Positions 1 to 64,000 of a stretch of DNA of 64,000 nucleotides are shown here, piece after piece. The number at the start of each line of letters is the position of its first letter. The first letter of the stretch is position 1. The notes under the pieces are model-generated. The model did no database searches, was not told where the DNA came from, and worked only from the letters and a program-made list of their open reading frames with translations. A program made the translations under genes and the position numbers. This stretch comes from Acidipropionibacterium acidipropionici (GTDB lineage Bacteria; Actinomycetota; Actinomycetes; Propionibacteriales; Propionibacteriaceae), in the NCBI RefSeq assembly GCF_001441165.1, contig NZ_CP013126.1:649551-713550 (forward strand), read 5' to 3'.

Positions 1-678
1 CCCGACGGGTACGTCGATCTGGTCCGCGGAGACATGCTGGCGGCCTGTCGGCCGCATGTCCGGTGGATCGACGTGTTCTGCGAGGAGGGCGCGTTCAACG
101 TCGACCAGTCCCTGGCGGTGCTGGAGGCCGGACGCCGTGCCGGGCTGGGGCTGCGACTGCACGCCGCCCAGCTGGGACCGACGTCGATCATTGGCGACGC
201 CGTGGCACTGGGGGCGGCGTCGATCGACCACTGCACATTCCTGTCCGATGCCGACGTCGACGCCATGGCCGGCTCCCAGACCGTGGCGACCCTGCTGCCG
301 GCCGCCGAGTTCAGCACCCGCCAGCCCTACCCGAGCGCCCGCAGGTTGCTGGACGCCGGGGCCACCGTGGCGATCGCCACCGACTGCAACCCCGGCACCG
401 CCTTCACGGCGTCGATGTCCTTCTGCCTGGCGGTGGCGGTCCGCGAGATGGGCATGACGCCGGCCGAGGCGCTGTGGTCGGCCACCGCCGGCGGGGCGGC
501 CGCGCTTCGCCGCGACGACGTCGGCGTCATCAGACCCGGCGCCCGGGCCGACCTGGTGGCCCTCGCGGCGCCCGGCTGGGCGCACCTCATGTACCGGCCC
601 GGCGTGCCGCTCGTCTCAGATGTGTGGTTGGGCGGGGCGAGACGCCCCGGACCCGCCGCAGGAAGGAGTTCCCGATGA
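1..678 (+). CDS. hutI: Imidazolonepropionase, C-terminal part (5' end outside window)
   Basis: The reading frame is open from the first base of the window, so this is the last 225 residues of a longer protein. HutI opens the ring of imidazolone-5-propionate to N-formimino-L-glutamate, the third step of histidine degradation, using a metal in an amidohydrolase barrel. The sequence has the HutI-type segment VFCEEGAF near the start, then LHAAQLG, the SIDHCTFLS strand with a likely metal-ligand His, and [10 protein letters not shown] carrying the conserved Asp of the fold. The C-terminal [14 protein letters not shown] is the usual amidohydrolase closing motif. The stop codon overlaps the hutH start (ATGA), so the two genes are co-transcribed and probably translationally coupled. 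Confidence 0.93.
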
Positions 679-2300
679 ATACGATCAAGTCGGCCGACGA
701 GGTCCCCATCGACCCGGATGCGCTGACCTTCGCCCAGGTGGTGGCGGTGGCCCGCCACGACGCGAAGGTCGTGATCCCCGATCATGTGGCCGAGCAGGTC
801 AGAGAGTCGCGCCGCGCCGTCGACGCCCTCGCGAACGCACCCAGGCCGGTCTACGGCGTCTCCACCGGATTCGGGGCCCTGGCCCAGCGGCACATCCCGG
901 CCGAGTCGCGCGCCCAGCTGCAGAAATCCCTCATCCGCTCCCACGCCGCCGGGCTCGGCGATCCGGTGGAACGAGAGGTGGTGCGCGCCCTGATGCTGCT
1001 GCGCGCCCGCACCCTGGCGACCGGCCGCACCGGCGTCAGGCTGGAGACCCTGCAGACCTACGTCGATCTGCTCAACGCGGGCATCACGCCGTGGGTCCAC
1101 GAGTTCGGATCCCTGGGCTGTTCGGGGGATCTGGCTCCGCTGTCGGCCTGCGCCCTGGTGGTGATGGGCGAGGGCCGGGTGCACGATCCCTCGCTGGCCA
1201 CTGGGGAGGCCTCCAGGGCGGTGGACGCCGCCCCGGTGCTGGCGGCCGCCGGGATCGAAGGCGTCGAGCTGGCCGAGAAGGAGGGGCTGGCCCTCGTCAA
1301 CGGCACCGACGGGATGCTGGGGCAGCTCATCCTGGCCCTGTTCGATCTGGAGAAGCTGCTCACCACCGCCGATCTCACGGCGTCTATGAGCGTGGAGTCG
1401 CAGCTGGGCACCGACGCCGTCTTCCAGCCGGGCCTGCACTATCCGTTGCGGCCCTTCGACGGGCAGGCCGCCAGTGCCGCGAATATGGCCGCGGCGCTGG
1501 CCGGATCGCCGATCGTGGCGGCCCACAGGAACTCCGATCACCTGGTGCAGGACGCCTACTCGCTGCGCTGCGCCCCTCAGGTCGCCGGCGCCGCGCGCGA
1601 CGCCGCGGCCTATGCGGCGGGGGTGGCGGCCCGGGAGATCCGAGCTGCGATCGACAATCCAGTGATCCTGGACGACGGGTCGGTCTCCAGCAACGGGAAT
1701 TTCCACGGTGCACCGTTGGCCCACGCGATGGATTTCCTGGCGATCGTGGTGGCCGACGTCGCGTCGATCGCCGAGAGGCGCACCGACCGGGTGATGGATC
1801 CGGCCCGCAATCAGGGGCTGAACTCGTTTCTGGCCGATGACCCCGGCGTCGACTCGGGGCTGATGATCGTCCACTACACGCAGGCGGCGCTGGTGAGCGA
1901 GACCAAGCGGCTGGCCGTCCCTGCCAGTGTCGACTCGATCCCGACGTCGGCGATGCAGGAGGACCACGTGTCGATGGGTTGGCATGCCGCCCGGAAGCTG
2001 CGCCGGGCCCTGGACAACCTGGCCATGGTGCTGGGGGTCGAGCTCTACGTCGCCGCCCGGGCTACCGATCTGCGCCGCCATCAGCCGGGGCCGGTGACCG
2101 GGGCGGTGATCGCGGCGCTGCGGACGGTGGCGCCGGGGCCCGGCCCCGACCGGTTCATGAGCCCCGAGGTGAGCGCCGCCGCCGAGCTCGTGCGGTCCGG
2201 GCAGGTGGTGGCTGCCGCAGAGGCCGCCTCGGGAGGCCTGAGGCACACCCTCACCGACACCGACGGAAGGGTGCTGGACGGGGTCTGGTTGCCCGCCTGA
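675..2300 (+). CDS. hutH: Histidine ammonia-lyase
   Basis: HutH deaminates L-histidine to urocanate and ammonia, the first step of histidine degradation, in the cytoplasm. The 541-residue product has the family N-terminal motif [12 protein letters not shown] (about residues 60-70) and the segment [12 protein letters not shown] (about 145-156), from which the MIO electrophile is formed autocatalytically. The triad is Cys-Ser-Gly (149-151) rather than Ala-Ser-Gly, a variant found in actinobacterial HALs. Later segments include [33 protein letters not shown] and the DNPV loop. The start was chosen at the ATG overlapping the hutI stop, with GGAAGGAG just upstream. An in-frame extension to base 63 exists but overlaps hutI and has no HAL similarity. 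Confidence 0.96.
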
Positions 2301-2392
2301 CGGAAATCTCTTTTCACTGTGCTGGCATATCGCCCTGACGTCGCAGAAATACAGATCTCATAGCGTCATTTCCACGAGGAGGGATCCGCATC

Positions 2393-3260
2393 GTGTTGTT
2401 CAATGAACCGGCCGGAATCGGCCCGATCCTGTCGATCGCCGGCGGGGACCGGGTACCGCCCTTCAGTCTCGACGCCATGGAGAAATCCCATCCGTGCGCG
2501 ATCTCCGCGGGAGAGCACGGCGAGGTCTACGGCCGGACCACCGGTGTGGGCGCCAACAAGGACGTCGAGCTGGACGAGGCCAGTTCCAGCAACCAGGACC
2601 TGCGGCTCTTCGGCAGCCACGCCACCGCCTACGGCCCCTATCTGGACCCCAGAACTGTCCGGGCGGCGATGGCGGTCCGGCTCCACCAGCTGCTGCAGGG
2701 CGGATCGGGGATCGATCCGAGTGCCGCCGAAGCGCTGGCCCGGGCTCTGGACTCCGGCGATGCTCCGCGTATCCACCGGGACGGCTCGATGGGCATCGGC
2801 GACCTGTCCCAGCTGGCAGAGCTGGCTCTGTGGCTGATCGGTGGGCCGACCGACGCAGAGCCGGGGCGCTGGCGCCCGACCGGGGGCGATGCGCTGCCCT
2901 TCATCTCGAGCAATGCCTTCACGGTGACCGCGGCTGCCATCGCCTCCGAACGGGCCACGGGCCTGTTGAGACACCATCTGCACACCATCGCCTGCTCGGT
3001 GGTGGCCTGCCGGGCGAGCTGGCAGCCCTACTCCGCACAGGCCTACCGGGCGAACCCGCATCGCTGCCGTGCCCGGATCTGCGAATCCCTCAACGCCCTG
3101 CTCACCGGCTACTCGGGGCCTCGACGCGACTGCAGGACACCTTCGGGTTCCGGTGCGCCGCCCAGGTCACGGCCCCGGTCCTCGACCAGATCTGGCAGCT
3201 GCGCGAGGCCGCCGAGGTGGAGATCGACTCGGCCCCGGAGACACGGACACGGCATGACGC
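2393..3260 (+). pseudogene. HAL/PAL-like aromatic amino acid lyase homologue, frameshifted and 3'-truncated
   Basis: A GTG start at 2393 follows a strong AGGAGGGA ribosome-binding site. The protein begins like an aromatic amino acid lyase (VYGRTTGVGANKDVEL, residues 45-60) and has DGSMGIGDLSQLAEL at about 130-144, aligning with the MIO segment but lacking the A/C-S-G triad. It therefore belongs to the divergent HAL-like group that probably lacks classical MIO chemistry. The frame breaks at a run of four G (3115-3118): before it the protein reads LLTGYSG, and after it the family sequence TRLQDTFGFRCAAQV continues one base out of phase. Similarity ends near 3250, where the convergent membrane-protein gene begins, so about 200 C-terminal residues are missing. 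It sits 92 bp after hutH. Its function is unknown. Confidence 0.75.
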
Positions 3261-3277
3261 CACCTGGGGCCACCGGC

Positions 3278-3703
3278 TCAGACCATGCGTCGCAGGAACG
3301 GCGTCGGCCACGCTCCGAGAGCGAGCACCGACACGATCATCTGGACCAGCCCGCTGGCGAAATACACCCCGTGCAGTGGCGACCAGGCGAGGATCACGGC
3401 CAGCTCCACGAAGATCCAGATGAGCATCGCCGTTCCGGCGGCGGCGTGCATGCCCCAGGCCAGAACGAAGTGCCCGTACTGGGCGATCAGGGCCACCGCC
3501 TGCATGCCGCCGACCACGACACCGAGGATGATGCCGGGCCCCAGGTACGAGGAGAATCCCGTACCGTCCAGCCACTCGATCGGGAATCCGAGCCCTCCGC
3601 CGAGCGTGAGCCCGGCCATTCCGGCCAGCGCCGAGAGCAGGTTGAACCACGCGACGACAGCAAGACATACCCGCAGTGAGCGAGGGGGTGTGGACGGTGC
3701 CAT
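3278..3703 (-). CDS. Small integral membrane protein, unknown function
   Basis: A 141-residue hydrophobic protein with about four predicted membrane segments: roughly residues 9-30 (VCLAVVAWFNLLSALAGMAG), 52-75 (LGPGIILGVVVGGMQAVALI), 80-105 (FVLAWGMHAAAGTAMLIWIFVELAV) and 113-132 (GVYFASGLVQMIVSVLALGA). No catalytic or binding motif is recognised. The start ATG at 3703 has a weak AGGA upstream. Its 3' end abuts the broken HAL-like gene on the other strand, and the junction between 3250 and 3278 looks like the scar of a deletion. Codon use is as in neighbouring genes, so it is probably a real gene. Confidence 0.6.
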   Translation of the reverse strand: MAPSTPPRSLRVCLAVVAWFNLLSALAGMAGLTLGGGLGFPIEWLDGTGFSSYLGPGIILGVVVGGMQAVALIAQYGHFVLAWGMHAAAGTAMLIWIFVELAVILAWSPLHGVYFASGLVQMIVSVLALGAWPTPFLRRMV

Positions 3704-3732
3704 GGGCGAATCCTATGGCCGCGCCGGGCCCT

Positions 3733-5040
3733 TCATCGCTGCTCGTCGTGCTTGCGCGCCCGGATGGCCTCCCACTCGGCGATCTTCTGGCCGATCACCT
3801 GCTCGTAGCCGTTGCCAGTGGGCCGGTACAGCTTCTGGTGCTCCATCCCGTCGGGGAAGTAGTCGGCCCCGGAGAACCCGGTCTCGGTGTCGGGGTCGTA
3901 CTGGTAGCCCCCGCCGTAGCCCAGGTCTTTCATGAGCCGGGTGGGCGCGTTGAGGATGTGCGCCGGCGGGGTGAGGGATCCGGTCTGCCTGGCCAGCTTC
4001 TGCGCCTGCCCGAAACCGCGGTAGACGGCCACGGACTTCGGCGCGGTCGCCACGTAGACCACCGCCTGGGCGATCGCCAGCTCACCCTCCGGTGACCCCA
4101 GCCGCTCGTAGACGTCCCATGCGGCCAGCGCCTGCTGAACGGCCTGCGGGTCGGCCATCCCGACGTCCTCGGTGGCGAAGCGCACCACCCGCCGGGCGAG
4201 GTACAGCGGATCCTCCCCGCCGTCGAGCATCCGCGCCAGCCAGTAGAGGGCCGCGTCCGGATCGGATCCGCGCATCGACTTGTGGAGCGCGGAGATGAGG
4301 TTGTAGTGCCCCTCCTGGGCCTTGTCGTACTGGGGCGCCCGCTTCTGCACCACCTCTGCCAGGGCCGCGGTGTCGATCGGGCGGTGCAGGGCGAAGAGCT
4401 GTTCGAGCATGTTCAGCAGGTAACGCCCGTCCCCGTCGGCCATCGCGATCAGCGAGTCCCGCGCGTCGCCGGAGATCTCCAGGCGGGCTCCGGCGAGCGC
4501 CTCGGCACGTTCGATGAGGGTGGACAGGGCCGTCTCGTCGAGGCGTCGCAGCACGTAGACCTGGCAGCGTGACAGCAGGGCGCCGTTGAGTTCGAAGCTC
4601 GGGTTCTCGGTGGTGGCCCCCACCAGGGTGATCGTGCCGTCCTCGACGTAGGGCAGGAAGGAGTCCTGCTGGGCGCGGTTGAACCGGTGCACCTCGTCGA
4701 CGAAGAGCAGGGTGCCCTGGCCGGCCTCGCGGCGTCTGGCGGCCGCGGCGAAGACCTTGCGCAGGTCGCCCACTCCCGAGAAGGTCGCCGAGAGAGGTGC
4801 GAAGACCAGGTCGGTGGCATCGGCGAGCAGCCGGGCGATGGTGGTCTTCCCGCAGCCCGGAGGTCCCCACAGGATCATCGAGACCAGACGCCGCTCGGCC
4901 ACCATCCGCCCGATCGGCGCATCGGCGGCCAGCAGATGGTCCTGTCCGACGACGTCATCCAGGGATGTGGGGCGCATCCGGTCGGCCAGTGGGCGCGAAC
5001 TCTCATCGGGCTCGAACAGTGACGGCGCATCGGGATCCAT
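3733..5040 (-). CDS. rarA: Replication-associated recombination protein A (AAA+ ATPase)
   Basis: RarA (MgsA/Mgs1/WRNIP1 family) is a clamp-loader-like AAA+ ATPase acting at stalled replication forks. The protein has PLADRMRPTSLDDVVGQDHLL at the N-terminus, Walker A GPPGCGKT (residues 59-66), Walker B LLFVDEVHRFN with sensor I TTENPSFEL, and the C-terminal MgsA/RarA tetramerisation domain (SALHKSMRGSDPDAALYWLARML and GYGGGYQYDPD). Length is 435 residues, normal for the family. An upstream GTG (5079) would add 13 residues, but the ATG at 5040 has GGAGGAGG about 9 bases upstream and is preferred. Confidence 0.95.
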   Translation of the reverse strand: MDPDAPSLFEPDESSRPLADRMRPTSLDDVVGQDHLLAADAPIGRMVAERRLVSMILWGPPGCGKTTIARLLADATDLVFAPLSATFSGVGDLRKVFAAAARRREAGQGTLLFVDEVHRFNRAQQDSFLPYVEDGTITLVGATTENPSFELNGALLSRCQVYVLRRLDETALSTLIERAEALAGARLEISGDARDSLIAMADGDGRYLLNMLEQLFALHRPIDTAALAEVVQKRAPQYDKAQEGHYNLISALHKSMRGSDPDAALYWLARMLDGGEDPLYLARRVVRFATEDVGMADPQAVQQALAAWDVYERLGSPEGELAIAQAVVYVATAPKSVAVYRGFGQAQKLARQTGSLTPPAHILNAPTRLMKDLGYGGGYQYDPDTETGFSGADYFPDGMEHQKLYRPTGNGYEQVIGQKIAEWEAIRARKHDEQR

Positions 5041-5104
5041 GGCTCGGTCCTCCTCCCCGTTCCTCTCTGATCCTGGCACGCGGGCTCAATGGTCCTGGGC
5101 CGAA

Positions 5105-6118
5105 TCAGCGGGGCGCCGCGGTGGAGCGACGGATCTCCAACCTCGGATCGAGCCGGTGCTTCTCGGTGACCGAGGGGAAGTCCTGGCTCTCGATCATCCG
5201 CATCACGACACCGGCGGCGATCCGCCCCTGCTCCCCGGCATGCTGGTCCACCGAGGTGAGCCCGGAGTGGGCGGCCGCCGCGGTGTTGTCGTGGCCGACC
5301 ACCGAGACATCGCCGGGAACCTCCAGGCCGTGCGCCGACAGCGCCTCCAAAGCGCCCATCGCCAGCACGTCGTTGCCACAGAACAGTGCGGTGGGCAGGT
5401 CCTCGCCACTGATGAGCTTCTCCACCGCGATGCGGGCACCGCGTGCGCTGAACTCCGGGAAGAGCACTCTGCCCCGCAGGCCACGTGAGGCCATCGCCAC
5501 CCGGAAGCCGTCGGCCCGTTCCTCGTAGGGAATGTCGGCCGGCATGGCCAGGTGGACGATGTCGCGATGTCCGAGCCGCACCAGATGATCGACCGCCAGC
5601 TCCGAGCTGAGCCGGTCGTCGCTGTAGACCCAGGAGACGCCGTCCATCTCGATCTGACGGGTGATCGCGACCACCGGGATCGAGCTGACCGCGGCCCCCA
5701 ACGCCGACGTCGAGCCCGCGTAGCCGACCACGACCAGGCCGTCGGGGCGCAGGGTGACCAGGTTGCGCAAGCTGCGGTCCTCCTCGGCGGGGGTGAAGCC
5801 GCCCTGCATGACGACGACGCTGTGGCCCAGTGGCGCGAGTTGCGCTGCGAGGTTCTCGTAGACGTCGACGAAGACGAGGTTGGCCAGCGACTGTGCGAGG
5901 AAACCGATCACATACCTCGACCTGTTGCCGGCCAGCGAGGTGGCGACGCCGTTGTCGAGGTAGCCGAGCTCGGCCGCCGCCTTCAGGACCCTCTCGCGCT
6001 TCGCCTCGGAGACGTGGCTGGATCCCTGCATCACCAGGGAGACCAGGGGACGCGACACGCCTGCACGGCGCGCCACATCGGCCTGGGTGACGTAGCGCCG
6101 GCGTCCGGTGGGGCTCAT
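5105..6118 (-). CDS. LacI-family transcriptional regulator
   Basis: A 337-residue regulator with an N-terminal LacI helix-turn-helix (YVTQADVARRAGVSRPLVSL, about residues 9-28), a hinge helix region (VATSLAGNRS) and a periplasmic-binding-protein-like effector domain (IGFLAQSLAN, VVVMQGGFTPAEEDRSLRNL, the LFCGNDVLAMGALEAL strand, and the C-terminal LDPRLEIRRSTA). Such proteins repress carbohydrate genes until a sugar binds. It lies 65 bp downstream of a Gfo/Idh/MocA oxidoreductase gene on the same strand, so its natural target may be that operon. The upstream gene has lost its 5' end, so the regulator may now lack its native promoter. The effector cannot be named from sequence. Confidence 0.9.
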   Translation of the reverse strand: MSPTGRRRYVTQADVARRAGVSRPLVSLVMQGSSHVSEAKRERVLKAAAELGYLDNGVATSLAGNRSRYVIGFLAQSLANLVFVDVYENLAAQLAPLGHSVVVMQGGFTPAEEDRSLRNLVTLRPDGLVVVGYAGSTSALGAAVSSIPVVAITRQIEMDGVSWVYSDDRLSSELAVDHLVRLGHRDIVHLAMPADIPYEERADGFRVAMASRGLRGRVLFPEFSARGARIAVEKLISGEDLPTALFCGNDVLAMGALEALSAHGLEVPGDVSVVGHDNTAAAAHSGLTSVDQHAGEQGRIAAGVVMRMIESQDFPSVTEKHRLDPRLEIRRSTAAPR

Positions 6119-6183
6119 CAGGAGTTCCGGGCGCCATGACGGGTGTTCACGGACGCCGACGCTACATGGTCTGGCCGGGTCAG

Positions 6184-7314
6184 TCAGGCGATCTCGACCG
6201 GATGGCCCTCCGCCGAGGACTTCTGGGCCGCGGAGATGACCTTCATGGTGCCGATCGCGTCGCTGAACGGGTTGGTGACCTTCTCGCCCCTGACGACGGC
6301 CTTGACGAACTCCTGGATCTCGGCCATGAAGGCCTCGGCGTAGCCCGTGCCGACACCGCGTCCGGGCATCGCCGCGGTGGTGCCGAAGTAGGGGAAGTCC
6401 GGGCCGGCGACGATCGTGCGAGCACCGTCGAATCCGGGCTTGGCCTCGCCGCTCTCGTAGACCACGAGCTGGTCCATGTTCGCCGAGGAGAACTCGGCGT
6501 AGCCCTTGGTGCCGTGCACCTCGATGCCCAGGTCGTTGGGGACGCCGCAGGCGATCCGCGACAGGGTGACATTGCCCACCGCTCCCGAGGCCGTCTTGAC
6601 CGAGAGGTTGGCGATGTCGTCGTTGTCGACCGGGCCGCGCTCGGTCGCCGACGCCTTGATGGAGTGGCCGATGCCGCCTGCGGGCATCGGACGCTCGGTG
6701 ATGACGGTGGTCAGCTGGGCGCTGGTGACCTCGGCGATGTCCCCGACGACGTAGCGCACGGTGTCAAGGGTGTGGGCGCCGATATCGGCGACCGCGCCGC
6801 CGCCGGACTGCTTCTGGATGTAGCGCCAGGAGCGGGGCTCCTCCAGGCTGGCGCCGTAGTCGGCGTAGTAGTAGGCGCGGAACCATTCGATGTCGCCCAG
6901 GGTGCCGTCGGCGACCAGCTCGTGGAGCGCGGCCAGGGCGGGGATCCTGCGGAATGAGAATCCGACGGCGTTGACGACGCCGGCCTCCTCGGCGGCCCTG
7001 ACGATGATCTCGGCCTCGGCGGCGTCCAGCCCGAGGGGCTTCTCGCAGAAGATGTGCTTGCCGGCGGCGACCACCTTGGGCACCACGTCGACGTACATCC
7101 GGTTGGGCAGGGCCATGCTCACCGCATCGATCTCCGGATCGTCCAGGACGGTCTGGATGTCGGTGGCGGTGTGCAGGAAGCCGTACTTGCCGGCCACCTG
7201 CTCGGCCAGTTCCTGGTTGGGGTCGACGACGGTGTGCAGGACGACCTTGACGCCGTTGAGCTCGTCGTCCATCTGGGCGTTCTGGTACCCGTAGGCGTGC
7301 GACTGGCCGGCGTA
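6184..7314 (-). pseudogene. Gfo/Idh/MocA-family oxidoreductase lacking its N-terminus
   Basis: The frame encodes most of an NAD(P)-dependent Gfo/Idh/MocA oxidoreductase: the second half of the Rossmann fold (AVSMALPNRMYVDVVPKVVAAGKHIFCEKP, with the EKP motif), then the C-terminal alpha/beta domain (WRYIQKQSGGGAVADIGAHTLD). The first recognisable residues are AGQSHAYGYQNAQ, which in intact members follow the GxGxxG nucleotide loop directly. That glycine loop and the start are missing. The first Met (7272) cannot be the native start because family similarity runs upstream of it. At about 7311-7315 the sequence changes to a divergent, also truncated, alcohol dehydrogenase. Without the glycine loop, cofactor binding should be lost. 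Confidence 0.8.
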
Positions 7315-7923
7315 GGCTGCCGGTACATGACGTCATACCACGGCCTGGTGCAGGTGGGTCAGGTGCGCCCCGGCGACTGGGTCGCGGTCTACGGAGCCGG
7401 CGGCATCGGGCTCGCGGCGGTGCAGATCGCCGCCGGTGTCGGGGCGCTGCCCGTGGTCGTCGCAAGGCATGACGACAAGCTCGAGCTGGCCCGCAAGGTC
7501 GGCGCGGCAGCGGTGATCAACGGCACGAGGACCAACCCGGTGGAGGCCGTCAAGGAGGTCACCGGTGGCGGCGCCGATCTGACGGTCGACGCCGTGGGCG
7601 CCCGCGAGACCATGCTCAACGGCATCAACTCGCTGCGTCCCGGCGGCACCCACGTCCAGATCGGCATGCTGTCCCAGGGCCCCGAGGGAGAGGTGCCGCT
7701 GACCGTCGACCCGCTCATCATCAACGAGATCAGCCTCAAGGGCTCGTGGGGCATGCCCGCCGTCGAATTCCCGAAGCTCCTGGCCCAGGTGGCCGCCGGA
7801 AAGCTCAGTCCGGGAGCGCTGGTGACCGGGGAAATCCCGCTGTCGAGGGTCAACGAGCCGCTGGACGCCATGACCTCGTTCAACACCCTGGGCATCAAGG
7901 TGATCACCAACTTCGCGAACTGA
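7312..7923 (+). pseudogene. Zinc-type alcohol dehydrogenase, C-terminal cofactor domain only
   Basis: This is the second half of a medium-chain zinc alcohol dehydrogenase. Similarity starts at GCRYMTSYHGLVQVGQVRPGD (7315 on), then the NAD(P) loop VYGAGGIGLAAVQIA, the cofactor strand VVVARHDDKLELARKVGA and the C-terminal end GIKVITNFAN. The N-terminal catalytic domain with the zinc-binding Cys, His and Glu residues is absent, so the product cannot be a normal dehydrogenase. An ATG at 7327 could start a 198-residue remnant. The junction with the opposite-strand Gfo/Idh/MocA fragment lies within a few bases, so one event removed both 5' ends. Confidence 0.8.
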
Positions 7924-7933
7924 GCCGAGCGGC

Positions 7934-9313
7934 TCACTCGTGAGCGCTGATCCTCCCCAGCGCCTCTTCCAGCACGTCCGGCTCGTGCCACAGCGGAAGC
8001 CGCAGCATCGTGCGCTGACCGTCGTGGGGTGAGAAGCTCGGTCCGGGCGCCAGCCTCACCTTCGCGCGTTTCGCCGCCTCCGCCAGGGCCAGGACGTCTC
8101 CCCCGGAGTCGATCCACAACCCGGTACCGCCGCGCACCGACTCCCATCTCCATCCCGGGAAGACCTCTCGCACGACCCTCACCGTGCTGCTCAGCCGCGA
8201 TGCGAGCATGCGGCGCCGCTCCTTGCGCGCCTCCTCGGCCCGTCCCAGGAGCCGTGTGGCCAGCAGCTGGCTCATCACCGAGGTCGCCAGGTCCTCGGCC
8301 TTGCGCAGCTCCAGGATCCCCCGGATCCGGCTCCGCCCGGCCCGGATCCAACCGACTCGCAGACCGCCCCAGAACAACTTCGACAGGGAACCGATCATCA
8401 CCAGGAGGTCGTCGTCGACGTGCCCTGCCAGGGTCCGTGCCACTCCCCCGCCCCTGGTGAGGTCGTAGGAGCAGCAGTCCTCGATCACCGGCACCTCCGC
8501 CTCCACCGCACGCGCGCCGATCTCGGCCCGGTGGTCGTGGTCCGTCGTGGTTCCGGTCGGATTGTGGATACCGGTCTGGCAGTACAGCACCGCGGGTCGC
8601 CGGTCCAGCGCATGCCCGAGCAGGTTCAGATCCATTCCACCGGGGCCGACGGGCACACCCTGCACTCTGGCCCCGAGCAGCCGCAGCGCCTCCAGACCCC
8701 CGCGATAGGTCGGGTCCTCGACGATCGCCAGGTCACCCGGAGAGACCAGGGCGCGCAGCGCCAGATACGTGGCCTGCTGGGCCCCGTTGGTGACCAGTAC
8801 CTGCTGCGGAACGGTGCGGACCCCGTCACGGGTGAGCCGGTCGGCGATCGCCTGGCGCAGCACCGGCAGTCCGGCCGGGAAATAGCCGTCAGTGTCCAGA
8901 TAGGCGTCCAGCCCCGACACTCCGGCAGTCAGCACCTGCCTGGCCACCTCGGAGGCCGGGAGCGCACCCGTCGACAGGTCGATGACGCCGGGGGCCGAGT
9001 GGGTGAAGGAGAACAGCCGTCCGTCCGTGGCGGGTGCCGCGCGCCCGGAGCGCACCCGCGTCCCCGATCCCACCGTCGACGCCAGATAGCCGCGTGCCTC
9101 CAGATCTGCGAAGGCGGCCCCCACCGTGCCGCGCGAGACCCCGAGCGCCGCAGCGCAGTCCCGCTGGGCGGGCAGGACGCTGCCGGCCGGGGCGAAGCCG
9201 GCGTCGATCAGTTCCAGCAGCCCGGCGGCCAGCGCCTCGGGCAGCAACCGCCCGGGCTGAGCCCAGTCGCCGAGCATCCGGCTGAGCTCGGCGGCGTCCA
9301 TCTTCGCGGGCAT
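7934..9313 (-). CDS. MocR-type regulator (GntR HTH fused to aminotransferase-like domain)
   Basis: The N-terminal 90 residues form a GntR winged helix (LLPEALAAGLLELIDAGFAPAGSVLPAQRDCAAALGVSRGTV). The rest is a fold-type I aminotransferase-like domain that senses PLP-linked ligands. Visible features are VTNGAQQATYLALRAL, EDPTYRGGLEAL, the QTGIHNPTGTT loop and the PLP-lysine segment SLSKLFWGGLRVGW. MocR proteins regulate vitamin B6, GABA and other amino-compound genes, often from a divergent promoter. It faces the Tm-1-like gene across about 110 bp, so it probably controls that operon. The furthest upstream start is a TTG at 9334. The ATG at 9313 is preferred, and an ATG at 9301 is also possible. 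No good ribosome-binding site separates them. Confidence 0.88.
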   Translation of the reverse strand: MPAKMDAAELSRMLGDWAQPGRLLPEALAAGLLELIDAGFAPAGSVLPAQRDCAAALGVSRGTVGAAFADLEARGYLASTVGSGTRVRSGRAAPATDGRLFSFTHSAPGVIDLSTGALPASEVARQVLTAGVSGLDAYLDTDGYFPAGLPVLRQAIADRLTRDGVRTVPQQVLVTNGAQQATYLALRALVSPGDLAIVEDPTYRGGLEALRLLGARVQGVPVGPGGMDLNLLGHALDRRPAVLYCQTGIHNPTGTTTDHDHRAEIGARAVEAEVPVIEDCCSYDLTRGGGVARTLAGHVDDDLLVMIGSLSKLFWGGLRVGWIRAGRSRIRGILELRKAEDLATSVMSQLLATRLLGRAEEARKERRRMLASRLSSTVRVVREVFPGWRWESVRGGTGLWIDSGGDVLALAEAAKRAKVRLAPGPSFSPHDGQRTMLRLPLWHEPDVLEEALGRISAHE

Positions 9314-9426
9314 GACGTCGAGTATTGCCGACAACAGCCCCTGACCGGGCCACTTGTGCCGAATTGGCCCAGTACATCCGCGCGTCCGCTTCTACGGTCG
9401 GCTCAACGACCACGAAGGAGTGCGCC

Positions 9427-10665
9427 ATGACCACTGTTGCCCTGCTGGGGACTCTTGACACGAAGGGGGATGAATTCAGGTGGCTGAGCGACCGGCTCCG
9501 TGACGACGGGGTGGACGTCGTCCTCATCGACGTCGGCTCCTTCTCGACGAGCCCGCTCGCCGACGTCACATCCGATCAGGTGATCGCCGCCGCCGGGGCC
9601 GACGCCTCACAACTGCGTCGGCGCCGTGACCGCGGCGAGATGATGGCGGTGATGGGACACGGCGCGGCAGCCATCGTCGGAGACCTCGCCGACTCCGGGA
9701 GAATCCACGGCTTCATGTCCATCGGCGGGTCCGGCGGTTCGTCCGTGGCGGCCCCGGCCATGCAGGCCGTACCGGTCGGCTTCCCGAAGCTTCTGGTCTC
9801 CACGATGGCCTCGGGAGATGTGAAGCCCTACGTCGGAGAGTCCGACGTCGCCATCATGTACTCGGTGGTCGACGTCGCCGGGATCAACTCGATCTCCACC
9901 ATGGTGCTCGGGAACGCCGCGGCGGCGATCACCGGCATGGCCAGGTCCTACGAGGCCCGCCTGGCCGCCGACGAGGCCGATCACAAGCCACTGGTCGGGG
10001 TGACGATGTTCGGTCTGACGACGCCTGCCGCCGACGAGGCGCGCAGGACACTGAGTGAGCTGGGCTACGAGGTGCTGGTCTTCCACGCCACCGGTGCCGG
10101 CGGCCTGGCGATGGAGAAGCTGGTGGACTCCGACCTGCTGGCCGGCGTCTGCGACCTCACCACCACCGAGCTGGCCGATGATCTGGTCGGCGGCGTGCTG
10201 ACCGCCGGACCCCACCGGATGGAGGCCGCCGGAGCCAGAGGCGTCCCCCAGGTGGTCAGCGTTGGCGCTCTCGACATGGTGAATTTCGGGCCGCGTGAGA
10301 CCGTGCCCGAGAAGTTCGACAGCCGGAACCTCTATGTCCACAACCCCACGGTCACCCTGATGCGCACCACTCCCGAGGAGATGGCTGAACTCGGCCACCG
10401 GATCGTCCGCAAGCTGAGAGCGGCACGCGGGCCGGCGCAGCTGTTCATCCCGCTGCGCGGGGTGAGCGGCATCGACGTCGACGGTCAGCCGTTCCGCGAC
10501 GGGCAAGCCGACGAGGCCCTGTTCGCCGCGTTGCGCGAAGGGCTGGCCGAAAGCCCGGTCGTGATCACCGAGATCGATCTGGCCGTCAACGACCCCGGAT
10601 TCGGGCGGGCGATGGCCGAGGCCCTTCACACCGAGATCTCACATCGGCAGATCACGGGAAACTGA
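9427..10665 (+). CDS. Tm-1-like ATP-binding domain protein (UPF0261 family)
   Basis: The 412-residue product begins TTVALLGTLDTKGDEFRWL, the signature of the Tm-1-like/UPF0261 family, named after the tomato mosaic virus resistance protein Tm-1. It continues with the glycine-rich GGSGGSSVAAPAM loop and FPKLLVSTMASGDVKPYVGESD. Bacterial members usually sit beside the TIM-barrel gene found here next, and are thought to work as its partner in hydrolysing an unknown metabolite. ATG 9427 has GAAGGAG 9 bases upstream. Longer in-frame starts extend into the promoter region of the divergent MocR gene and were not used. The pathway is not known. Confidence 0.88.
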   Translation: MTTVALLGTLDTKGDEFRWLSDRLRDDGVDVVLIDVGSFSTSPLADVTSDQVIAAAGADASQLRRRRDRGEMMAVMGHGAAAIVGDLADSGRIHGFMSIGGSGGSSVAAPAMQAVPVGFPKLLVSTMASGDVKPYVGESDVAIMYSVVDVAGINSISTMVLGNAAAAITGMARSYEARLAADEADHKPLVGVTMFGLTTPAADEARRTLSELGYEVLVFHATGAGGLAMEKLVDSDLLAGVCDLTTTELADDLVGGVLTAGPHRMEAAGARGVPQVVSVGALDMVNFGPRETVPEKFDSRNLYVHNPTVTLMRTTPEEMAELGHRIVRKLRAARGPAQLFIPLRGVSGIDVDGQPFRDGQADEALFAALREGLAESPVVITEIDLAVNDPGFGRAMAEALHTEISHRQITGN

Positions 10666-10695
10666 TTCTCAATCCAACTGACAAGGAGAAATGCA

Positions 10696-11526
10696 ATGTC
10701 ACGTCAAGAGATTCTCGATCGTTTCCGCGCCCAGGTGGCCGCCGGGACGCCGATCGTCGGCGGCGGCGCCGGCACCGGCATCACGGCGAAGTCCGCTGAG
10801 GCCGGCGGGATCGACCTGCTGGTCATCTACAACTCGGGGCGCTTCCGGATGGCCGGGCGCGGGTCCCTGTCCGGCCTGCTGGCCTACGGCGACGCCAACG
10901 AGATCGTCATGGACATGGCGCGCGAGGTGCTTCCGGTCGTCAATCACACCCCCGTGCTGGCCGGCGTGAACGGCACCGATCCGTTCCGCGACATGCCGCG
11001 GTTCCTGACTCAGGTCAAGGACGCCGGATTCGCCGGGGTGCAGAACTTCCCCACCGTCGGGCTGATCGACGGCGTCTTCAGGGCGAACCTGGAGGAGACC
11101 GGGATGGGATACGGCCTGGAGATCGACATGATCAGGGCGGCCCGGGAGCTGAATCTGCTCACCTCTCCGTACGTCTTCGACACCGATCAGGCCAAGGACA
11201 TGGCCCGTGCCGGGGCCGACATCCTGGTGCCGCACATGGGCCTGACGACGTCGGGCACCATCGGCGCACAGACGGCGCTGACCATCGAGGAAGCCGCGGT
11301 CAAGGTGCAGGAGCTGGCCGACGCCGCCAAGTCGGTGAATCCGGACATCCTGTGCCTGTGTCACGGCGGGCCGATCGCCAACCCCGAGGATGCCCAGTAC
11401 GTGCTCGACCACACCGACGGCATCGTCGGCTTCTACGGCGCCTCGTCGATCGAGCGGTTCCCCGCCGAGACCGGCATCAAGAAGCAGACCGAGGACTTCA
11501 AGGCCATCACCTTCAGGAAGAGTTGA
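10696..11526 (+). CDS. TIM-barrel protein of the phosphoenolpyruvate-hydrolase-like family
   Basis: A 276-residue barrel of the family annotated as TIM-barrel signal transduction / PEP hydrolase-like proteins. Recognisable blocks are [39 protein letters not shown] near the N-terminus, [44 protein letters not shown] and CLCHGGPI near the C-terminus. It follows the Tm-1-like gene after 30 bases with its own AAGGAGAA site, so the two form an operon. The pair can occur fused in other organisms (the plant Tm-1 protein has both domains), supporting a joint role. Substrate unknown. A perfect hairpin follows the stop. Confidence 0.88.
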
Positions 11527-11548
11527 GCAGCATCCCGGGGACGCCCCG

Positions 11549-11598
11549 GAGCATTGTCGGATCGGTGCTCGTAGACGAGCACCGATCCGACAATGCTC
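11549..11598. terminator. Perfect inverted repeat, probable bidirectional terminator; member of a hairpin pair
   Basis: Two 22-base arms (11549-11570 and 11577-11598) pair perfectly around a six-base loop GTAGAC. It sits between the stop of the TIM-barrel gene and the convergent GNAT gene, so a bidirectional terminator is the simple reading, although no T-tract follows. The left arm contains GCATTGTCGGATCGGTGCTC. A second hairpin with the same outer bases and length but compensated stem changes lies at 13411-13452, on the other side of the GNAT/XRE genes. Confidence 0.75.
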
Positions 11599-11663
11599 GA
11601 CCGGGCACCTTCAGATGACGGCGCCCGGCATGGCCCTCAGCAGGTCCGGCATCATTCGCGCTA

Positions 11664-12191
11664 TCACTCCACCGTGAAGCGGACGCCCCACATCTCATAG
11701 CTGTTGAGACCGGGAGCCTCCAGCGGCTCGAACCCTGCGCGCGTCACCATTGCCTGGCTGGGCAGATTCCCCGGATGGATCTTCCCCTCCAGAAGGATCT
11801 CCGACTTCCCGGACTCGCGACACATCTCCACCGCCGTCTCGCGGATCTGGAGCATCAGCGCATCGGCCATGCGGCCGCCCTTGCCGCGGTGATCCAGATC
11901 GATCGCTGCGCTGGCGATGAAGACGTGGCAGTCATTCTCGCGTGCGGTCACTTCGAGTCGAGCGACGGCCACGACGTCCTCACCACAGCGTCCGAGCAGC
12001 ACCAGGTGCCCCGCTTTCAGCTTGGGACTGTTTCGCAGGTACGACTGGACATCCCACTCCCAAGGCCTGGGGTGCACCAGAAGTCGTCCCGACGACGACC
12101 GCGGACGGTCCGCCGTGCAGCGGAATCTCTGGAGGCATCTGAGGTCGCGACTGTTGACGATCTGGCTCCACACCACCCCAGCGCCCTTCAT
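11664..12191 (-). CDS. GNAT-family N-acetyltransferase
   Basis: A 175-residue protein with a GNAT fold. The strand LVLLGRCGEDVVAVARLEVTA is followed by the segment IASAAIDLDHRGKGGRMADALM (about residues 92-113), whose R-G-K-G-G matches the acetyl-CoA pyrophosphate loop Q/RxxGxG/A. The closing part (NLPSQAMVTRAGFEPLEAPGLNSYEMW) resembles the N-x-x-a-x-x-l-y-x-k-x-G-F helix of the family. The ATG at 12191 has GGGGAG 6 bases upstream. It starts 27 bp after the stop of the XRE-ImmA gene, so the two form an operon. Substrate is unknown. The pairing raises the possibility of a GNAT toxin with an XRE-type antitoxin, which is inference only. Confidence 0.8.
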   Translation of the reverse strand: MKGAGVVWSQIVNSRDLRCLQRFRCTADRPRSSSGRLLVHPRPWEWDVQSYLRNSPKLKAGHLVLLGRCGEDVVAVARLEVTARENDCHVFIASAAIDLDHRGKGGRMADALMLQIRETAVEMCRESGKSEILLEGKIHPGNLPSQAMVTRAGFEPLEAPGLNSYEMWGVRFTVE

Positions 12192-12218
12192 CGACTCCCC
12201 CTCATCCGACTCTCGAGG

Positions 12219-13343
12219 TCACTCCCCCAGACTGCCGGAAATCATCTCCGCGTAGTGCGCTGCCGCCTCTTCCTCACTCGGTGGCTCCGGGAAGTCCATC
12301 TCGTCGACATCGATGTCCAGAACGTCGGCCAGGAGTTGCGGATCCGCATTGCCGGCCTCGACCTGATCGGTGAGCGCCGCCACCAGGTCCGCCGGCCAGC
12401 GGCGCACAGCAGCCTCCTGCTTGCGCTCGCTGATCGCCGAGGCCCCGGCGAATCCGTCACCGATGGCTTGCGCCCCGGCCCGAAGCAGCTTCGGTGTCGA
12501 GAGCTCCAGCGCTTCCTGGATATCCGGCGACACGTCCTGGTGAAGATAGGCGAGACGGTTCCTCAGCGCGGGAGTCGACACACCGGTCTCCCAGACGAAC
12601 CGTGCGAGACCCTCGACGCTCGTGGCCTCCGACGCCATCTTGAGTACCACGTCCCTGGGCAGCAGCAGATCGGCGGCGAATGCGTCAGCGGCGTCCTCCT
12701 GCTCCTTCTCCTGCTCTTCGCGCGCCGCGGCGTCGTCGAGGTGGTGGCTCAGAACCAGATGACCGAGCTCGTGGGCCAGCGACCAGTTGCTGCGGAACCA
12801 CCATTGGTCGGTGGCGAGGACGATCACGTTGCGTGGCCCGATCGTCAGCGAGTAGTCCGTCGACAGACGCGGAACCCTGACGACGTCGACCCCCAGGCTG
12901 ATCTCGATCCGCTTGGAGAAGTCCCGCACGAACCCATCCCCGAGCAGGTCACGAACCGCGGCGGGATCGCGAGAGAGGCTTGGGCTCGCCGGGATCCCGT
13001 CCGGGAAGGCCTCCCCATAGACACGGGCCACGAGCTTGACGATCGGCTCGTCGTCCCGAGCTCCACGGTTGAACCGCTCCCGGGTGACCCGATCGAAGGC
13101 GTGGCGCGCCGCGACCCTCAGCGCGAACGGATCGGGCTGCCCGGTGACAAGCCAGTGAAGGCTCAGCCCCAGGACCCCGCCGATCTCGGTGAGTTCCGCC
13201 GCGGAGAAGCCGCGCTTCGCATTCATCGCCCTCGACATGGCGTCGGCAGGCATGCCGACCCGACGCGCCAGCTCGCCCTGGCTCATTCCGGCCGGCAGGG
13301 CGCTGCGGATACGATCTCCGATCGCCTTCAGCTGCTCGTCCAT
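12219..13343 (-). CDS. XRE-family HTH protein with ImmA/IrrE metallopeptidase domain
   Basis: The 374-residue protein has an N-terminal XRE helix-turn-helix (SQGELARRVGMPADAMSRAM, about residues 21-40) and a COG2856/ImmA-IrrE zinc peptidase domain. The zinc motif HELGH lies at 191-195 and a third ligand Glu (about 216) precedes the ADAFAADLLLP segment. In phage and ICE ImmA and in Deinococcus IrrE, this domain cleaves a repressor. Fused XRE-COG2856 proteins also act as antitoxins or stress regulators. The C-terminal 140 residues are helical and acidic. A palindrome sits about 20 bp upstream of the start, suggesting autoregulation. The GNAT gene follows in the same operon. Confidence 0.88.
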   Translation of the reverse strand: MDEQLKAIGDRIRSALPAGMSQGELARRVGMPADAMSRAMNAKRGFSAAELTEIGGVLGLSLHWLVTGQPDPFALRVAARHAFDRVTRERFNRGARDDEPIVKLVARVYGEAFPDGIPASPSLSRDPAAVRDLLGDGFVRDFSKRIEISLGVDVVRVPRLSTDYSLTIGPRNVIVLATDQWWFRSNWSLAHELGHLVLSHHLDDAAAREEQEKEQEDAADAFAADLLLPRDVVLKMASEATSVEGLARFVWETGVSTPALRNRLAYLHQDVSPDIQEALELSTPKLLRAGAQAIGDGFAGASAISERKQEAAVRRWPADLVAALTDQVEAGNADPQLLADVLDIDVDEMDFPEPPSEEEAAAHYAEMISGSLGE

Positions 13344-13363
13344 AGACCAAGCCTACGGGACCG

Positions 13364-13378
13364 TTGGGAAAATCCCAA
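13364..13378. promoter_or_regulatory. Candidate operator for the XRE-ImmA/GNAT operon
   Basis: TTGGGAAAATCCCAA is a perfect six-base inverted repeat with a three-base spacer, 21 bp upstream of the XRE-ImmA start. Short palindromes at this position are typical autoregulatory sites for XRE proteins. Assignment to this protein is inference from position. Confidence 0.5.
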
Positions 13379-13410
13379 TACACGCCGCGGGCTCCACCCA
13401 CCGCCTCGAG

Positions 13411-13452
13411 GCATTGTCGAGTTGATGCTGAATGACCAGCATCAACTCGACA
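13411..13452. repeat. Perfect hairpin upstream of the XRE-ImmA gene, paired with the one at 11549-11598
   Basis: Arms 13415-13430 and 13437-13452 (16 bases, TGTCGAGTTGATGCTG and its complement) pair perfectly around AATGAC. The left side extends as GCATTGTCG, as in the 11549 hairpin. The location between two divergent genes makes a terminator role unlikely. With its relative it brackets the GNAT/XRE-ImmA module. Confidence 0.7.
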
Positions 13453-13495
13453 GAGCTCCGGGCCACGGACTCCATCTCTGCGGCAGACTGGCGCC

Positions 13496-14482
13496 ATGAC
13501 CGACATCAGGTGGGGAATCCTGGCCACGGGCGGCATCGCCCACATGTTCACCTCGGATCTTCGGACCGCAGGGCTCGACGTCGCCGCCGTCGGATCCCGG
13601 TCCCAGGCCTCCGCCGACTCCTTCGCACACGAGTTCGAGATCCCACGCGCCTACGACTCCTATGAGTCCCTGGTCGCCGACCCCGACGTCGACATCGTCT
13701 ACGTCGCCAGTCCGCACGCCTTCCACGCCGAGCACGCCGCTCTGGCGTTGAACGCCGGCAAGCACGTCCTGGTCGAGAAGGCCCTCACCCTCACCCAGCC
13801 CCAGGCCGCCACTCTCCGGGACTTGGCCGCCCAGAAGAACCTCCTTCTCATGGAAGCCATGTGGACCAGGTACCTCCCGGTCATGATCCGCGTCCACGCA
13901 CTCATCAGATCCGGCGCCCTGGGCGAGGTCCGCTCAGTCATAGCCGACCACACCCAGGCCCTTCCCACAGACCCATCGCACCGGCTCAACGCACTGGAGC
14001 TGGGCGGTGGGGCACTGCTGGATCTGGGCGTCTACCCCGTCTCCTTCGCCCACGACATCCTCGGCGCCCCCGAGACGATCACCGCCACGGGGCGTCTCGG
14101 CGATACCGGCGCCGACACCGAGGTGGTCGTGACCATGACCCACGCCGGCGAGGCGATCTCCACCAGCATCTCGTCGTCGCGGACCGCCGGCCCCAACGAG
14201 GCACACATCCTGGGCACCGAGGCCCGTATCGACCTCGACCCGGTCTGGTACACCGCCACCACCTTCCGTCTGGTGGGCCGAGACGGCCACCTCATCGAGA
14301 GCTACGACACGCCGGTCGCGGGCCGCGGCATGCAGTACGAGGCCCTGGCTGCCGAGCAGTATCTGCGCGAGGGCCGCATCTCCAGCGAGCTCGAGCCGAT
14401 CGACGAGTCGGTGGCGATCATGGGCACCCTCGACGAGATCAGGAGGCAGATCGGGGTTCGCTACCCAGGCGTCGACCGATGA
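13496..14482 (+). CDS. Gfo/Idh/MocA-family oxidoreductase
   Basis: A complete 328-residue NAD(P)-dependent oxidoreductase. The Rossmann fold opens with IRWGILATGGIAHMFTSDL (a G-x-x-x-G-x-A variant), followed by the YVASPHAFHAEHAALALNAGKHVLVEKAL segment with its EKx motif. The C-terminal domain has MEAMWTRYLPVM and GGGALLDLGVYPVSFAHDILG, resembling trans-1,2-dihydrobenzene-1,2-diol dehydrogenase-type or sugar dehydrogenase members. It runs divergently from the XRE-ImmA operon and ends 4 bp before a convergent DinB-like gene. No sugar cluster lies beside it, so the substrate cannot be inferred. Unlike the copy at 6184-7314, its cofactor loop is intact. Confidence 0.9.
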   Translation: MTDIRWGILATGGIAHMFTSDLRTAGLDVAAVGSRSQASADSFAHEFEIPRAYDSYESLVADPDVDIVYVASPHAFHAEHAALALNAGKHVLVEKALTLTQPQAATLRDLAAQKNLLLMEAMWTRYLPVMIRVHALIRSGALGEVRSVIADHTQALPTDPSHRLNALELGGGALLDLGVYPVSFAHDILGAPETITATGRLGDTGADTEVVVTMTHAGEAISTSISSSRTAGPNEAHILGTEARIDLDPVWYTATTFRLVGRDGHLIESYDTPVAGRGMQYEALAAEQYLREGRISSELEPIDESVAIMGTLDEIRRQIGVRYPGVDR

Positions 14483-14486
14483 TCGC

Positions 14487-14966
14487 CTAGACCGACCGCA
14501 ACCGGCCCAGCTGCTCGGCGTGCCGGGGCAGGTGAACCCGGGCGATGCCGTTCACCAGGTCGCCCGTCGTCCAGACGTCGTCGACGATCAGGTCATGACC
14601 GGAGATGATGAGGACGCGCACCGGCACCAGGGCGTCGGCATCACTGAGGAGGCTCGCCACCGAAAGCACCGTCCGGCTGGTCTGGCGGACCCGCTCGACG
14701 AGGCCATTCAGCGGATCGGAGCCGGCCCCCACCTCATCGATCAGCCGGTGCAGGTTCCAGTGGTCGAGGGATGCCCGATTGTCATAGACCGGACGCTGCC
14801 CGGAGGCGACGGCGAGCGCCACCGCGGCGATGCTGGCGTCGGCCAGGGCGACGTGCGCGATCTGCTCTGCTGCCGTCCACTCCCCCGGTTCCGGTTCCCC
14901 AAAACCGCCCGCCTCGGCCAGTGAGAGATAGTCGGCATACGCGGCCGTCAGTGCGCTTGTGTCCAT
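14487..14966 (-). CDS. DinB-like four-helix-bundle protein
   Basis: A 159-residue protein with the pattern of the DinB/YfiT/mycothiol-dependent maleylpyruvate isomerase fold: an N-terminal helix AAYADYLSLAEAG, a GEWTAAEQIAHVALADASI segment with a likely metal-ligand His, and a C-terminal HLPRHAEQLGRL with two more His residues. These proteins bind a divalent metal and often use a low-molecular-weight thiol. The ATG at 14966 is preferred because the 40 residues in frame before it are not family-like. It is convergent with the Gfo/Idh/MocA gene, four bases apart. Substrate unknown. Confidence 0.72.
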   Translation of the reverse strand: MDTSALTAAYADYLSLAEAGGFGEPEPGEWTAAEQIAHVALADASIAAVALAVASGQRPVYDNRASLDHWNLHRLIDEVGAGSDPLNGLVERVRQTSRTVLSVASLLSDADALVPVRVLIISGHDLIVDDVWTTGDLVNGIARVHLPRHAEQLGRLRSV

Positions 14967-15174
14967 CACTGGTCTCCCGGTCTCGCGGATCGTTGCTGGA
15001 ATGGTAAGCCCGAAAGCGCTCGTGCAGGCTTCCCGCGCCCCACGATCCGGAATCCGGCGAGAGAGGGAGACGGATCTCCCGCTCAACGCGGGTATTCAGC
15101 CCCGGGGAGCCCGAAACCCTCGTTGAGCGGGAAATTCGTCTCTTCCCAGCGGGACCAGAGCCCCTGCACTGGCG

Positions 15175-16165
15175 TCACTGGATGAGCCCGCGCAGGAACT
15201 CCACCTGTTCGGGCCAGTGGTGCTCCCCACCGCCCTCGTGCTCGTTGAACGGGTAGACGACGATCTTCTTGCGCACCCTTCCCCCGGCGTCGACGACGCG
15301 ATCCCCGTAGTGGTTGAAGGCGGCGAAGGCCATCGAGGGCGGGCAGGAGGCGTCCTCCAGACCCGTGGAGAACAGCGCCGGCGCACTTGCATGCTTCGCG
15401 AAGTTCACGCCGTCGACGTAGGACAGCGTGTCGAGGACGACGTCGACCATGTCGCGCTGGGTGCGCAGGTAGCGGTTCCACTCCTCAAAGGAGTTGCCAT
15501 CGTTGAACCCGATGGCCCGTTCGAAATTGCACAGGAAGGGGGAAGTCCGGCATCACCGCCGTCAGCCCGTCAACGAGCCCGGCCACCGCCAGCGTCAACC
15601 CTCCGCCCTGGGATCCGCCGACCGCGCACACGCACGATTCGTCGACCTGAGGCAGCGACCGCAGCACGTCGACGGCGAGCACGGCGTCGGTGACCAGACG
15701 CCGGTAGTAGTAGTCCTTCGGCGACTCGATCCCGCGTGTCATGACGCCGGGGTAGGCCGGTGCGGAGCCGTGCGGGTCGGGCGTGGATCCGGCGTTCCAG
15801 CCTCCGCCCTGGCCGCGATTGTCCATCCGCAGGTAGGCGAATCCGGCCAGTGCCCAGCTGACGACCTGATGGGCGAGGCCGCGTCCGCCGTTGTAGCCGA
15901 CATACTCGACGACGCCGGGCAGCGGCCCCTGTGCCCCGGCCGGGACGGTGAACCAGGCCCTGATCGGGTCCCCGCCGAAGCCGGGGGAGACGTCGTAGCT
16001 GTCCAGGACGGGCATCGGGGTGTCGACCCGCCTGATCGTCACGTCTCCCCCAGCCGCCCGCGACTCGGCGATCGTCACCCGCCAGAACTTGTCGAAGTCC
16101 TCGGGTTCGCGCACCTGCGGCCGGTACTCCCGCATCGCGTCCAACGGCATGTCGACCCTGGCCAT
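15175..16165 (-). pseudogene. Acetyl-xylan esterase / cephalosporin-C deacetylase family, one-base frameshift
   Basis: The first part (from ATG 16165, GAAGGGG upstream) is a clear AXE1-family alpha/beta-hydrolase: MARVDMPLDAMREYRP, AGGDVTIRRV, VEYVGYNGGRG, YLRMDNRGQGGGWN, and the nucleophile elbow AVGGSQGGGL with the catalytic Ser. After MPDFP the frame is lost. Family sequence resumes one base out of phase (FLCNFERAIGFNDGN, then VDVVLDTLSYVDGVNFAKHASAPALFSTGLEDASCPPS and the His segment EGGGEHHWPEQ). The change is one extra base in the run of five G at 15538-15542. Restoring it gives a normal-length enzyme of about 330 residues. The enzyme would remove acetyl groups from oligosaccharides, fitting the symporter gene upstream on the same strand. 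Confidence 0.85.
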
Positions 16166-16282
16166 GGCGTCCCCTTCAGTCGGTTCTCTCGTGACGGTCA
16201 GGCGACAGCATCCCACCACAGAGGACAGCGCGGACCCACCGGCGCCTCACGAGAGGCATTCCGGCGAGCCCGCACATCCCGA

Positions 16283-17719
16283 TCAGTTCTTCGAGTCGGG
16301 CTCCCCCTCCTCGATCTGGTCTTCGATGACGCCGTGCTCCCAGCGTCCGGCCTCCAGGTCGCCGGCGATCTTCTTGTACTTGTCGTCGGTGAGGTTGTAG
16401 ACGAAGAACAGCATGACGGCGCCGACCACCAAGGCGATCGCCGGGTAGAGGGTGAGGACCCCCTTGATCCCTGCCAGCGTCTCGGGGCTCTGGATCTTCT
16501 GGTTGGCGACGTAGCCGGTCAGCGACAGCATGCCGGCGCCGACGAGGGCGGCCAGCGACTGCGCGATCTTCCGGGAGAAGTTGAAGGCCGCCGAGACCAT
16601 CGTCTCCTTGCGGACGCCGGTGTGCCACTCCGAGTAGTCGATCGTGTCGGAGACGAAGGCCCAGGTGACACCGTTGGGAATGGCCAGCCCGACGTATCCA
16701 ATGGTCACCAGAACGATGAAGGACCACAGATGGGTCGGGACGATGAAGTTCACCAGGTTGGCGCACGCGCCGACCAGGCAGCCGACGATGGCGATCCTCT
16801 TCTTTCCCCATCGCTTCACGAGCTTCGGGATGAGGAGCACCGTAAGCGCCGAAACGCCCATCATGATGAGGTTGATCCTCGGCTGGAGGCCGATATTACC
16901 CAGGTTGTACTGGGCGAAGAAGACCATCATCATATTGTTGACGTTCATCGCCGAGATGAGGAACAGGGTCATGAGCACCAGGCCGAGCAGCGGCCGGTTC
17001 GTGAAGACCACCTTCGCGTAGTCCTTCACCGAATTGCGCTCGTATCCCACGCTCCGGTTGACGCGCACCCGCTCACGCGAGCTCTTGTAGCAGATGAGGA
17101 AGGACAGCACGCCGACGGCCGCCATCACCAAGGCCGCCATGGCCCAGGAGATGCGCTTCTCCATGCCGAACATCGTGAGCACCGGAATGAACGCGAAACC
17201 GACGATCCACTGCGCGCCCAGGGAGCCGACCTGACGGCTGGAAGCCATGGTGGCACGGTCCTCGATGTTGCGCGACATGACCGACGCCATCGACTGGTAC
17301 GGATTGTTGGTGAAGGCGTAGACGACGCCCCAAATGGCGTAGCCGCCGATCGCCCAGACGATCTTCCAGGCCATCGGAAGGTTCGGCATCGTGAAGGTGA
17401 AAATCGTCACGAGGGCCAGCACGACGGCTCCGCCCATCATGACGGGACGGAACTTGCCGCGCCTGCCGACCTTCCGGGAGTCGATCCAGCTGGCGGCCAG
17501 CGGATCCATGAAGGCGTCGAAGATCTTGGTGAGAGAGAAGATGAGCGCGACGACGCCCGACCCGATCCCGTTGACGTCGATCCAGAACTTCGTGAGATAG
17601 CTCTGACCCAGATCGAGCATGAATCCGTTGCCGAAGTCGCCGAATCCGTAGAGGGCCTTCTCCCTCATGCTCGGCCGACCACTGCGGGCCCTCGCCGGTT
17701 CGTCGCTCTTCGGGCTCAT
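16283..17719 (-). CDS. GPH-family glycoside:cation symporter
   Basis: A 478-residue protein with twelve membrane segments of the glycoside-pentoside-hexuronide:cation symporter family, which imports oligosaccharides or glycosides with H+ or Na+. Typical segments are KALYGFGDFGNGFMLDLGQSYLTKFW at the N-terminus, the loop DAFMDPLAASWIDSRKVGRRGKFRP, and FVSDTIDYSEWHTGVRKETM. The C-terminal tail is acidic. The gene precedes an acetyl-xylan-esterase-like gene, suggesting acetylated xylo-oligosaccharides or related glycosides as cargo (inference). The first two codons (ATG AGC) lie in the terminal repeat of the ISL3 element inserted directly upstream, so the native promoter and possibly the native start were displaced. 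Confidence 0.88.
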   Translation of the reverse strand: MSPKSDEPARARSGRPSMREKALYGFGDFGNGFMLDLGQSYLTKFWIDVNGIGSGVVALIFSLTKIFDAFMDPLAASWIDSRKVGRRGKFRPVMMGGAVVLALVTIFTFTMPNLPMAWKIVWAIGGYAIWGVVYAFTNNPYQSMASVMSRNIEDRATMASSRQVGSLGAQWIVGFAFIPVLTMFGMEKRISWAMAALVMAAVGVLSFLICYKSSRERVRVNRSVGYERNSVKDYAKVVFTNRPLLGLVLMTLFLISAMNVNNMMMVFFAQYNLGNIGLQPRINLIMMGVSALTVLLIPKLVKRWGKKRIAIVGCLVGACANLVNFIVPTHLWSFIVLVTIGYVGLAIPNGVTWAFVSDTIDYSEWHTGVRKETMVSAAFNFSRKIAQSLAALVGAGMLSLTGYVANQKIQSPETLAGIKGVLTLYPAIALVVGAVMLFFVYNLTDDKYKKIAGDLEAGRWEHGVIEDQIEEGEPDSKN

Positions 17720-19163
17720 CCGAATCCAGGGTGTAGTCGGGGTCTGAACCCGCCGGTCTCGAGCAGGGATCTGGCGATGTAGTTGGTCAGGTTGCGGAAC
17801 CCCAGCGCCGAGCCGCGCAGGTGCTCGAGCCTGCCGTTGATCGCCTCGGTGGGCCCGTTGGAGGTGCTGGGCCGGTCGAAGTAGGCCAGGACGTCGGCGG
17901 CGCGCTTCTTCAGCGTCCTGCCGAGCTTGGTGATCTCGACCAGGGCCTTGGGGACGCCGGTGCTGATCGAGTCGATGAGCCGGGCCATCAGCTCGCGGCC
18001 GTGGCGCCGGTTCTCGTGGCGGTAGGCGGCGATCATGCGCTGGTAGACGCTCCAGGTGACCTCGACGTGGGCGTCGTCGGCGAACAGGGTGTCCAGTCGG
18101 TCCTTCTGCTTGTCGTTGAGCAGGTCGGCGCCGGTGGACAGGGTCCGGCGGGCGGCATAGAGCGGGTCGCCCTTGCGGCCGCGGTGCCCACAGATGGCCT
18201 GCTGAACTCGCCGTCGGCACTCATCGAGCGCCTCGCCAGCGAGCCTGGTGACGTGGAAGGGATCTAGCACGGTCACCACGTCGGGCAGTTCCTCGACGGC
18301 GGCGGTCTTGAACCCGGTGAAGCCGTCCATCGCGACCACCTCCACGCCGTCGCGCCACTCCTGCGGGCGGTCGGCCAGCCAGGTCTTGAACGCCTGCTTG
18401 GAGCGTCCTTCGACCATGTCCAGCAGCCGTGCCGGGCCGGTGCCATCTCGTGCCGGGGTGAGGTCGATGATCACGGTGACGTACCTGTCGCCGCGACGGG
18501 TGTGGCGCCACACGTGCTCGTCGACTCCGACGACCTTCACCCCCTCGAAGCGGTGCTCCTCGTCGATCAGCACCCGCTTGCCCTCGGCCAGAACGGCGTC
18601 GTTGGCGGTGTCCCAGGCCACCGCGAGCCCCTCGGCGACCCGAGCCACGCTCAGGTGCTGGACCACGATCCCTTCCAGCGCCCACCGCAGAGCGCGCCGG
18701 GACAACTTGGCCCGCGGCTCGGCCGCGGCGGTGGTGTCCTGGCGCCACACATACCCGCAGCCGCTGCAGCGGTAACGGCCCACGACGACCTCCAGCGTCG
18801 TGGGCCGCCAGCCCAGTGGTTCGTGGGCAAGCCGTCGGACCACGGTGTCACGTGGTCTCCCTTCGCAGCCGCAGCGCCGGCACCACTGGTCGGGCTCGAC
18901 CACCTGGCAGGCCAGTACGGCACGATCCGGCTCGAGTCGCTGCCCGGTGACAACGAGGCCGAGTTCGTCGAGGCGGCAGAAGGCAGTCAGGTCGGGGCTG
19001 GCGAACGCATCAGCGCGCCCGCCGACGGTAGCGTCGTGCACGTCGAGGTCTTTCGGGCTGAGTGTGTAGGAGCTCTCATCCTCGGGAGACCTCGGCCCCT
19101 ATCCGGCCACCGACGCGCCGGCCCGCCGCGCGACGTGCGCAACACCCTCATCTGGGAAGAGCC
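17713..19163 (-). mobile_element. ISL3-family insertion sequence, copy A (intact, 1451 bp)
   Basis: Both ends begin GGCTC: left terminal repeat GGCTCTTCCCAGATGAGGGT (read from 19163) and right GGCTCATCCGAATCCAGGGT (read from 17713), an imperfect pair as usual for ISL3. The length matches copy C exactly. The eight bases on either side differ (17705-17712 against 19164-19171), so no target duplication is visible. One side is the symporter gene and the other an IS3 fragment, so a rearrangement after insertion is likely. Confidence 0.88.
17716..19041 (-). CDS. ISL3-family transposase (copy A)
   Basis: A 441-residue DDE transposase. The N-terminus carries two Cys-rich zinc-binding pairs (CRRCGCEG and CSGCGYVW, about residues 53-100), followed by a helix-turn-helix region and the catalytic domain beginning VGVDEHVWRHTRRGDRYVTVIIDLT with the first Asp. 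The second Asp is in VVTVLDPFHVTRLAGEA, and the Glu is in the GPTEAINGRLEHLRG block near the C-terminus. The stop codon falls inside the terminal repeat. Almost identical to copy C (for example GVEVV here, GVQVV there). Confidence 0.93.
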   Translation of the reverse strand: MHDATVGGRADAFASPDLTAFCRLDELGLVVTGQRLEPDRAVLACQVVEPDQWCRRCGCEGRPRDTVVRRLAHEPLGWRPTTLEVVVGRYRCSGCGYVWRQDTTAAAEPRAKLSRRALRWALEGIVVQHLSVARVAEGLAVAWDTANDAVLAEGKRVLIDEEHRFEGVKVVGVDEHVWRHTRRGDRYVTVIIDLTPARDGTGPARLLDMVEGRSKQAFKTWLADRPQEWRDGVEVVAMDGFTGFKTAAVEELPDVVTVLDPFHVTRLAGEALDECRRRVQQAICGHRGRKGDPLYAARRTLSTGADLLNDKQKDRLDTLFADDAHVEVTWSVYQRMIAAYRHENRRHGRELMARLIDSISTGVPKALVEITKLGRTLKKRAADVLAYFDRPSTSNGPTEAINGRLEHLRGSALGFRNLTNYIARSLLETGGFRPRLHPGFG

Positions 19164-19688
19164 AGATATCACCTACATTCCCACTCTTGAGGGATTCAGC
19201 TATCTGGCGACCGTGCTGGACTGCTGCACGAAGAAGGCCGTCGGCTACGCGGTGGCCGATCATATGCGCACCGAGTTGACCTGTGAGGCGCTAGATATGG
19301 CGGTGAGGAACTGCCCACCAGTCCGGGGTGCCACCATATTTCATTCCGACCGTGGGTCACAGTACATGTCGCGTGAGTTCTCGGACCTGCTGGAGTCCTA
19401 CGGCGTCCTGGCGTCCGTGGGGCGGACCGGGGTGTGTTGGGATAACGCGTGGGCGGAGTCGTTCAATGCGACATTGAAGAATGAGAGAGTCCACCGGGTC
19501 ATCTACAGGACTCATGATGAAGCGATCCGGGATGCTGTGTCATGGATCGAATTGAGATATAATCAGAAACGTCTTCACTCCTCGTTGGGGTATCGGACCC
19601 CGAATGAGGTTGAGGCGGAGTACAGGGAATCACGTATGGCCGCCTGAAACCAGGTTTCAGGCCTGTCCGGAAAACGTCAAGCAGTCCA
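19164..19688 (+). mobile_element. IS3-family remnant: 3' part of orfB, cut by ISL3 copy A
   Basis: The frame DITYIPTLEGFSYLATVLDCCTKKAVGYA... to the stop at 19647 is the catalytic half of an IS3-family OrfB, with IFHSDRGSQYMS (second Asp) and the Glu-containing AWAESFNATLKNE plus RLHSSLGYRTPNEVE. The N-terminal half, OrfA and one end of the element are missing, removed where ISL3 copy A begins. A nine-base hairpin (19642-19662) follows the stop. The element seems to end at TGGACTGC (complement of 19681-19688), where an interrupted flavoprotein gene resumes. Sequence differs from the IS3 element at 43681. Confidence 0.82.
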
Positions 19689-19820
19689 GATCCCGCAGAT
19701 GGAGAAGTTCGGGTAGGCGTCGGCCACCACGACGGTGACCTCGGTCGACGGGTCGAGTTCGCGGGCACGCAGCCCCGCGGAGATGCCGGCATCGCTGCCG
19801 CCGACGCACACAACGTGCAT
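19689..19820 (-). pseudogene. FAD/NAD(P) disulfide-reductase-like gene, N-terminal fragment
   Basis: The first 44 codons read MHVVCVGGSDAGISAGLRAR and continue to VVVADAYPNFSICGI, the nucleotide-binding start of a coenzyme-A-disulfide-reductase-like flavoprotein. The G-G-S-D-A-G loop and the SICGI segment with its redox-type Cys are typical. The sequence then runs into the IS3 remnant and stops after three foreign codons. Such reductases occur in actinobacterial arsenic operons directly after arsR. Here it starts 27 bp after the arsR stop on the same strand, so it was part of the ars locus before the insertion. Confidence 0.75.
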
Positions 19821-19847
19821 GGGGATGTCCTTTCGGGTCGCCGGGCC

Positions 19848-20195
19848 TCAGCCCAGCATGGCGAGGTACTCGTGCAACGCGGCCAGCCCTTCGGGTCGCG
19901 GGGTGAAGTGCGCCCACTTGCCGCGCATTTCCTTGTCCACCAGCCCGGCCTCGACCAGCTTCTTCAGGTGGTGTGACAGCGTCGGCTGGGTCACGCCGAA
20001 CACCTCGGGCATGTGGCACGCGCACACGCTGGAGCACCGGCTGGCCGCGATGTGGTGCAGGATCCGCAGCCGCACCGGGTCAGCGAGCGCCTTCACGACG
20101 AGCGCAACCCGTTCCGCCTGCTCCATCGAGATCGTGCCACCACCCGGCGCGCAGGCCTCGGCGGCGGCCATCGGGGCTTCCAGCAGTTCGGTCAT
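19848..20195 (-). CDS. arsR: ArsR-family metalloregulator
   Basis: A 115-residue winged-helix repressor of the ArsR/SmtB family: VALVVKALADPVRLRILHHIAASRCSSVCACHMPEVFGVTQPTLSHHLKKLVEAGLV. The recognition helix is TQPTLSHHLKKL. Three Cys residues in RCSSVCACHM, just before the recognition helix, are a plausible As(III) site, placed as in actinobacterial ArsRs rather than the E. coli CVC motif. It is divergent from arsD and arsA across 112 bp containing an inverted repeat, so it should repress both directions and be released by arsenite. Confidence 0.93.
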   Translation of the reverse strand: MTELLEAPMAAAEACAPGGGTISMEQAERVALVVKALADPVRLRILHHIAASRCSSVCACHMPEVFGVTQPTLSHHLKKLVEAGLVDKEMRGKWAHFTPRPEGLAALHEYLAMLG

Positions 20196-20213
20196 GCAGA
20201 CATGCTACCCGCT

Positions 20214-20235
20214 CATATTGACATCTGTCGATATG
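20214..20235. promoter_or_regulatory. ArsR operator candidate between arsR and arsD
   Basis: CATATTGACA-TC-TGTCGATATG is a 10-base inverted repeat with one mismatch and a two-base spacer. A further half-site CATATCGACG lies at 20251-20260. The AT-rich CATATxGAC half-site resembles known ArsR boxes, and the position in the divergent promoter region fits control of both arsR and arsD/arsA. Confidence 0.65.
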
Positions 20236-20307
20236 TGTGCCACGCTCACTCATATCGACGGTCATCAATCCGTGATGGTCGTCCTCCACCCGAGCCGGAG
20301 GTTTCCC

Positions 20308-20730
20308 ATGCCCGTCATCCGTGTCTTCGAACCTGCACTGTGTTGCAACACCGGGGTCTGCGGCCCCGACCTCGACCAGGAGCTGGTCGACTTCACCGCC
20401 GCGGTCAACGCCCTCAAGGCGCAGGGGGTGGACGTCCACCGCGCCAATCTGGCCAGCGAGCCGGCGCAGTTCGCGGAGCACCCCGTGGTCGTCAAGTTCC
20501 TGCAGGCCGCCGGCTCCGAGGGGCTACCCCTGACGCTGGTCGACGACGTCACCGTGCTGGCCGGCCGCCACCCGCGCCGCGACGAGCTGGAGCGCTACGC
20601 CGGCCTGAACCCGACGAAGGACGCCCAGCCCCAGGGCGGATGCTGCGGCCCGCAGCAGGAAGCCCCCGCCGCGTCCACTGGCTGCTGTGGGCAGCCCGCC
20701 ACTACCAGCACCGTGTCCGGCTGCTGCTGA
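20308..20730 (+). CDS. arsD: Arsenite metallochaperone ArsD
   Basis: ArsD carries As(III) to the ArsA ATPase and can also act as a weak repressor. The 140-residue protein has the ArsD start VIRVFEPALCCNTGVCGPD with the chaperone Cys set at positions 12, 13 and 18, followed by VDFTAAVNALKAQGVDVHRANLASEP and FAEHPVVVKFLQAAGSEGLPLTLVDD. The C-terminal tail has further vicinal Cys pairs (GGCCGP, TGCCGQ, SGCC), as in plasmid-type ArsD proteins. arsA follows after 28 bp. Confidence 0.95.
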   Translation: MPVIRVFEPALCCNTGVCGPDLDQELVDFTAAVNALKAQGVDVHRANLASEPAQFAEHPVVVKFLQAAGSEGLPLTLVDDVTVLAGRHPRRDELERYAGLNPTKDAQPQGGCCGPQQEAPAASTGCCGQPATTSTVSGCC

Positions 20731-20758
20731 CCCCGACTCGAACTTTCCGGAGATGGTG

Positions 20759-22519
20759 ATGACCCAGTTTCTCGACAACCCGCCCCCGCACTTTTTCTTC
20801 ACTGGCAAGGGCGGTGTCGGCAAGACCAGCATCGCGTGCGCCACGGCCGTGCACCTCGCCCACCAGGGCAAGCGGGTGCTGCTGGTCAGCACCGACCCGG
20901 CGAGCAACATCGCCCAGGTGTTCGGTGCCACCATCGGCAACAAGATCACCCCAATTCCGCAGGTGCCCGGCCTCGACGCGCTGGAGATTGACCCCGACGA
21001 GGCCGCTGAGGCCTACCGCAACAAGATCCTGGAACCGGTGCGCGCGGTCCTGCCCATCAAGGAGATCGAGGCCATCACCGAGCAGCTGTCGGGCTCCTGC
21101 ACCACCGAGATCGCCTCGTTCAACGAGTTCACCGACCTGCTCGCCGACACCCAGGCCACCGCCGGCTACGACCACGTCATCTTCGACACCGCCCCCACCG
21201 GCCACACCATCCGCCTGCTGCAGCTGCCCGGCAGCTGGACCAGCTACCTTGACAACGGCAAGGGCGACGCGTCCTGTCTGGGGCCCATGAGCGGGCTCGA
21301 GAAGAACCGCGCCACCTACCGCGCCGCCGTCGAGGCCCTCACCGACCCCACCAGCACCCGCCTGGTGCTCGTCGCCCGGGCCCAGCAGTCCACGCTGCGC
21401 GAGGTCGCCCGCACCCTGGACGAGCTCGCCGAGCTCGACATCCACGCCACCAATTTGGTCGTCAACGGCGTCTTGCCCGCCGCGGCCGCCACCGACGACC
21501 TGTCCCGCGCCATCCACGACCGCGAACAGGCCGCGCTCGCTGCCATGCCTGCCGCCCTGGCAGCCCTGCCCCGCGACACGGTGAGCCTCAAGAGCGTCAA
21601 CATGGTCGGCCTGGAGGCACTCGCCACCCTGTTCCACGACGAGGACGCCCCGCAGGCCGACGCGCAGGACACCGGCGGGCAGGGCATCGGCCAGCAGCCG
21701 CACCTCGCCGGCCTGGTCGATGCCCTGCCCGCCGAGGCCGACCATGGGCTCGTGATGACGATGGGCAAGGGCGGTGTCGGCAAGACCACCGTCGCAGCCG
21801 CCATCGCCATCGCCCTGGTCCAGCGCGGCAAGAAGGTCCTGCTCACCACCACCGATCCCGCCGCGCACCTGTCGACCACCCTCGGCAACGACGTCGACGG
21901 GCTCGAGGTCAGCGCCATCGACCCTGAGAAGGCCATCCAGGAGTACCGCGACCACGTCATGGCCTCCAAGGGCGCCAAGCTCGACGACGCCGGCCGCGCC
22001 GCCCTCGCCGAGGACCTCATGAGCCCCTGCACCGAGGAGATCGCCGTCTTCCAGCAGTTCAGCCGCGCCGTGAACAAGGCCCGCGACCAGTTCGTCATCA
22101 TGGACACCGCCCCCACCGGCCACACCCTGCTCCTGATGGACGCCACCGGTTCCTACCACCGCGACATCACCCGCCACCTCGACGACGACCAGCGCGGCCA
22201 CGTCACCACCCCGCTGATGCGGCTCCAAGACCCCGACCACACCAAGATCATCGTGGTCACCCTGCCCGAGACCACCCCCGTCACCGAGGCGCAGGCCCTG
22301 GCCAGCGACCTGGAACGCGCCAACATCCACCCGTGGGCGTGGGTCGTGAACAACTCCCTCGCGGCAGCCCACCCCACCAGCCCACTGCTCGCCACCCGCG
22401 CACGCTCCGAGCAACAGCAGCTGGACGCGGTGGCCGCCACCACCAACCGCATGGCCGTCATCCCCACCCAGACCCGCGAACCCGTCGGCACGCAACAGCT
22501 CACCGCTCTCAGCAACTGA
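20759..22519 (+). CDS. arsA: Arsenite-stimulated ATPase ArsA
   Basis: ArsA is the ATPase that energises arsenite efflux through ArsB or Acr3. The 586-residue protein is a tandem duplication of one ATPase domain, each with the deviant P-loop GKGGVGKT (residues 16-23 and about 335-342) and the DTAPTGHT signal-transduction motif. Conserved Cys residues in SGSCTTEIA, DASCLGPM and MSPCTEEIA match the metalloid-binding cysteines of E. coli ArsA (113, 172, 422). Start 20759 was chosen because GGAG lies 7 bases upstream; an ATG at 20753 is too close to it. No arsB, acr3 or arsC follows: a hairpin and then an IS21 element come next. Confidence 0.95.
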   Translation: MTQFLDNPPPHFFFTGKGGVGKTSIACATAVHLAHQGKRVLLVSTDPASNIAQVFGATIGNKITPIPQVPGLDALEIDPDEAAEAYRNKILEPVRAVLPIKEIEAITEQLSGSCTTEIASFNEFTDLLADTQATAGYDHVIFDTAPTGHTIRLLQLPGSWTSYLDNGKGDASCLGPMSGLEKNRATYRAAVEALTDPTSTRLVLVARAQQSTLREVARTLDELAELDIHATNLVVNGVLPAAAATDDLSRAIHDREQAALAAMPAALAALPRDTVSLKSVNMVGLEALATLFHDEDAPQADAQDTGGQGIGQQPHLAGLVDALPAEADHGLVMTMGKGGVGKTTVAAAIAIALVQRGKKVLLTTTDPAAHLSTTLGNDVDGLEVSAIDPEKAIQEYRDHVMASKGAKLDDAGRAALAEDLMSPCTEEIAVFQQFSRAVNKARDQFVIMDTAPTGHTLLLMDATGSYHRDITRHLDDDQRGHVTTPLMRLQDPDHTKIIVVTLPETTPVTEAQALASDLERANIHPWAWVVNNSLAAAHPTSPLLATRARSEQQQLDAVAATTNRMAVIPTQTREPVGTQQLTALSN

Positions 22520-22531
22520 CTCAGGGAGTGA

Positions 22532-22573
22532 CGCCTACCCGCCGGACCCAACTGGTGGATCCGGCGGTAGGCG
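22532..22573 (+). terminator. GC-rich hairpin after arsA
   Basis: CGCCTACCCGCCGGA... pairs with ...TCCGGCGGTAGGCG with one bulge and a loop around CAACTGGT, 12 bp after the arsA stop. A rho-independent-like terminator without a long T-run. It could alternatively belong to the left end of the IS21 element, whose exact border is not visible. Confidence 0.55.
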
Positions 22574-22592
22574 ACTGCCTATTTGCAGGGTG

Positions 22593-23402
22593 TCACCCGG
22601 CCTGTCGGGCTCGGGTGTGGGCGAGTCGGTAGGAGTTGGTGCCGGTTTCGATGATGATGGCGTTGTAGGTGAGGCGGTCGACGATCGCGGCGCACAGGCG
22701 GGGGTCGGTGAAGGTGTCGGTCCAGGCGGAGAAGGACTGGTTGGAGGCGATCGCGATGGCGTTCTTCTCCTCGCGTTCGGTGAGGACTTGGAACAGCAGT
22801 TCGGCGCCTCGCCGGTCGAGTTCCATGTAGCCGAGCTCGTCAATGACGAGGAGGTCGACGCGGCCGTAGCGGTTGATGGTCTTGGTGAGTTGTTTCTCGT
22901 CGGCGGCTTCGACGAGCTCGTTCACGAGCCGGGTGGCGAGGATGTATCGGACGCGGTAGCCCTGTTCGGCGGCGGCGGTGCCGAGCGCGATGAGCAGGTG
23001 GGATTTGCCGGTGCCGGAGTACCCGATCAGGCACAGGGGGTCACCGCGGCGGATCCAGTCGCCGGTGGCGAGCTCGTTGATGGTGGCGGGGTTGATGCTG
23101 GGGTTCGCGTCGAAGTCGAAGTCGGCGAGCCACTTCTCACGGGGGAAGCCGGCGCTCTTGATGCGACGCAGGGTGGAGCGCCGGTCGCGGTCGTCGACCT
23201 CGGCCAGGAGGAGTTCGGCGAGGAAGCCCTGGTAGGTGAGTTGTTCCTTGGTGGCGGCCGTCACGGCGTCGTCGACGACGGCGCGGATCGTGGGCAGCCG
23301 CAGCCGGCGGCAGGCCTGGTCGATCGCGGCCTGAGCGGCTTGCTCGGTCAGGCCCTGACGACGGCGAAGGCTCGCGGGACGGCTGGTGCTGGTGGTGGTC
23401 AT
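22593..23402 (-). CDS. istB: IS21 helper ATPase IstB
   Basis: A 269-residue AAA+ ATPase related to DnaC, which binds target DNA and activates IstA. Visible features are the Walker A LIGYSGTGKSHLLIAL, Walker B VDLLVIDELGYME and IASNQSFSAW, plus the C-terminal IIIETGTNSYRLAHTR. The N-terminal domain LRLPTIRAVVDDAVTAA and EQLTYQGFLAELLLAEVDDRDRR is standard for IstB. The start ATG at 23402 overlaps the istA stop by four bases, so translation is coupled. Confidence 0.93.
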   Translation of the reverse strand: MTTTSTSRPASLRRRQGLTEQAAQAAIDQACRRLRLPTIRAVVDDAVTAATKEQLTYQGFLAELLLAEVDDRDRRSTLRRIKSAGFPREKWLADFDFDANPSINPATINELATGDWIRRGDPLCLIGYSGTGKSHLLIALGTAAAEQGYRVRYILATRLVNELVEAADEKQLTKTINRYGRVDLLVIDELGYMELDRRGAELLFQVLTEREEKNAIAIASNQSFSAWTDTFTDPRLCAAIVDRLTYNAIIIETGTNSYRLAHTRARQAG

Positions 23403-25066
23403 GGGGTTCCTGTCGGGGTGTGGTGGTGAGTCTCGGCGGGGGCCGGGGCGGGATCGGGTTGGCGTCGACGCAGGAGTTCGTCGTAGGCGGTGACGGTGGG
23501 CAGGGGCCGGGTGTCTTCGGGCAGGTGCGCGATGACCTGGTGCGGGTTGGTGGGGCGTCGGGGTGGCAGGTTCACGACCGTCCCGCCCCTGGTCGGGCTG
23601 GCTGGGGCGGGTGTGTGGGTGGTGGCATGGCGGCGGGCTTCGACGGCGACGACGTCGGGGCTGATCGCGCCCACCGACAGGGCCGAGGTGATGCCGGCGA
23701 TCACCGCGTCGGACGGGAGGGATCGGTGGAGCAGGAGCACGTCGATCAACGCTTGGGTCCCGGCCACGTCGCCGCTGGTCTTGCGGGCTGCGGCCCAGAA
23801 CGCGTCGTGGGCCGCGGTGAATGCTCCGGCGGCGCGGGCCTGCGCGAGGGCGGTGGAGCCGGGGAACGCGCCGGGCTTGTGCCGCAGCACTTCGAGGTAG
23901 TGGTCCAGCTCGACCCGGGTCACGCCACGGGTGCCGCGGCGAGGGTGGGTGGCGAGGACGGTGCGGCCCTCGAACACGACCACGCACGAGGCCCGCAGGG
24001 ACACGCGGACGCGTTGGCCGATGAGGTGGGCGGGGACGGAGTACTTGACCATGCAGACGGTGATCAGGGCGGAGCGGTCGACGCGGGGGTGGAGGATCAG
24101 GCCGGGGTCGAAGTCGTCGGCCGGCAACGGTGCCAGGTGGGGCAGCTCGGCGTGGTGGTCCTGCCCGATCGTGTTGGCGTGGCCGGTGATGCGGCGGGTG
24201 TTGTCGTCGTGCTCCCAGGCGCGGATCTTGTCGTTGAGTTCGTCCAGGGTGGCGACTTCGGGCATGGGGGTGAGGTGGTTGCGGCGGAACCATCCGACCT
24301 CGCCCTCGACGCCGCCTTTCTCGTGGGCGCCGTCGATGCCGGGCTGGCAGTAGAACGCGTCGAAGCCGTAGTGGGAGCGGAACAGCACCCAGCGTTCGTT
24401 CTCGTCGCGTAGCCGGTCGCCGCCGTGGATGACCTGGACGACGGCGGAGGTGAGGTTGTCGTAGCGGATGTGGCGGGTGGGGATGCCGCCCAGGGCATGG
24501 AAGGCCTCGATGTGTCCTTCGAGGAAGGCCTCCTGTCCGCCGGTCGGGTAGACGCGGTGGATGGCCTTGCCGGAGTGGGACAGGCGGTAGACGAACATGT
24601 GGCACTTGGTCTTGACGCCGTCCAGGATGACGTAGACCTCGCCGAAGTCGACCTCGGCCTCCGCGCCGGGGGCGTGGTCCTGCGGCACCATCGCCTCCAC
24701 CCGGCGCCCGGCCTCCAGATCGATCTGCGCGCGCCTGACCCGGACGTAGTCCCGCACCGTGGAGTAGGACAGGTCGGTGGCGCCGTGCTCGTCGCGCAGC
24801 CGGGCCAGGATCCTGGTCGCGGTATGGCGCTGCTTGCGCGGCGCGGTCAGGTCATAGGTGAGCATCTCGTCGATCGCCGGCTTGTACGGGTCCAGGCGCG
24901 GTGCTGTGCGGACCGGTTTCTTGCGGGGTGGGGGTTCGGCTGCGGCGAGTGCCTGGCGGACGGTGCGGCGGTGGACTCCGTGTTTGCGGGCGAGCTCGCG
25001 GATGGACAGGCCATCGACTCGCGCGTCGTGGCGGATGTCGGCGTACAGCTGCACTCGTGATCCCAT
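23399..25066 (-). CDS. istA: IS21 transposase IstA
   Basis: A 555-residue DDE transposase of the IS21 type. It begins with a helix-turn-helix (LSIRELARKHGVHRRTVRQALA), has YSTVRDYVRVRRAQI, and a catalytic core with EAEVDFGEVYVILDGVKTK (first Asp), RHIRYDNLTSAV (second Asp) and the Glu in GAHEKGGVEGEVGWFRR. The C-terminal beta-barrel has YSVPAHLIGQRVRVSL. It appears intact, so the element could be active. Confidence 0.94.
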   Translation of the reverse strand: MGSRVQLYADIRHDARVDGLSIRELARKHGVHRRTVRQALAAAEPPPRKKPVRTAPRLDPYKPAIDEMLTYDLTAPRKQRHTATRILARLRDEHGATDLSYSTVRDYVRVRRAQIDLEAGRRVEAMVPQDHAPGAEAEVDFGEVYVILDGVKTKCHMFVYRLSHSGKAIHRVYPTGGQEAFLEGHIEAFHALGGIPTRHIRYDNLTSAVVQVIHGGDRLRDENERWVLFRSHYGFDAFYCQPGIDGAHEKGGVEGEVGWFRRNHLTPMPEVATLDELNDKIRAWEHDDNTRRITGHANTIGQDHHAELPHLAPLPADDFDPGLILHPRVDRSALITVCMVKYSVPAHLIGQRVRVSLRASCVVVFEGRTVLATHPRRGTRGVTRVELDHYLEVLRHKPGAFPGSTALAQARAAGAFTAAHDAFWAAARKTSGDVAGTQALIDVLLLHRSLPSDAVIAGITSALSVGAISPDVVAVEARRHATTHTPAPASPTRGGTVVNLPPRRPTNPHQVIAHLPEDTRPLPTVTAYDELLRRRQPDPAPAPAETHHHTPTGTP

Positions 25067-25123
25067 CTTGGCTCCCTTGCCCTCGCGACTGGTTCCCAGT
25101 GATGGGGACCAGCGTGAAGGGGT

Positions 25124-25212
25124 GGGGCCAGTTCAGACCGTCAACACCCCGGCAAGTCGCACGCGGGGCCAGATCAGGCCGTCACAACGGGGCCGAACCA
25201 AGCTGTCACAAC
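25124..25212. repeat. Three 24-base terminal motifs of IS21
   Basis: Copies at 25124-25146, 25165-25188 and 25189-25212 share GGGGCC, CA, and GTCA(C)AAC at fixed spacing. The last two are directly adjacent. They are probably IstA binding sites. Confidence 0.7.
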
Positions 25213-25327
25213 CACCCCAGTGCACCGCAGGTCCCAAAGAATCGCTAATGGCGGTTCATGGTGTGACATGGGGGCTCCGGAGCTCACCGGGGCTCCTGGC
25301 CCGCGCACCAGCTGCACTGCACCAGCA

Positions 25328-25377
25328 AAGGACGATTACGTTCCAGGACCTCGCGATCGTGGAACGGAATCGTCCTT
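25328..25377. repeat. Long imperfect hairpin of unknown role
   Basis: Arms AAGGACGATTACGTTCCA (25328-25345) and its near-complement (25360-25377) pair over 18 bases with one mismatch around a 14-base loop. It lies in the 260 bp gene-free stretch between IS21 and the PNPOx-fold gene. It may be a transcription terminator or the end of a lost element. No T-run is present. Confidence 0.5.
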
Positions 25378-25398
25378 CTTGTGACTGGACAGCACGAA

Positions 25399-25436
25399 GG
25401 CCAGGGCACCTGCAACACGTCGCAGGCGCCCTGGCC
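25399..25436 (-). terminator. Hairpin after the PNPOx-fold gene
   Basis: GGCCAGGGCACCTGC (25399-25413) pairs with 25422-25436 with one mismatch and an eight-base loop, 38 bp beyond the stop codon of the gene at 25474-25959. A probable terminator for that minus-strand gene. Confidence 0.6.
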
Positions 25437-25473
25437 TCTGTGGCCCCGTCGCGGGGGGGCGGTTACCCGAGCA

Positions 25474-25959
25474 TCACAGCTCCGTGGTCCCCGTCCCGCC
25501 GGGGGTGTCGCCGCCGGTGACCTTGGCCTTGAGGATCTGGGCCACACCTGCGACCTTGCCACCGGGCAGGCCCCAGTACTGTGCGGACTCACTGGTGACC
25601 AGCACCAGGGCCAGGTTCGGATCGTCCACGCCGTCGGGGAAGTAGCTCTTGGCGGAGTCGTCCCACAGCTCGGCGATCTTGGCGCGGTCCTCGACGAACT
25701 TGGCCCTGCCCGCCACGGACAACCAGGATCCGGCCTCGGAGACGTTGAGGTTCACCTCGGGGCCCTGACGCAGGGCGTCGGCCTGATCGCCCTGCAGGCC
25801 CACGAACAGCCACACATCAGCATCGTCGGTGACGTCCTGGACGGTCATGGGGTGGGACAGCAGCTTGCCGTCGGCGCGGGCGGTGGTCAGCATGACGATG
25901 CTGGTGCCGCGCAGCTTCTCGACGACGTCCTGCTGGGTGAAGTCCTGGTCGGTGCTCAC
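25474..25959 (-). CDS. Pyridoxamine-5'-phosphate-oxidase-fold protein (general stress protein 26-like)
   Basis: A 161-residue split-barrel flavoprotein-type domain: DVVEKLRGTSIVMLTTARADGKLLSHPMTVQDVTDDADVWLFVG, then VNLNVSEAGSWLSVAGRAKFVEDRAKIAELWDDSAKSYFPDG. This is the pattern of actinobacterial general-stress/PNPOx-like proteins that bind FMN or F420. W-D-D-S-A-K-S-Y-F-P is typical of the GSP26 subgroup. The GTG start at 25959 has GGAGG 5 bases upstream and is preferred over longer frames. It is divergent from the PLP/FAD cassette with a 298 bp spacer. Its substrate is not known. Confidence 0.85.
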   Translation of the reverse strand: MSTDQDFTQQDVVEKLRGTSIVMLTTARADGKLLSHPMTVQDVTDDADVWLFVGLQGDQADALRQGPEVNLNVSEAGSWLSVAGRAKFVEDRAKIAELWDDSAKSYFPDGVDDPNLALVLVTSESAQYWGLPGGKVAGVAQILKAKVTGGDTPGGTGTTEL

Positions 25960-26257
25960 GGTTCCTCCATCGGGTCGAGCGGGTGGTCGAACGGGGTGCG
26001 GGCCCCTGGGCCACACCTGGATGAGCGGGCGCGCCGACGTCGGGCGGCCGCGCCCGGTGATGCGTCGACCGTAGGCTCCGCACCTGCGACGGGCACCCAG
26101 GAACCCGACCGACCGGTCCCGGGATGCCAGGCAGCTCGTCGCGCACTCCGGCGGCCACCAGCACCCTTCGGGACCGGATGCGGGTGCCACGCCCCCTCGA
26201 CCATTCGGTCACAGCAGGCCGTCCGTTCATGGGGCCTGCATGTTGTAGCGTGGCCAG
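25960..26257. promoter_or_regulatory. Divergent intergenic region upstream of the PLP/FAD cassette
   Basis: No gene is seen in these 298 bases. Directly before the SbnA-like gene, TAGCGT at 26246-26251 (preceded by TGT) can serve as a -10 box. Transcription starting about 7 bases later would begin at the GTG start codon itself, giving a leaderless message. This agrees with the absence of a ribosome-binding site there. No clear -35 box or operator was found. Confidence 0.4.
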
Positions 26258-27445
26258 GTGACCCACACCTCCGGCTCCCCGCAGCGGGAGCATACCAGCA
26301 GCACGCCCGCGGATGACCGGCCGCCCGCCACCCCCACCGAGGCGGCCACCAGCGGACCCGACATCCCCGTCGGCCTCGACAACGCCCCGGAGGGCCCGGG
26401 CGTCTCCGCGGCGGGGTTCGCGTCCCCCGTGCCCGCGATCGTGGCCGGGATCAGCGAGGCCATCGGGAACACTCCCCTGATCCGTCTGGACTCCCTGTTC
26501 CCCGACTCCGGGGTGGAGATCCTGGCGAAGCTGGAGTCGGTGAACCCGGGCGGCTCCACCAAGGACCGGCCGGCGATGGGCATGGTGCGCGACGCCCTGC
26601 AGACCGGGCGACTGGCCCCCGGCGGCACCGTGGTGGAGTCCTCCTCCGGCAACCTTGGCGTGGCCCTGGCCCGTGCCTGCAACGCCCACGACGTGCGGTT
26701 CGTGTGCGTGGTCGACGCCCGTACCAACGCCACCACCGTGCGCACCATCCAGGCGCTCGGCGGGGAGATCGACCTGGTGTCCGAGCCCGATCCAGCTACC
26801 GGCGACCTGCTCACCGCCCGCTTCAACCGGGTCAAGGAGCTGCTGGAGGAGATCCCCGATGCGGTGAACCTGTACAAGTACGGCAATCCCGCCAATCCCC
26901 GTGCCCACTACGACGGCACCATGCGGGAGATCGCCGAGGCCACCGGGCACCAGGTGGACGTGCTGATGGCGGCGGTGTCCACGACCGGAACCATCGGCGG
27001 CTGCTCCGCGTACATCCGCGACCACGGCATGAGCACCCGCGCGATCGCGGTCGACGCGGTGGGCTCGGTTCTGTTCGGTGGCACCGCCGCGCCCCGCCCC
27101 CTGCCCGGCATGGGTGCGGGCGTGGTCACCGAGCTGTCCCGCCAGGTTCAACCCGATCAGGTGATCCGCGTGGAGGGCCTGGACTGCGTGGTGGGCGCCC
27201 GGCACCTGGCACGCAGCGAGGGCATCCTGGCCGGGGGCTCCACCGGCGGCATCGTGCATGCCCTGGGCGGGCTGATCCCCAGCCTCGAGCCCGGCACCCG
27301 CGTGGTGTTCGTGGTGCACGACGGCGGCGTTCCCTACCTGGAGACCGTGTACGACGACCAGTGGGTGCGGGAGAACCTCGACGCCGACACGGACGCGATC
27401 GCGGAGGGGATCGAGCAGCTGCGCAGGACCGCCCGCCGTGGCTGA
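26258..27445 (+). CDS. SbnA-like PLP-dependent synthase (cysteine synthase fold)
   Basis: A fold-type II PLP enzyme of 395 residues. After a 65-residue unstructured Pro/Ala/Thr-rich N-terminus come IGNTPLIRLDSLFPDSGVEILAKLE, the PLP-lysine motif NPGGSTKDRPA, VVESSSGNLGVALARACNA, the phosphate loop STTGTIGGCSAYI and the C-terminal GILAGGSTGGIV. The closest known group is SbnA, which makes N-(1-amino-1-carboxy-2-ethyl)-L-glutamate from O-phosphoserine and glutamate during staphyloferrin B synthesis; O-acetylserine-type synthases are an alternative. It overlaps the next gene by 8 bases, so the three genes form a tight operon. No SbnB (ornithine-cyclodeaminase-like) partner is present. Confidence 0.82.
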   Translation: MTHTSGSPQREHTSSTPADDRPPATPTEAATSGPDIPVGLDNAPEGPGVSAAGFASPVPAIVAGISEAIGNTPLIRLDSLFPDSGVEILAKLESVNPGGSTKDRPAMGMVRDALQTGRLAPGGTVVESSSGNLGVALARACNAHDVRFVCVVDARTNATTVRTIQALGGEIDLVSEPDPATGDLLTARFNRVKELLEEIPDAVNLYKYGNPANPRAHYDGTMREIAEATGHQVDVLMAAVSTTGTIGGCSAYIRDHGMSTRAIAVDAVGSVLFGGTAAPRPLPGMGAGVVTELSRQVQPDQVIRVEGLDCVVGARHLARSEGILAGGSTGGIVHALGGLIPSLEPGTRVVFVVHDGGVPYLETVYDDQWVRENLDADTDAIAEGIEQLRRTARRG

Positions 27446-29519
27446 GCAGCCCTCCGTCCGGGCCGGCACGGCCCATCCGGCCCGCAGCGACGGTGCTGCC
27501 CGCCCGATTCGCGACGACCGCACTGCACCGCCCATGGCAGCCGCTGAGACACCGCTTCGCCCGGCCGCCGATGCGCCGCTGCGGCTCGCCGTCGTCGGTG
27601 CCGGACCGAAGGCGCTGTACGCGCTGGAGGAACTGACCGCGCTGCTGGATGCTGCGGGCTCCGCCACGGCCACCGCCGACGACGCGGGAGCTGCGGCCTC
27701 CGAATCGTCAGCAGCATCCGGCCTGATCGTGACGGTGATCGATCCTGTCGCCGTGCCGGGTACGGGCGCCGCCTACCACTCCGGCCAGCCGCACCACCTG
27801 CGGCTGAACGTGACCGCGGCGATCCTGGATGAGCCCGCCACCGGCGACTTCCCCGCGTACCCCAGTTGGGTGCAGGACCCGTACCCGCAGCTGGCCGACG
27901 AGCCGTACCCGCCGCGCGCGGTGGTCGGCGAGTACCTCGCCCAGCGCTGGCAGCAGATGATCCATGGTCTCTCCCGGCATGCCCGCGTGGAGCACGCCCG
28001 GGCCCGGGTGACGGACCTGCGGCGCGAGGGCAGCGCCTGGCATCTGACCACCGACGCTGCTCCCGCGGACGTCGGCCCGGTGGACGAGGTGCTGATCGCC
28101 ACCGGTCACGCCGCTGGCCACCGGGGCGCCCTGGTGCACCACTGGAGTTCACCCCTCCCCCTGGTCCCGGCGGTGCTGCCCGCTGAGCGGATGCTCAGCG
28201 CCGAGCAGGTCCCACCCGGTTCCCGGGTCGCGGTGCGCGGCGGGGCGCTGACCTTCATCGACGCCTGCCTGACCCTCACCGAGGGCCGCGGCGGCACCTT
28301 CACCGAGAGCACCGAGGTCGACGCGAGCGGCGGCACCGAGGCGGATGTCCCTGCCCGCCTGGTGCACCATCGCGGGCCGCACGAGCCGACCGTGATTCGG
28401 CCGATCACCCGGCAGGGTCTGCTGCTGGATGCGAAGCCGGACCCGGGATCACCCCTGACCGGGTCCGGCGAGCGCGCCGTCGAGCAGGCCCGCGCCCGAT
28501 TCACCTCCGGCCAGGGCATGGGCCCGGACGCGGTGCTGGCGATCGTGGTCGATGCCGCCACCGCCATGCTCGAGGGGACACCCGCGCCCAAGAAGCACGC
28601 CAGTACCTCGGGACGGGATGCGCGCGACACCGTCGCTGGTTCTCGCGCGGCCGTCGAACACACGCTGAGCACCGGTGCGGAACCCGATCTGCCCCGCGGC
28701 GCGGGGCGCGCCGAGGCGGCGCTGCGTCGCAGTATCGAGACGGCCCAGGGCCACCGCTCGCCCGGTCCGGCCTGGGCGCTGGGTCGCGTGTGGCAGACCC
28801 TCTACTCCCTGGTCTCCGCCGCCCTGCGCGGCAGCGACGCCCCCGAGGAGGAGTGGGCGCGCTTCCGGCAGACCGCGCAGGTGCTGGAGCGGTTCGCCTT
28901 CGGCCCTCCGCTGGTCAACGCCCGCAAGCTGCTGGCGATGATCGACTCCGGCGCGGTGGACCTGTCCTGGATGGATGGTGGGACGGGCATCGACGGCAAC
29001 AGCATCCATGTCGCGCCCGTGACCGAGAGCTCCGACGCCACTGCCACCGGCCGGCATGTTGACGCCACTGCCACCGGCCGGCACGACGACGCACCGTCGG
29101 GCGGCGATGTCGACGTGGTGATCGACGCGGTGCTCACCCCGCCCGGTCTGCTGAACCTCACCGACGAGCTGGCGGGGTCGCTGCTGCACCGCGGCCTGGT
29201 GCAGGTGCGGCCCGGCAGGCGGGGGGCGATGATCGACGAGGCCGGCTCCCCCGTCGGCCGCGATGACGCGCCACTGGTCGCCCCCGACGGTCGGACCGTG
29301 GCCGGGCTCGCGCTGATCGGGCGGCCCACAGAGGACCATGTCATCGGCCACGACTCGCTGAACCGCCACCTGCACCACGAGGGCCGATGCTGGGCCCGAC
29401 GGATCGCGGACCGGGTTGCGGGCGTTGCCGATGCCGCTCCCGCTGACGCGGCCGCCCCTGCCGCGCCGGCTGACGCAGCTGTTCCTGCCGCCCCCGCCCC
29501 CGCTGTCGCCCCCGAGTGA
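27438..29519 (+). CDS. FAD/NAD(P)-binding protein of the FAD-NAD(P)-binding (PF13454-like) family
   Basis: A 693-residue flavoprotein. The nucleotide loop is LRLAVVGAGPKALYALEEL (about residues 47-65), followed by VTVIDPVAVPGTGAAYHSGQPHHLRLNV, DFPAYPSWV, PPRAVVGEYLAQRW and the second strand DEVLIATGHAAGHRG. This group resembles lysine/ornithine N-monooxygenase-like and HpyO-type oxidoreductases of unknown reaction. Low-complexity inserts are present: an imperfect tandem repeat around residues 533-549 and an Ala/Pro-rich tail. Translation may begin at GTG 27438, overlapping the upstream stop, or at ATG 27534 nearer the domain. Between two PLP genes it probably oxidises or hydroxylates an amino-acid intermediate (inference). 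Confidence 0.72.
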   Translation: MAEQPSVRAGTAHPARSDGAARPIRDDRTAPPMAAAETPLRPAADAPLRLAVVGAGPKALYALEELTALLDAAGSATATADDAGAAASESSAASGLIVTVIDPVAVPGTGAAYHSGQPHHLRLNVTAAILDEPATGDFPAYPSWVQDPYPQLADEPYPPRAVVGEYLAQRWQQMIHGLSRHARVEHARARVTDLRREGSAWHLTTDAAPADVGPVDEVLIATGHAAGHRGALVHHWSSPLPLVPAVLPAERMLSAEQVPPGSRVAVRGGALTFIDACLTLTEGRGGTFTESTEVDASGGTEADVPARLVHHRGPHEPTVIRPITRQGLLLDAKPDPGSPLTGSGERAVEQARARFTSGQGMGPDAVLAIVVDAATAMLEGTPAPKKHASTSGRDARDTVAGSRAAVEHTLSTGAEPDLPRGAGRAEAALRRSIETAQGHRSPGPAWALGRVWQTLYSLVSAALRGSDAPEEEWARFRQTAQVLERFAFGPPLVNARKLLAMIDSGAVDLSWMDGGTGIDGNSIHVAPVTESSDATATGRHVDATATGRHDDAPSGGDVDVVIDAVLTPPGLLNLTDELAGSLLHRGLVQVRPGRRGAMIDEAGSPVGRDDAPLVAPDGRTVAGLALIGRPTEDHVIGHDSLNRHLHHEGRCWARRIADRVAGVADAAPADAAAPAAPADAAVPAAPAPAVAPE
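29035..29084 (+). repeat. In-gene tandem duplication
   Basis: A 23-base sequence beginning GACGCCACTGCCACCGGCCG occurs at 29035-29057 and again at 29062-29084, in phase with the reading frame. It encodes DATATGRH twice in a linker of the FAD/NAD(P)-binding protein. It is probably a slippage product. Confidence 0.85.
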
Positions 29520-29530
29520 GAGGACCTGCC

Positions 29531-31240
29531 GTGACCGAGGAACCCACCCTGCGCGAGGCATGCCAGGGAACCCCGCCGCTGTCGGCTCGTCTGGAGCCGT
29601 GGATGCAGGAGCTGCTGGCGGACCCTGCGACCTGCAGCTCGCTGCTGGAGCGCTACGGAAGCCCGCTGAACGTGCACGACTTTTCCGCGCTGCCGCGCAA
29701 CGCCGCAGAGCTCACGGAGGTGGCCGAGGGCTCTGGGGTGGACCTGCGGATCTCCGTGGCACGCAAGGCCAACAAGACCTTCGGCATGGTGCGTGCCGCG
29801 CATCGCGCCGGGCTGGGGGTCGACGTGGGCAGCGAGCGCGAGCTGGGCCAGGTGCTCGAGGCCGGTGTGCCGCCGCATGACGTGGTGGTCACCGCGGCCA
29901 TCAAGCCCGATCCGGTGCTGCGCCTGGCCCTGGAGTCCCGCTCACTGCTGGTGCTGGACAACCTCGACGAGGTGGCCGCCTCCCGGAGGGTCGCCGAGCA
30001 GGTCACCGGCGCCCGGAGCGCGGAACCAGGTCGCCCCGCGGACGGGGCCTCTGGTGCCCCCGAGCCGTTCCCCGTGGCGCTGCGCCTCGCGCCCAAGCCC
30101 AGCGACCTGATCCCGCCCACCCGCTTCGGGGAGTCGGCCCGCGCCTGGCTCGAGCTGATCGACTCCGGCGGCCTGGGCGACCTGCTGCGGGTGGACGGTG
30201 TGCACTTCCACCTGCACGGCTATGACCCGACCGCGCGCGCCACCGCCCTCGGGGAGGCGCTGGAGCTGATCGACGCGCTGCGCGAGCGCGGCCTGGCCCA
30301 GGATGGCGCGTTCGTGGACATCGGCGGCGGCATCCCGATGAGCTACCTGGACGATGCCGAGCAGTGGGACGCCTTCTGGCAGGCCCACGAGCGGCAGGCC
30401 CCGGAGTCGGGCCTCGGCGGGGGTGCTCGCGCGGCCGACGACGACCGGCCCGCGGCTGCCCCCGACGCCGGCGAGGACGCCCCCACCGCCCCGCTGACCT
30501 GGCGCCGGGAACCGCTGCGGCAGGTGTACCCCTACCACCAGCAGGTGATCCGCGGGCCCTGGCTGGAGCGGTTCCTGGGCCACGAGATCCGCCCGGGTGC
30601 CACTGCCGGGCAGGCCCTGCGAGAGCGCGGGGTGCAGCTGCGCTGCGAGCCGGGCCGCTCCATGATGGACGGTTGCGGCATGACGCTGGCGAGGGTCATC
30701 CAGCGCACCAGTGCCAGCGACGGCGTGCCCCTGGTGGGGCTGGAGATGAACCGCACCCAGTGCCGCTCCACCTCCGACGACTTCCTGGTGGACCCGATCC
30801 TGGTGCGCACCGGCACACGCGACGATGCCACGGATCCGTCGGTCGCCGGTGCCGGGCAGAGCAGGGCGAGCGAACGGTTCGAGGGGTTCCTGGTGGGCGC
30901 CTACTGCATCGAGGCCGAGCTGATCCTGCGTCGGCGCCTCGCGTTCCCGCAGGGTGTGGCCGTGGGCGATGTGATCGCCCTGCCCAACACCGCCGGGTAC
31001 CTGATGCACATCCTAGAGAGCGCGTCCCACCAGATCCCCCTGGCCTCCAACGTGGAGCGCGTCGGCGGTGGGGAGGCAGGCGGATCCGGAGGTGACCACC
31101 CCAGCGCAGAGGTGGCGGACCGCAGCAGGATGGGCGGCACGGACCACAGCAGCACCGCCGTCGAAGGCAGCGATCCCCGTCCTGATGTGCCCGGGTTCAA
31201 GCGCGACGGCATCGACCGGGTGCTGCCCATCCGGGCCTGA
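29531..31240 (+). CDS. Y4yA/SbnH-like group IV PLP decarboxylase
   Basis: A 569-residue enzyme of the alanine-racemase/DapDC fold (group IV decarboxylases). It has YGSPLNVHDFSALPRNAAEL, the PLP-lysine strand LRISVARKANKTFGMVRAA, GLGVDVGSERELGQVLEAG, the glycine loop VDIGGGIPMSY, and near the C-terminus LRCEPGRSMMDGCGMTLARV and FLVGAYCIEAELILRRR. The R-K-A-N-K lysine block matches the Y4yA subgroup. SbnH is the siderophore relative that decarboxylates a citryl-diaminopropionate intermediate. GTG 29531 has GAGAGGA upstream and lies 11 bp after the FAD gene stop. Several acidic linkers (residues about 290-330 and 510-550) are extra to the family core. Confidence 0.82.
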   Translation: MTEEPTLREACQGTPPLSARLEPWMQELLADPATCSSLLERYGSPLNVHDFSALPRNAAELTEVAEGSGVDLRISVARKANKTFGMVRAAHRAGLGVDVGSERELGQVLEAGVPPHDVVVTAAIKPDPVLRLALESRSLLVLDNLDEVAASRRVAEQVTGARSAEPGRPADGASGAPEPFPVALRLAPKPSDLIPPTRFGESARAWLELIDSGGLGDLLRVDGVHFHLHGYDPTARATALGEALELIDALRERGLAQDGAFVDIGGGIPMSYLDDAEQWDAFWQAHERQAPESGLGGGARAADDDRPAAAPDAGEDAPTAPLTWRREPLRQVYPYHQQVIRGPWLERFLGHEIRPGATAGQALRERGVQLRCEPGRSMMDGCGMTLARVIQRTSASDGVPLVGLEMNRTQCRSTSDDFLVDPILVRTGTRDDATDPSVAGAGQSRASERFEGFLVGAYCIEAELILRRRLAFPQGVAVGDVIALPNTAGYLMHILESASHQIPLASNVERVGGGEAGGSGGDHPSAEVADRSRMGGTDHSSTAVEGSDPRPDVPGFKRDGIDRVLPIRA

Positions 31241-31548
31241 TCCCCCGCTTGAGAGCTCTGTGAGCACGCCTACATGCCGGGAATCTTCGGTCCACCGGTC
31301 GAGGTGGGCACAGATGCGTCCCGTCAGGTGCAGGTGCCGGCACGCACGGGGCGGCACGCGACCAGCTGACGGCGCGGCCATGCACGGGGCGGCCTCGCGC
31401 TCGGCGGCACGCGACCTGCTGACGGCGTTGCCAAGCGCGGGGCGGCACGCGAGCCGGTGGCGGCGCGGCCTCGGTCTGACCCGACGCAACAGGAGTGCTA
31501 GCGGACATGCCAATCTCCCTGTAGGCGGACACGTACTTCCCTGCTGAT
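31241..31548. repeat. Gene-free stretch with three degenerate 29-base repeats and a likely IS end remnant
   Basis: No gene is supported here. Three 29-base units beginning CGGCACGCGA lie at 31352-31380, 31405-31433 and 31443-31471. The first two are 26/29 identical; the third is more diverged. Spacings are unequal (24 and 9 bases), so this is not a CRISPR. At 31499-31543 two 22-23-base direct repeats (TAGCGGACATGCC... and TAGGCGGACACG..., each ending CCCTG) resemble the multiple terminal motifs of an IS21-like end whose body has been lost. Confidence 0.5.
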
Positions 31549-33000
31549 GGGGTCAAGTCCCTGGTAGTGGTGTATCCGTTTCGTGATCTTTCGATACGGG
31601 GTCAGGCTGCCAGTTCGGGTGGGATGGGGTCTGCTCCTTCCAGGCGGGTCTGGTCTTCGCTGACGGGGGTCTGAGGGATCCGTGAGCGTTCCAGGACCTC
31701 CAGGCCCAGGTAGCGCCGGCCCTCGGCCCACTCATCGGTCTGCTCGGCCAGCACGGCCCCGACGAGCCGGATGACGGCCTCCCTGTTGGGAAAGATCCCC
31801 ACGGCATCGGTACGCCGCCGGATCTCCTTGTTCAGCCGCTCCTGAGGATTGTTCGACCAGATCTGGCGCCACACGTCGACCGGGAAACTCGTGAACGCCA
31901 ACAGATCGGCCCGCGCGGCGTCCAGATGGGCATGGACCTGGGGAAGCTTGGCCTCCACATAGTCCAGCAGCCGGTCGAACTGGGCATCCACGGCGGCCGC
32001 GGAGGGCTGGTCGTAGACCGAGTGGAGCATGGCCTTGACCGCCGGCCACAGGCTCTTGGGACACACGCTCATCAGATTGGCCGCGTAGTGGGTCCGGCAC
32101 CGCTGCCAGGCAGCCCCGGGCAGGTTCGCCGCGATCGCCTCCCTCAGCCCGGCATGGGCATCAGAAGTGACCAGCCGCACCCCGGACAGGCCCCGGGCCA
32201 CCAGATCGGCGAAGAACGTGTTCCAGGCCGGCCCGGTCTCAGCGGTGGCGACCTGGAGGCCCAGGACCTCCCGGTGGCCGTCAGCGTTGACCCCGGTCGC
32301 GGTCAGCACGACCGCGTTGATGACCCGTCCGGCCTCCCGGACCTTCATCGTCAGGGCGTCAGCGGCCACGAACGTGAACGGGCCCGCCTCGCCCAGAGGC
32401 CTGTGGCGGAAGGCCTCGACCTGGGCGTCGAGGTCGGCGGCCATCCGCGAGACCTGGGACTTCGACAAGGAGTCGATACCCAGCTGCTTGACGAGCTTGT
32501 CCATCCGGCGGGTGGAGACCCCGGCCAGGTAGGCGTCGGCGACCACGGTGATCATCGCCGACTCGGCGCGCTTGCGCCGCTCCAGCAGCCACTCTGGGAA
32601 GTAGCTGCCCTGGCGGAGCTTGGGGATCGCCACATCCACCGTGCCGACCCGGGTGTCCAGGTCGCGGTGACGGTAGCCGTTGCGCTGGACGAGGCGGTCG
32701 GGATCGGGGCGGCCGTACTCCGCGCCGGCGACCTGGTCGGCGTCGGCCGACAGGAGCATGTTGATCATCGTGGCCAGCAGTGAGCGCAACAGGTCCGGGG
32801 AGGCCTGGCCCAGGGCTTGGTCCAGGACCCGCGTCGGGTCGACAATATGGGCAGCGGTCATCGTGGTTGTTCCTTTCGAGTGAGAAGTAGAGAGCTTTCT
32901 CGAAGGATCACACGGTGACCGCGCTGCCGTCCACCACGAAGTCGCGGAGGCCGACGGGCTGGTCACCAGCGGGTTACACCACCATAAGGGGCACTACTCC
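31549..33000 (-). mobile_element. IS256-family insertion sequence
   Basis: The terminal repeats are GGGGTCAAGTCCCTGGTAGT, then GGTGTA (from 31549), and GGAGTAGTGCCCCTTATGGT, then GGTGTA (complement, from 33000), matching at 18 of 26 positions with the same length. The total is about 1452 bp with one transposase gene. Flanking octamers CTGCTGAT and TCGCGGGG do not match, so a clean target duplication is not seen. Confidence 0.82.
31602..32861 (-). CDS. IS256-family transposase
   Basis: A 419-residue mutator-type transposase: LVQRNGYRHRDLDTRVGTVDVAIPKLRQGSYFPEWLLERRKRAE, the first Asp in FTFVAADALTMKVREAGRV, the second in VRLVTSDAHAGLREAI, the C-C/H motif WQRCRTHYAANL, and the Glu in the IWSNNPQERLNKEIRRRTD block. 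The ATG at 32861 begins MTAAHIVDPTRVLDQALG. A longer frame to 32966 has no family similarity and was not used. It appears intact. Confidence 0.94.
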   Translation of the reverse strand: MTAAHIVDPTRVLDQALGQASPDLLRSLLATMINMLLSADADQVAGAEYGRPDPDRLVQRNGYRHRDLDTRVGTVDVAIPKLRQGSYFPEWLLERRKRAESAMITVVADAYLAGVSTRRMDKLVKQLGIDSLSKSQVSRMAADLDAQVEAFRHRPLGEAGPFTFVAADALTMKVREAGRVINAVVLTATGVNADGHREVLGLQVATAETGPAWNTFFADLVARGLSGVRLVTSDAHAGLREAIAANLPGAAWQRCRTHYAANLMSVCPKSLWPAVKAMLHSVYDQPSAAAVDAQFDRLLDYVEAKLPQVHAHLDAARADLLAFTSFPVDVWRQIWSNNPQERLNKEIRRRTDAVGIFPNREAVIRLVGAVLAEQTDEWAEGRRYLGLEVLERSRIPQTPVSEDQTRLEGADPIPPELAA

Positions 33001-33065
33001 TCGCGGGGTGCGGTCATCTCGCTGAGCTCCTTGAACGGTAGCCAGCCCCTCATCAGGGCTCGTAT

Positions 33066-33080
33066 TGAAATTCTATTCCA
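33066..33080 (+). promoter_or_regulatory. RpiR/MurR-type operator candidate upstream of the murQ remnant
   Basis: TGAAATTCTATTCCA is a near-perfect inverted repeat (TGAAAT / ATTCCA) matching the TGRAAT-N3-ATTYCA pattern bound by RpiR-family regulators such as MurR or NagR. TGTAAT at 33097-33102 may be a -10 box. The stretch is AT-richer than its surroundings. Because the murQ reading frame below is broken, this site now lies upstream of lacZ. Confidence 0.45.
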
Positions 33081-33153
33081 TAGATGGCTATCTCGATGTA
33101 ATGTCGTGTCACGATCGTGGCGACGAAGCCACTCGTGACGGAAGGGAACACCG

Positions 33154-36434
<3,281 letters not shown>

Positions 36435-36456
36435 ACCCACCGAGAGACCCGAAACC

Positions 36457-37845
36457 ATGCCCACACACGCTGCAAGTTCTGGCAAGACGTACCTGACCTG
36501 GGGCAACAAGATCGGCTACGGCTCCGGTGACATCGCCGGCAACGTGGTCTACACGTTCCTGTCGGCCTTCCTGATGATCTACCTGACCGACCAGATGGGC
36601 CTCAACGCCGGTGTCATCGGCACGCTCATGATGGTCGCCCAGCTGTTCAATGGTGTCACCGACATCGGTTTCGGGGCCTTGCTCGACCGCACCCATACCC
36701 GAATGGGCAAGGCTCGGCCGTGGATGCTGTGGCCCTACATCGGCTGCGCTGTCACCCTGGTCGCCAGCTTCGCCATCCCCGGCGGGCTCAGTGAGACGGG
36801 CAAGTACATCTGGTTCTTCCTCGCCTATACCCTGCTCAACTCGGTGTTCTTCACCGCGAACAACATCGCCTACTCGGCGCTGACGGCGCTGATCACCAGG
36901 AACTCCGCCGAACGAGTACAGATGGGCTCCATCCGCTTCATGTTCGCGTTCACCACCAGCATGCTCATCCAGACCTTCACCGTCCAGGGCGTGCGCATGC
37001 TGGGTGGCGGCGCCGACGGGTGGCGGGCCATCGCGATCATCTATGCCGTCATCGGTCTGGCGGTTAACACAATCTCGGTGCTGTCGGTCAAGGAGCTGCC
37101 GCCCGAAGAGCTTGACGAGGGCCACGATCCGGCCGCCGCCGAGCGCTACTCGTTCAAGGAGGGCGCCCGGATCCTGCTCGCCAACAAGTTCTATCTGATC
37201 ATCCTGGTCATCTACCTGGTCCAGCAGATCTTCACCGCCACCCTGAACATGGGCATCTACTTCATGACCTACGTCCTCGGTGACGCGACCCGTCTGGGCG
37301 CCTTCGCATGGGCGATCAACATTCCGCTGATCATCGGACTGCTGTTCACCCCCGTTCTGGTCAAGCGCTACGGACAGATGTACCGCCTCAACATCTGGGG
37401 TTACGTCGTCGCCGTCCTGGGCCGCTTGGGTGTCGTGGCCGGTGGCTACATGGGCAGCATCCCCCTCATGATCGCCTCCTCCGCGATCGCCTCTCTGGGC
37501 ATGAGCCCCCTGCAAGGCACTCTCAATGCGCTGATCGCCGAGGCCTCCGAGTACACCTTCCTGCGCACCGGCAAGCACATCGACGGCATGATGTTCTCCT
37601 GCACCACCCTCGGTGTGAAGATCGGCGGCGGCGTCGGAACAGCCTTGGCCGGATGGCTCTTGGCCGCCAGCGGCTACGTCAGCAACGCCACCACCCAGAG
37701 CAGCTCCGCGATCCACATGCTCTACTTCATGTACCTGTGGATCCCCGCCATCGCCAACCTCATCATCCTCGCCTTCCTCACCCGGCTCGACGTCGAGAAG
37801 GCCAACCGGGCGCTGCGCACGTCGGCAGACCGCGTGACCGCGTGA
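36457..37845 (+). CDS. GPH-family lactose/galactoside symporter
   Basis: A 462-residue, twelve-helix GPH symporter (LacS/MelB relatives): NKIGYGSGDIAGNVVYTFLSAFLMIYLTDQMGL, GFGALLDRTHTRMGKARPWMLWPY, NSVFFTANNIAYSALTALITRNSAERVQMGS, and YTFLRTGKHIDGMMFSCTTLGVKIGGGVG. It lacks the C-terminal IIA domain of streptococcal LacS. It lies between lacZ (22 bp before) and galE (45 bp after), so lactose or a galactoside is the probable cargo. Similar lacZ-symporter-galE sets are known as horizontally acquired islands in dairy propionibacteria. Confidence 0.9.
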   Translation: MPTHAASSGKTYLTWGNKIGYGSGDIAGNVVYTFLSAFLMIYLTDQMGLNAGVIGTLMMVAQLFNGVTDIGFGALLDRTHTRMGKARPWMLWPYIGCAVTLVASFAIPGGLSETGKYIWFFLAYTLLNSVFFTANNIAYSALTALITRNSAERVQMGSIRFMFAFTTSMLIQTFTVQGVRMLGGGADGWRAIAIIYAVIGLAVNTISVLSVKELPPEELDEGHDPAAAERYSFKEGARILLANKFYLIILVIYLVQQIFTATLNMGIYFMTYVLGDATRLGAFAWAINIPLIIGLLFTPVLVKRYGQMYRLNIWGYVVAVLGRLGVVAGGYMGSIPLMIASSAIASLGMSPLQGTLNALIAEASEYTFLRTGKHIDGMMFSCTTLGVKIGGGVGTALAGWLLAASGYVSNATTQSSSAIHMLYFMYLWIPAIANLIILAFLTRLDVEKANRALRTSADRVTA

Positions 37846-37890
37846 GCACCAGCACCCTCTTCGAGCATCCCCAGAGACACAGGAGAAGAC

Positions 37891-38886
37891 ATGTCGTGGT
37901 TGGTCACCGGCGGAGCCGGCTACATCGGGTCGCACGTCGTGCGGGCCTTCATCGAGCAGGGCATCACCCCGATCGTGGTCGACGACCTGTCCAGCGGCCA
38001 CCGGGAATTCGTGCCCGACGGCGTCGACTTCGTCGAAGGCCAGGTGCAGGACACCTCGCTGCTGGAGCGGACGATGCGTGAGCACGACGTCGAGGGCGTG
38101 ATGCACATCGCTGGGTACAAGTACGCCGGCGTGTCGGTCGCCCGGCCGCTGCACACCTACAGCCAGAACGTGCAGGGCACCGCGGCGGTGCTGGAGGCGA
38201 TGCAGCGCGTCGGCGTCAGCCGAATCGTGTTCTCCAGCTCGGCGGCCGTCTACGGCACCCCCGACGTCGACCTGGTCACCGAGGACCATCCCACCGCCCC
38301 CGAGTCGCCCTACGGCCAGAGCAAGCTGATCGGCGAGTGGCTGCTGGCCGACCAGGCCCGCGCGCTGGAGCTCACCGACGGTGCCACGCCGCTGCAGCAC
38401 GTCAGCCTGCGCTACTTCAACGTCGTCGGCTCCGGCACCGACGAGGTCTACGACACCAGCCCGCACAACCTGTTCCCGCTGGTCATCGAGGCGCTCATCG
38501 AGGGCCGCACGCCCCGTATCAACGGCACCGACTACCCGACGCCGGACGGCACCTGCGTGCGCGACTACGTCCACGTCGCCGACTTGGCCACCAGCCACGT
38601 CGCCGCCGCGACGGCGATGGCCGAGGGGCGCGAGCTGCGGCCGGTGTACAACCTGGGCAGCGGCGACGGGCTCTCGGTGCGCGAGATCATGGACGCGATG
38701 CAGCGTGGCACCGGCCACACCTTCGAGCCGGTGATCGGCGAGCGCCGCCCCGGCGACCCGGCGCGCATCGTCGCCAACGGGGACGCCGCCGCCCGCGACC
38801 TGGACTGGCGGATGCGCCACTCCATCGACGACATGGTCACCTCGGCGTGGCAGGCGCGCACCGCCCATCCCGACATAAGCGAGTGA
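37891..38886 (+). CDS. galE: UDP-glucose 4-epimerase
   Basis: GalE interconverts UDP-galactose and UDP-glucose in the Leloir pathway with bound NAD. The 331-residue extended short-chain dehydrogenase has the loop TGGAGYIGS (6-14), VVDDLSSGH, HIAGYKYAGVSVARP, SSSAAVYG, and the catalytic Tyr141/Lys145 in YGQSK; then RYFNVVGSG and CVRDYVHVADLA. GAGAAG lies before the ATG. No galK or galT is in the window: the next gene downstream is cut by ISL3 copy B after a few codons. Confidence 0.95.
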   Translation: MSWLVTGGAGYIGSHVVRAFIEQGITPIVVDDLSSGHREFVPDGVDFVEGQVQDTSLLERTMREHDVEGVMHIAGYKYAGVSVARPLHTYSQNVQGTAAVLEAMQRVGVSRIVFSSSAAVYGTPDVDLVTEDHPTAPESPYGQSKLIGEWLLADQARALELTDGATPLQHVSLRYFNVVGSGTDEVYDTSPHNLFPLVIEALIEGRTPRINGTDYPTPDGTCVRDYVHVADLATSHVAAATAMAEGRELRPVYNLGSGDGLSVREIMDAMQRGTGHTFEPVIGERRPGDPARIVANGDAAARDLDWRMRHSIDDMVTSAWQARTAHPDISE

Positions 38887-38991
38887 GACCCGCTGACCAC
38901 GGCACCTGCCTCATCGGGACACGACACGCCTCACCCCACCCGCGATGTCGACCACCCGAACCCGCACCCAGTTGACCAGGAGAAGTACTCA

Positions 38992-39027
38992 GTGGCAGAC
39001 GTTTTCCAACCACCGGGTATCTTAATC
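38992..39027 (+). pseudogene. First 12 codons of a gene cut off by ISL3 copy B
   Basis: An AGGAGAAG site (38978-38985) stands 6 bases before GTG 38992, which starts MADVFQPPGILI. The frame enters the ISL3 terminal repeat at 39028 and stops soon after. The good ribosome-binding site downstream of galE suggests a third or fourth lac/gal gene once began here, but twelve codons are too few to name it. Confidence 0.4.
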
Positions 39028-40264
39028 GGCTCATCACGGATGAGGGTGTAGCTGGGGCGGTGGCCAGGTAGGGGCCGAGGTCTCCCGAGGATGAGAGCTC
39101 CTACACACTCAGCCCGAAAGACCTCGACGTGCACGACGCTACCGTCGGCGGGCGCGCTGATGCGTTCGCCAGCCCCGACCTGACTGCCTTCTGCCGCCTC
39201 GACGAACTCGGCCTCGTTGTCACCGGGCAGCGACTCGAGCCGGATCGTGCCGTATTGGCCTGCCAGGTGGTCGAGCCCGACCAGTGGTGCCGGCGCTGCG
39301 GCTGCGAAGGGAGACCACGTGACACCGTGGTCCGACGGCTTGCCCACGAACCACTGGGCTGGCGGCCAACGACGCCGTTCTGGCCGAGGGTAAGCGGGTG
39401 CTGATCGACGAGGAGCACCGCTTCGAGGGGGTGAAGGTCGTCGGGGTCGATGAGCACGTGTGGCGCCACACCCGTCGCGGCGACAGGTACGTGACCGTGA
39501 TCATCGACCTCACCCCAGTGCGAGATGGCACCGGCCCGGCACGGCTGCTGGACATGGTCGAAGGACGCTCCAAGCAGGCGTTCAAGACCTGGCTGGCCGA
39601 CCGCCCGCAGGAGTGGCGCGACGGCGTGGAGGTGGTCGCGATGGACGGCTTCACCGGGTTCAAGACCGCCGCCGTCGAGGAACTGCCCGACGTGGTGACC
39701 GTGCTAGATCCCTTCCACGTCACGCGCCTCGCTGGCGAGGCGATCGATGAGTGCCGACGGCGAGTTCAGCAGGCCATCTGTGGGCACCGCGGCCGCAAGG
39801 GCGACCCGCTCTATGCCGCCCGCCGGACCCTGTCCACCGGCGCCGACCTGCTCAACGACAAGCAGAAGGACCGACTGGACACCCTGTTCGCCGACGACGC
39901 CCACGTCGAGGTCGAGGTCACCTGGAGCGTCTACCAGCGCATGATCGCCGCCTACCGCCACGAGAACCGGCGCCACGGCCGCGAGCTGATGGCCCGGCTC
40001 ATCGACTCGATCAGCACCGGCGTCCCCAAGGCCCTGGTCGAGATCACCAAGCTCGGCAGGACGCTGAAGAAGCGCGCCGCCGACGTCCTGGCCTACTTCG
40101 ACCGGCCCAGCACCTCCAACGGGCCCACCGAGGCGATCAACGGCAGGCTCGAGCACCTGCGCGGCTCGGCGCTGGGGTTCCGCAACCTGACCAACTACAT
40201 CGCCAGATCCCTGCTCGAGACCGGCGGGTTCAGGCCGCAACTACACCCTCGATTGTGAAGAGCC
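39028..40264 (+). mobile_element. ISL3-family insertion sequence, copy B (internally deleted, 1237 bp)
   Basis: Ends GGCTCATCACGGATGAGGGT (39028) and GGCTCTTCACAATCGAGGGT (complement, from 40264) flank a shortened copy of the element seen at 17713 and 50859. Against copy C it has lost 21 bp in the leader and 199 bp inside the transposase gene, and gained 6 bp (a repeated GTCGAG). Flanking octamers TCTTAATC and ACATTGAT differ. The ends are present, so it might still be moved in trans by copies A or C. Confidence 0.85.
39129..40258 (+). pseudogene. ISL3 transposase of copy B, disrupted by a 199 bp deletion
   Basis: The N-terminal 83 residues match copies A and C (to PLGWRPTT), then the frame is lost. 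The catalytic part resumes at 39398 in another frame (VLIDEEHRFEGVKVVGVDEHVWRH) and continues to the normal C-terminus. The deletion joined two GCC-AACGACG-like sequences and removed the second zinc pair and the helix-turn-helix, so DNA binding is lost. The first and second catalytic Asp and the Glu segment remain. A duplicated Val-Glu pair (VEVEVTW) marks the 6 bp insertion. Confidence 0.9.
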
Positions 40265-40340
40265 ACATTGATCATCTGCCGATGTGCGCGCGTTGCTGCG
40301 CACGGCCTCAGCACACTCTGAGTGTCGTTCTGTGGGCGCA

Positions 40341-41824
40341 TTCAACTGGTCGGCGCAACACCTTGATGTGAGAGGTGTGGAGGATGGCTACCAAGCATTG
40401 GAGCATGAGGACTGGCGATGTCCCCGAGGGGTTGCGGCGTCAGTGGCGAGCGGACAGGGCCTTGCGGCCGGCGATGTTCTCTCCGGGCAGGCCGCAACCG
40501 TCTCGGACGGTGCAGCGTGACTTCTGGCGTCTCATTGCGACGGGGATCTCAACGGCGGAGGCCGCGCTCGTGGTGGGTGTGTCGATCCCGGTGGCCTCGC
40601 GGTGGTTCCGCCACGCTGGCGGCATGCCACCGATCAGTCTGGTCGAACCCAGTGGGCGATATCTCAGCTTCGCCGAGCGTGAGGAGATCGCCATCCTGAA
40701 GGCCCAGGGCAAGGGGGTTCGCACCATCGCCCAGGCTCTGGGCCGTGATCCGGGCACGATCAGTCGTGAGCTGCGCCGCAACGCCGCTACCCGAGGCGGG
40801 AAACTCGAATACCGAGCCATGGTCGCCCAGTGGAAAGCCCACGAGGCCGCCAAGAGGCCCAAAGAAGCGAAGATGGTGACCAACCCGCGGCTGCGTGACT
40901 ACGTCCAGGACCGGCTCGCCGGCAAGGTCACCCACCCTGACGGCCGCACCGTCAACGGCCCAGACACGCCAGTCTGGAAAGGGTTGAACAAGCCTCACCG
41001 GGCCGACCGTCGCTGGTCGAAGGCCTGGAGCCCGGAGGAGATCAGCCGCCGCCTGCGCATCGAGTTCGGTGATGATGAGTCCATGCGGATCAGTCACGAG
41101 GCGATCTACCAGTCACTGTTCATCGAGGGCCGCGGGGCGCTGAAGCGGGACCTGGTGACCTGTCTGCGCACCGGCAGGGCTCTGCGCTCGCCGCGTGAGC
41201 GTTCGCGGAACAAGCCCCATGGCCATGTCACCGCCGATGTCGTGATCAGCGAACGGCCCGCGGAGGCCGCGGATCGGGCTGTTCCCGGCCACTGGGAAGG
41301 CGACCTGATCATCGGCACCGGCCGCTCCGCGATCGGCACCTTGGTCGAACGCCACAGCCGCGCCACGATCCTGGTCCATCTGCCTCGCTTGGAGGGCTGG
41401 GGCCAGACGCCGCCGGTCAAGAACGGCCCCTCGCTGGGCGGTTACGGTGCGGTCGCGATGAACACCGCGCTCGCCGCGTCGATCACCGCTCTGCCGCAGC
41501 AGCTGCGCAAGACCATCACCTGGGACCGCGGCAAGGAACTATCCGCTCACGCCACCTTCGCCCTGGAGACCGGCACGAAGGTCTACTTCGCTGACCCCCA
41601 CAGCCCATGGCAGCGGCCCAGCAACGAGAACACCAACGGGCTGCTGCGTCAGTACTTCCCCAAGGGCACCGACCTGTTTCGCTGGACAGCAGAAGATCTG
41701 GAAGCCGTGGCCCACACCCTAAACAACCGCCCCCGCAAGACCCTCGGCTGGAGAACACCGGCCGAGGTCTTCGAAGAGCAACTACAATCCTTGGAAGAAG
41801 CCGGTGTTGCGACGACCGGTTGAA
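40341..41824 (+). mobile_element. IS30-family insertion sequence
   Basis: Terminal repeats TTCAACTGGTCGGCGCAACA (40341) and TTCAACCGGTCGTCGCAACA (complement, from 41824) match at 20 of 22 bases including the final CC. They enclose one intact transposase gene. It sits 76 bp from the end of ISL3 copy B. No short target duplication was recognised. Confidence 0.85.
40384..41823 (+). CDS. IS30-family transposase
   Basis: A 479-residue IS30 transposase with an N-terminal helix-turn-helix (ATGISTAEAALVVGVSIPVASRWF), a second one typical of the family (LSFAEREEIAILKAQGKGVRTIAQALGRDPGTISRELRRN), and the DDE core: GHWEGDLIIGTGRSAIGTLVERHSR (first Asp), TITWDRGKELSAH (second Asp) and PWQRPSNENTNGLLRQYFPKGTD (Glu). 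The C-terminal LNNRPRKTLGWRTPAEVF is also standard. An ATG at 40375 is an alternative start. The gene appears intact. Confidence 0.93.
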   Translation: MATKHWSMRTGDVPEGLRRQWRADRALRPAMFSPGRPQPSRTVQRDFWRLIATGISTAEAALVVGVSIPVASRWFRHAGGMPPISLVEPSGRYLSFAEREEIAILKAQGKGVRTIAQALGRDPGTISRELRRNAATRGGKLEYRAMVAQWKAHEAAKRPKEAKMVTNPRLRDYVQDRLAGKVTHPDGRTVNGPDTPVWKGLNKPHRADRRWSKAWSPEEISRRLRIEFGDDESMRISHEAIYQSLFIEGRGALKRDLVTCLRTGRALRSPRERSRNKPHGHVTADVVISERPAEAADRAVPGHWEGDLIIGTGRSAIGTLVERHSRATILVHLPRLEGWGQTPPVKNGPSLGGYGAVAMNTALAASITALPQQLRKTITWDRGKELSAHATFALETGTKVYFADPHSPWQRPSNENTNGLLRQYFPKGTDLFRWTAEDLEAVAHTLNNRPRKTLGWRTPAEVFEEQLQSLEEAGVATTG

Positions 41825-41972
41825 CCTGCCGTGGCTCCGACCAGCAGAGCGATGTCAGCAGTTGGCTTTCCATCTCAGCGGTACCGCTGGAAGGATGCCC
41901 ACCGGCAAATCCCGCACCTCGTGGATTGCGAGCGTTGCGAGCGAGAGCGTGCCTACGCGAAGGAGAATTGTG

Positions 41973-43328
41973 ATGGACGTTGACCTGCTGGTGATCGGCT
42001 GGGGCAAGGCAGGCAAGACCCTGGCGGGGCGCTTCGCGGCCGCCGGCAAGACCGTGGCGCTGGTGGAGCGCTCGCCCGAGATGTACGGCGGCACCTGCAT
42101 CAACATCGCCTGCGTGCCGACCAAGGACCTCGTCGTCTCGGCCGAGGAGCGTCGCGACTCCGACGACCCGCAGGAGTTCTTCCGCACCGCCGTCGCCGGC
42201 CGCGACGCGCTGATCGGCACGCTCAACGCCGCGAACCACCAGATGCTGGAGAAGCCGGGCGTCACCCTGGTGGACGGCACCGCCCGGTTCACCGGCCCGC
42301 GGACGGTCGTCGTCGACACCGCCGAGGGCCAGGTGGAGCTCACCGGCGAGACCGTGGTGATCGGCACCGGTGCGACCTCGCGCCGCGTCGACCTGCCCGG
42401 CTTCGACTCACCGCGGGTGTTCGACTCGACCACCATCCAGCACATCGACCCGCTGCCCGAACGGCTGGTGATCGTGGGCGGCGGCTTCATTGGGCTGGAG
42501 TTCGCTAGCATGTTCACCCACTTCGGCTCCAAGGTCACCATCCTCGACCGCGGCGAGGAGTTCCTTCCCCGCGTCGACCGGGACGTGGCCGAGGCCGTGA
42601 GGCAGACCCTGCTCGACATGGGCGTCACCATCGAGCAGGGCGTCCGGCCCACGTCGCTGGACGACGACGGCACACACGCCGTGGTGCACACCACCAAGGG
42701 CGATTTCGCGGCCGAGGCCGTGCTGGTGGCCGCCGGACGCGTGCCGGTCACCGGCGAGCTGGGCCTGGAGGCCGCCCGCATCGAGGTGGACGAGCGGGGC
42801 TTCGTCGTCGTGGACGACCAGCTGCAGACCAGCGTCCCCGGTGTGTACGCGGTGGGCGACGTCAACGGCGGCCCGCAGTTCACCTACATCTCGCTGGACG
42901 ACAACCGCATCGTGTGGGACGCGGTGATGGGCCAGGGCACGCGCCGCCGCAGCGACCGCGTGGCGGTGCCGAACACCACCTTCATCACCCCGCCGCTGTC
43001 GATGGTGGGCATGGACGAGACCCAGGCCCGCAAGTCCGGCCGCAACGTCCTGATGGCGAAGAAGGAGGTGGCGAAGATCGCCGCCATGCCCCGGCCGAAG
43101 ATCGTCGGCGAGACCCACGGCCTGTTCAAGCTGTTCGTCGACGCCGACAGCCAAGAAATCCTCGGCGCGACGATCTTCTCCATCGACTCCCAGGAGCTGG
43201 TCAACATGGTCGCCCTGGCCATCCGGCTGGGCGCCAAGGTCTCCGACCTGCGCGACGGGATCTGGACCCACCCGTCCAGCACCGAGGCCTTCAACGAGGT
43301 GCTCGGCACCCTGGAGCCATTGGCCTGA
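41973..43328 (+). CDS. RclA-like flavoprotein disulfide reductase
   Basis: A 451-residue class I pyridine nucleotide-disulfide oxidoreductase: FAD loop LLVIGWGKAGKTLAGRFA, redox pair Cys42/Cys47 in GGTCINIACVPTK, NAD(P) loop LVIVGGGFIGLEFASMF, the FAD strand TSVPGVYAVGDVNGGPQFTYIS, and the dimerisation-domain segment DGIWTHPSSTEAFNEVL. The G-T-C-I-N-I-x-C-x-P-T-K form is characteristic of RclA, the hypothiocyanous-acid/reactive-chlorine resistance reductase; mycothione and mercuric reductases are less likely. AGGAG lies 7 bases before the ATG. It stands alone between IS30 and an IS3 element and is followed by a strong terminator. A stress-defence role is inferred. Confidence 0.85.
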   Translation: MDVDLLVIGWGKAGKTLAGRFAAAGKTVALVERSPEMYGGTCINIACVPTKDLVVSAEERRDSDDPQEFFRTAVAGRDALIGTLNAANHQMLEKPGVTLVDGTARFTGPRTVVVDTAEGQVELTGETVVIGTGATSRRVDLPGFDSPRVFDSTTIQHIDPLPERLVIVGGGFIGLEFASMFTHFGSKVTILDRGEEFLPRVDRDVAEAVRQTLLDMGVTIEQGVRPTSLDDDGTHAVVHTTKGDFAAEAVLVAAGRVPVTGELGLEAARIEVDERGFVVVDDQLQTSVPGVYAVGDVNGGPQFTYISLDDNRIVWDAVMGQGTRRRSDRVAVPNTTFITPPLSMVGMDETQARKSGRNVLMAKKEVAKIAAMPRPKIVGETHGLFKLFVDADSQEILGATIFSIDSQELVNMVALAIRLGAKVSDLRDGIWTHPSSTEAFNEVLGTLEPLA

Positions 43329-43342
43329 CCGCTCAGGCACGA

Positions 43343-43377
43343 GTACGCCCTCCGACCCGATGGGTCGGAGGGCGTAC
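43343..43377. terminator. Terminator after the RclA-like gene
   Basis: Two perfect 16-base arms (GTACGCCCTCCGACCC, 43343-43358, and its complement, 43362-43377) around the loop GAT, 14 bp after the stop codon. Confidence 0.85.
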
Positions 43378-43500
43378 TGCTTCGACGGGGGCGGTCGGGC
43401 CCGGCGTCCGGCCCCGCCGCCGACGCAGGCACCGCATGTCTTGGAGGCTGACCGACCCGCCCCGGGAATAGACCCTGCCGGATCGTGGTTCGAATAGGTG

Positions 43501-43515
43501 TACCCTGTAGGGGTA
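43501..43515. promoter_or_regulatory. CsoR-like palindrome
   Basis: TACCCTGTAGGGGTA is an inverted repeat (TACCC / GGGTA core) of the type bound by copper-sensing CsoR-family repressors. It lies in the gene-free stretch 43378-43540 next to a methyltransferase remnant. No copper gene remains in the window, so the match may be fortuitous or a scar of a lost operon. Confidence 0.35.
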
Positions 43516-43537
43516 TGCATCGCAAGATGGCTCGGTT

Positions 43538-43654
43538 CGAGGCGTCCGTGCTGTCGTCGATGCCATCGCCGCTAATCCCGACCTGACCGCCACTGTGCTC
43601 CAAACTGTCGGCGTAAAGGGATGGGACGGGTTCATCCTCGTCCGCAGAGGCTAG
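43538..43654 (+). pseudogene. SAM-dependent O-methyltransferase, C-terminal remnant
   Basis: The last 38 codons before the TAG at 43652 read RGVRAVVDAIAANPDLTATV then LQTVGVKGWDGFILVRRG. The T-A-T-x-L-Q-T-V-G-x-K-G-W-D-G-F ending is that of class I O-methyltransferases (YrrM-like). Nothing upstream in this frame continues the family, so the gene was cut. The 350 bp between the RclA-like gene and the IS3 element contain only the terminator, the palindrome and this fragment. Confidence 0.6.
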
Positions 43655-43716
43655 AGCGGAACGGGCGGGCTACCCGCGATTGGGGTTACCCGCAAGTTTC
43701 GGACGGTTGGATTGGT

Positions 43717-44625
43717 TCAGGCGGCCCGTGTCAGGGCTGCCGCGTGTTGGGCTTCGAACTCGACTGGGGTCTGGTAGCCGATCGCTGAGTTGAGGCGCTT
43801 CGTGTTGTAGAAGTCGTGGATCCACTCCTCCACGCCCTGAATGGCCTGCTGGGGGGTGTCCCACTCGTAGCGGTCGTAGAACTCAGCCTTCAACACGGAC
43901 CACTGGGATTCGATCATCGCATTGTCCCAGCACACCCCGGTGCGTCCCATTGACTGGTCGAGGTGGAGTTCCCGGCAGCACTCATACATCTGCTCGGAGG
44001 TGAATTGCGTGCCACGGTCGGAATGGATGATCACTTTCCTGGGCGCGTTCGGGCGAAGAATGCGAGCCCGGCGCAACGCCTCCTCCACGAGGTCCGTCGT
44101 CATGGTCGTCGACATAACGGTTGCGATGACCTTCCGGGAGCAAGCGTCCTTGATGGCGCACAGGTACACCCACCCGGCCCGCGTCCTCAGGTAGGTGATG
44201 TCGGTGACCCACACGCGATCCACCTGCCCCGTGTCCCAGTGTCGCTTGACCCGGTCAGGGATCGAATGCGTGCGCGTCCCCGGTATCGTCGTCACCGGAC
44301 GGAACCGGCGCGGGCTGATGCCCGCAAGGCCCTGACGGCGCATCGAGGCCGCCACCGTCTTGCGATCCACCACCACCCCCTCACGGCGAAGCTGGGCGCA
44401 CACACGCAGGTACCCGTACGTGCTTCGGGAGTCCACCCATATGCGGCGCACCGCCTCATCCAGGCGCCGACGCGCCCGGAGGCTGGGGAGAAGATGATCC
44501 CCATCCCGCTGCTGGGCCGCAACCCACGCGTAGTACCCGGAAGTGGACACTTTCAACAGGCGGGCCATCCGGGCAATCGGGTACCGAGCCTTCTCCGCCT
44601 GCATCAGCGTGTACTTCTCACTCAC
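43717..44625 (-). CDS. IS3-family transposase OrfB
   Basis: A 302-residue catalytic subunit: the N-terminal HTH_21-type segment YPIARMARLLKVSTSGYYAW, RRIWVDSRSTYGYLRV, and an rve-type DDE core with VDRVWVTDITYLRTRAGWVYL (first Asp), KVIIHSDRGTQFTSEQM (second Asp) and NAMIESQWSVLKAEF (Glu), ending FYNTKRLNSAIGYQTPVEFEA. The start overlaps the orfA stop by four bases. In IS3 elements the two are joined by programmed -1 frameshifting to make the active transposase. Confidence 0.93.
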   Translation of the reverse strand: MSEKYTLMQAEKARYPIARMARLLKVSTSGYYAWVAAQQRDGDHLLPSLRARRRLDEAVRRIWVDSRSTYGYLRVCAQLRREGVVVDRKTVAASMRRQGLAGISPRRFRPVTTIPGTRTHSIPDRVKRHWDTGQVDRVWVTDITYLRTRAGWVYLCAIKDACSRKVIATVMSTTMTTDLVEEALRRARILRPNAPRKVIIHSDRGTQFTSEQMYECCRELHLDQSMGRTGVCWDNAMIESQWSVLKAEFYDRYEWDTPQQAIQGVEEWIHDFYNTKRLNSAIGYQTPVEFEAQHAAALTRAA

Positions 44626-44927
44626 TGATGCTTCGCAGCGAAGAAGGCCGCTGCTTTTCCCAAGAACTCGTTGTCCATCCGCAGGTCCGCGTTCTCCTTG
44701 CGGAGCCGCTTCAACTCCTCGCGTTCATCCGGACTCAACGTGCTCGGCGTCATGGTCTCCTTCTCTGCCTTCACCCACCTGCCCAACAGTTGGGGACCCA
44801 GCCCCAGCTCCTGGGAGACCTCGGCGATCGTGCGACCCGAGTCGATCACCATCCTCGCCGCCTCATGGCGGTACTGGGCCGTGAACTTGCGACGCTGCCT
44901 CCGCGTCTTCTCGTTCCCCGTGCTCAT
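44622..44927 (-). CDS. IS3-family OrfA (helix-turn-helix subunit)
   Basis: A 101-residue protein with the HTH_Tnp_1 motif (RRKFTAQYRHEAARMVIDSGRTIAEVSQELGLGPQLLGRWVKAEKE) and a C-terminal leucine-zipper-like heptad segment (LSPDEREELKRLRKENADLRMDNEFLGKAAAFF). The start ATG 44927 was chosen because it begins the family sequence. An upstream in-frame extension of 28 residues is not conserved in type. Confidence 0.9.
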   Translation of the reverse strand: MSTGNEKTRRQRRKFTAQYRHEAARMVIDSGRTIAEVSQELGLGPQLLGRWVKAEKETMTPSTLSPDEREELKRLRKENADLRMDNEFLGKAAAFFAAKHQ

Positions 44928-45058
44928 GACAACACCTTCCCCCAGGGCCACCAGGCCCCGCCACATCAGGTGTCCGAAAAACCAGGGTAGGCCCACTGCT
45001 GCGTTACCCATCTATAACAGCCGATCCTGTCTGGTCACGATCATTAGTTCAGAAGAGG

Positions 45059-47230
45059 TCACAGCGGAAGCTCCGGCAGTGCGTCAACAACACGAACCGT
45101 GTCCACGGAGACACGGGTCACGCGCTTGACCAGGTCGATGATGTAGTGGGGATCGTCGTGCTCGGTGGCCCATTGGTTGGGGTCGTTGATGATGCCAGAC
45201 GCTTTGTCGGTCTTGACCTGGTAGCGGTCGATGAGCCACTCCAGCGCCGATCTGGAGCCGAGCATGTACTCGTTGGCGACGGCGGGGATGTCGTCGAGGG
45301 TGATGTGAGCGTTGTAGATGAGGGTTTTCTTGGTGGTCTTGTCCTTCCAGCGCATTTTCTGGACCCGGTAGGCCTCGGGGCCGGTGACGGTGTCGCTGTG
45401 CTGTTCTGACAGCGGGTAGGGCTCGACGGTCTCGTAGCCGATGTGGAGGTCAGCCAGCGTTCGGCCGGCCGCGACGAACCGCTCGAAGTCGTCTCGGGAG
45501 GCGGCCAGCGGGATGCGGGGCAGCATGCGCTTGAGGTCTGCGGCGAACGCCGTGCGGTACTGCGGCGAGTGGAGGACGGCGTAGACGTAGGAGAAGATGT
45601 CGTCCTTCGACACCTGAGAGCCGAACGCATCCCGATAAGTTTTGAGCGCTTGGTCGGTGATGTTGTCGACACGCCGGTAGCCCCACTCGTCGACGGTCTC
45701 ATCGGGATCAGGCAATACGTCCTGGTCGCTGCTATCGGCCCGCTCATAGGTCCAGCGAGGGAAGAACTGGCCGCCGCTTCCGGCCCCCGTCACATGGAGA
45801 TCCGGGAGACAGTCAATCGCGACCGCACTGAACGGGACCGCGGAACCCACTCCCACAACATAGAACCCGGTGTTGTCGTGTGTGGGGGTGGGGAAGATGG
45901 ACTCGAGTCGGTAGACCCTTTCGTTGAGTGGTCGGTCGAAGTAGGCGTTCTGGTGGCAGAACGGCCGGTAGAGGGACTCGTAGATGCGATCGGGGTGGAA
46001 TTGGTGGGTTCGGCTCCGCAGCGCATCAGACTTCAGGTTGGCGCTCCAGCTGATCCGTGTGGGGTCGGTGGTGAGCTTGCTCTCGTCGCCGGTGCAGGTG
46101 GTGGCCTCGAGGTTGTACTCGTCGACCATCCGGCTCATGTTCGCCTCGACGGCCTTGTGGCTGAAGTTGTAGCACCACGGGTCCCGGTTGGTCTTGAGTC
46201 CATTGGAGTGCATCGTGAAGATGCGCGGCGTCGGCTCGCGGGTGTCCTTGAGGCCGATTGGCGTGAAGGTCTGGAAGGCTGGGTTGCGTTGGTTGAGCCA
46301 GTCCCCGTCCGTGTTGGGTGTGATGGTGGTCCAGGCGGTGGTGGTCAGGGTGGCGTCGGTGATGTCGTCGAGTTTGTCCTCGCGTGACTGGTAGTCCGGC
46401 ACCTGGTGGTAGTGGATGTGACAGCCGGTCTGGTGGGGGTTCTTGGCGGCGACCAGGACTGCGACACCGGCCCGTGACCCGGAGCCGAAGACCTTGCCCC
46501 CCTCCTGACGTGAACGCTCTCCGGCGGTGCGCTGGTTGCCTCGCAGGTTGTAGACCCAGATGTCGGAGAACTCTGTCTGGAAGGTCTTGCGGATCCCGTC
46601 GGCGGTGTTGCCGTCCAGCCAGCCATTGTTGGTCACGAACGCGATGACCCCCTGGTCACCGAGACGGTCGGTGGCCCACCGGAATGCCCGGATGTAGGAG
46701 TCATAGAGATTGTTCTTGTTCGTCGCGGTGGACTGGGCCGCATACGTCGCGGCGATCCGCCCGTCCAACGTCGGGTACGGCAGGTTGGCGTTGTTGTCGT
46801 TGGCCGAGGTCTGGCCGGCGCTGTAGGGCGGGTTGCCCACGATGACTTTGATCGGGGCGGCCAGCTGGGCCTCGATGCGCTGGTTGTTGACCGGGATGAG
46901 GCTCGTGTCGGACCGGTCGCCCTTCTCGGTGATCTGGAACGTGTCGGTCAACGTGACACCGGGGAACGGCACATAGTCCACCGGACGGTCCGGCTGCTGT
47001 TCGGCGACGAGGGCCTGGTAGGTCGTCTCGATGTTGACTGCGGCGATGTAGTAGGCCAGCAGCATGTACTCGTTGGCCCACAACTCCCCGGTGTACTTGC
47101 GGGCCAGGTCCGCCGGTTTGATGATGCCCGACTGCAACAACCGCACGATGAACGTGCCGGTGCCGGTGAACGGGTCCTGGACGTGGACACCCTCATCGGT
47201 GATGCCGTAGCCGAACTGGTCGCGGCACAC
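45059..47230 (-). CDS. Type ISP restriction-modification protein, methyltransferase and target-recognition half
   Basis: In the same frame as the helicase half and directly after its TAG codon (47231-47233), this 723-residue part begins at a GTG and carries DEGVHVQDPFTGTGTFIVRLL (SAM motif I, about residues 12-32) and VIVGNPPYSAG (catalytic motif IV for N6-adenine methylation). A long C-terminal half probably recognises DNA. In LlaGI/LlaBIII-type single-chain enzymes this half is joined to the nuclease-helicase half. Family sequence crosses the stop without a gap (FILRAAD, stop, VCRDQFG), so the TAG is best read as a nonsense mutation or sequencing error in a protein of about 1600 residues. 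Whether the half is translated alone is unknown. Confidence 0.82.
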   Translation of the reverse strand: MCRDQFGYGITDEGVHVQDPFTGTGTFIVRLLQSGIIKPADLARKYTGELWANEYMLLAYYIAAVNIETTYQALVAEQQPDRPVDYVPFPGVTLTDTFQITEKGDRSDTSLIPVNNQRIEAQLAAPIKVIVGNPPYSAGQTSANDNNANLPYPTLDGRIAATYAAQSTATNKNNLYDSYIRAFRWATDRLGDQGVIAFVTNNGWLDGNTADGIRKTFQTEFSDIWVYNLRGNQRTAGERSRQEGGKVFGSGSRAGVAVLVAAKNPHQTGCHIHYHQVPDYQSREDKLDDITDATLTTTAWTTITPNTDGDWLNQRNPAFQTFTPIGLKDTREPTPRIFTMHSNGLKTNRDPWCYNFSHKAVEANMSRMVDEYNLEATTCTGDESKLTTDPTRISWSANLKSDALRSRTHQFHPDRIYESLYRPFCHQNAYFDRPLNERVYRLESIFPTPTHDNTGFYVVGVGSAVPFSAVAIDCLPDLHVTGAGSGGQFFPRWTYERADSSDQDVLPDPDETVDEWGYRRVDNITDQALKTYRDAFGSQVSKDDIFSYVYAVLHSPQYRTAFAADLKRMLPRIPLAASRDDFERFVAAGRTLADLHIGYETVEPYPLSEQHSDTVTGPEAYRVQKMRWKDKTTKKTLIYNAHITLDDIPAVANEYMLGSRSALEWLIDRYQVKTDKASGIINDPNQWATEHDDPHYIIDLVKRVTRVSVDTVRVVDALPELPL

Positions 47231-49861
47231 CTAGTCGGCGGCCCGCAGGATGAAGTCGACGATCGGCACCGGGGTGTAGACCACCCCCAGCGAGGACGCC
47301 TGGGCCGGGAAGGCCTTGCGGAAGAACTGCTCATAGAGCTGGTGGATGACACTCTGGCGGCCCTCCGGTGTGCGGATCTGGGAGGCGCGGCGGCCCACCG
47401 AGTCGTAGAACCGGTCCAGCTGTGCGGTCTCTGCGGCCAGTCCGTAGCCTTCCAGGGCGGTGGCCATTCGTCCCATCGTGATCGAGACCGGGTTGCGCTC
47501 GGCGAACGAGCCCGCCGGGAACAGGGCCTGGAACACGGGCCGGGTGATCAGGTGCTGGGAGATCATGTCAACGGCCTGAGCCGCGTCGATCGACTCGTTG
47601 AGGTTGGCCCGCAGGCCTTGAAGGAACATGTCGAACTGGCAGGCGACCGGCGCCCCGTCACGGCGGGCGGCGGCAATGATGCCGGTGATGCGGCGGACCT
47701 GGTTGGCGTGGATGGCCACCACGTCATCGGCCCACGACTCCCAGTACTCCCGCTGGCCGCACTTCTTCACGATCCGGCCCAGGATCGCCTCACGCCACAG
47801 ATCCGACCCCACCAGCAGCGGCTGGGTGCCGGCGAACGGGTTCACCGGCTGCGCGCCGTCCAGCCGGTTGTCATCGTCGGCGGGGCCACCGTGGGGGGAG
47901 AACACGTCGATCGAGACCTTGCCGCCGGTGCTGTGGTCCAGGTCGATGGTGTTGATCATCGCCTCGAACCGGTCATCGTGGGCCCGCAGGGCGTTCAGCA
48001 CGTCCCAGACGACCTTGAACCGTTTGTTGTCGCGCAGCGCCACCGACGGTTCCTCACTGGCATCGATCGCCACCGGCAAGATGACATATCCGTAGTCCTT
48101 GCCCGGGGCCTTGCGCATCACCCGGCCCACCGACTGCACCACGTCGACCAGCGAGTTACGCGGGGACAGGAACAACACCGCATCCAACGCCGGCACGTCC
48201 ACACCCTCGGCCAGGCACCGGGCATTCGACAGAATCCGGCACTCCCCCTCCGGGACCGGGGCCTTGAGCCAGGCCAACTCGTCGGCACGGGTCAGCGCGT
48301 TCATCGTCCCGTCGACGTGGTGGGCGTCGACCTGCAACCCGGCATCATCGCCGATGACCTGGTCGACGACCTGGGGCAGCGCCCCGGCGAACGCCTTGGA
48401 GGCCTTGATGTTGGCGGCGAACGCCACCGCCCGCTGCATGGGCGTCGGATGCTCACCGAAATCCATGTCGGTGGTGCGTTTGGCCAGCCCGTTCCAGCAC
48501 CCCACGATCCTCGCCGCATCATCCAGGCTCAACTCGTGGCCCGCACCGGCCAGAGAGGCCTGCATGCCCGGGTCGATGGCGTCATTGGCGACCGCCAGGA
48601 TCATCACCTTGTAGTCCGACAGCAGGCCCCGCTCCACAGCCTGCCCGAAGCCCAGGCGGTGGAACACCGGCCCGAACATCGCCTGGTCGTCCATCGAGGT
48701 CAACACCGCGGCCGCGTCATCGGCCTTCTTCTTCACATCGGTGCCATAAATCCTGGGGGTCGCGGTCATGTACAACCGCTTGACCGCCGGCAGATAGGCG
48801 TTGTCGTGGACCTTGATGAACGCCGACTCCCCGGTGTCCCCGGCCAGGGTGACACCGGTGGTCCGATGGGCCTCATCACACAGGATCAGGTCGAACGGGC
48901 CCGCCCCCGACTGCTTGAGCGCCCGGGCCACCACGTCGATGGACTGGTAGGTCGAGAAGATCACCGTCATCTGTTTGCCCCGCCGCCCACCATGGGCCAT
49001 CTCGGCGACCAGCCGGTCCGGGTCAGTGGTGGGAAGCGGAATGTCGTGAACGGTGATGTCCCCGGCCTGACGACTGGCCTTGGTGTCGGAACACACCACG
49101 AACGGGCGGATCGGGGTCTGCGACTGGGCCAGCCACTCCCGCAGACTCTGGGAGACCAACGAGATCGACGGCGCCAGGAACAACACCTTCAGATGCCCCT
49201 CGTTATCGGCGCAACGCCGCTCGGCCAACTTCAACGACGTGAACGTCTTACCCGTCCCACACGCCGAGATCCACTGTCCCCGATCATGAGACTCGAAGCC
49301 AGCCTGGATGGCGTCGATGGCCTCCCTCTGATGAGGCCGCAACCCGAACCGGACAGCCTTGCGCGGAGTGAACCCCAACGGGTCATCAGCGTGGAACATC
49401 CAGTCCACACGAGACTCAGCGATATCGGCCATCCCGATCCGCTGCACCGGGATCGTCTGGTGGGTCAGCGCATCCTCGGCATGTCGGGACCACCGGTCGG
49501 TGGTCGAGATGATGATCCGGTTGGTGAACGCGACACCGTCCCAGCGTTTCCCCGAGGCCGTGAAGAACGAATTAATATCGGCCTTCTGCAACCGATGACG
49601 CGGGTCGTAGAACTTGCACTGGATCGCCGTCCAGCGTCCCGACTCGCGTTCGCGAGCCACCAGATCGATCCCCGTGTCATGAGTGCCCTCATTGTGCGAC
49701 CACTCGGGCCACCGGAACACCTCGTCATAGGTCGCCGCCAGAGTGGCGTCGGCGGCGAAGTAGCCAGCCATCAACTCCTCGAACCGAGTCCCCCGCACCA
49801 CCGCAGACGGCTCGCAGCCGAACTCCTCGATCACATCCTGGATCGTCCTGACCTTCGCCAC
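47231..49861 (-). CDS. Type ISP restriction-modification protein, nuclease-helicase half (ends at in-frame amber)
   Basis: An 876-residue product. The N-terminus has an Mrr/PD-(D/E)XK-like nuclease (Asp66 in THDTGIDLVARE, then AIQCKFYD with Gln81 and Lys83), followed by an SF2 helicase with ISACGTGKTFTSL (Walker A, 202-206), ILCDEAHRTTG (DEAH, 329-332), YMTATPRIY (motif III) and QSVGRVMRKAP (motif VI). The end SSLGVVYTPVPIVDFILRAAD is the linker to the methyltransferase. These enzymes translocate on DNA after binding one site and cut when two converge, acting as phage defence. The GTG start at 49861 precedes AKVRTIQDVIEEFG, where similarity begins; a longer frame to 49978 is Cys/Gly-rich and not used. 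Confidence 0.86.
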   Translation of the reverse strand: MAKVRTIQDVIEEFGCEPSAVVRGTRFEELMAGYFAADATLAATYDEVFRWPEWSHNEGTHDTGIDLVARERESGRWTAIQCKFYDPRHRLQKADINSFFTASGKRWDGVAFTNRIIISTTDRWSRHAEDALTHQTIPVQRIGMADIAESRVDWMFHADDPLGFTPRKAVRFGLRPHQREAIDAIQAGFESHDRGQWISACGTGKTFTSLKLAERRCADNEGHLKVLFLAPSISLVSQSLREWLAQSQTPIRPFVVCSDTKASRQAGDITVHDIPLPTTDPDRLVAEMAHGGRRGKQMTVIFSTYQSIDVVARALKQSGAGPFDLILCDEAHRTTGVTLAGDTGESAFIKVHDNAYLPAVKRLYMTATPRIYGTDVKKKADDAAAVLTSMDDQAMFGPVFHRLGFGQAVERGLLSDYKVMILAVANDAIDPGMQASLAGAGHELSLDDAARIVGCWNGLAKRTTDMDFGEHPTPMQRAVAFAANIKASKAFAGALPQVVDQVIGDDAGLQVDAHHVDGTMNALTRADELAWLKAPVPEGECRILSNARCLAEGVDVPALDAVLFLSPRNSLVDVVQSVGRVMRKAPGKDYGYVILPVAIDASEEPSVALRDNKRFKVVWDVLNALRAHDDRFEAMINTIDLDHSTGGKVSIDVFSPHGGPADDDNRLDGAQPVNPFAGTQPLLVGSDLWREAILGRIVKKCGQREYWESWADDVVAIHANQVRRITGIIAAARRDGAPVACQFDMFLQGLRANLNESIDAAQAVDMISQHLITRPVFQALFPAGSFAERNPVSITMGRMATALEGYGLAAETAQLDRFYDSVGRRASQIRTPEGRQSVIHQLYEQFFRKAFPAQASSLGVVYTPVPIVDFILRAAD

Positions 49862-50000
49862 CAGCGTTTCCCTTCCGCCCCGACTGGGCCACAGCGTATC
49901 GACCTCACACCCGCCACAGGCCCAGGGCCGAACCATCCGTCTCCCCACCCGGCAGTGCCCAGAACAGCCACCGGGCATTTCACGCGAACATTATTGGGGT

Positions 50001-50010
50001 ACAATATTGT
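50001..50010. promoter_or_regulatory. Promoter -10 box overlapping a palindrome, upstream of the toxin-antitoxin-like pair
   Basis: ACAATATTGT (50001-50010) is a perfect palindrome and overlaps TACAAT (50000-50005), a good -10 box. A transcript starting about 7 bases after the box would begin at GTG 50013, leaderless. Autoregulation by the antitoxin through this palindrome is the obvious inference. Confidence 0.55.
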
Positions 50011-50012
50011 CA

Positions 50013-50288
50013 GTGACGTTCACCCACAGTGCTGGACGGCACGGAGTCAGTGAGCAGGACGCCATCTGGGCGATCGAGCACGCTCTGCTCGCGAAACCCA
50101 GTTTTCAACGTTCTCGACTGCCCGACATGCCCGATCCCTCACTGTTCGTGGGACCCGACACCAGCGGGCGGATCATCGAGGTGATGGCCGTCCGCACAGA
50201 CGACGACCTGATCATCTTCCACGCGATGCGGGCCCGCCCACAGTTCGTCGACCAGATCCGAACCCCCCGGAAAGGAGCACACAGATGA
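50013..50288 (+). CDS. Putative small toxin of a toxin-antitoxin pair
   Basis: A 91-residue protein: TFTHSAGRHGVSEQDAIWAIEHAL, then LFVGPDTSGRIIEVMAVRTDDDLIIFHAMRARPQF. The pattern (a short helix with a leading H-x-x-x-H/R, a G-x-x-x-x-G-R-x-x-E-V strand and a closing F-H-A-M-x-A-R) is like small actinobacterial BrnT/RelE-fold toxins, but the family could not be fixed. The downstream gene overlaps it by four bases and encodes a ribbon-helix-helix-like protein, the usual toxin-then-antitoxin order of brnTA. It lies 150 bp from the restriction gene. A TTG at 50007 is an alternative start; GTG 50013 fits the promoter spacing. Confidence 0.6.
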   Translation: MTFTHSAGRHGVSEQDAIWAIEHALLAKPSFQRSRLPDMPDPSLFVGPDTSGRIIEVMAVRTDDDLIIFHAMRARPQFVDQIRTPRKGAHR

Positions 50289-50590
50289 CCGATCCCACCA
50301 CCCCTGACTGGGACCGGATGGCCGACTGGGCCGAATCGCAGGCCCCGTTGACCGACGACTCGGCCCCCATGCTGGCCGGGGAGCAGGCACGCCAGGCCGG
50401 CCGACAGTTCCTGCGCGGCAGACCCAATGTGGGGGCCGACCACGCCACCGGTGCCGGTCAGTCCCGTAAACGTGCCACCCGACTCGACGAGCAGACCGAT
50501 GCCGCGCTGGTCGCCCGGGCCCGCCGCGAGCACAAGAGCGTCTCGGCGGTCATCCGCGACGTGTTGCGCGACGAGCTCGCCAAGTCCTGA
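50285..50590 (+). CDS. Putative ribbon-helix-helix antitoxin
   Basis: A 101-residue protein with a disordered, acidic N-terminus (TPDWDRMADWAESQAPL) and a C-terminal RHH/CopG-like unit: a basic strand RKRATRLDEQTDAALVARA then REHKSVSAVIRDVLRDELAKS. The start ATG overlaps the stop of the preceding gene (ATGA), with GGAAAGGAG upstream. RHH antitoxins dimerise to bind palindromes such as the one at 50001. The call rests on architecture and position. Confidence 0.62.
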   Translation: MTDPTTPDWDRMADWAESQAPLTDDSAPMLAGEQARQAGRQFLRGRPNVGADHATGAGQSRKRATRLDEQTDAALVARARREHKSVSAVIRDVLRDELAKS

Positions 50591-50593
50591 GCC

Positions 50594-50858
50594 TCAGAAG
50601 TCCCAGCGGGGATCTCCGGGATCATCCGGCGCCTGGGGATCCCGGGGGTATGGGTCGCCGTACTCGGCGGCCACGATGCCCCGGACTCCCCCGATCTCAT
50701 CGCAGCGGTCCAGGGCCATCAGCTCAGCCTCATCCAGCGGATATCCGGCCCGCTCGGCGTGCGCCAGGTCGATGCCGGCATTGAGAATCCGCTCCAGCGC
50801 GTCCCCGGCAGATCCGCCGGCCCGTCGGCGACGACGTCGACGGACCGCATCGATTGGT
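50594..50858 (-). pseudogene. 3' fragment of an unknown gene cut by ISL3 copy C
   Basis: The frame entering from ISL3 copy C continues as RRRRAGGSAGDALERILNAGIDLAH then ERAGYPLDEAELMALDRCDEIGGVRGIVAAEYGDPYPRDPQAPDD and ends at 50594. The composition (Asp/Pro-rich tail, an R-x-R cluster) is that of a real coding end, but no family is recognised and the 5' part is lost. It is convergent with the antitoxin gene, three bases apart. Confidence 0.4.
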
Positions 50859-52309
50859 GGCTCTTCCCAGATGAGGGTGTAGCGCACGTCGCGCGGCGGG
50901 CCGGCGCGTCGGTGGCCGGATAGAGGTCGAGGTCTCCCGAGGATGAGAGCTCCTACACACTCAGCCCGAAAGACCTCGACGTGCACGACGCTACCGTCGG
51001 CGGGCGCGCTGATGCGTTCGCCAGCCCCGACCTGACTGCCTTCTGCCGCCTCGACGAACTCGGCCTCGTTGTCACCGGGCAGCGACTCGAGCCGGATCGT
51101 GCCGTATTGGCCTGCCAGGTGGTCGAGCCCGACCAGTGGTGCCGGCGCTGCGGCTGCGAAGGGAGACCACGTGACACCGTGGTCCGACGGCTTGCCCACG
51201 AACCACTGGGCTGGCGGCCCACGACGCTGGAGGTCGTCGTGGGCCGTTACCGCTGCAGCGGCTGCGGGTATGTGTGGCGCCAGGACACCACCGCCGCGGC
51301 CGAGCCGCGGGCCAAGTTGTCCCGGCGCGCTCTGCGGTGGGCGCTGGAAGGGATCGTGGTCCAGCACCTGAGCGTGGCTCGGGTCGCCGAGGGGCTCGCG
51401 GTGGCCTGGGACACCGCCAACGACGCCGTTCTGGCCGAGGGCAAGCGGGTGCTGATCGACGAGGAGCACCGCTTCGAGGGGGTGAAGGTCGTCGGAGTCG
51501 ACGAGCACGTGTGGCGCCACACCCGTCGCGGCGACAGGTACGTCACCGTGATCATCGACCTCACCCCGGCACGAGATGGCACCGGCCCGGCACGGCTGCT
51601 GGACATGGTCGAAGGACGCTCCAAGCAGGCGTTCAAGACCTGGCTGGCCGACCGCCCGCAGGAGTGGCGCGACGGCGTGCAGGTGGTCGCGATGGACGGC
51701 TTCACCGGGTTCAAGACCGCCGCCGTCGAGGAACTGCCCGACGTGGTGACCGTGCTAGATCCCTTCCACGTCACCAGGCTCGCTGGCGAGGCGCTCGATG
51801 AGTGCCGACGGCGAGTTCAGCAGGCCATCTGTGGGCACCGCGGCCGCAAGGGCGACCCGCTCTATGCCGCCCGCCGGACCCTGTCCACCGGCGCCGACCT
51901 GCTCAACGACAAGCAGAAGGACCGACTGGACACCCTGTTCGCCGACGACGCCCACGTCGAGGTCACCTGGAGCGTCTACCAGCGCATGATCGCCGCCTAC
52001 CGCCACGAGAACCGGCGCCACGGCCGCGAGCTGATGGCCCGGCTCATCGACTCGATCAGCACCGGCGTCCCCAAGGCCCTGGTCGAGATCACCAAGCTCG
52101 GCAGGACGCTGAAGAAGCGCGCCGCCGACGTCCTGGCCTACTTCGACCGGCCCAGCACCTCCAACGGGCCCACCGAGGCGATCAACGGCCGACTCGAGCA
52201 CCTGCGCGGCTCGGCGCTGGGGTTCCGCAACCTGACCAACTACATCGCCAGATCCCTGCTCGAGACCGGCGGGTTCAGACCCCGACTACACCCTGGATTC
52301 GGATGAGCC
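50859..52309 (+). mobile_element. ISL3-family insertion sequence, copy C (intact, 1451 bp)
   Basis: Ends GGCTCTTCCCAGATGAGGGT (50859) and GGCTCATCCGAATCCAGGGT (complement, from 52309) are the same as in copy A, and the element has the same length in the opposite orientation. Flanks CGATTGGT and ATTCAGCT differ, so no target duplication remains. It is in direct orientation to copy B, 11.8 kb away. Confidence 0.9.
50981..52306 (+). CDS. ISL3-family transposase (copy C)
   Basis: A 441-residue transposase differing from copy A at only a few positions (for example Gln instead of Glu in GVQVVAMDG). All zinc Cys residues, the helix-turn-helix and the DDE segments are present. The TGA stop lies inside the terminal repeat. 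Confidence 0.93.
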   Translation: MHDATVGGRADAFASPDLTAFCRLDELGLVVTGQRLEPDRAVLACQVVEPDQWCRRCGCEGRPRDTVVRRLAHEPLGWRPTTLEVVVGRYRCSGCGYVWRQDTTAAAEPRAKLSRRALRWALEGIVVQHLSVARVAEGLAVAWDTANDAVLAEGKRVLIDEEHRFEGVKVVGVDEHVWRHTRRGDRYVTVIIDLTPARDGTGPARLLDMVEGRSKQAFKTWLADRPQEWRDGVQVVAMDGFTGFKTAAVEELPDVVTVLDPFHVTRLAGEALDECRRRVQQAICGHRGRKGDPLYAARRTLSTGADLLNDKQKDRLDTLFADDAHVEVTWSVYQRMIAAYRHENRRHGRELMARLIDSISTGVPKALVEITKLGRTLKKRAADVLAYFDRPSTSNGPTEAINGRLEHLRGSALGFRNLTNYIARSLLETGGFRPRLHPGFG

Positions 52310-52395
52310 ATTCAGCTGACTCGGAGGTGACGCCCGTCGTCACTCCGAAAATTCGGGCGCGTCACTCCTTCGGTGGAGGTCAGCGCGGGACGGTT

Positions 52396-52421
52396 GCCTC
52401 CGCGGGAATTCCCGCGGAGGC
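52396..52421 (-). terminator. Terminator palindrome after uxaC
   Basis: A perfect 26-base palindrome (arm GCCTCCGCGGG, centre AATT) ends 8 bp beyond the uxaC stop on the minus strand. It probably terminates the uxaB-uxaA-uxaC transcript. A weaker repeat lies at 52323-52369. Nothing else is seen between ISL3 copy C and uxaC. Confidence 0.75.
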
Positions 52422-52428
52422 TCGGGGA

Positions 52429-53829
52429 TCAGAACGCGAAGAACTTCTTCGCGTTGCCGTAGGAGACGTCGGAGACGAGCGTCCCCAGCGCCTCGATGTC
52501 GTTGGTGATCTCTCCGCGCTCGGCCCATTCGCCGACCAGCTCGCACAGGATGCGGCGGAAGAACTCGTGACGCGGGTAGGAGAGGAAGGACCGTGAGTCG
52601 GTCGTCATGCCGACGAAATTGCCCAGCAGGGACTGCTCGGCCTGCACCTCCAGCTGACGCCGGATCCCCGACCGGGTGTCGTTGAACCACCAGGCGTTGC
52701 CCAGGGCGAACTTCTGGACGGTCCCGCCGCCCTGGAAGCAGCCGAACAGGGAGGCGATAGGCAGCCAGTCGTTCGGGTTGAGGGAGTAGATGATGGTGCG
52801 GGGAACGACGCCGTCGGCCTCGGCGGAGTCCAGCAGCTTGGCCAGCGGAGCCACCAGGGAGTGGTCCCACATGGCGTCGTATCCGGTGTCGGCGCCGTGG
52901 GCGGCGTACATCGCCGAGTTGAGATCCCGGGCGGCGTGAATATGAAGCTGCATCGTCCAGTCGTGAGCCTGGTAGATCCTCATGAGGGCCTTGATGAGCG
53001 CGGTGCGGTACTGCACCACCTCCAGCGCACTCAGCCCGGCGCCGGAGCGCGCCCGATCGACGATGACGTCCAGCTCGGCCGGCGTCGCCTCCGCGTACTC
53101 GACGACGTCCAAGGCGTGGTCGGAGAGCCAGCCGCCCATCTCGTGGAAGAAGCCGACCCGCTCGTCGATGGCCGCGGTCAGCCCGTCGAATCCGCTCACC
53201 GGATGCCCGACGGCCCCCTCGAGCCGGGTGACCCACTCCCCGAACCCGGGCCTGTCGATGTTGAGGGCCTTGTCGGGACGCATCGCCGGCAGCACCTTGA
53301 AGTCCTTCTCGCCGGCCAGCTGCTGGTGGAAGCCCAGGTCGTCGGCCGGGTCGTCGGTGGTGCAGACGGCCTCGACGTTGAACTTGCGGATGAGCCCGCG
53401 CCGGGAGAACTCCGGGCTGGCCAGCAGCTCATTGGTGCGGTCGAAGATCTCGCGGGCGGTGCTGCGGTTGAGGTCCTTCTCGATACCGAAGATGCGGCGC
53501 AACTCAAGATGGGTCCACAGGTAGACGGGATTGCCGATCGCCTTCTCCATGGCCCCGGCGAAGGCCTGAAACTTCTCCCAGTCGTCGCCCTTGCCAGTCA
53601 CCAGCTCCTCAGAGACGCCGTTGGCCCGCATCAGCCGCCACTTGTAGTGATCCCCGTAGTCATCGCCGCCCAGCCAGGCCTCGACGATCCCCGAGAAGTT
53701 CTTGTCCTCCGCGATCTCGGAGGGGTTGAGGTGGCAGTGGTAGTCGATGACGGGCTGGTGCTCCGCATAGTCGTGGAACAGCGTCCTGGCCGTCGGCGTG
53801 GTGAGGAGGAATTCCTCGTCAAGAAACAT
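52429..53829 (-). CDS. uxaC: Glucuronate/galacturonate isomerase
   Basis: UxaC isomerises D-glucuronate to D-fructuronate and D-galacturonate to D-tagaturonate. The 466-residue protein begins FLDEEFLLTTPTARTLFHDYAEHQPVIDYHCHLNPSEIAEDK (metal-binding HCH), and has WRLMRANGV, EAVCTTDDPADDL, MQLHIHAARDLNS, and NAWWFNDTRSGIRRQL with FVGMTTDSRSFLSYPRHEFFRRILC near the end, all UxaC hallmarks. ATG 53829 has AAGGAGAG 7 bases upstream. It is the last gene of the uxaB-uxaA-uxaC operon, 49 bp after uxaA. Confidence 0.96.
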   Translation of the reverse strand: MFLDEEFLLTTPTARTLFHDYAEHQPVIDYHCHLNPSEIAEDKNFSGIVEAWLGGDDYGDHYKWRLMRANGVSEELVTGKGDDWEKFQAFAGAMEKAIGNPVYLWTHLELRRIFGIEKDLNRSTAREIFDRTNELLASPEFSRRGLIRKFNVEAVCTTDDPADDLGFHQQLAGEKDFKVLPAMRPDKALNIDRPGFGEWVTRLEGAVGHPVSGFDGLTAAIDERVGFFHEMGGWLSDHALDVVEYAEATPAELDVIVDRARSGAGLSALEVVQYRTALIKALMRIYQAHDWTMQLHIHAARDLNSAMYAAHGADTGYDAMWDHSLVAPLAKLLDSAEADGVVPRTIIYSLNPNDWLPIASLFGCFQGGGTVQKFALGNAWWFNDTRSGIRRQLEVQAEQSLLGNFVGMTTDSRSFLSYPRHEFFRRILCELVGEWAERGEITNDIEALGTLVSDVSYGNAKKFFAF

Positions 53830-53878
53830 CCGTGTCTCTCCTTGAATAGTGGTCGTACAGCAGCCGGAATAACCGCGG

Positions 53879-55381
53879 CTATTCGGTGACGCCGTCCTTG
53901 AAGATGGCGATCTCCTGCATGTGGTGGGTCTCATTGAGGGTCTTGACGCCGCCCGCCACGGAGGTGACGTAGGCGATGAAGTCGGGCAGGACGTCGTCCA
54001 TCGGCTCGGTCATGGTCCGGCCTCCGTCGAAGTCGATCCAGCGCTTCTTGCGGGTGGCCAGGGCTGTGTTGGAGGACACCTTGACGGTCGGCACATAAGT
54101 GCCGAACGGCGTCCCCCGCCCCGTCGAGAAGAGCACCAGCTGGCAGCCCGCCGAGGCCAGCACCGAGGAGGAGACCAGGTCGTTGCCCGGCCCCTGCAGC
54201 AGGGACAGGCCCGGCGTCCGGATCGTCGATCCGTAGGCGAGCACGTCCTCGACCTCCGCAGTCCCGGCCTTCTGGATGCAGCCCAGAGACTTCTCCTCCA
54301 GAGTGGTGATGCCGCCCTCCTTGTTGCCCGGCGACGGGTTCTCGTAGATCGGCTGGTCGTAGCGCCGGAAGTAGTCCTTGAATCCGTTCACCAGGTCGAC
54401 GGTCTCGCTGAAGACACCCTCATCGCGGGACCGCGACATGAGCACGGTCTCCGCACCGAACATCTCCGGCACCTCGGTGAGCACCACCGATCCGCCGTGG
54501 GAGACGAGCCAGTCGGTGAAGCGCCCGATGAGCGGGTTCGCGGTGATGCCGGAGAAACCGTCGGAGCCTCCGCACTTGACGCCGACTTTCAGCTCGCTGA
54601 TCGGCACCTCCTCGCGGTGGTCCTCCTTGGCGGCCGCCAGCAGCTCCTCGAGCAGTGCGACGCCGGTCTCGTACTCGTCGTCGGCCTCCTGGGCGATCAT
54701 GAACCGCACCCGGTCGGGATCGTGGGCCCCCAGGCCGGCGCGCATCTGGTCCATCTGGTTGTTCTCGCAGCCCAGGCCGATCACCAGCACGCCGCCGGCG
54801 TTCGGATGACCGACGATGTCGGCCAGGATGCGCTGGGTCATGCCGAGATCCCCGCCGAGCTGGGAGCAGCCGTAGGGGTGCCGGGTGACGATCGTCGAGT
54901 CGAATGGCAGGCCCTCGGTGTGGTCATCAGTGAAGTCGCGCAGGATGCCCTCGCACAGCGCGTTGATGCATCCCACAGTGGGCACGATGTACAGGTCGTT
55001 GCGGATCCCCACCCGGCCGTCCGCCCGCCGGTAACCCATGAAGGTTCCCTCGCCCGATCCCGGCAGCGTCCGGCGGTCCGTGGGCAGGAAGGTGTAGTCG
55101 AGGTCGGGGCCCAGGTTCGTGGACAGGTTGTGGGAGTGGATCCACTCCCCCCGCCTCACGTCGGCAGTGGTGTGGCCGATGGGCATTCCGTACTTGACGA
55201 CGTCGGCCCCCTCGGCGATATCAGCCAGGGCGATCTTGTGGCCCGGGGCGACGTCGGAGACGGCAGTCACCGTCATCACCTCGCCGGGATGGCCGCCCAG
55301 GGTCAGGGTGTCCCCGGCGGTGACGGGATGGGTGGCCACCGCGACTGAGTCGGCCGGGTCGAGTACGAGCGCGTCGATCAT
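53879..55381 (-). CDS. uxaA: Altronate dehydratase
   Basis: UxaA dehydrates D-altronate to 2-keto-3-deoxygluconate (KDG) with iron. The 500-residue protein joins an N-terminal SAF domain (VATHPVTAGDTLTLGGHPGEVMTV, KYGMPIGHTTADVRRGEWIHSHN) to the catalytic UxaA domain (TFMGYRRADGRVGIRNDLYIVPTVGCIN, TIVTRHPYGCSQLG, IGLGCENNQMDQM, KCGGSDGFSGITANPLIG), with ASAGCQLVLFSTGRGTPFG near the end. Cys residues in GCSQ, GCENN and KCGGSDG are likely metal ligands. The ATG lies one base after the uxaB stop. The SAF arrangement also fits related sugar-acid dehydratases, but the operon context favours altronate. Confidence 0.92.
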   Translation of the reverse strand: MIDALVLDPADSVAVATHPVTAGDTLTLGGHPGEVMTVTAVSDVAPGHKIALADIAEGADVVKYGMPIGHTTADVRRGEWIHSHNLSTNLGPDLDYTFLPTDRRTLPGSGEGTFMGYRRADGRVGIRNDLYIVPTVGCINALCEGILRDFTDDHTEGLPFDSTIVTRHPYGCSQLGGDLGMTQRILADIVGHPNAGGVLVIGLGCENNQMDQMRAGLGAHDPDRVRFMIAQEADDEYETGVALLEELLAAAKEDHREEVPISELKVGVKCGGSDGFSGITANPLIGRFTDWLVSHGGSVVLTEVPEMFGAETVLMSRSRDEGVFSETVDLVNGFKDYFRRYDQPIYENPSPGNKEGGITTLEEKSLGCIQKAGTAEVEDVLAYGSTIRTPGLSLLQGPGNDLVSSSVLASAGCQLVLFSTGRGTPFGTYVPTVKVSSNTALATRKKRWIDFDGGRTMTEPMDDVLPDFIAYVTSVAGGVKTLNETHHMQEIAIFKDGVTE

Positions 55382-55382
55382 G

Positions 55383-56822
55383 TCAGCGTCCTTCGGTGGA
55401 GATGTCAGCGATGAGGTTCATGACGCCGCGGTTGCGCAGCGCCTCGAGATCGGCCGCGACGGCGTCGACGAGCCCGGGCAGGGCTGAAAGATCCTCACCC
55501 CATAGGCGGATGTCGGCGAGCACCCGAGCCAGACCGCCGACCTCCATGACCCCCGCGAACCTCGAGATCGTCTCGTCGGAGTCGACGGGAGCCGCGGGAG
55601 CGGTACCCGAGTAGGTCCAGATCAGGCCCGCCAGAGCCGCCACAATCCGCTTCGGAAGCGGATGACCCGCCGCCGTGTGGGCTGTGAGGATGGGCAGCAG
55701 ACGGGCGGTGAACTTGGAGACGGCGTTGAGGGCGATCGCGTCGAGCTCGTGGTGGACGAAGGGATTGGCGAACCTCTCCTCCACCTGGCCGGCGAAGCGC
55801 TCGAGGTCCTCGGCGGGAAGGTCGAGGACGGGGAAGATCTCCCGGCGCATCTCGTCGCGGATGAATCCGAGCAGCGCGTCGTCGTCCATCACCTGGCCGA
55901 CCGTCCCGAATCCGGCGTTGCGCGCCAGGGAGGACATCGTGGTGTGGGGGCCGTTGAGCAGGAAGACCTTGCGGTCGTGGTAGGGCGCGAGGTCTTCGGC
56001 GAGGACGACGTCGAGGCCGGCCTGCGCGAAGGGCAGGATCTCCGCGAGCCTCTCGGGGCCCTTGATGACCCACAGCATGAAGGGTTCGGCGCACACGAGC
56101 TGCTCGTCGCGATAGCCGAGCTCGTCCCAGATCCGTTCAGCGTCATCGCGGGGGAATCCGGGGACGATGCGGTCGACGAGGCTGGAGCAGAAGGTGTTCT
56201 CGGCCTCCACCCAGTCGATGAATCCCGGGTCGAGTCCGAAGATCCGCGCACATTCCAGGACGGCGTCGTGGAGCGCCCGGCCGTTGTCGTCGATGAGTTC
56301 GCAGGCGATGACGATGAATCCGGGGAGGCCTGTTGCCCGACGGTGCTCCAGCAGCCGGGTGAGTTTGGCCGGGAATCCCAGCGGGGTGCGGGTCGCGGCG
56401 GTATCGGCCGGGTTGATCGCGATGCCGGCCTCGGTGGTGTTCGAGACGATGACGGCGGCCTCGGAGATCTCGGCCAACCCGAGGAATCCCTCCCAGTCGG
56501 TGTACGGATCGACGGTCGAGTTGATCGCAGTGATCACCTCCCGCTCACACACGGGGTGGCTGTCCTCCAGACCTTGGATCTGGACGGTGTAGAGCCGGCC
56601 CTGGGCCTCCAGATCGGCAACATGGCCGCCGGGACGGGGCTGGACGACGGCCACTCCGCCGTTGAAATCAGTGCGCTCGTTGAGCTTCTGGACCGACCAG
56701 TCGACGAAGCCGCGCAGGAAGTTCCCCTCGCCGAACTGGATGATGCGGGTCGGCCTGGACGGCATCTCCACCATGGCCCGGCCGAGTCGCGGAATCGTGT
56801 CGACCGCAGTACTGAGGGTCAT
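55383..56822 (-). CDS. uxaB: Tagaturonate reductase (altronate oxidoreductase), mannitol dehydrogenase superfamily
   Basis: UxaB reduces tagaturonate to altronate with NADH. The 479-residue long-chain polyol dehydrogenase has the nucleotide motif RIIQFGEGNFLRGFVDWSVQKLNERTDF, VSNTTEAGIAI, GFIVIACELIDDNG, ENTFCSSLVDRIVPGFP, and the catalytic-region KVFLLNGPHTTMSSLARNAGF with the Lys-x4-N-G-x-H pattern. ATG 56822 is preferred over an ATG seven codons upstream because it has a GAGG site. Fructuronate reductase (UxuB) is a relative, but the pairing with UxaA and the sequence favour UxaB. The promoter region carries three operator-like sites. Confidence 0.9.
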   Translation of the reverse strand: MTLSTAVDTIPRLGRAMVEMPSRPTRIIQFGEGNFLRGFVDWSVQKLNERTDFNGGVAVVQPRPGGHVADLEAQGRLYTVQIQGLEDSHPVCEREVITAINSTVDPYTDWEGFLGLAEISEAAVIVSNTTEAGIAINPADTAATRTPLGFPAKLTRLLEHRRATGLPGFIVIACELIDDNGRALHDAVLECARIFGLDPGFIDWVEAENTFCSSLVDRIVPGFPRDDAERIWDELGYRDEQLVCAEPFMLWVIKGPERLAEILPFAQAGLDVVLAEDLAPYHDRKVFLLNGPHTTMSSLARNAGFGTVGQVMDDDALLGFIRDEMRREIFPVLDLPAEDLERFAGQVEERFANPFVHHELDAIALNAVSKFTARLLPILTAHTAAGHPLPKRIVAALAGLIWTYSGTAPAAPVDSDETISRFAGVMEVGGLARVLADIRLWGEDLSALPGLVDAVAADLEALRNRGVMNLIADISTEGR

Positions 56823-56838
56823 CTCTGCCTCTCTGGTC

Positions 56839-56852
56839 TGCAAACGTATTCA
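56839..56852 (-). promoter_or_regulatory. LacI-type operator-like site 1 upstream of uxaB
   Basis: TGCAAACGTATTCA begins 16 bp upstream of the uxaB start. It matches the two full sites below in its left half, with a degenerate right half. Confidence 0.55.
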
Positions 56853-56883
56853 TGACTGCTCACACCGCCTCGCAGCCCTGCGA

Positions 56884-56897
56884 TGCGAACGTTTGCA
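56884..56897 (-). promoter_or_regulatory. LacI-type operator site 2 upstream of uxaB
   Basis: TGCGAACGTTTGCA is a near-perfect palindrome around a central CG, the form typical of LacI-family operators. It is repeated exactly at 56964, 80 bp away. Confidence 0.75.
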
Positions 56898-56963
56898 GAG
56901 ATGCTCACGCTAGCACATCGATGTCGCCGTGCGGAAGGGGGTGCCGGGTTCGGGTCACGGCGA

Positions 56964-56977
56964 TGCGAACGTTTGCA
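56964..56977 (-). promoter_or_regulatory. LacI-type operator site 3 upstream of uxaB
   Basis: TGCGAACGTTTGCA, identical to site 2 and preceded by the same CGA. The 80 bp distance is close to a whole number of helical turns, which would allow looping. The rest of the 265 bp between uxaB and the LacI gene holds no gene. Confidence 0.75.
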
Positions 56978-57087
56978 GGGCGAGCCGCCCCGGGATCACC
57001 GCGCAACGGCACGTCTTGGCTCCGGTAGGACGAGAACGCCAGTTCCGCGGTGGATCCGGGAGCGTGCCCGGCTGTTCCGTGACGCCG

Positions 57088-58089
57088 CTACGCGCGGCGA
57101 GGCGCCGCAGTCGAGTCGCGGACCACAAGCTGGACGGGCAACGTCCGGTGCTCGGCGAGATCGGAGACCCGCCCCTTGCCCGGCGTCCGGCCGCTGAGCT
57201 CCAGGAACATGTTCACCGCCGCCTCGCCCGCTCCGCGGATGTCGACGTACATCGTGGTGAGGGCGGGTGTGGCGAGTTGGGACGCGAGCGTGTCGTCGCA
57301 TCCCATGACGCTCATCTGCGCGGGAACGTCGGCCCCCCGCCGCACGAGGATCCTCAGCAGGCCGACTGCGACGAGATCGTTGTAGGCGATGGTGGCCGTG
57401 GCGCCCGATCCGAGGGCCAGATCGGCCGCGGCCTCGCCACCCTCGACCTTGGGACTGAAGGCTCCCAGATCAAGGATCTCCAGACCGTCGTACTGGTCGC
57501 CCGCGAGCTTGAGCCCGGCCCGACGCTGGCCGTCGGAGCGGGATCGCGTCGGCCCGCCGACATAGGCGATGCGGGTGTGGCCCAGGGCCCACAGATGGGC
57601 GACGGCCCGGACCATGGCCTCCTCGTAGTCCACCGAGACCGAGGCCAGGTCGGGATGCTCGGCGTTGATGAGGATCGCCGGCGTGCCGTCCATGACCCCG
57701 AAGTCGGCCGCCAGGTCGCGCGGGGCCGCCAGCAGGACGCCGTCGGTCTGCTGGACGAGCTGAGAGAGCAATTCTGGTTCGTGCCGCGGGTTCTCATCGG
57801 AGTCGGCGATCAGTACCGACATCCCGGCCTCCTGGGCCCGCGACTGGACCCCTTTGGCCAGGGACGCGAAATAGGGATTCTCGAGGTCCGGCACCACCAG
57901 GCCGACCGATCCGGTCCGCCCCGAGCGCAGGAGGCTGGCCGCGCGGTTGGGCGTGTATCCCAGCTCCTGGACGACGGCGGTCACCCGTCTCCTCGTCGCC
58001 TCGGCCACCTTGTCCGGCGCCGAGAGGGCTCGCGAGACCGTTGAGATCGACACCCCTGCCGCCCGGGCGACGTCGTGGAGCGTGACCAT
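57088..58089 (-). CDS. LacI-family regulator of the hexuronate operon
   Basis: A 333-residue LacI repressor: VTLHDVARAAGVSISTVSRALSAPDKVAEATRRRVTAVVQELGYTPNRAASLLRSGRTGSVGLVVPDLENPYFASL. The helix-turn-helix is residues 3-25, the hinge RAASLLRSGR about 50-59, and the effector domain follows (GVLLAAPRDL, HLWALGHTRIAYVGGPTRSRSDGQRRAG, MGCDDTLASQLATPALTTMYVD). It lies directly upstream of uxaB on the same strand, and three sites of LacI type lie between them, so it most likely controls uxaBAC. The ATG at 58089 begins the family sequence; the 26-codon upstream extension does not. Ligand probably a uronate (inference). Confidence 0.92.
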   Translation of the reverse strand: MVTLHDVARAAGVSISTVSRALSAPDKVAEATRRRVTAVVQELGYTPNRAASLLRSGRTGSVGLVVPDLENPYFASLAKGVQSRAQEAGMSVLIADSDENPRHEPELLSQLVQQTDGVLLAAPRDLAADFGVMDGTPAILINAEHPDLASVSVDYEEAMVRAVAHLWALGHTRIAYVGGPTRSRSDGQRRAGLKLAGDQYDGLEILDLGAFSPKVEGGEAAADLALGSGATATIAYNDLVAVGLLRILVRRGADVPAQMSVMGCDDTLASQLATPALTTMYVDIRGAGEAAVNMFLELSGRTPGKGRVSDLAEHRTLPVQLVVRDSTAAPRRA

Positions 58090-58150
58090 GGCCTCCCTCT
58101 CCCTGAATGCTGATCGCGGCAAGGGCCCCGCCCGTGCGCCTCCTGAATTC

Positions 58151-58900
58151 TTACATGCCCTCGACAATCCTGAGCCAGGATGGCAGGGTCGCCGGGAGTT
58201 CCTCGCGGATGATCCGCACCAGCTCCGCCTGGCGGGCCGGCGTCATCCGGGAGGCGAGAGATGTCACGGAGACCGCGGCCACCGCGACGTCCTGACGCAT
58301 GAGCGCCACTCCCACGCAGGCGACGTCGGGCTCATTCTCGCCGTGCTCCTCGGAGAATCCCTTGTCCCGCGCCGCATCGACGGCCCGGCGCAGCTCCTCC
58401 ATGGAGCTGCCGGGAGCGCCCAGCAGGTAGGAGCCCAGCTGCTGGTCTGTGAGATCACGGGTCGACAGGACGGCCCGGTCGAGCGCCGAGGTGGCCACCG
58501 GCACCGTCTGCCCGATCGCCGACCACACCCGGATCGCCCGCTCGGGCTCCACCTTGTCGATGTAGAGCATCCGGTCCCCCGACAGCACCCCCAGGTGGAC
58601 CAGCTCACCGGTGGCCCGCGACAGCCGCACCAGCACCGGGTGGAGAGCCCCGGCCAGGTTCCTCGTGCCGGCGAAGGTCTCCCCCATCCGCATCGCCATC
58701 GGCCCCAGCCGGTACTGCCCGGTCTCGACGTCCTGCTCGACGAAGCCGCGGAGCTTCAAAGTGCTCAGCGCCCGGTAGCAGGTCGGCTTGGCGATCCCGA
58801 CCCGCTCGGTGAGTTCGGCCAGGCTCAGCGGCTGGCCACCGGCGTCCATCATCGCCGTCAGCAACTGCAGTGCCCTGCCGGTCGTCCCCGGGGCCGTCAC
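58151..58900 (-). CDS. IclR-family regulator
   Basis: A regulator with an N-terminal winged helix (TGRALQLLTAMMDAGGQPLSLAELTERVGIAKPTCYRALSTLKLRGFVEQD) and an IclR ligand-binding domain (YRLGPMAMRMGETFAG, LVHLGVLSGDRMLYIDKVEPERAIRVWSAIGQTVPVATSALDRAVLS, EHGENEPDVACVGVALM). Such proteins often control sugar-acid genes (KdgR group). A GTG at 58900 gives MTAPGTTGRALQLL, 249 residues, about normal. This start lies inside DNA that on the other strand encodes a truncated eda, so one or both genes were altered by a junction near 58890. An upstream start at 58948 lies wholly within the antisense of eda. Confidence 0.85.
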   Translation of the reverse strand: MTAPGTTGRALQLLTAMMDAGGQPLSLAELTERVGIAKPTCYRALSTLKLRGFVEQDVETGQYRLGPMAMRMGETFAGTRNLAGALHPVLVRLSRATGELVHLGVLSGDRMLYIDKVEPERAIRVWSAIGQTVPVATSALDRAVLSTRDLTDQQLGSYLLGAPGSSMEELRRAVDAARDKGFSEEHGENEPDVACVGVALMRQDVAVAAVSVTSLASRMTPARQAELVRIIREELPATLPSWLRIVEGM

Positions 58901-59207
58901 CCCGGGCGAGATCATGGCGATCCTGGCCACCGGGATCGACCTCATCAAGTTCTTCCCAGCCTCGGTCTACGGCGGCCTGAAGGCCATCAAGGCGCTCTCC
59001 GCGCCGTTCCCGCAGGTCCGCTTCATCCCGACCGGCGGCATCAACGCCGACAACATGACCGAGTGGCTCTCCAACCCGGCCATCGCGGCCATCGGCGGCT
59101 CCTGGATGGTGCCCGCCAAGGCCATCGACGCCGGCGACTTCGACACCGTGCGCGATCTGTGCGCCGCGGCCGCGGCCACCGCCGCTGAACTCGACAAGAA
59201 GGCCTGA
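58882..59207 (+). pseudogene. eda: KDPG/KHG aldolase, N-terminus missing
   Basis: Recognisable aldolase sequence begins near LPVVPGAVTPGEIMAILATGIDLIKFFPASVYGG, including the Schiff-base Lys in LIKFFPA, and continues through FIPTGGINADNMTEWLSNPAIAAIGGSWMVP to the stop. The first 100 or so residues, with the catalytic Glu, are absent; upstream DNA encodes the IclR regulator on the other strand instead. Eda splits KDPG to pyruvate and glyceraldehyde-3-phosphate, the last step of hexuronate breakdown. The remnant is followed after two bases by kdgK. It is unlikely to be active. Confidence 0.8.
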
Positions 59208-59209
59208 CC

Positions 59210-60314
59210 ATGGCCGTCTTCGATCTGCGTCCCGCCGCCGACTGCCGCTACGCCGAGGTGTCCCTGGGCGAGGTGATGCTGCGGCTGGATCCGGGCGCCG
59301 GACGCATCCGCACCGCCCGGTCCTTCGACGCCTGGGAGGGCGGCGGCGAGTACAACGTCGCCCGCGGCCTCACCCGGGTCTTCGGGCTGGAGACCTCGGT
59401 GGTGACCGCCCTGGTCGACGACGAGGTGGGACACCTCATCGAGTCCCTCATCGCCGCCGGCGGCGTCGGCACCTCCATGATCCACTGGGCGGACTCCGAC
59501 GGCGTGGGCCGCGAGGTGCGCAACGGCCTCAACTTCACCGAGCGCGGCTTCGGCGTGCGCGGCGCCAAGGGGGTCTCCGACCGCGGCCACACCGCCATCG
59601 CGGCGCTGCGCCCCGACGACGTCGACTGGGATCACCTCTTCGGCGAGCTCGGCGTCCGGTGGCTGCACACAGGCGGCATCTACGCCGCCCTGTCGCCGGC
59701 CAGCGCCGAGACCACCCTGGCCGCGGTGACCGCCGCCCAGAAGTACGGCACCCGGGTGTCCTACGACCTCAACTACCGGCCCAGCCTGTGGCGCTCGATC
59801 GGCGGGCAGGTGCGCGCCCAGGAGGTCAACCAGGAGCTCGCGAAGCACGTCGACCTGCTCTTCGGCAACGAGGAGGACTTCACCGCGGCCCTGGGCTTCG
59901 AGGTCGCCGGCACCGACGAGTCCCTCACCGAGCTGCCCCCTGGAGGGCTACGCCCGGATGGTGGAGCAGGTGGCCGACGCCTACCCGAACCTGGGCGCCA
60001 TCGCCACCACCCTGCGCAGCGTCCATTCGGCCTCCGACAACGACTGGGGAGCCATCGCGTGGTCGCGCGCCGAGGGCCTCAAGCAGGCCACCCAGCGCGA
60101 TCATCTGGCGGTCTTCGACCGGGTCGGCGGCGGGGACTCCTTCGCCTCCGGCTTCGTCTACGGAGCTCTGGCTGGCGAGGACCTTCAGACCTGCCTGGAG
60201 TACGGCGCCGCCCACGGCGCCCTGGCCATGACCACCCCCGGCGACACCTCCATGGCGACCGCCGCCGAGGTGTTCAAGCTGGCCTCGGGAGGTTCGGCGC
60301 GGGTCGACCGCTGA
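59210..60314 (+). pseudogene. kdgK: 2-keto-3-deoxygluconate kinase (PfkB family), one-base frameshift
   Basis: KdgK phosphorylates KDG to KDPG. The first part has the PfkB start LGEVMLRLDPGAGRIRTARSFDAWEGGGEYNVARGLTRVFG, LHTGGIYAALS and SYDLNYRPSLWRS, with FGNEEDF. After SLTELP the frame is lost at a run of five C (59936-59940). PfkB sequence resumes one base out of phase (LEGYARMVEQVADAYPNLGAI, and FDRVGGGDSFASGFVYGAL with the catalytic Asp of the second PfkB signature) to the stop at 60312. One more C would restore about 368 residues. It follows truncated eda and converges on manA, 7 bp apart. Confidence 0.87.
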
Positions 60315-60321
60315 GCGTCGA

Positions 60322-61626
60322 TCAGCCCCCGACCACCTGCCCCGGCGAAGCCAGCACGACGTCGAAGGAGCCCTGAACGGTCACCGTCCCCTCCCCCGGC
60401 CGCAGGTAGACGGCGTGGCCGGCAGCCAGCTCACCCTCGGTGAGGCCGCCGGCCACCCGGGCCGAGCCGGACAGGCACAGGGCGATGGTCGGCATCGCGC
60501 CGCCGACCTCCACCGTCCGGGTCGCAGCCTCCTCGGTGGTGATGCGACGCAGCTGGAAGTCGGGCATGCCGGGAGCCAGCAGCTGCGATCCGTCGGCGAG
60601 TTCCCGAACGGGCAGGATCGGGTCGGGCTCCGGGGCGAAGACCAGCGTCCTCAGCAGCTCATCGACGTCGATGTGCTTGGGGGTGATCCCACCGCGCAGC
60701 ACATTGTCGCTGGACGCCATGATCTCGATACCGAGGCCCTCCACGTAGGCGTGCAGCATCCCGGCCTTGATGAACACGGCCTGGCCGCGAGGAATCGAGA
60801 CGTGGTTGAGCAGCAGAATGAGCAGGGCGCCGGGGTCGCCGGGGAAGAATTCCTCGAGACGTCGGGCATTGCGGGCCTGCTTGGCGGTCTCCTCGGCCGC
60901 GGCCTGCTCGCTGTGGGCCCAGGCGTAGACAGCTCTGACGGCCGCGGAGATACTCGGGTCGTCGTTCCTCAGGATCCACGCGACCAGGTCGCGGAGACCA
61001 TCGGCGTCGTCGAGCCCGGCGACCCTGTCAGCGAAGGCTGAGAACCCGGGGGCCACAGATCTGCCCGCGGCCAGGAATCCGGCGATCCCGGCAACCAGAT
61101 TGCGGACGTCGGCGAAGTCCCGGAAACCGCAGACGGCCTCTATCGTCGGCGTGAGGGCGAGGATGAGTTCGGGCTTGTGCCAGGGATCCTTGTAGTTTCG
61201 ATTCGGATCGTCCAGGGCGATGCCGGCGGCGTTCTCGCGGTCGAATCCCGCGCGGGCCTGCTCCAGTGTCGGATGGGCCTGCAGGGACAGCGGCTCGCGG
61301 GCCGAGAGGACCTTCATGAGGTAGGGCAGCCGGGGCCCCTCACCACGGATCCCGGCGCTCAACCCACCGAGCGCCGCAACCGGATCAGCATCGATCCAGG
61401 CGGCCAGGTTCGCGGCCCCGTCGACCAGCTCGGGCATCACAACATGGCTGGGCCCGGTCGCGTGCGCCCCGAGCCACAGCTCCGCCTCCAGTGGTTGGTT
61501 CTCATCACTCTCGATGAGGGCGCCACCGGTGCCCAGAAGGTCTCGAATCTGCCCGTGCCCACCCCACGCGTACCGCATCGGGGTGTTCGCCAGCTCGATC
61601 AGTGGCGCCCCACCCGTTCGCCCCAT
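60322..61626 (-). CDS. manA: Mannose-6-phosphate isomerase, class I
   Basis: ManA interconverts mannose-6-phosphate and fructose-6-phosphate with zinc. The 434-residue protein has the class I features: MRYAWGGHGQIRDLLG, AELWLGAHATGPS, GPRLPYLMKVLSAREPLSLQAHPT (metal-binding Q-x-H), NYKDPWHKPELILALTP (E in KPE), SIPRGQAVFIKAGMLHAY, and GIEIMASSDNVLRGGITPKHID. The ATG at 61626 has GGAGAG 5 bases upstream; a GTG one codon earlier is possible. It is not obviously part of the hexuronate operon and faces the opposite way to kdgK. Confidence 0.95.
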   Translation of the reverse strand: MGRTGGAPLIELANTPMRYAWGGHGQIRDLLGTGGALIESDENQPLEAELWLGAHATGPSHVVMPELVDGAANLAAWIDADPVAALGGLSAGIRGEGPRLPYLMKVLSAREPLSLQAHPTLEQARAGFDRENAAGIALDDPNRNYKDPWHKPELILALTPTIEAVCGFRDFADVRNLVAGIAGFLAAGRSVAPGFSAFADRVAGLDDADGLRDLVAWILRNDDPSISAAVRAVYAWAHSEQAAAEETAKQARNARRLEEFFPGDPGALLILLLNHVSIPRGQAVFIKAGMLHAYVEGLGIEIMASSDNVLRGGITPKHIDVDELLRTLVFAPEPDPILPVRELADGSQLLAPGMPDFQLRRITTEEAATRTVEVGGAMPTIALCLSGSARVAGGLTEGELAAGHAVYLRPGEGTVTVQGSFDVVLASPGQVVGG

Positions 61627-61916
61627 CACTCTCCACAGCCTCCTCGCCGACGGTCAAATGACAGCTGATCCGGAGCGTATCCCACCCCTACCCACCGCCG
61701 CCAAGGTGCCTGGGCCCACCCCGGCTGTTTCAGGTCCGTGACAGCCCGGACGGCTTGTGTTTCCGCCGCGTAACTTCTTGCGACGTCCACTGTAAAAACC
61801 TGCTTCCGCGTGGTGCTCACCGGTGCTGTCAGACCTAGTCTCTTCCGTGTTGGTCAACCGTCCAGTACAGCTCACTTGCCAGCTGCTCACGACGGTCTCA
61901 CAGATAGAGGCTTTTC
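61627..61916. promoter_or_regulatory. Divergent promoter region of manA and the kinase gene
   Basis: No gene is seen in these 290 bases, which become AT-richer towards the kinase gene. Divergent promoters for manA and the kinase are expected here, but no -10/-35 pair stood out clearly enough to place. Confidence 0.3.
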
Positions 61917-63212
61917 ATGGTTGAGGTACTTCCCGAGCGCGGCACACCGTTGCCGGATTCGGTCTCCGTTTCGACGGCGTCAATCCGTTTCCATGAATTG
62001 TCGGTCGTCAATCAGCAGAAGCATTTTCAGGACGTCGCCCGTCGCGCCCTTCCACTGTGGGGATATCCCGACTCCTCGATTCTCACGCTGCTCAACATCA
62101 CCGAGAACGCCACCTTCAAGGTCGAGGCCCCCGGCATGCCGACCATGGCCATGCGCGTCCATCGGCTCGACTACGCCGAACTCGATTCCATCCGCACCGA
62201 ACTCAGCTGGATCGCCCACCTCGCGGGCGACGACACACTCCGGGTGGTCGCCCCGATCCCCTCGACCTCCGGCACCCTGGTGGAGACCATCGAGACCCCG
62301 AGCCTGGGCGAGCGCCGCCACGTCGTGTGCTTCGAGTTCGTGCCCGGTTCGGCCCCGCGCGGCAGCCAGGACGACACGGCCACCATCGGGCGCATCGTCG
62401 GCGCCCTCGACCCGATCCCCGACGCCCTCACTACCCGCCTGTTCCGCGGCGCGTCGGTGGCCTACAACACCGCGGGGCGGATCAGCGCGAGGGTCGGGAG
62501 ACCGCGCGCACTGCCCGAGCAGGACCGCTCCCTCTACCGGCGTCTGGGAGAGATCGCGGCTCTCATCCACAACCGGTCCGCCTCCTGGACCCCACCGGCC
62601 CATTACCGCCGCATCGAGTGGGACCAGAACGCCACCTTCGGCCCCGGATGGAACAACTACTACGGGAAACACTACTGGGACTGCCCCCTGCTCAGCCCCG
62701 CCGACGTCTCGGCGATCGGCGCCGCGCAGTCCCTCATGGCCCGCCGCCTGGCCGCCTTCGGCACCGGGCCGTCGCGCTACGGCATGATCCACAGCGACCT
62801 GCGACCGGCCAACCTCATCGCCGGAGACGACGGGCTGACCGTCCTGGACTTCGACGACTGCGGGCGGGGCTGGTACCTCACCGACATCGCCGGGATCGTC
62901 GGCTTCGACGAGCATCGCGCCGACCTGCCCCAGCTCATCGACGCCATCGTCGAGGGATACCGCGGGCACCGCGCACTCTCTGACGAGGACGCCCGCGAGA
63001 TCCCCACTTTCATCCTGCTGCGGCGCATCGGGCTCCTCGAGTCGCTCCAGTACCACATCGACAACACCGTGGCCGGCGAGGGCGAGTCGGCCGAGGTGAC
63101 CCCCGAGATCGCCGCCTTCTACGCCAAGGGGACCGCCATCCTGGCCCGCCGGTACGTCAAGCGCTTCGCCCGGACTCCCCTCCCCCAGCCCGCCGACCGA
63201 TCAGGAGAATGA
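61917..63212 (+). CDS. Aminoglycoside-phosphotransferase-fold small-molecule kinase
   Basis: A 431-residue protein of the APH/ChoK/RdoA fold. It has LLNITENATFKVE (glycine-poor ATP strand), MAMRVHRLDYAELDSIRTELSWIAHL (Lys replaced by Arg in M-R-V-H), VVCFEFVPGSAP, the catalytic loop YGMIHSDLRPANLIAGD (His292, Asp294, Asn299) and the metal-binding LTVLDFDDCGRGW. It ends one base before the start of a class III PLP enzyme gene. In eukaryotes hydroxylysine kinase (AGPHD1) works with the class III phospho-lyase AGXT2L2, and bacterial proteins fuse both domains. The likely role is phosphorylating a hydroxylated amine for elimination by the next enzyme (inference). Confidence 0.85.
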   Translation: MVEVLPERGTPLPDSVSVSTASIRFHELSVVNQQKHFQDVARRALPLWGYPDSSILTLLNITENATFKVEAPGMPTMAMRVHRLDYAELDSIRTELSWIAHLAGDDTLRVVAPIPSTSGTLVETIETPSLGERRHVVCFEFVPGSAPRGSQDDTATIGRIVGALDPIPDALTTRLFRGASVAYNTAGRISARVGRPRALPEQDRSLYRRLGEIAALIHNRSASWTPPAHYRRIEWDQNATFGPGWNNYYGKHYWDCPLLSPADVSAIGAAQSLMARRLAAFGTGPSRYGMIHSDLRPANLIAGDDGLTVLDFDDCGRGWYLTDIAGIVGFDEHRADLPQLIDAIVEGYRGHRALSDEDAREIPTFILLRRIGLLESLQYHIDNTVAGEGESAEVTPEIAAFYAKGTAILARRYVKRFARTPLPQPADRSGE

Positions 63213-63213
63213 G

Positions 63214-64000
63214 ATGACCGACTCCCCCATCAAGAATCATATCTACGACGAGGCGGCCCGGGTCTGGAATCCCGGGAAGGTCGCGCTCCTGAAAGATCAG
63301 GGAATCGACATCGTCCTCGGAGACCGGTCCGGATACATCTTCCAGGACGTCGAGGGGCAACCCCTCATCAATCTTCATATCAATGGCGGAGTGTTCAATC
63401 TCGGCCACTGCAACCCCGAGGTCCGTCAGGCCCTTGTGGAGGGTTCTCTCCATTACGATGCGGGCAATCATTACTTCCCCTCCCAGGTGAAGAATGATCT
63501 GTGCGAGGCCCTGCTCGCCGTTTCACCGGACTACATGAAATATGTGGCCTTCAACAATGGTGGCGGCGAGTCCATCGACGCGGCGGTGAAGTTCGCCCGA
63601 CATGCCACCGGGAGGCGTCGGGTCGTCACGGTCAACGGGGCCTTCCACGGCGCCACCGGCATCGCCACCCAGGCCGGGGACCCGGGCATGGCGGCCTTCT
63701 TCACCATGACGCCGAGCCCCGATGAGTTCTCCAAGGTCGACTACGACGATCTCGACCAGCTCGAGGAGGTGCTGCGCCGCGAGGACACCGCTGCGGTGCT
63801 CATCGAGAGCATGCCCGCCACCGCCGGTTTCCCGGTGCCGCACGACGACTACCTGGCCGGCGTCACCGCCCTGGCGCACCGCTACGGCGCCCTGTACATC
63901 GCCGACGAGGTGCAGACCGGCATGATGCGCAGCGGCCAGATGTGGTGCAGCGTCGGCTACGGCGCCGAGCCCGACATGATCGTCACCGGCAAGGCCCTGT
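63214..64000 (+). CDS. Class III PLP enzyme (aminotransferase or amine-phosphate phospho-lyase), 3' end outside window
   Basis: The first 262 residues of a fold-type I, class III enzyme: YIFQDVEGQPLINLHINGGVFNLGHCNPEVRQAL, VAFNNGGGESIDAAVKFARHATGRR (phosphate-binding loop), GAFHGATGIATQAG, VLIESMPATAGFPVPHDDYL, LYIADEVQTGMMRSGQMW with the Asp that holds the PLP ring, and VTGKAL containing the Schiff-base Lys, where the window ends. AGGAG precedes ATG 63214, one base after the kinase stop. The tight coupling to a kinase favours a phospho-lyase of the ethanolamine-phosphate/phosphohydroxylysine type over a transaminase, but sequence alone does not decide. Confidence 0.85.
   Translation, partial: MTDSPIKNHIYDEAARVWNPGKVALLKDQGIDIVLGDRSGYIFQDVEGQPLINLHINGGVFNLGHCNPEVRQALVEGSLHYDAGNHYFPSQVKNDLCEALLAVSPDYMKYVAFNNGGGESIDAAVKFARHATGRRRVVTVNGAFHGATGIATQAGDPGMAAFFTMTPSPDEFSKVDYDDLDQLEEVLRREDTAAVLIESMPATAGFPVPHDDYLAGVTALAHRYGALYIADEVQTGMMRSGQMWCSVGYGAEPDMIVTGKAL

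Follow-up and report, generated by a model that had tools for sequence, protein, structure and literature searches.

A compact, mobile SbnA-flavoprotein-Y4yA gene cassette as a candidate route to N-oxygenated, decarboxylated amino-acid derivatives

The route to staphyloferrin B passes through ACEGA, the product of SbnA; diaminopropionate obtained from ACEGA loses CO2 after it has been linked to citrate (PMC12414870, PMC9301485). A 64-kb stretch of the Acidipropionibacterium acidipropionici genome, the whole of which is hereafter called the window, carries an SbnA-like synthase and a decarboxylase on either side of a flavoprotein, and the question raised by this locus is what such a set of enzymes might make. 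The first gene (26258..27445, + strand) encodes an SbnA-like PLP beta-substitution synthase of 395 aa, of which the N-terminal ~60 aa are variable; the second (27438..29519, +) a FAD/NAD(P)-binding protein of 693 aa (PF13454) with the predicted fold of an FzmM/CreE-type class B N-hydroxylating monooxygenase; and the third (29531..31240, +) a Y4yA-type fold-III PLP decarboxylase of 569 aa (PF02784). Together they form one compact operon in the order SbnA-FAD-Y4yA, in which genes 1 and 2 overlap by exactly 8 bases. For gene 3, the GTG at 29531 is the most likely start, since its homologues in two Microbacterium loci (L017 and L018) start there, which leaves an 11-base gap after gene 2; the alternative upstream GTG at 29516, from which the residues of gene 3 are numbered below, would give a 4-base overlap. 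An earlier note on this DNA had described three packed frames with this overlap and this gap, as the coordinates confirm if the start at 29531 is taken, and had supposed that the three genes work together, which is borne out by their recurring order, co-occurrence and trees. Stop and start codons overlap at most cassette junctions, and genes 2 and 3 lie in one open frame in loci L020 and L051, as well as in L046, from a genome that is 80% complete (G540). In our best reading, the cassette is a self-contained, horizontally mobile biosynthetic module.

The earlier note had called the synthase SbnA-like, and this holds. Gene 1 reaches 358 bits against the SbnA equivalog model TIGR03945, which exceeds the cut-off of 349.95 by a narrow margin, several of its family homologues falling just under that value; against the cysKM model, it scores 214.5 bits, well below the cut-off of 344. 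Its best solved structure is SbnA itself (5d84, E 9.4e-69), and SbnA residues Lys47, Arg132, Tyr152 and Ser185 are all kept. The last three of these have been described as selecting O-phosphoserine in SbnA (PMC12414870). They occur in 20/20 cassette synthases, whereas position 185 is Gly in the synthases of SbnB-linked, opine-linked and other clusters and in CysK. On this pattern of residues, use of O-phosphoserine by gene 1 is well supported, and formation of ACEGA from O-phosphoserine and glutamate is plausible. In a maximum-likelihood tree, all 20 of the 20 cassette synthases form one clade (96/96) next to Staphylococcus aureus SbnA (88/85) and not with CysK, and a housekeeping CysK is encoded elsewhere in the genome.

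For gene 3, the description given in the earlier note, Y4yA/SbnH-like, is weaker in its second half. The catalytic Lys, His, EPGR, Cys and Tyr of fold-III decarboxylases are present, and K84, H232, EPGR 378-381, C464 and Y495 are kept in essentially all rows of cassette proteins and relatives. Among solved structures, however, SbnH (which we take 6knh to be) is not the closest, diaminopimelate decarboxylases scoring better. Gene 3 is nevertheless separate from the housekeeping LysA: against the lysA model TIGR01048 it obtains 72.5 bits where the cut-off is 297.9, the 20/20 cassette decarboxylases form one clade (99/99) apart from LysA, and the true LysA of the genome lies elsewhere (G000:C1:2682884).

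The three genes recur together. A scan of genome contigs with gene 2 returned ten loci. In nine of these (L015-L023), from Brachybacterium and Microbacterium, the order of the three genes is unchanged, while the tenth, at a contig end (L024), has genes 2 and 3; the nearest named locus to the window cassette is that of B. nesterenkovii, at 98.8-99% protein identity. In the family sample, the flavoprotein is present in 16/198 genomes, and both partners adjoin it in 13 of the 16 (our own, G547, G539, G540, G556, G023, G554, G550, G551, G020, G459, G465 and G461). In G478 and G557, the cassette ends at a contig end and one partner is visible in each; G014 has the flavoprotein only as an orphan, and extra orphan copies are also found in G023 and G557. 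No cassette partners lie near the orphan copies at L031, L034 and L052. The copy at L034 is split between frames. Viewed from the synthase, a strong SbnA match occurs in 23 family-sample genomes, with the flavoprotein or a relative adjoining it in 15 (L114, L116-L129) and different neighbours in the others. The co-occurrence of the three families, which the earlier note had named as a check on its proposal, is thus strong. Across the phylum, 8/396 genomes have a flavoprotein match; three of them besides our own hold the whole cassette (family f19, of another class), and the other matches are more distant flavoproteins without the partners. Plasmids carry the cassette as well: pTpau01 of Tsukamurella, in which the annotation covers only part of the flavoprotein, and plasmids of Sulfitobacter, where the gene 3 homologue is annotated as a 'Y4yA family PLP-dependent enzyme'; it is mobile across at least two phyla. 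The same order across genera and on plasmids, together with dN/dS values of 0.16-0.62, indicates that the cassette is more than a chance assembly.

The histories of the three proteins point in the same direction. Their pairwise distances correlate with r 0.85-0.92 (Mantel, 0 of 2000), part of this correlation being due to species relatedness. The proteins of the window cassette group with those of Microbacterium and not with most of those of Brachybacterium, and the Sulfitobacter proteins group with family f19, which argues for horizontal transfer. In the trees of SbnA and of Y4yA, two of those that the earlier note had called for, the cassettes form one clade.

As the earlier note had stated, SbnB is absent: the only match to TIGR03944 in the genome is an OCD homologue outside the cassette, with 82.6 bits against a cut-off of 326.9. 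Likewise absent are the NIS synthetases SbnC/E/F, in that no IucA/IucC match (PF04183) was found in the genome, which makes staphyloferrin-type assembly unlikely. The cassette thus resembles the SbnA/SbnB/SbnH set of S. aureus in its synthase (by model, tree and selectivity residues) and in the fold and reaction class of its decarboxylase, but differs from it in having a predicted N-monooxygenase in the SbnB slot. A search of the phylum with the decarboxylase uncovered three further arrangements of the same families: synthase-OCD-Y4yA-MATE (L070, and also Mycobacterium avium pMAH135), OCD-Y4yA-synthase-MATE (L071-L074), and Y4yA-synthase pairs beside what reads from its sequence as a class V aminotransferase-like gene (L092, L095). 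Such SbnA-OCD-Y4yA-MATE clusters of mycobacteria and other actinobacteria (pMAH135, G206, G079, G106, G290, G407) share the synthase and decarboxylase families with the cassette, and in pMAH135 and G206 the OCD gene takes the very middle slot of the cassette flavoprotein; unlike the cassette, they have an SbnB-like dehydrogenase in place of the flavoprotein, a MATE exporter and a synthase with Gly185, and in G079, G407, G106 and G290 the gene order differs as well. A rhizobial y4yA-type cluster on Sinorhizobium chiapasense plasmid pB (L029), Y4yA-synthase-opine dehydrogenase-IucA-MFS, likewise joins a synthase and a Y4yA decarboxylase to an oxidoreductase, but this is an opine dehydrogenase, the order is another one, and IucA/IucC, an MFS exporter and a TonB receptor accompany it. 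Since related clusters carry other oxidoreductases, and since the flavoprotein and SbnB-like (OCD) genes never stand together in the clusters compared, we regard the oxidoreductase slot as exchangeable and as filled here by a monooxygenase. The idea that the flavoprotein sits in the place of a dehydrogenase is in this respect upheld.

A search of solved structures with the single sequence of gene 2 gave no match, and with a profile of nine cassette flavoproteins, only the entries 8cp2/8cp5 were convincing (E 7e-21). Structure 8cp2 is the L-aspartate N-hydroxylase FzmM/CreE (PMC10404684). An AlphaFold2 model of gene 2 (mean pLDDT 68.7, pTM 0.73) aligns with it along the full length (Foldseek E 3.8e-22, TM 0.58/0.66; VIA Z 23.5 over 517 residues, the next best other entry family reaching 16.1), and contains, at that mean pLDDT, the two dinucleotide-binding domains and the helical substrate-domain insert that define the class. 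The catalytic Asn62, which lies over flavin C4a, corresponds to an invariant N124, the aromatic Trp51 to Tyr113 and the basic Arg13 to Lys58. By profile and modelled fold, the assignment of gene 2 by class to the FzmM/CreE-type N-hydroxylating monooxygenases is supported, and the chemistry predicted from it is N-oxygenation and not dehydrogenation; the flavoenzyme would accordingly oxidise in the dehydrogenase slot, as had been suggested, but by another reaction. The likeness ends at the substrate and at the setting. Arg276, Asn413 and Arg416, which belong to the entry chamber for aspartate, have no kept counterparts in a MAFFT alignment whose certainty is low in this region, the helical substrate domain, so that aspartate appears an unlikely substrate and another one likely; gene 2 lies between two PLP enzymes, and no nitrosuccinate lyase (CreD) adjoins the cassette, either as a conserved fourth gene or in the annotated regions.

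Taken together, these assignments suggest, with a likelihood that we judge to be about even, that the module makes a decarboxylated, N-oxygenated derivative of the SbnA product, probably ACEGA, through its synthase, monooxygenase and decarboxylase. Gene 1 would replace the phosphate of O-phospho-L-serine by the nitrogen of an amino acid, most likely L-glutamate, to give ACEGA or a close analogue; gene 2, with a pocket probably made for something other than aspartate, would draw on NADPH and O2 and add oxygen to a nitrogen of this intermediate, its presumed substrate; and gene 3 would remove the serine-derived carboxylate to leave an ethylenediamine-like part, although the substrate of this last step and the order of the last two steps are tentative. 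The expected product is a small amino-acid conjugate or diamine that has been N-oxygenated and decarboxylated; it would leave the cell with no exporter of its own, and may be completed by genes elsewhere. The outline of the earlier note, in which the synthase joins, the flavoenzyme oxidises and the decarboxylase finishes, remains the best one as judged from sequence, the enzyme classes and catalytic residues agreeing with it and dehydrogenation being the part that is given up. A more specific version, which we hold to be fairly unlikely, is that the FAD enzyme has replaced SbnB: N-oxygenation of the ACEGA secondary amine would give a nitrone whose hydrolysis yields 2-oxoglutarate and N-hydroxylated diaminopropionate, and decarboxylation would lead to N-hydroxy-ethylenediamine (or a nitro compound or oxime).

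Other readings have to be weighed against this one. Gene 2 could simply do the job of SbnB. Oxidation of ACEGA at the C-N bond of its Glu part would then set free L-2,3-diaminopropionate and 2-oxoglutarate, after which the decarboxylase would form ethylenediamine or a derivative with no N-O bond. Its exact coincidence with the OCD position of pMAH135 and G206, the mutual exclusion of the two genes, a synthase of the SbnA type, whose product is normally processed by SbnB, and the weakness of the only OCD homologue elsewhere in the genome all speak for such a role, but by its modelled fold and catalytic Asn gene 2 resembles N-hydroxylating monooxygenases and not amine oxidases or dehydrogenases, and we consider it rather unlikely. 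That gene 2 belongs to an aspartate-nitrosuccinate (nitrite-donor) system, as a CreE-type aspartate N-hydroxylase whose product the PLP enzymes use, is highly improbable: its closest solved structure is indeed an aspartate N-hydroxylase, but other actinobacterial proteins, such as that at L041 (E 2.4e-91), are much closer to 8cp2, and both the unkept chamber residues, uncertainly aligned as they are, and the missing CreD-like lyase tell against it.

The cassette might instead supply a precursor, diaminopropionate, ethylenediamine or a related block, on which an assembly line encoded elsewhere, for a siderophore or another product, would draw in trans. Staphyloferrin B contains both diaminopropionate and the form of it that has lost CO2 (PMC9301485), the rhizobial relative adjoins IucA/IucC and a TonB receptor, and no exporter adjoins the cassette; the absence of a transporter had already been seen in the earlier note. 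Such a supply role nevertheless seems distinctly unlikely to us, in that the genome is without an IucA/IucC match and the cassette moves alone among unrelated genomes and plasmids. Further conserved partners were also sought: comparison of open reading frames all-against-all around 13 loci revealed no fourth conserved gene, synteny beyond the cassette being internal to Brachybacterium, and no IdeR/DmdR or Zur box was found upstream at the consensus and mismatch limits of the scan. With neither a NIS synthetase match nor an adjacent transporter, the locus showed no link to iron. An aminopolycarboxylate metallophore resembling rhizobactin or EDDS, its ethylenediamine core built by synthase and decarboxylase, would fit rhizobactin, whose ethylenediamine group is joined to alanine, lysine and malic acid (PMC7676072), and the Sinorhizobium Y4yA-synthase-opine dehydrogenase-IucA-MFS cluster has the matching parts, its link to rhizobactin being presumptive. 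The cassette, however, has no opine dehydrogenase, NIS enzyme or adjacent receptor or exporter, nor a metal-regulator box that the scan could find, and a metallophore of this kind is improbable.

Production of an N-oxygenated derivative thus remains our preferred reading, and the pathway appears to be undescribed: no description of the SbnA-flavoprotein-Y4yA combination was found in the literature searched, most subscription journals lying outside it. L-alanosine offers a near precedent, in that N-hydroxylation of diaminopropionate has been proposed for it, but by a flavoenzyme of a different family (PMC11705231). If gene 2 does N-oxygenate an SbnA-type product, the FzmM fold would gain a further use that is new, and N-O compounds would be reached by a minimal pathway; and if it does so in place of SbnB, three enzymes would convert phosphoserine and glutamate into an N-O metabolite without a carrier protein or assembly line. 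Searches based on NIS or NRPS signature genes may miss the cassette. The swap of oxidoreductases in SbnA/Y4yA clusters (SbnB-like, opine dehydrogenase, N-monooxygenase) offers a rule for finding more pathways. Being small, mobile and to all appearance complete, the cassette lends itself to transfer into a laboratory strain, in which what it makes could be observed directly.

The surroundings of the cassette, which had been placed between mobile elements, agree with that placement. On the left lies an IS21-type element (22593..25066, - strand; PF22483 Mu-transpos_C_2), with an IstB-like ATPase motif recognised by eye in the 22593-24605 frame, and on the right a Mutator/IS256-family transposase (31602..32966, -; PF00872, E 3.3e-132). 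Gene 3 has no match in phage records, and no Rfam match to a structured RNA lies upstream of the cassette. The palindrome ACCGACCGGT upstream of gene 1 (26108..26117) is a possible operator: six diverged loci of Brachybacterium have ACCGNNCGGT in the 400 bp that precede gene 1, whereas it was not found there in Microbacterium L017/L018 or in L033; the window contains 6 copies. Between the left element and gene 1, a divergent pyridoxamine-5'-phosphate-oxidase-like gene (25474..25959, -; PF16242, E 5.5e-39) is not a core member, its homologues adjoining some cassettes (L015, L016, L020, L022, L032, L099) and not all.

In three homologous loci (L020, L051 and L046), a single unbroken reading frame spans the flavoprotein gene (gene 2) and the Y4yA-type decarboxylase gene (gene 3) of the cassette, and, judged by sequence, these frames are apparently natural monooxygenase-decarboxylase fusions. 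On the Tsukamurella plasmid pTpau01 (L025:10538-11974), the annotation in the public record covers the second half of the flavoprotein only; the homology of the flavoprotein begins 5' of the annotated part and overlaps the stop of the synthase.

Mycobacteria and other actinobacteria carry a cluster encoding an SbnA-like synthase, an SbnB-like dehydrogenase, a Y4yA decarboxylase and a MATE exporter (L070-L074, L090, L091 and, on the M. avium plasmid pMAH135, L030), which is parallel to the cassette and seemingly undescribed. A third cluster type is the arrangement at L092 and L095, in which a gene that reads as class V aminotransferase/cysteine desulfurase-like adjoins the Y4yA decarboxylase and the synthase.

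A pyridoxamine-phosphate-oxidase-like gene (PF16242; window 25474-25959, L032:7574-7984) adjoins the cassette in two arrangements, namely divergent from the SbnA-like synthase gene (gene 1) in Brachybacterium and downstream of gene 3 in L032. The palindrome ACCGNNCGGT (window 26108-26117) lies 5' of gene 1 at differing distances in six diverged Brachybacterium loci (the window, L019, L020, L021, L022 and L023), and was not found upstream of gene 1 in the Microbacterium cassettes; it is a candidate site which we take to be similar to the operator of a TetR-type regulator.

Arsenic resistance genes (window 19848-22519), ArsR (PF01022) and ArsA (PF02374), adjoin the IS21-type element left of the cassette. 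Right of the IS256-family transposase, window 33327-37845 holds the gene for a LacZ-type beta-galactosidase (PF02836, PF02929) and, next after it, that for an MFS_2 sugar transporter.
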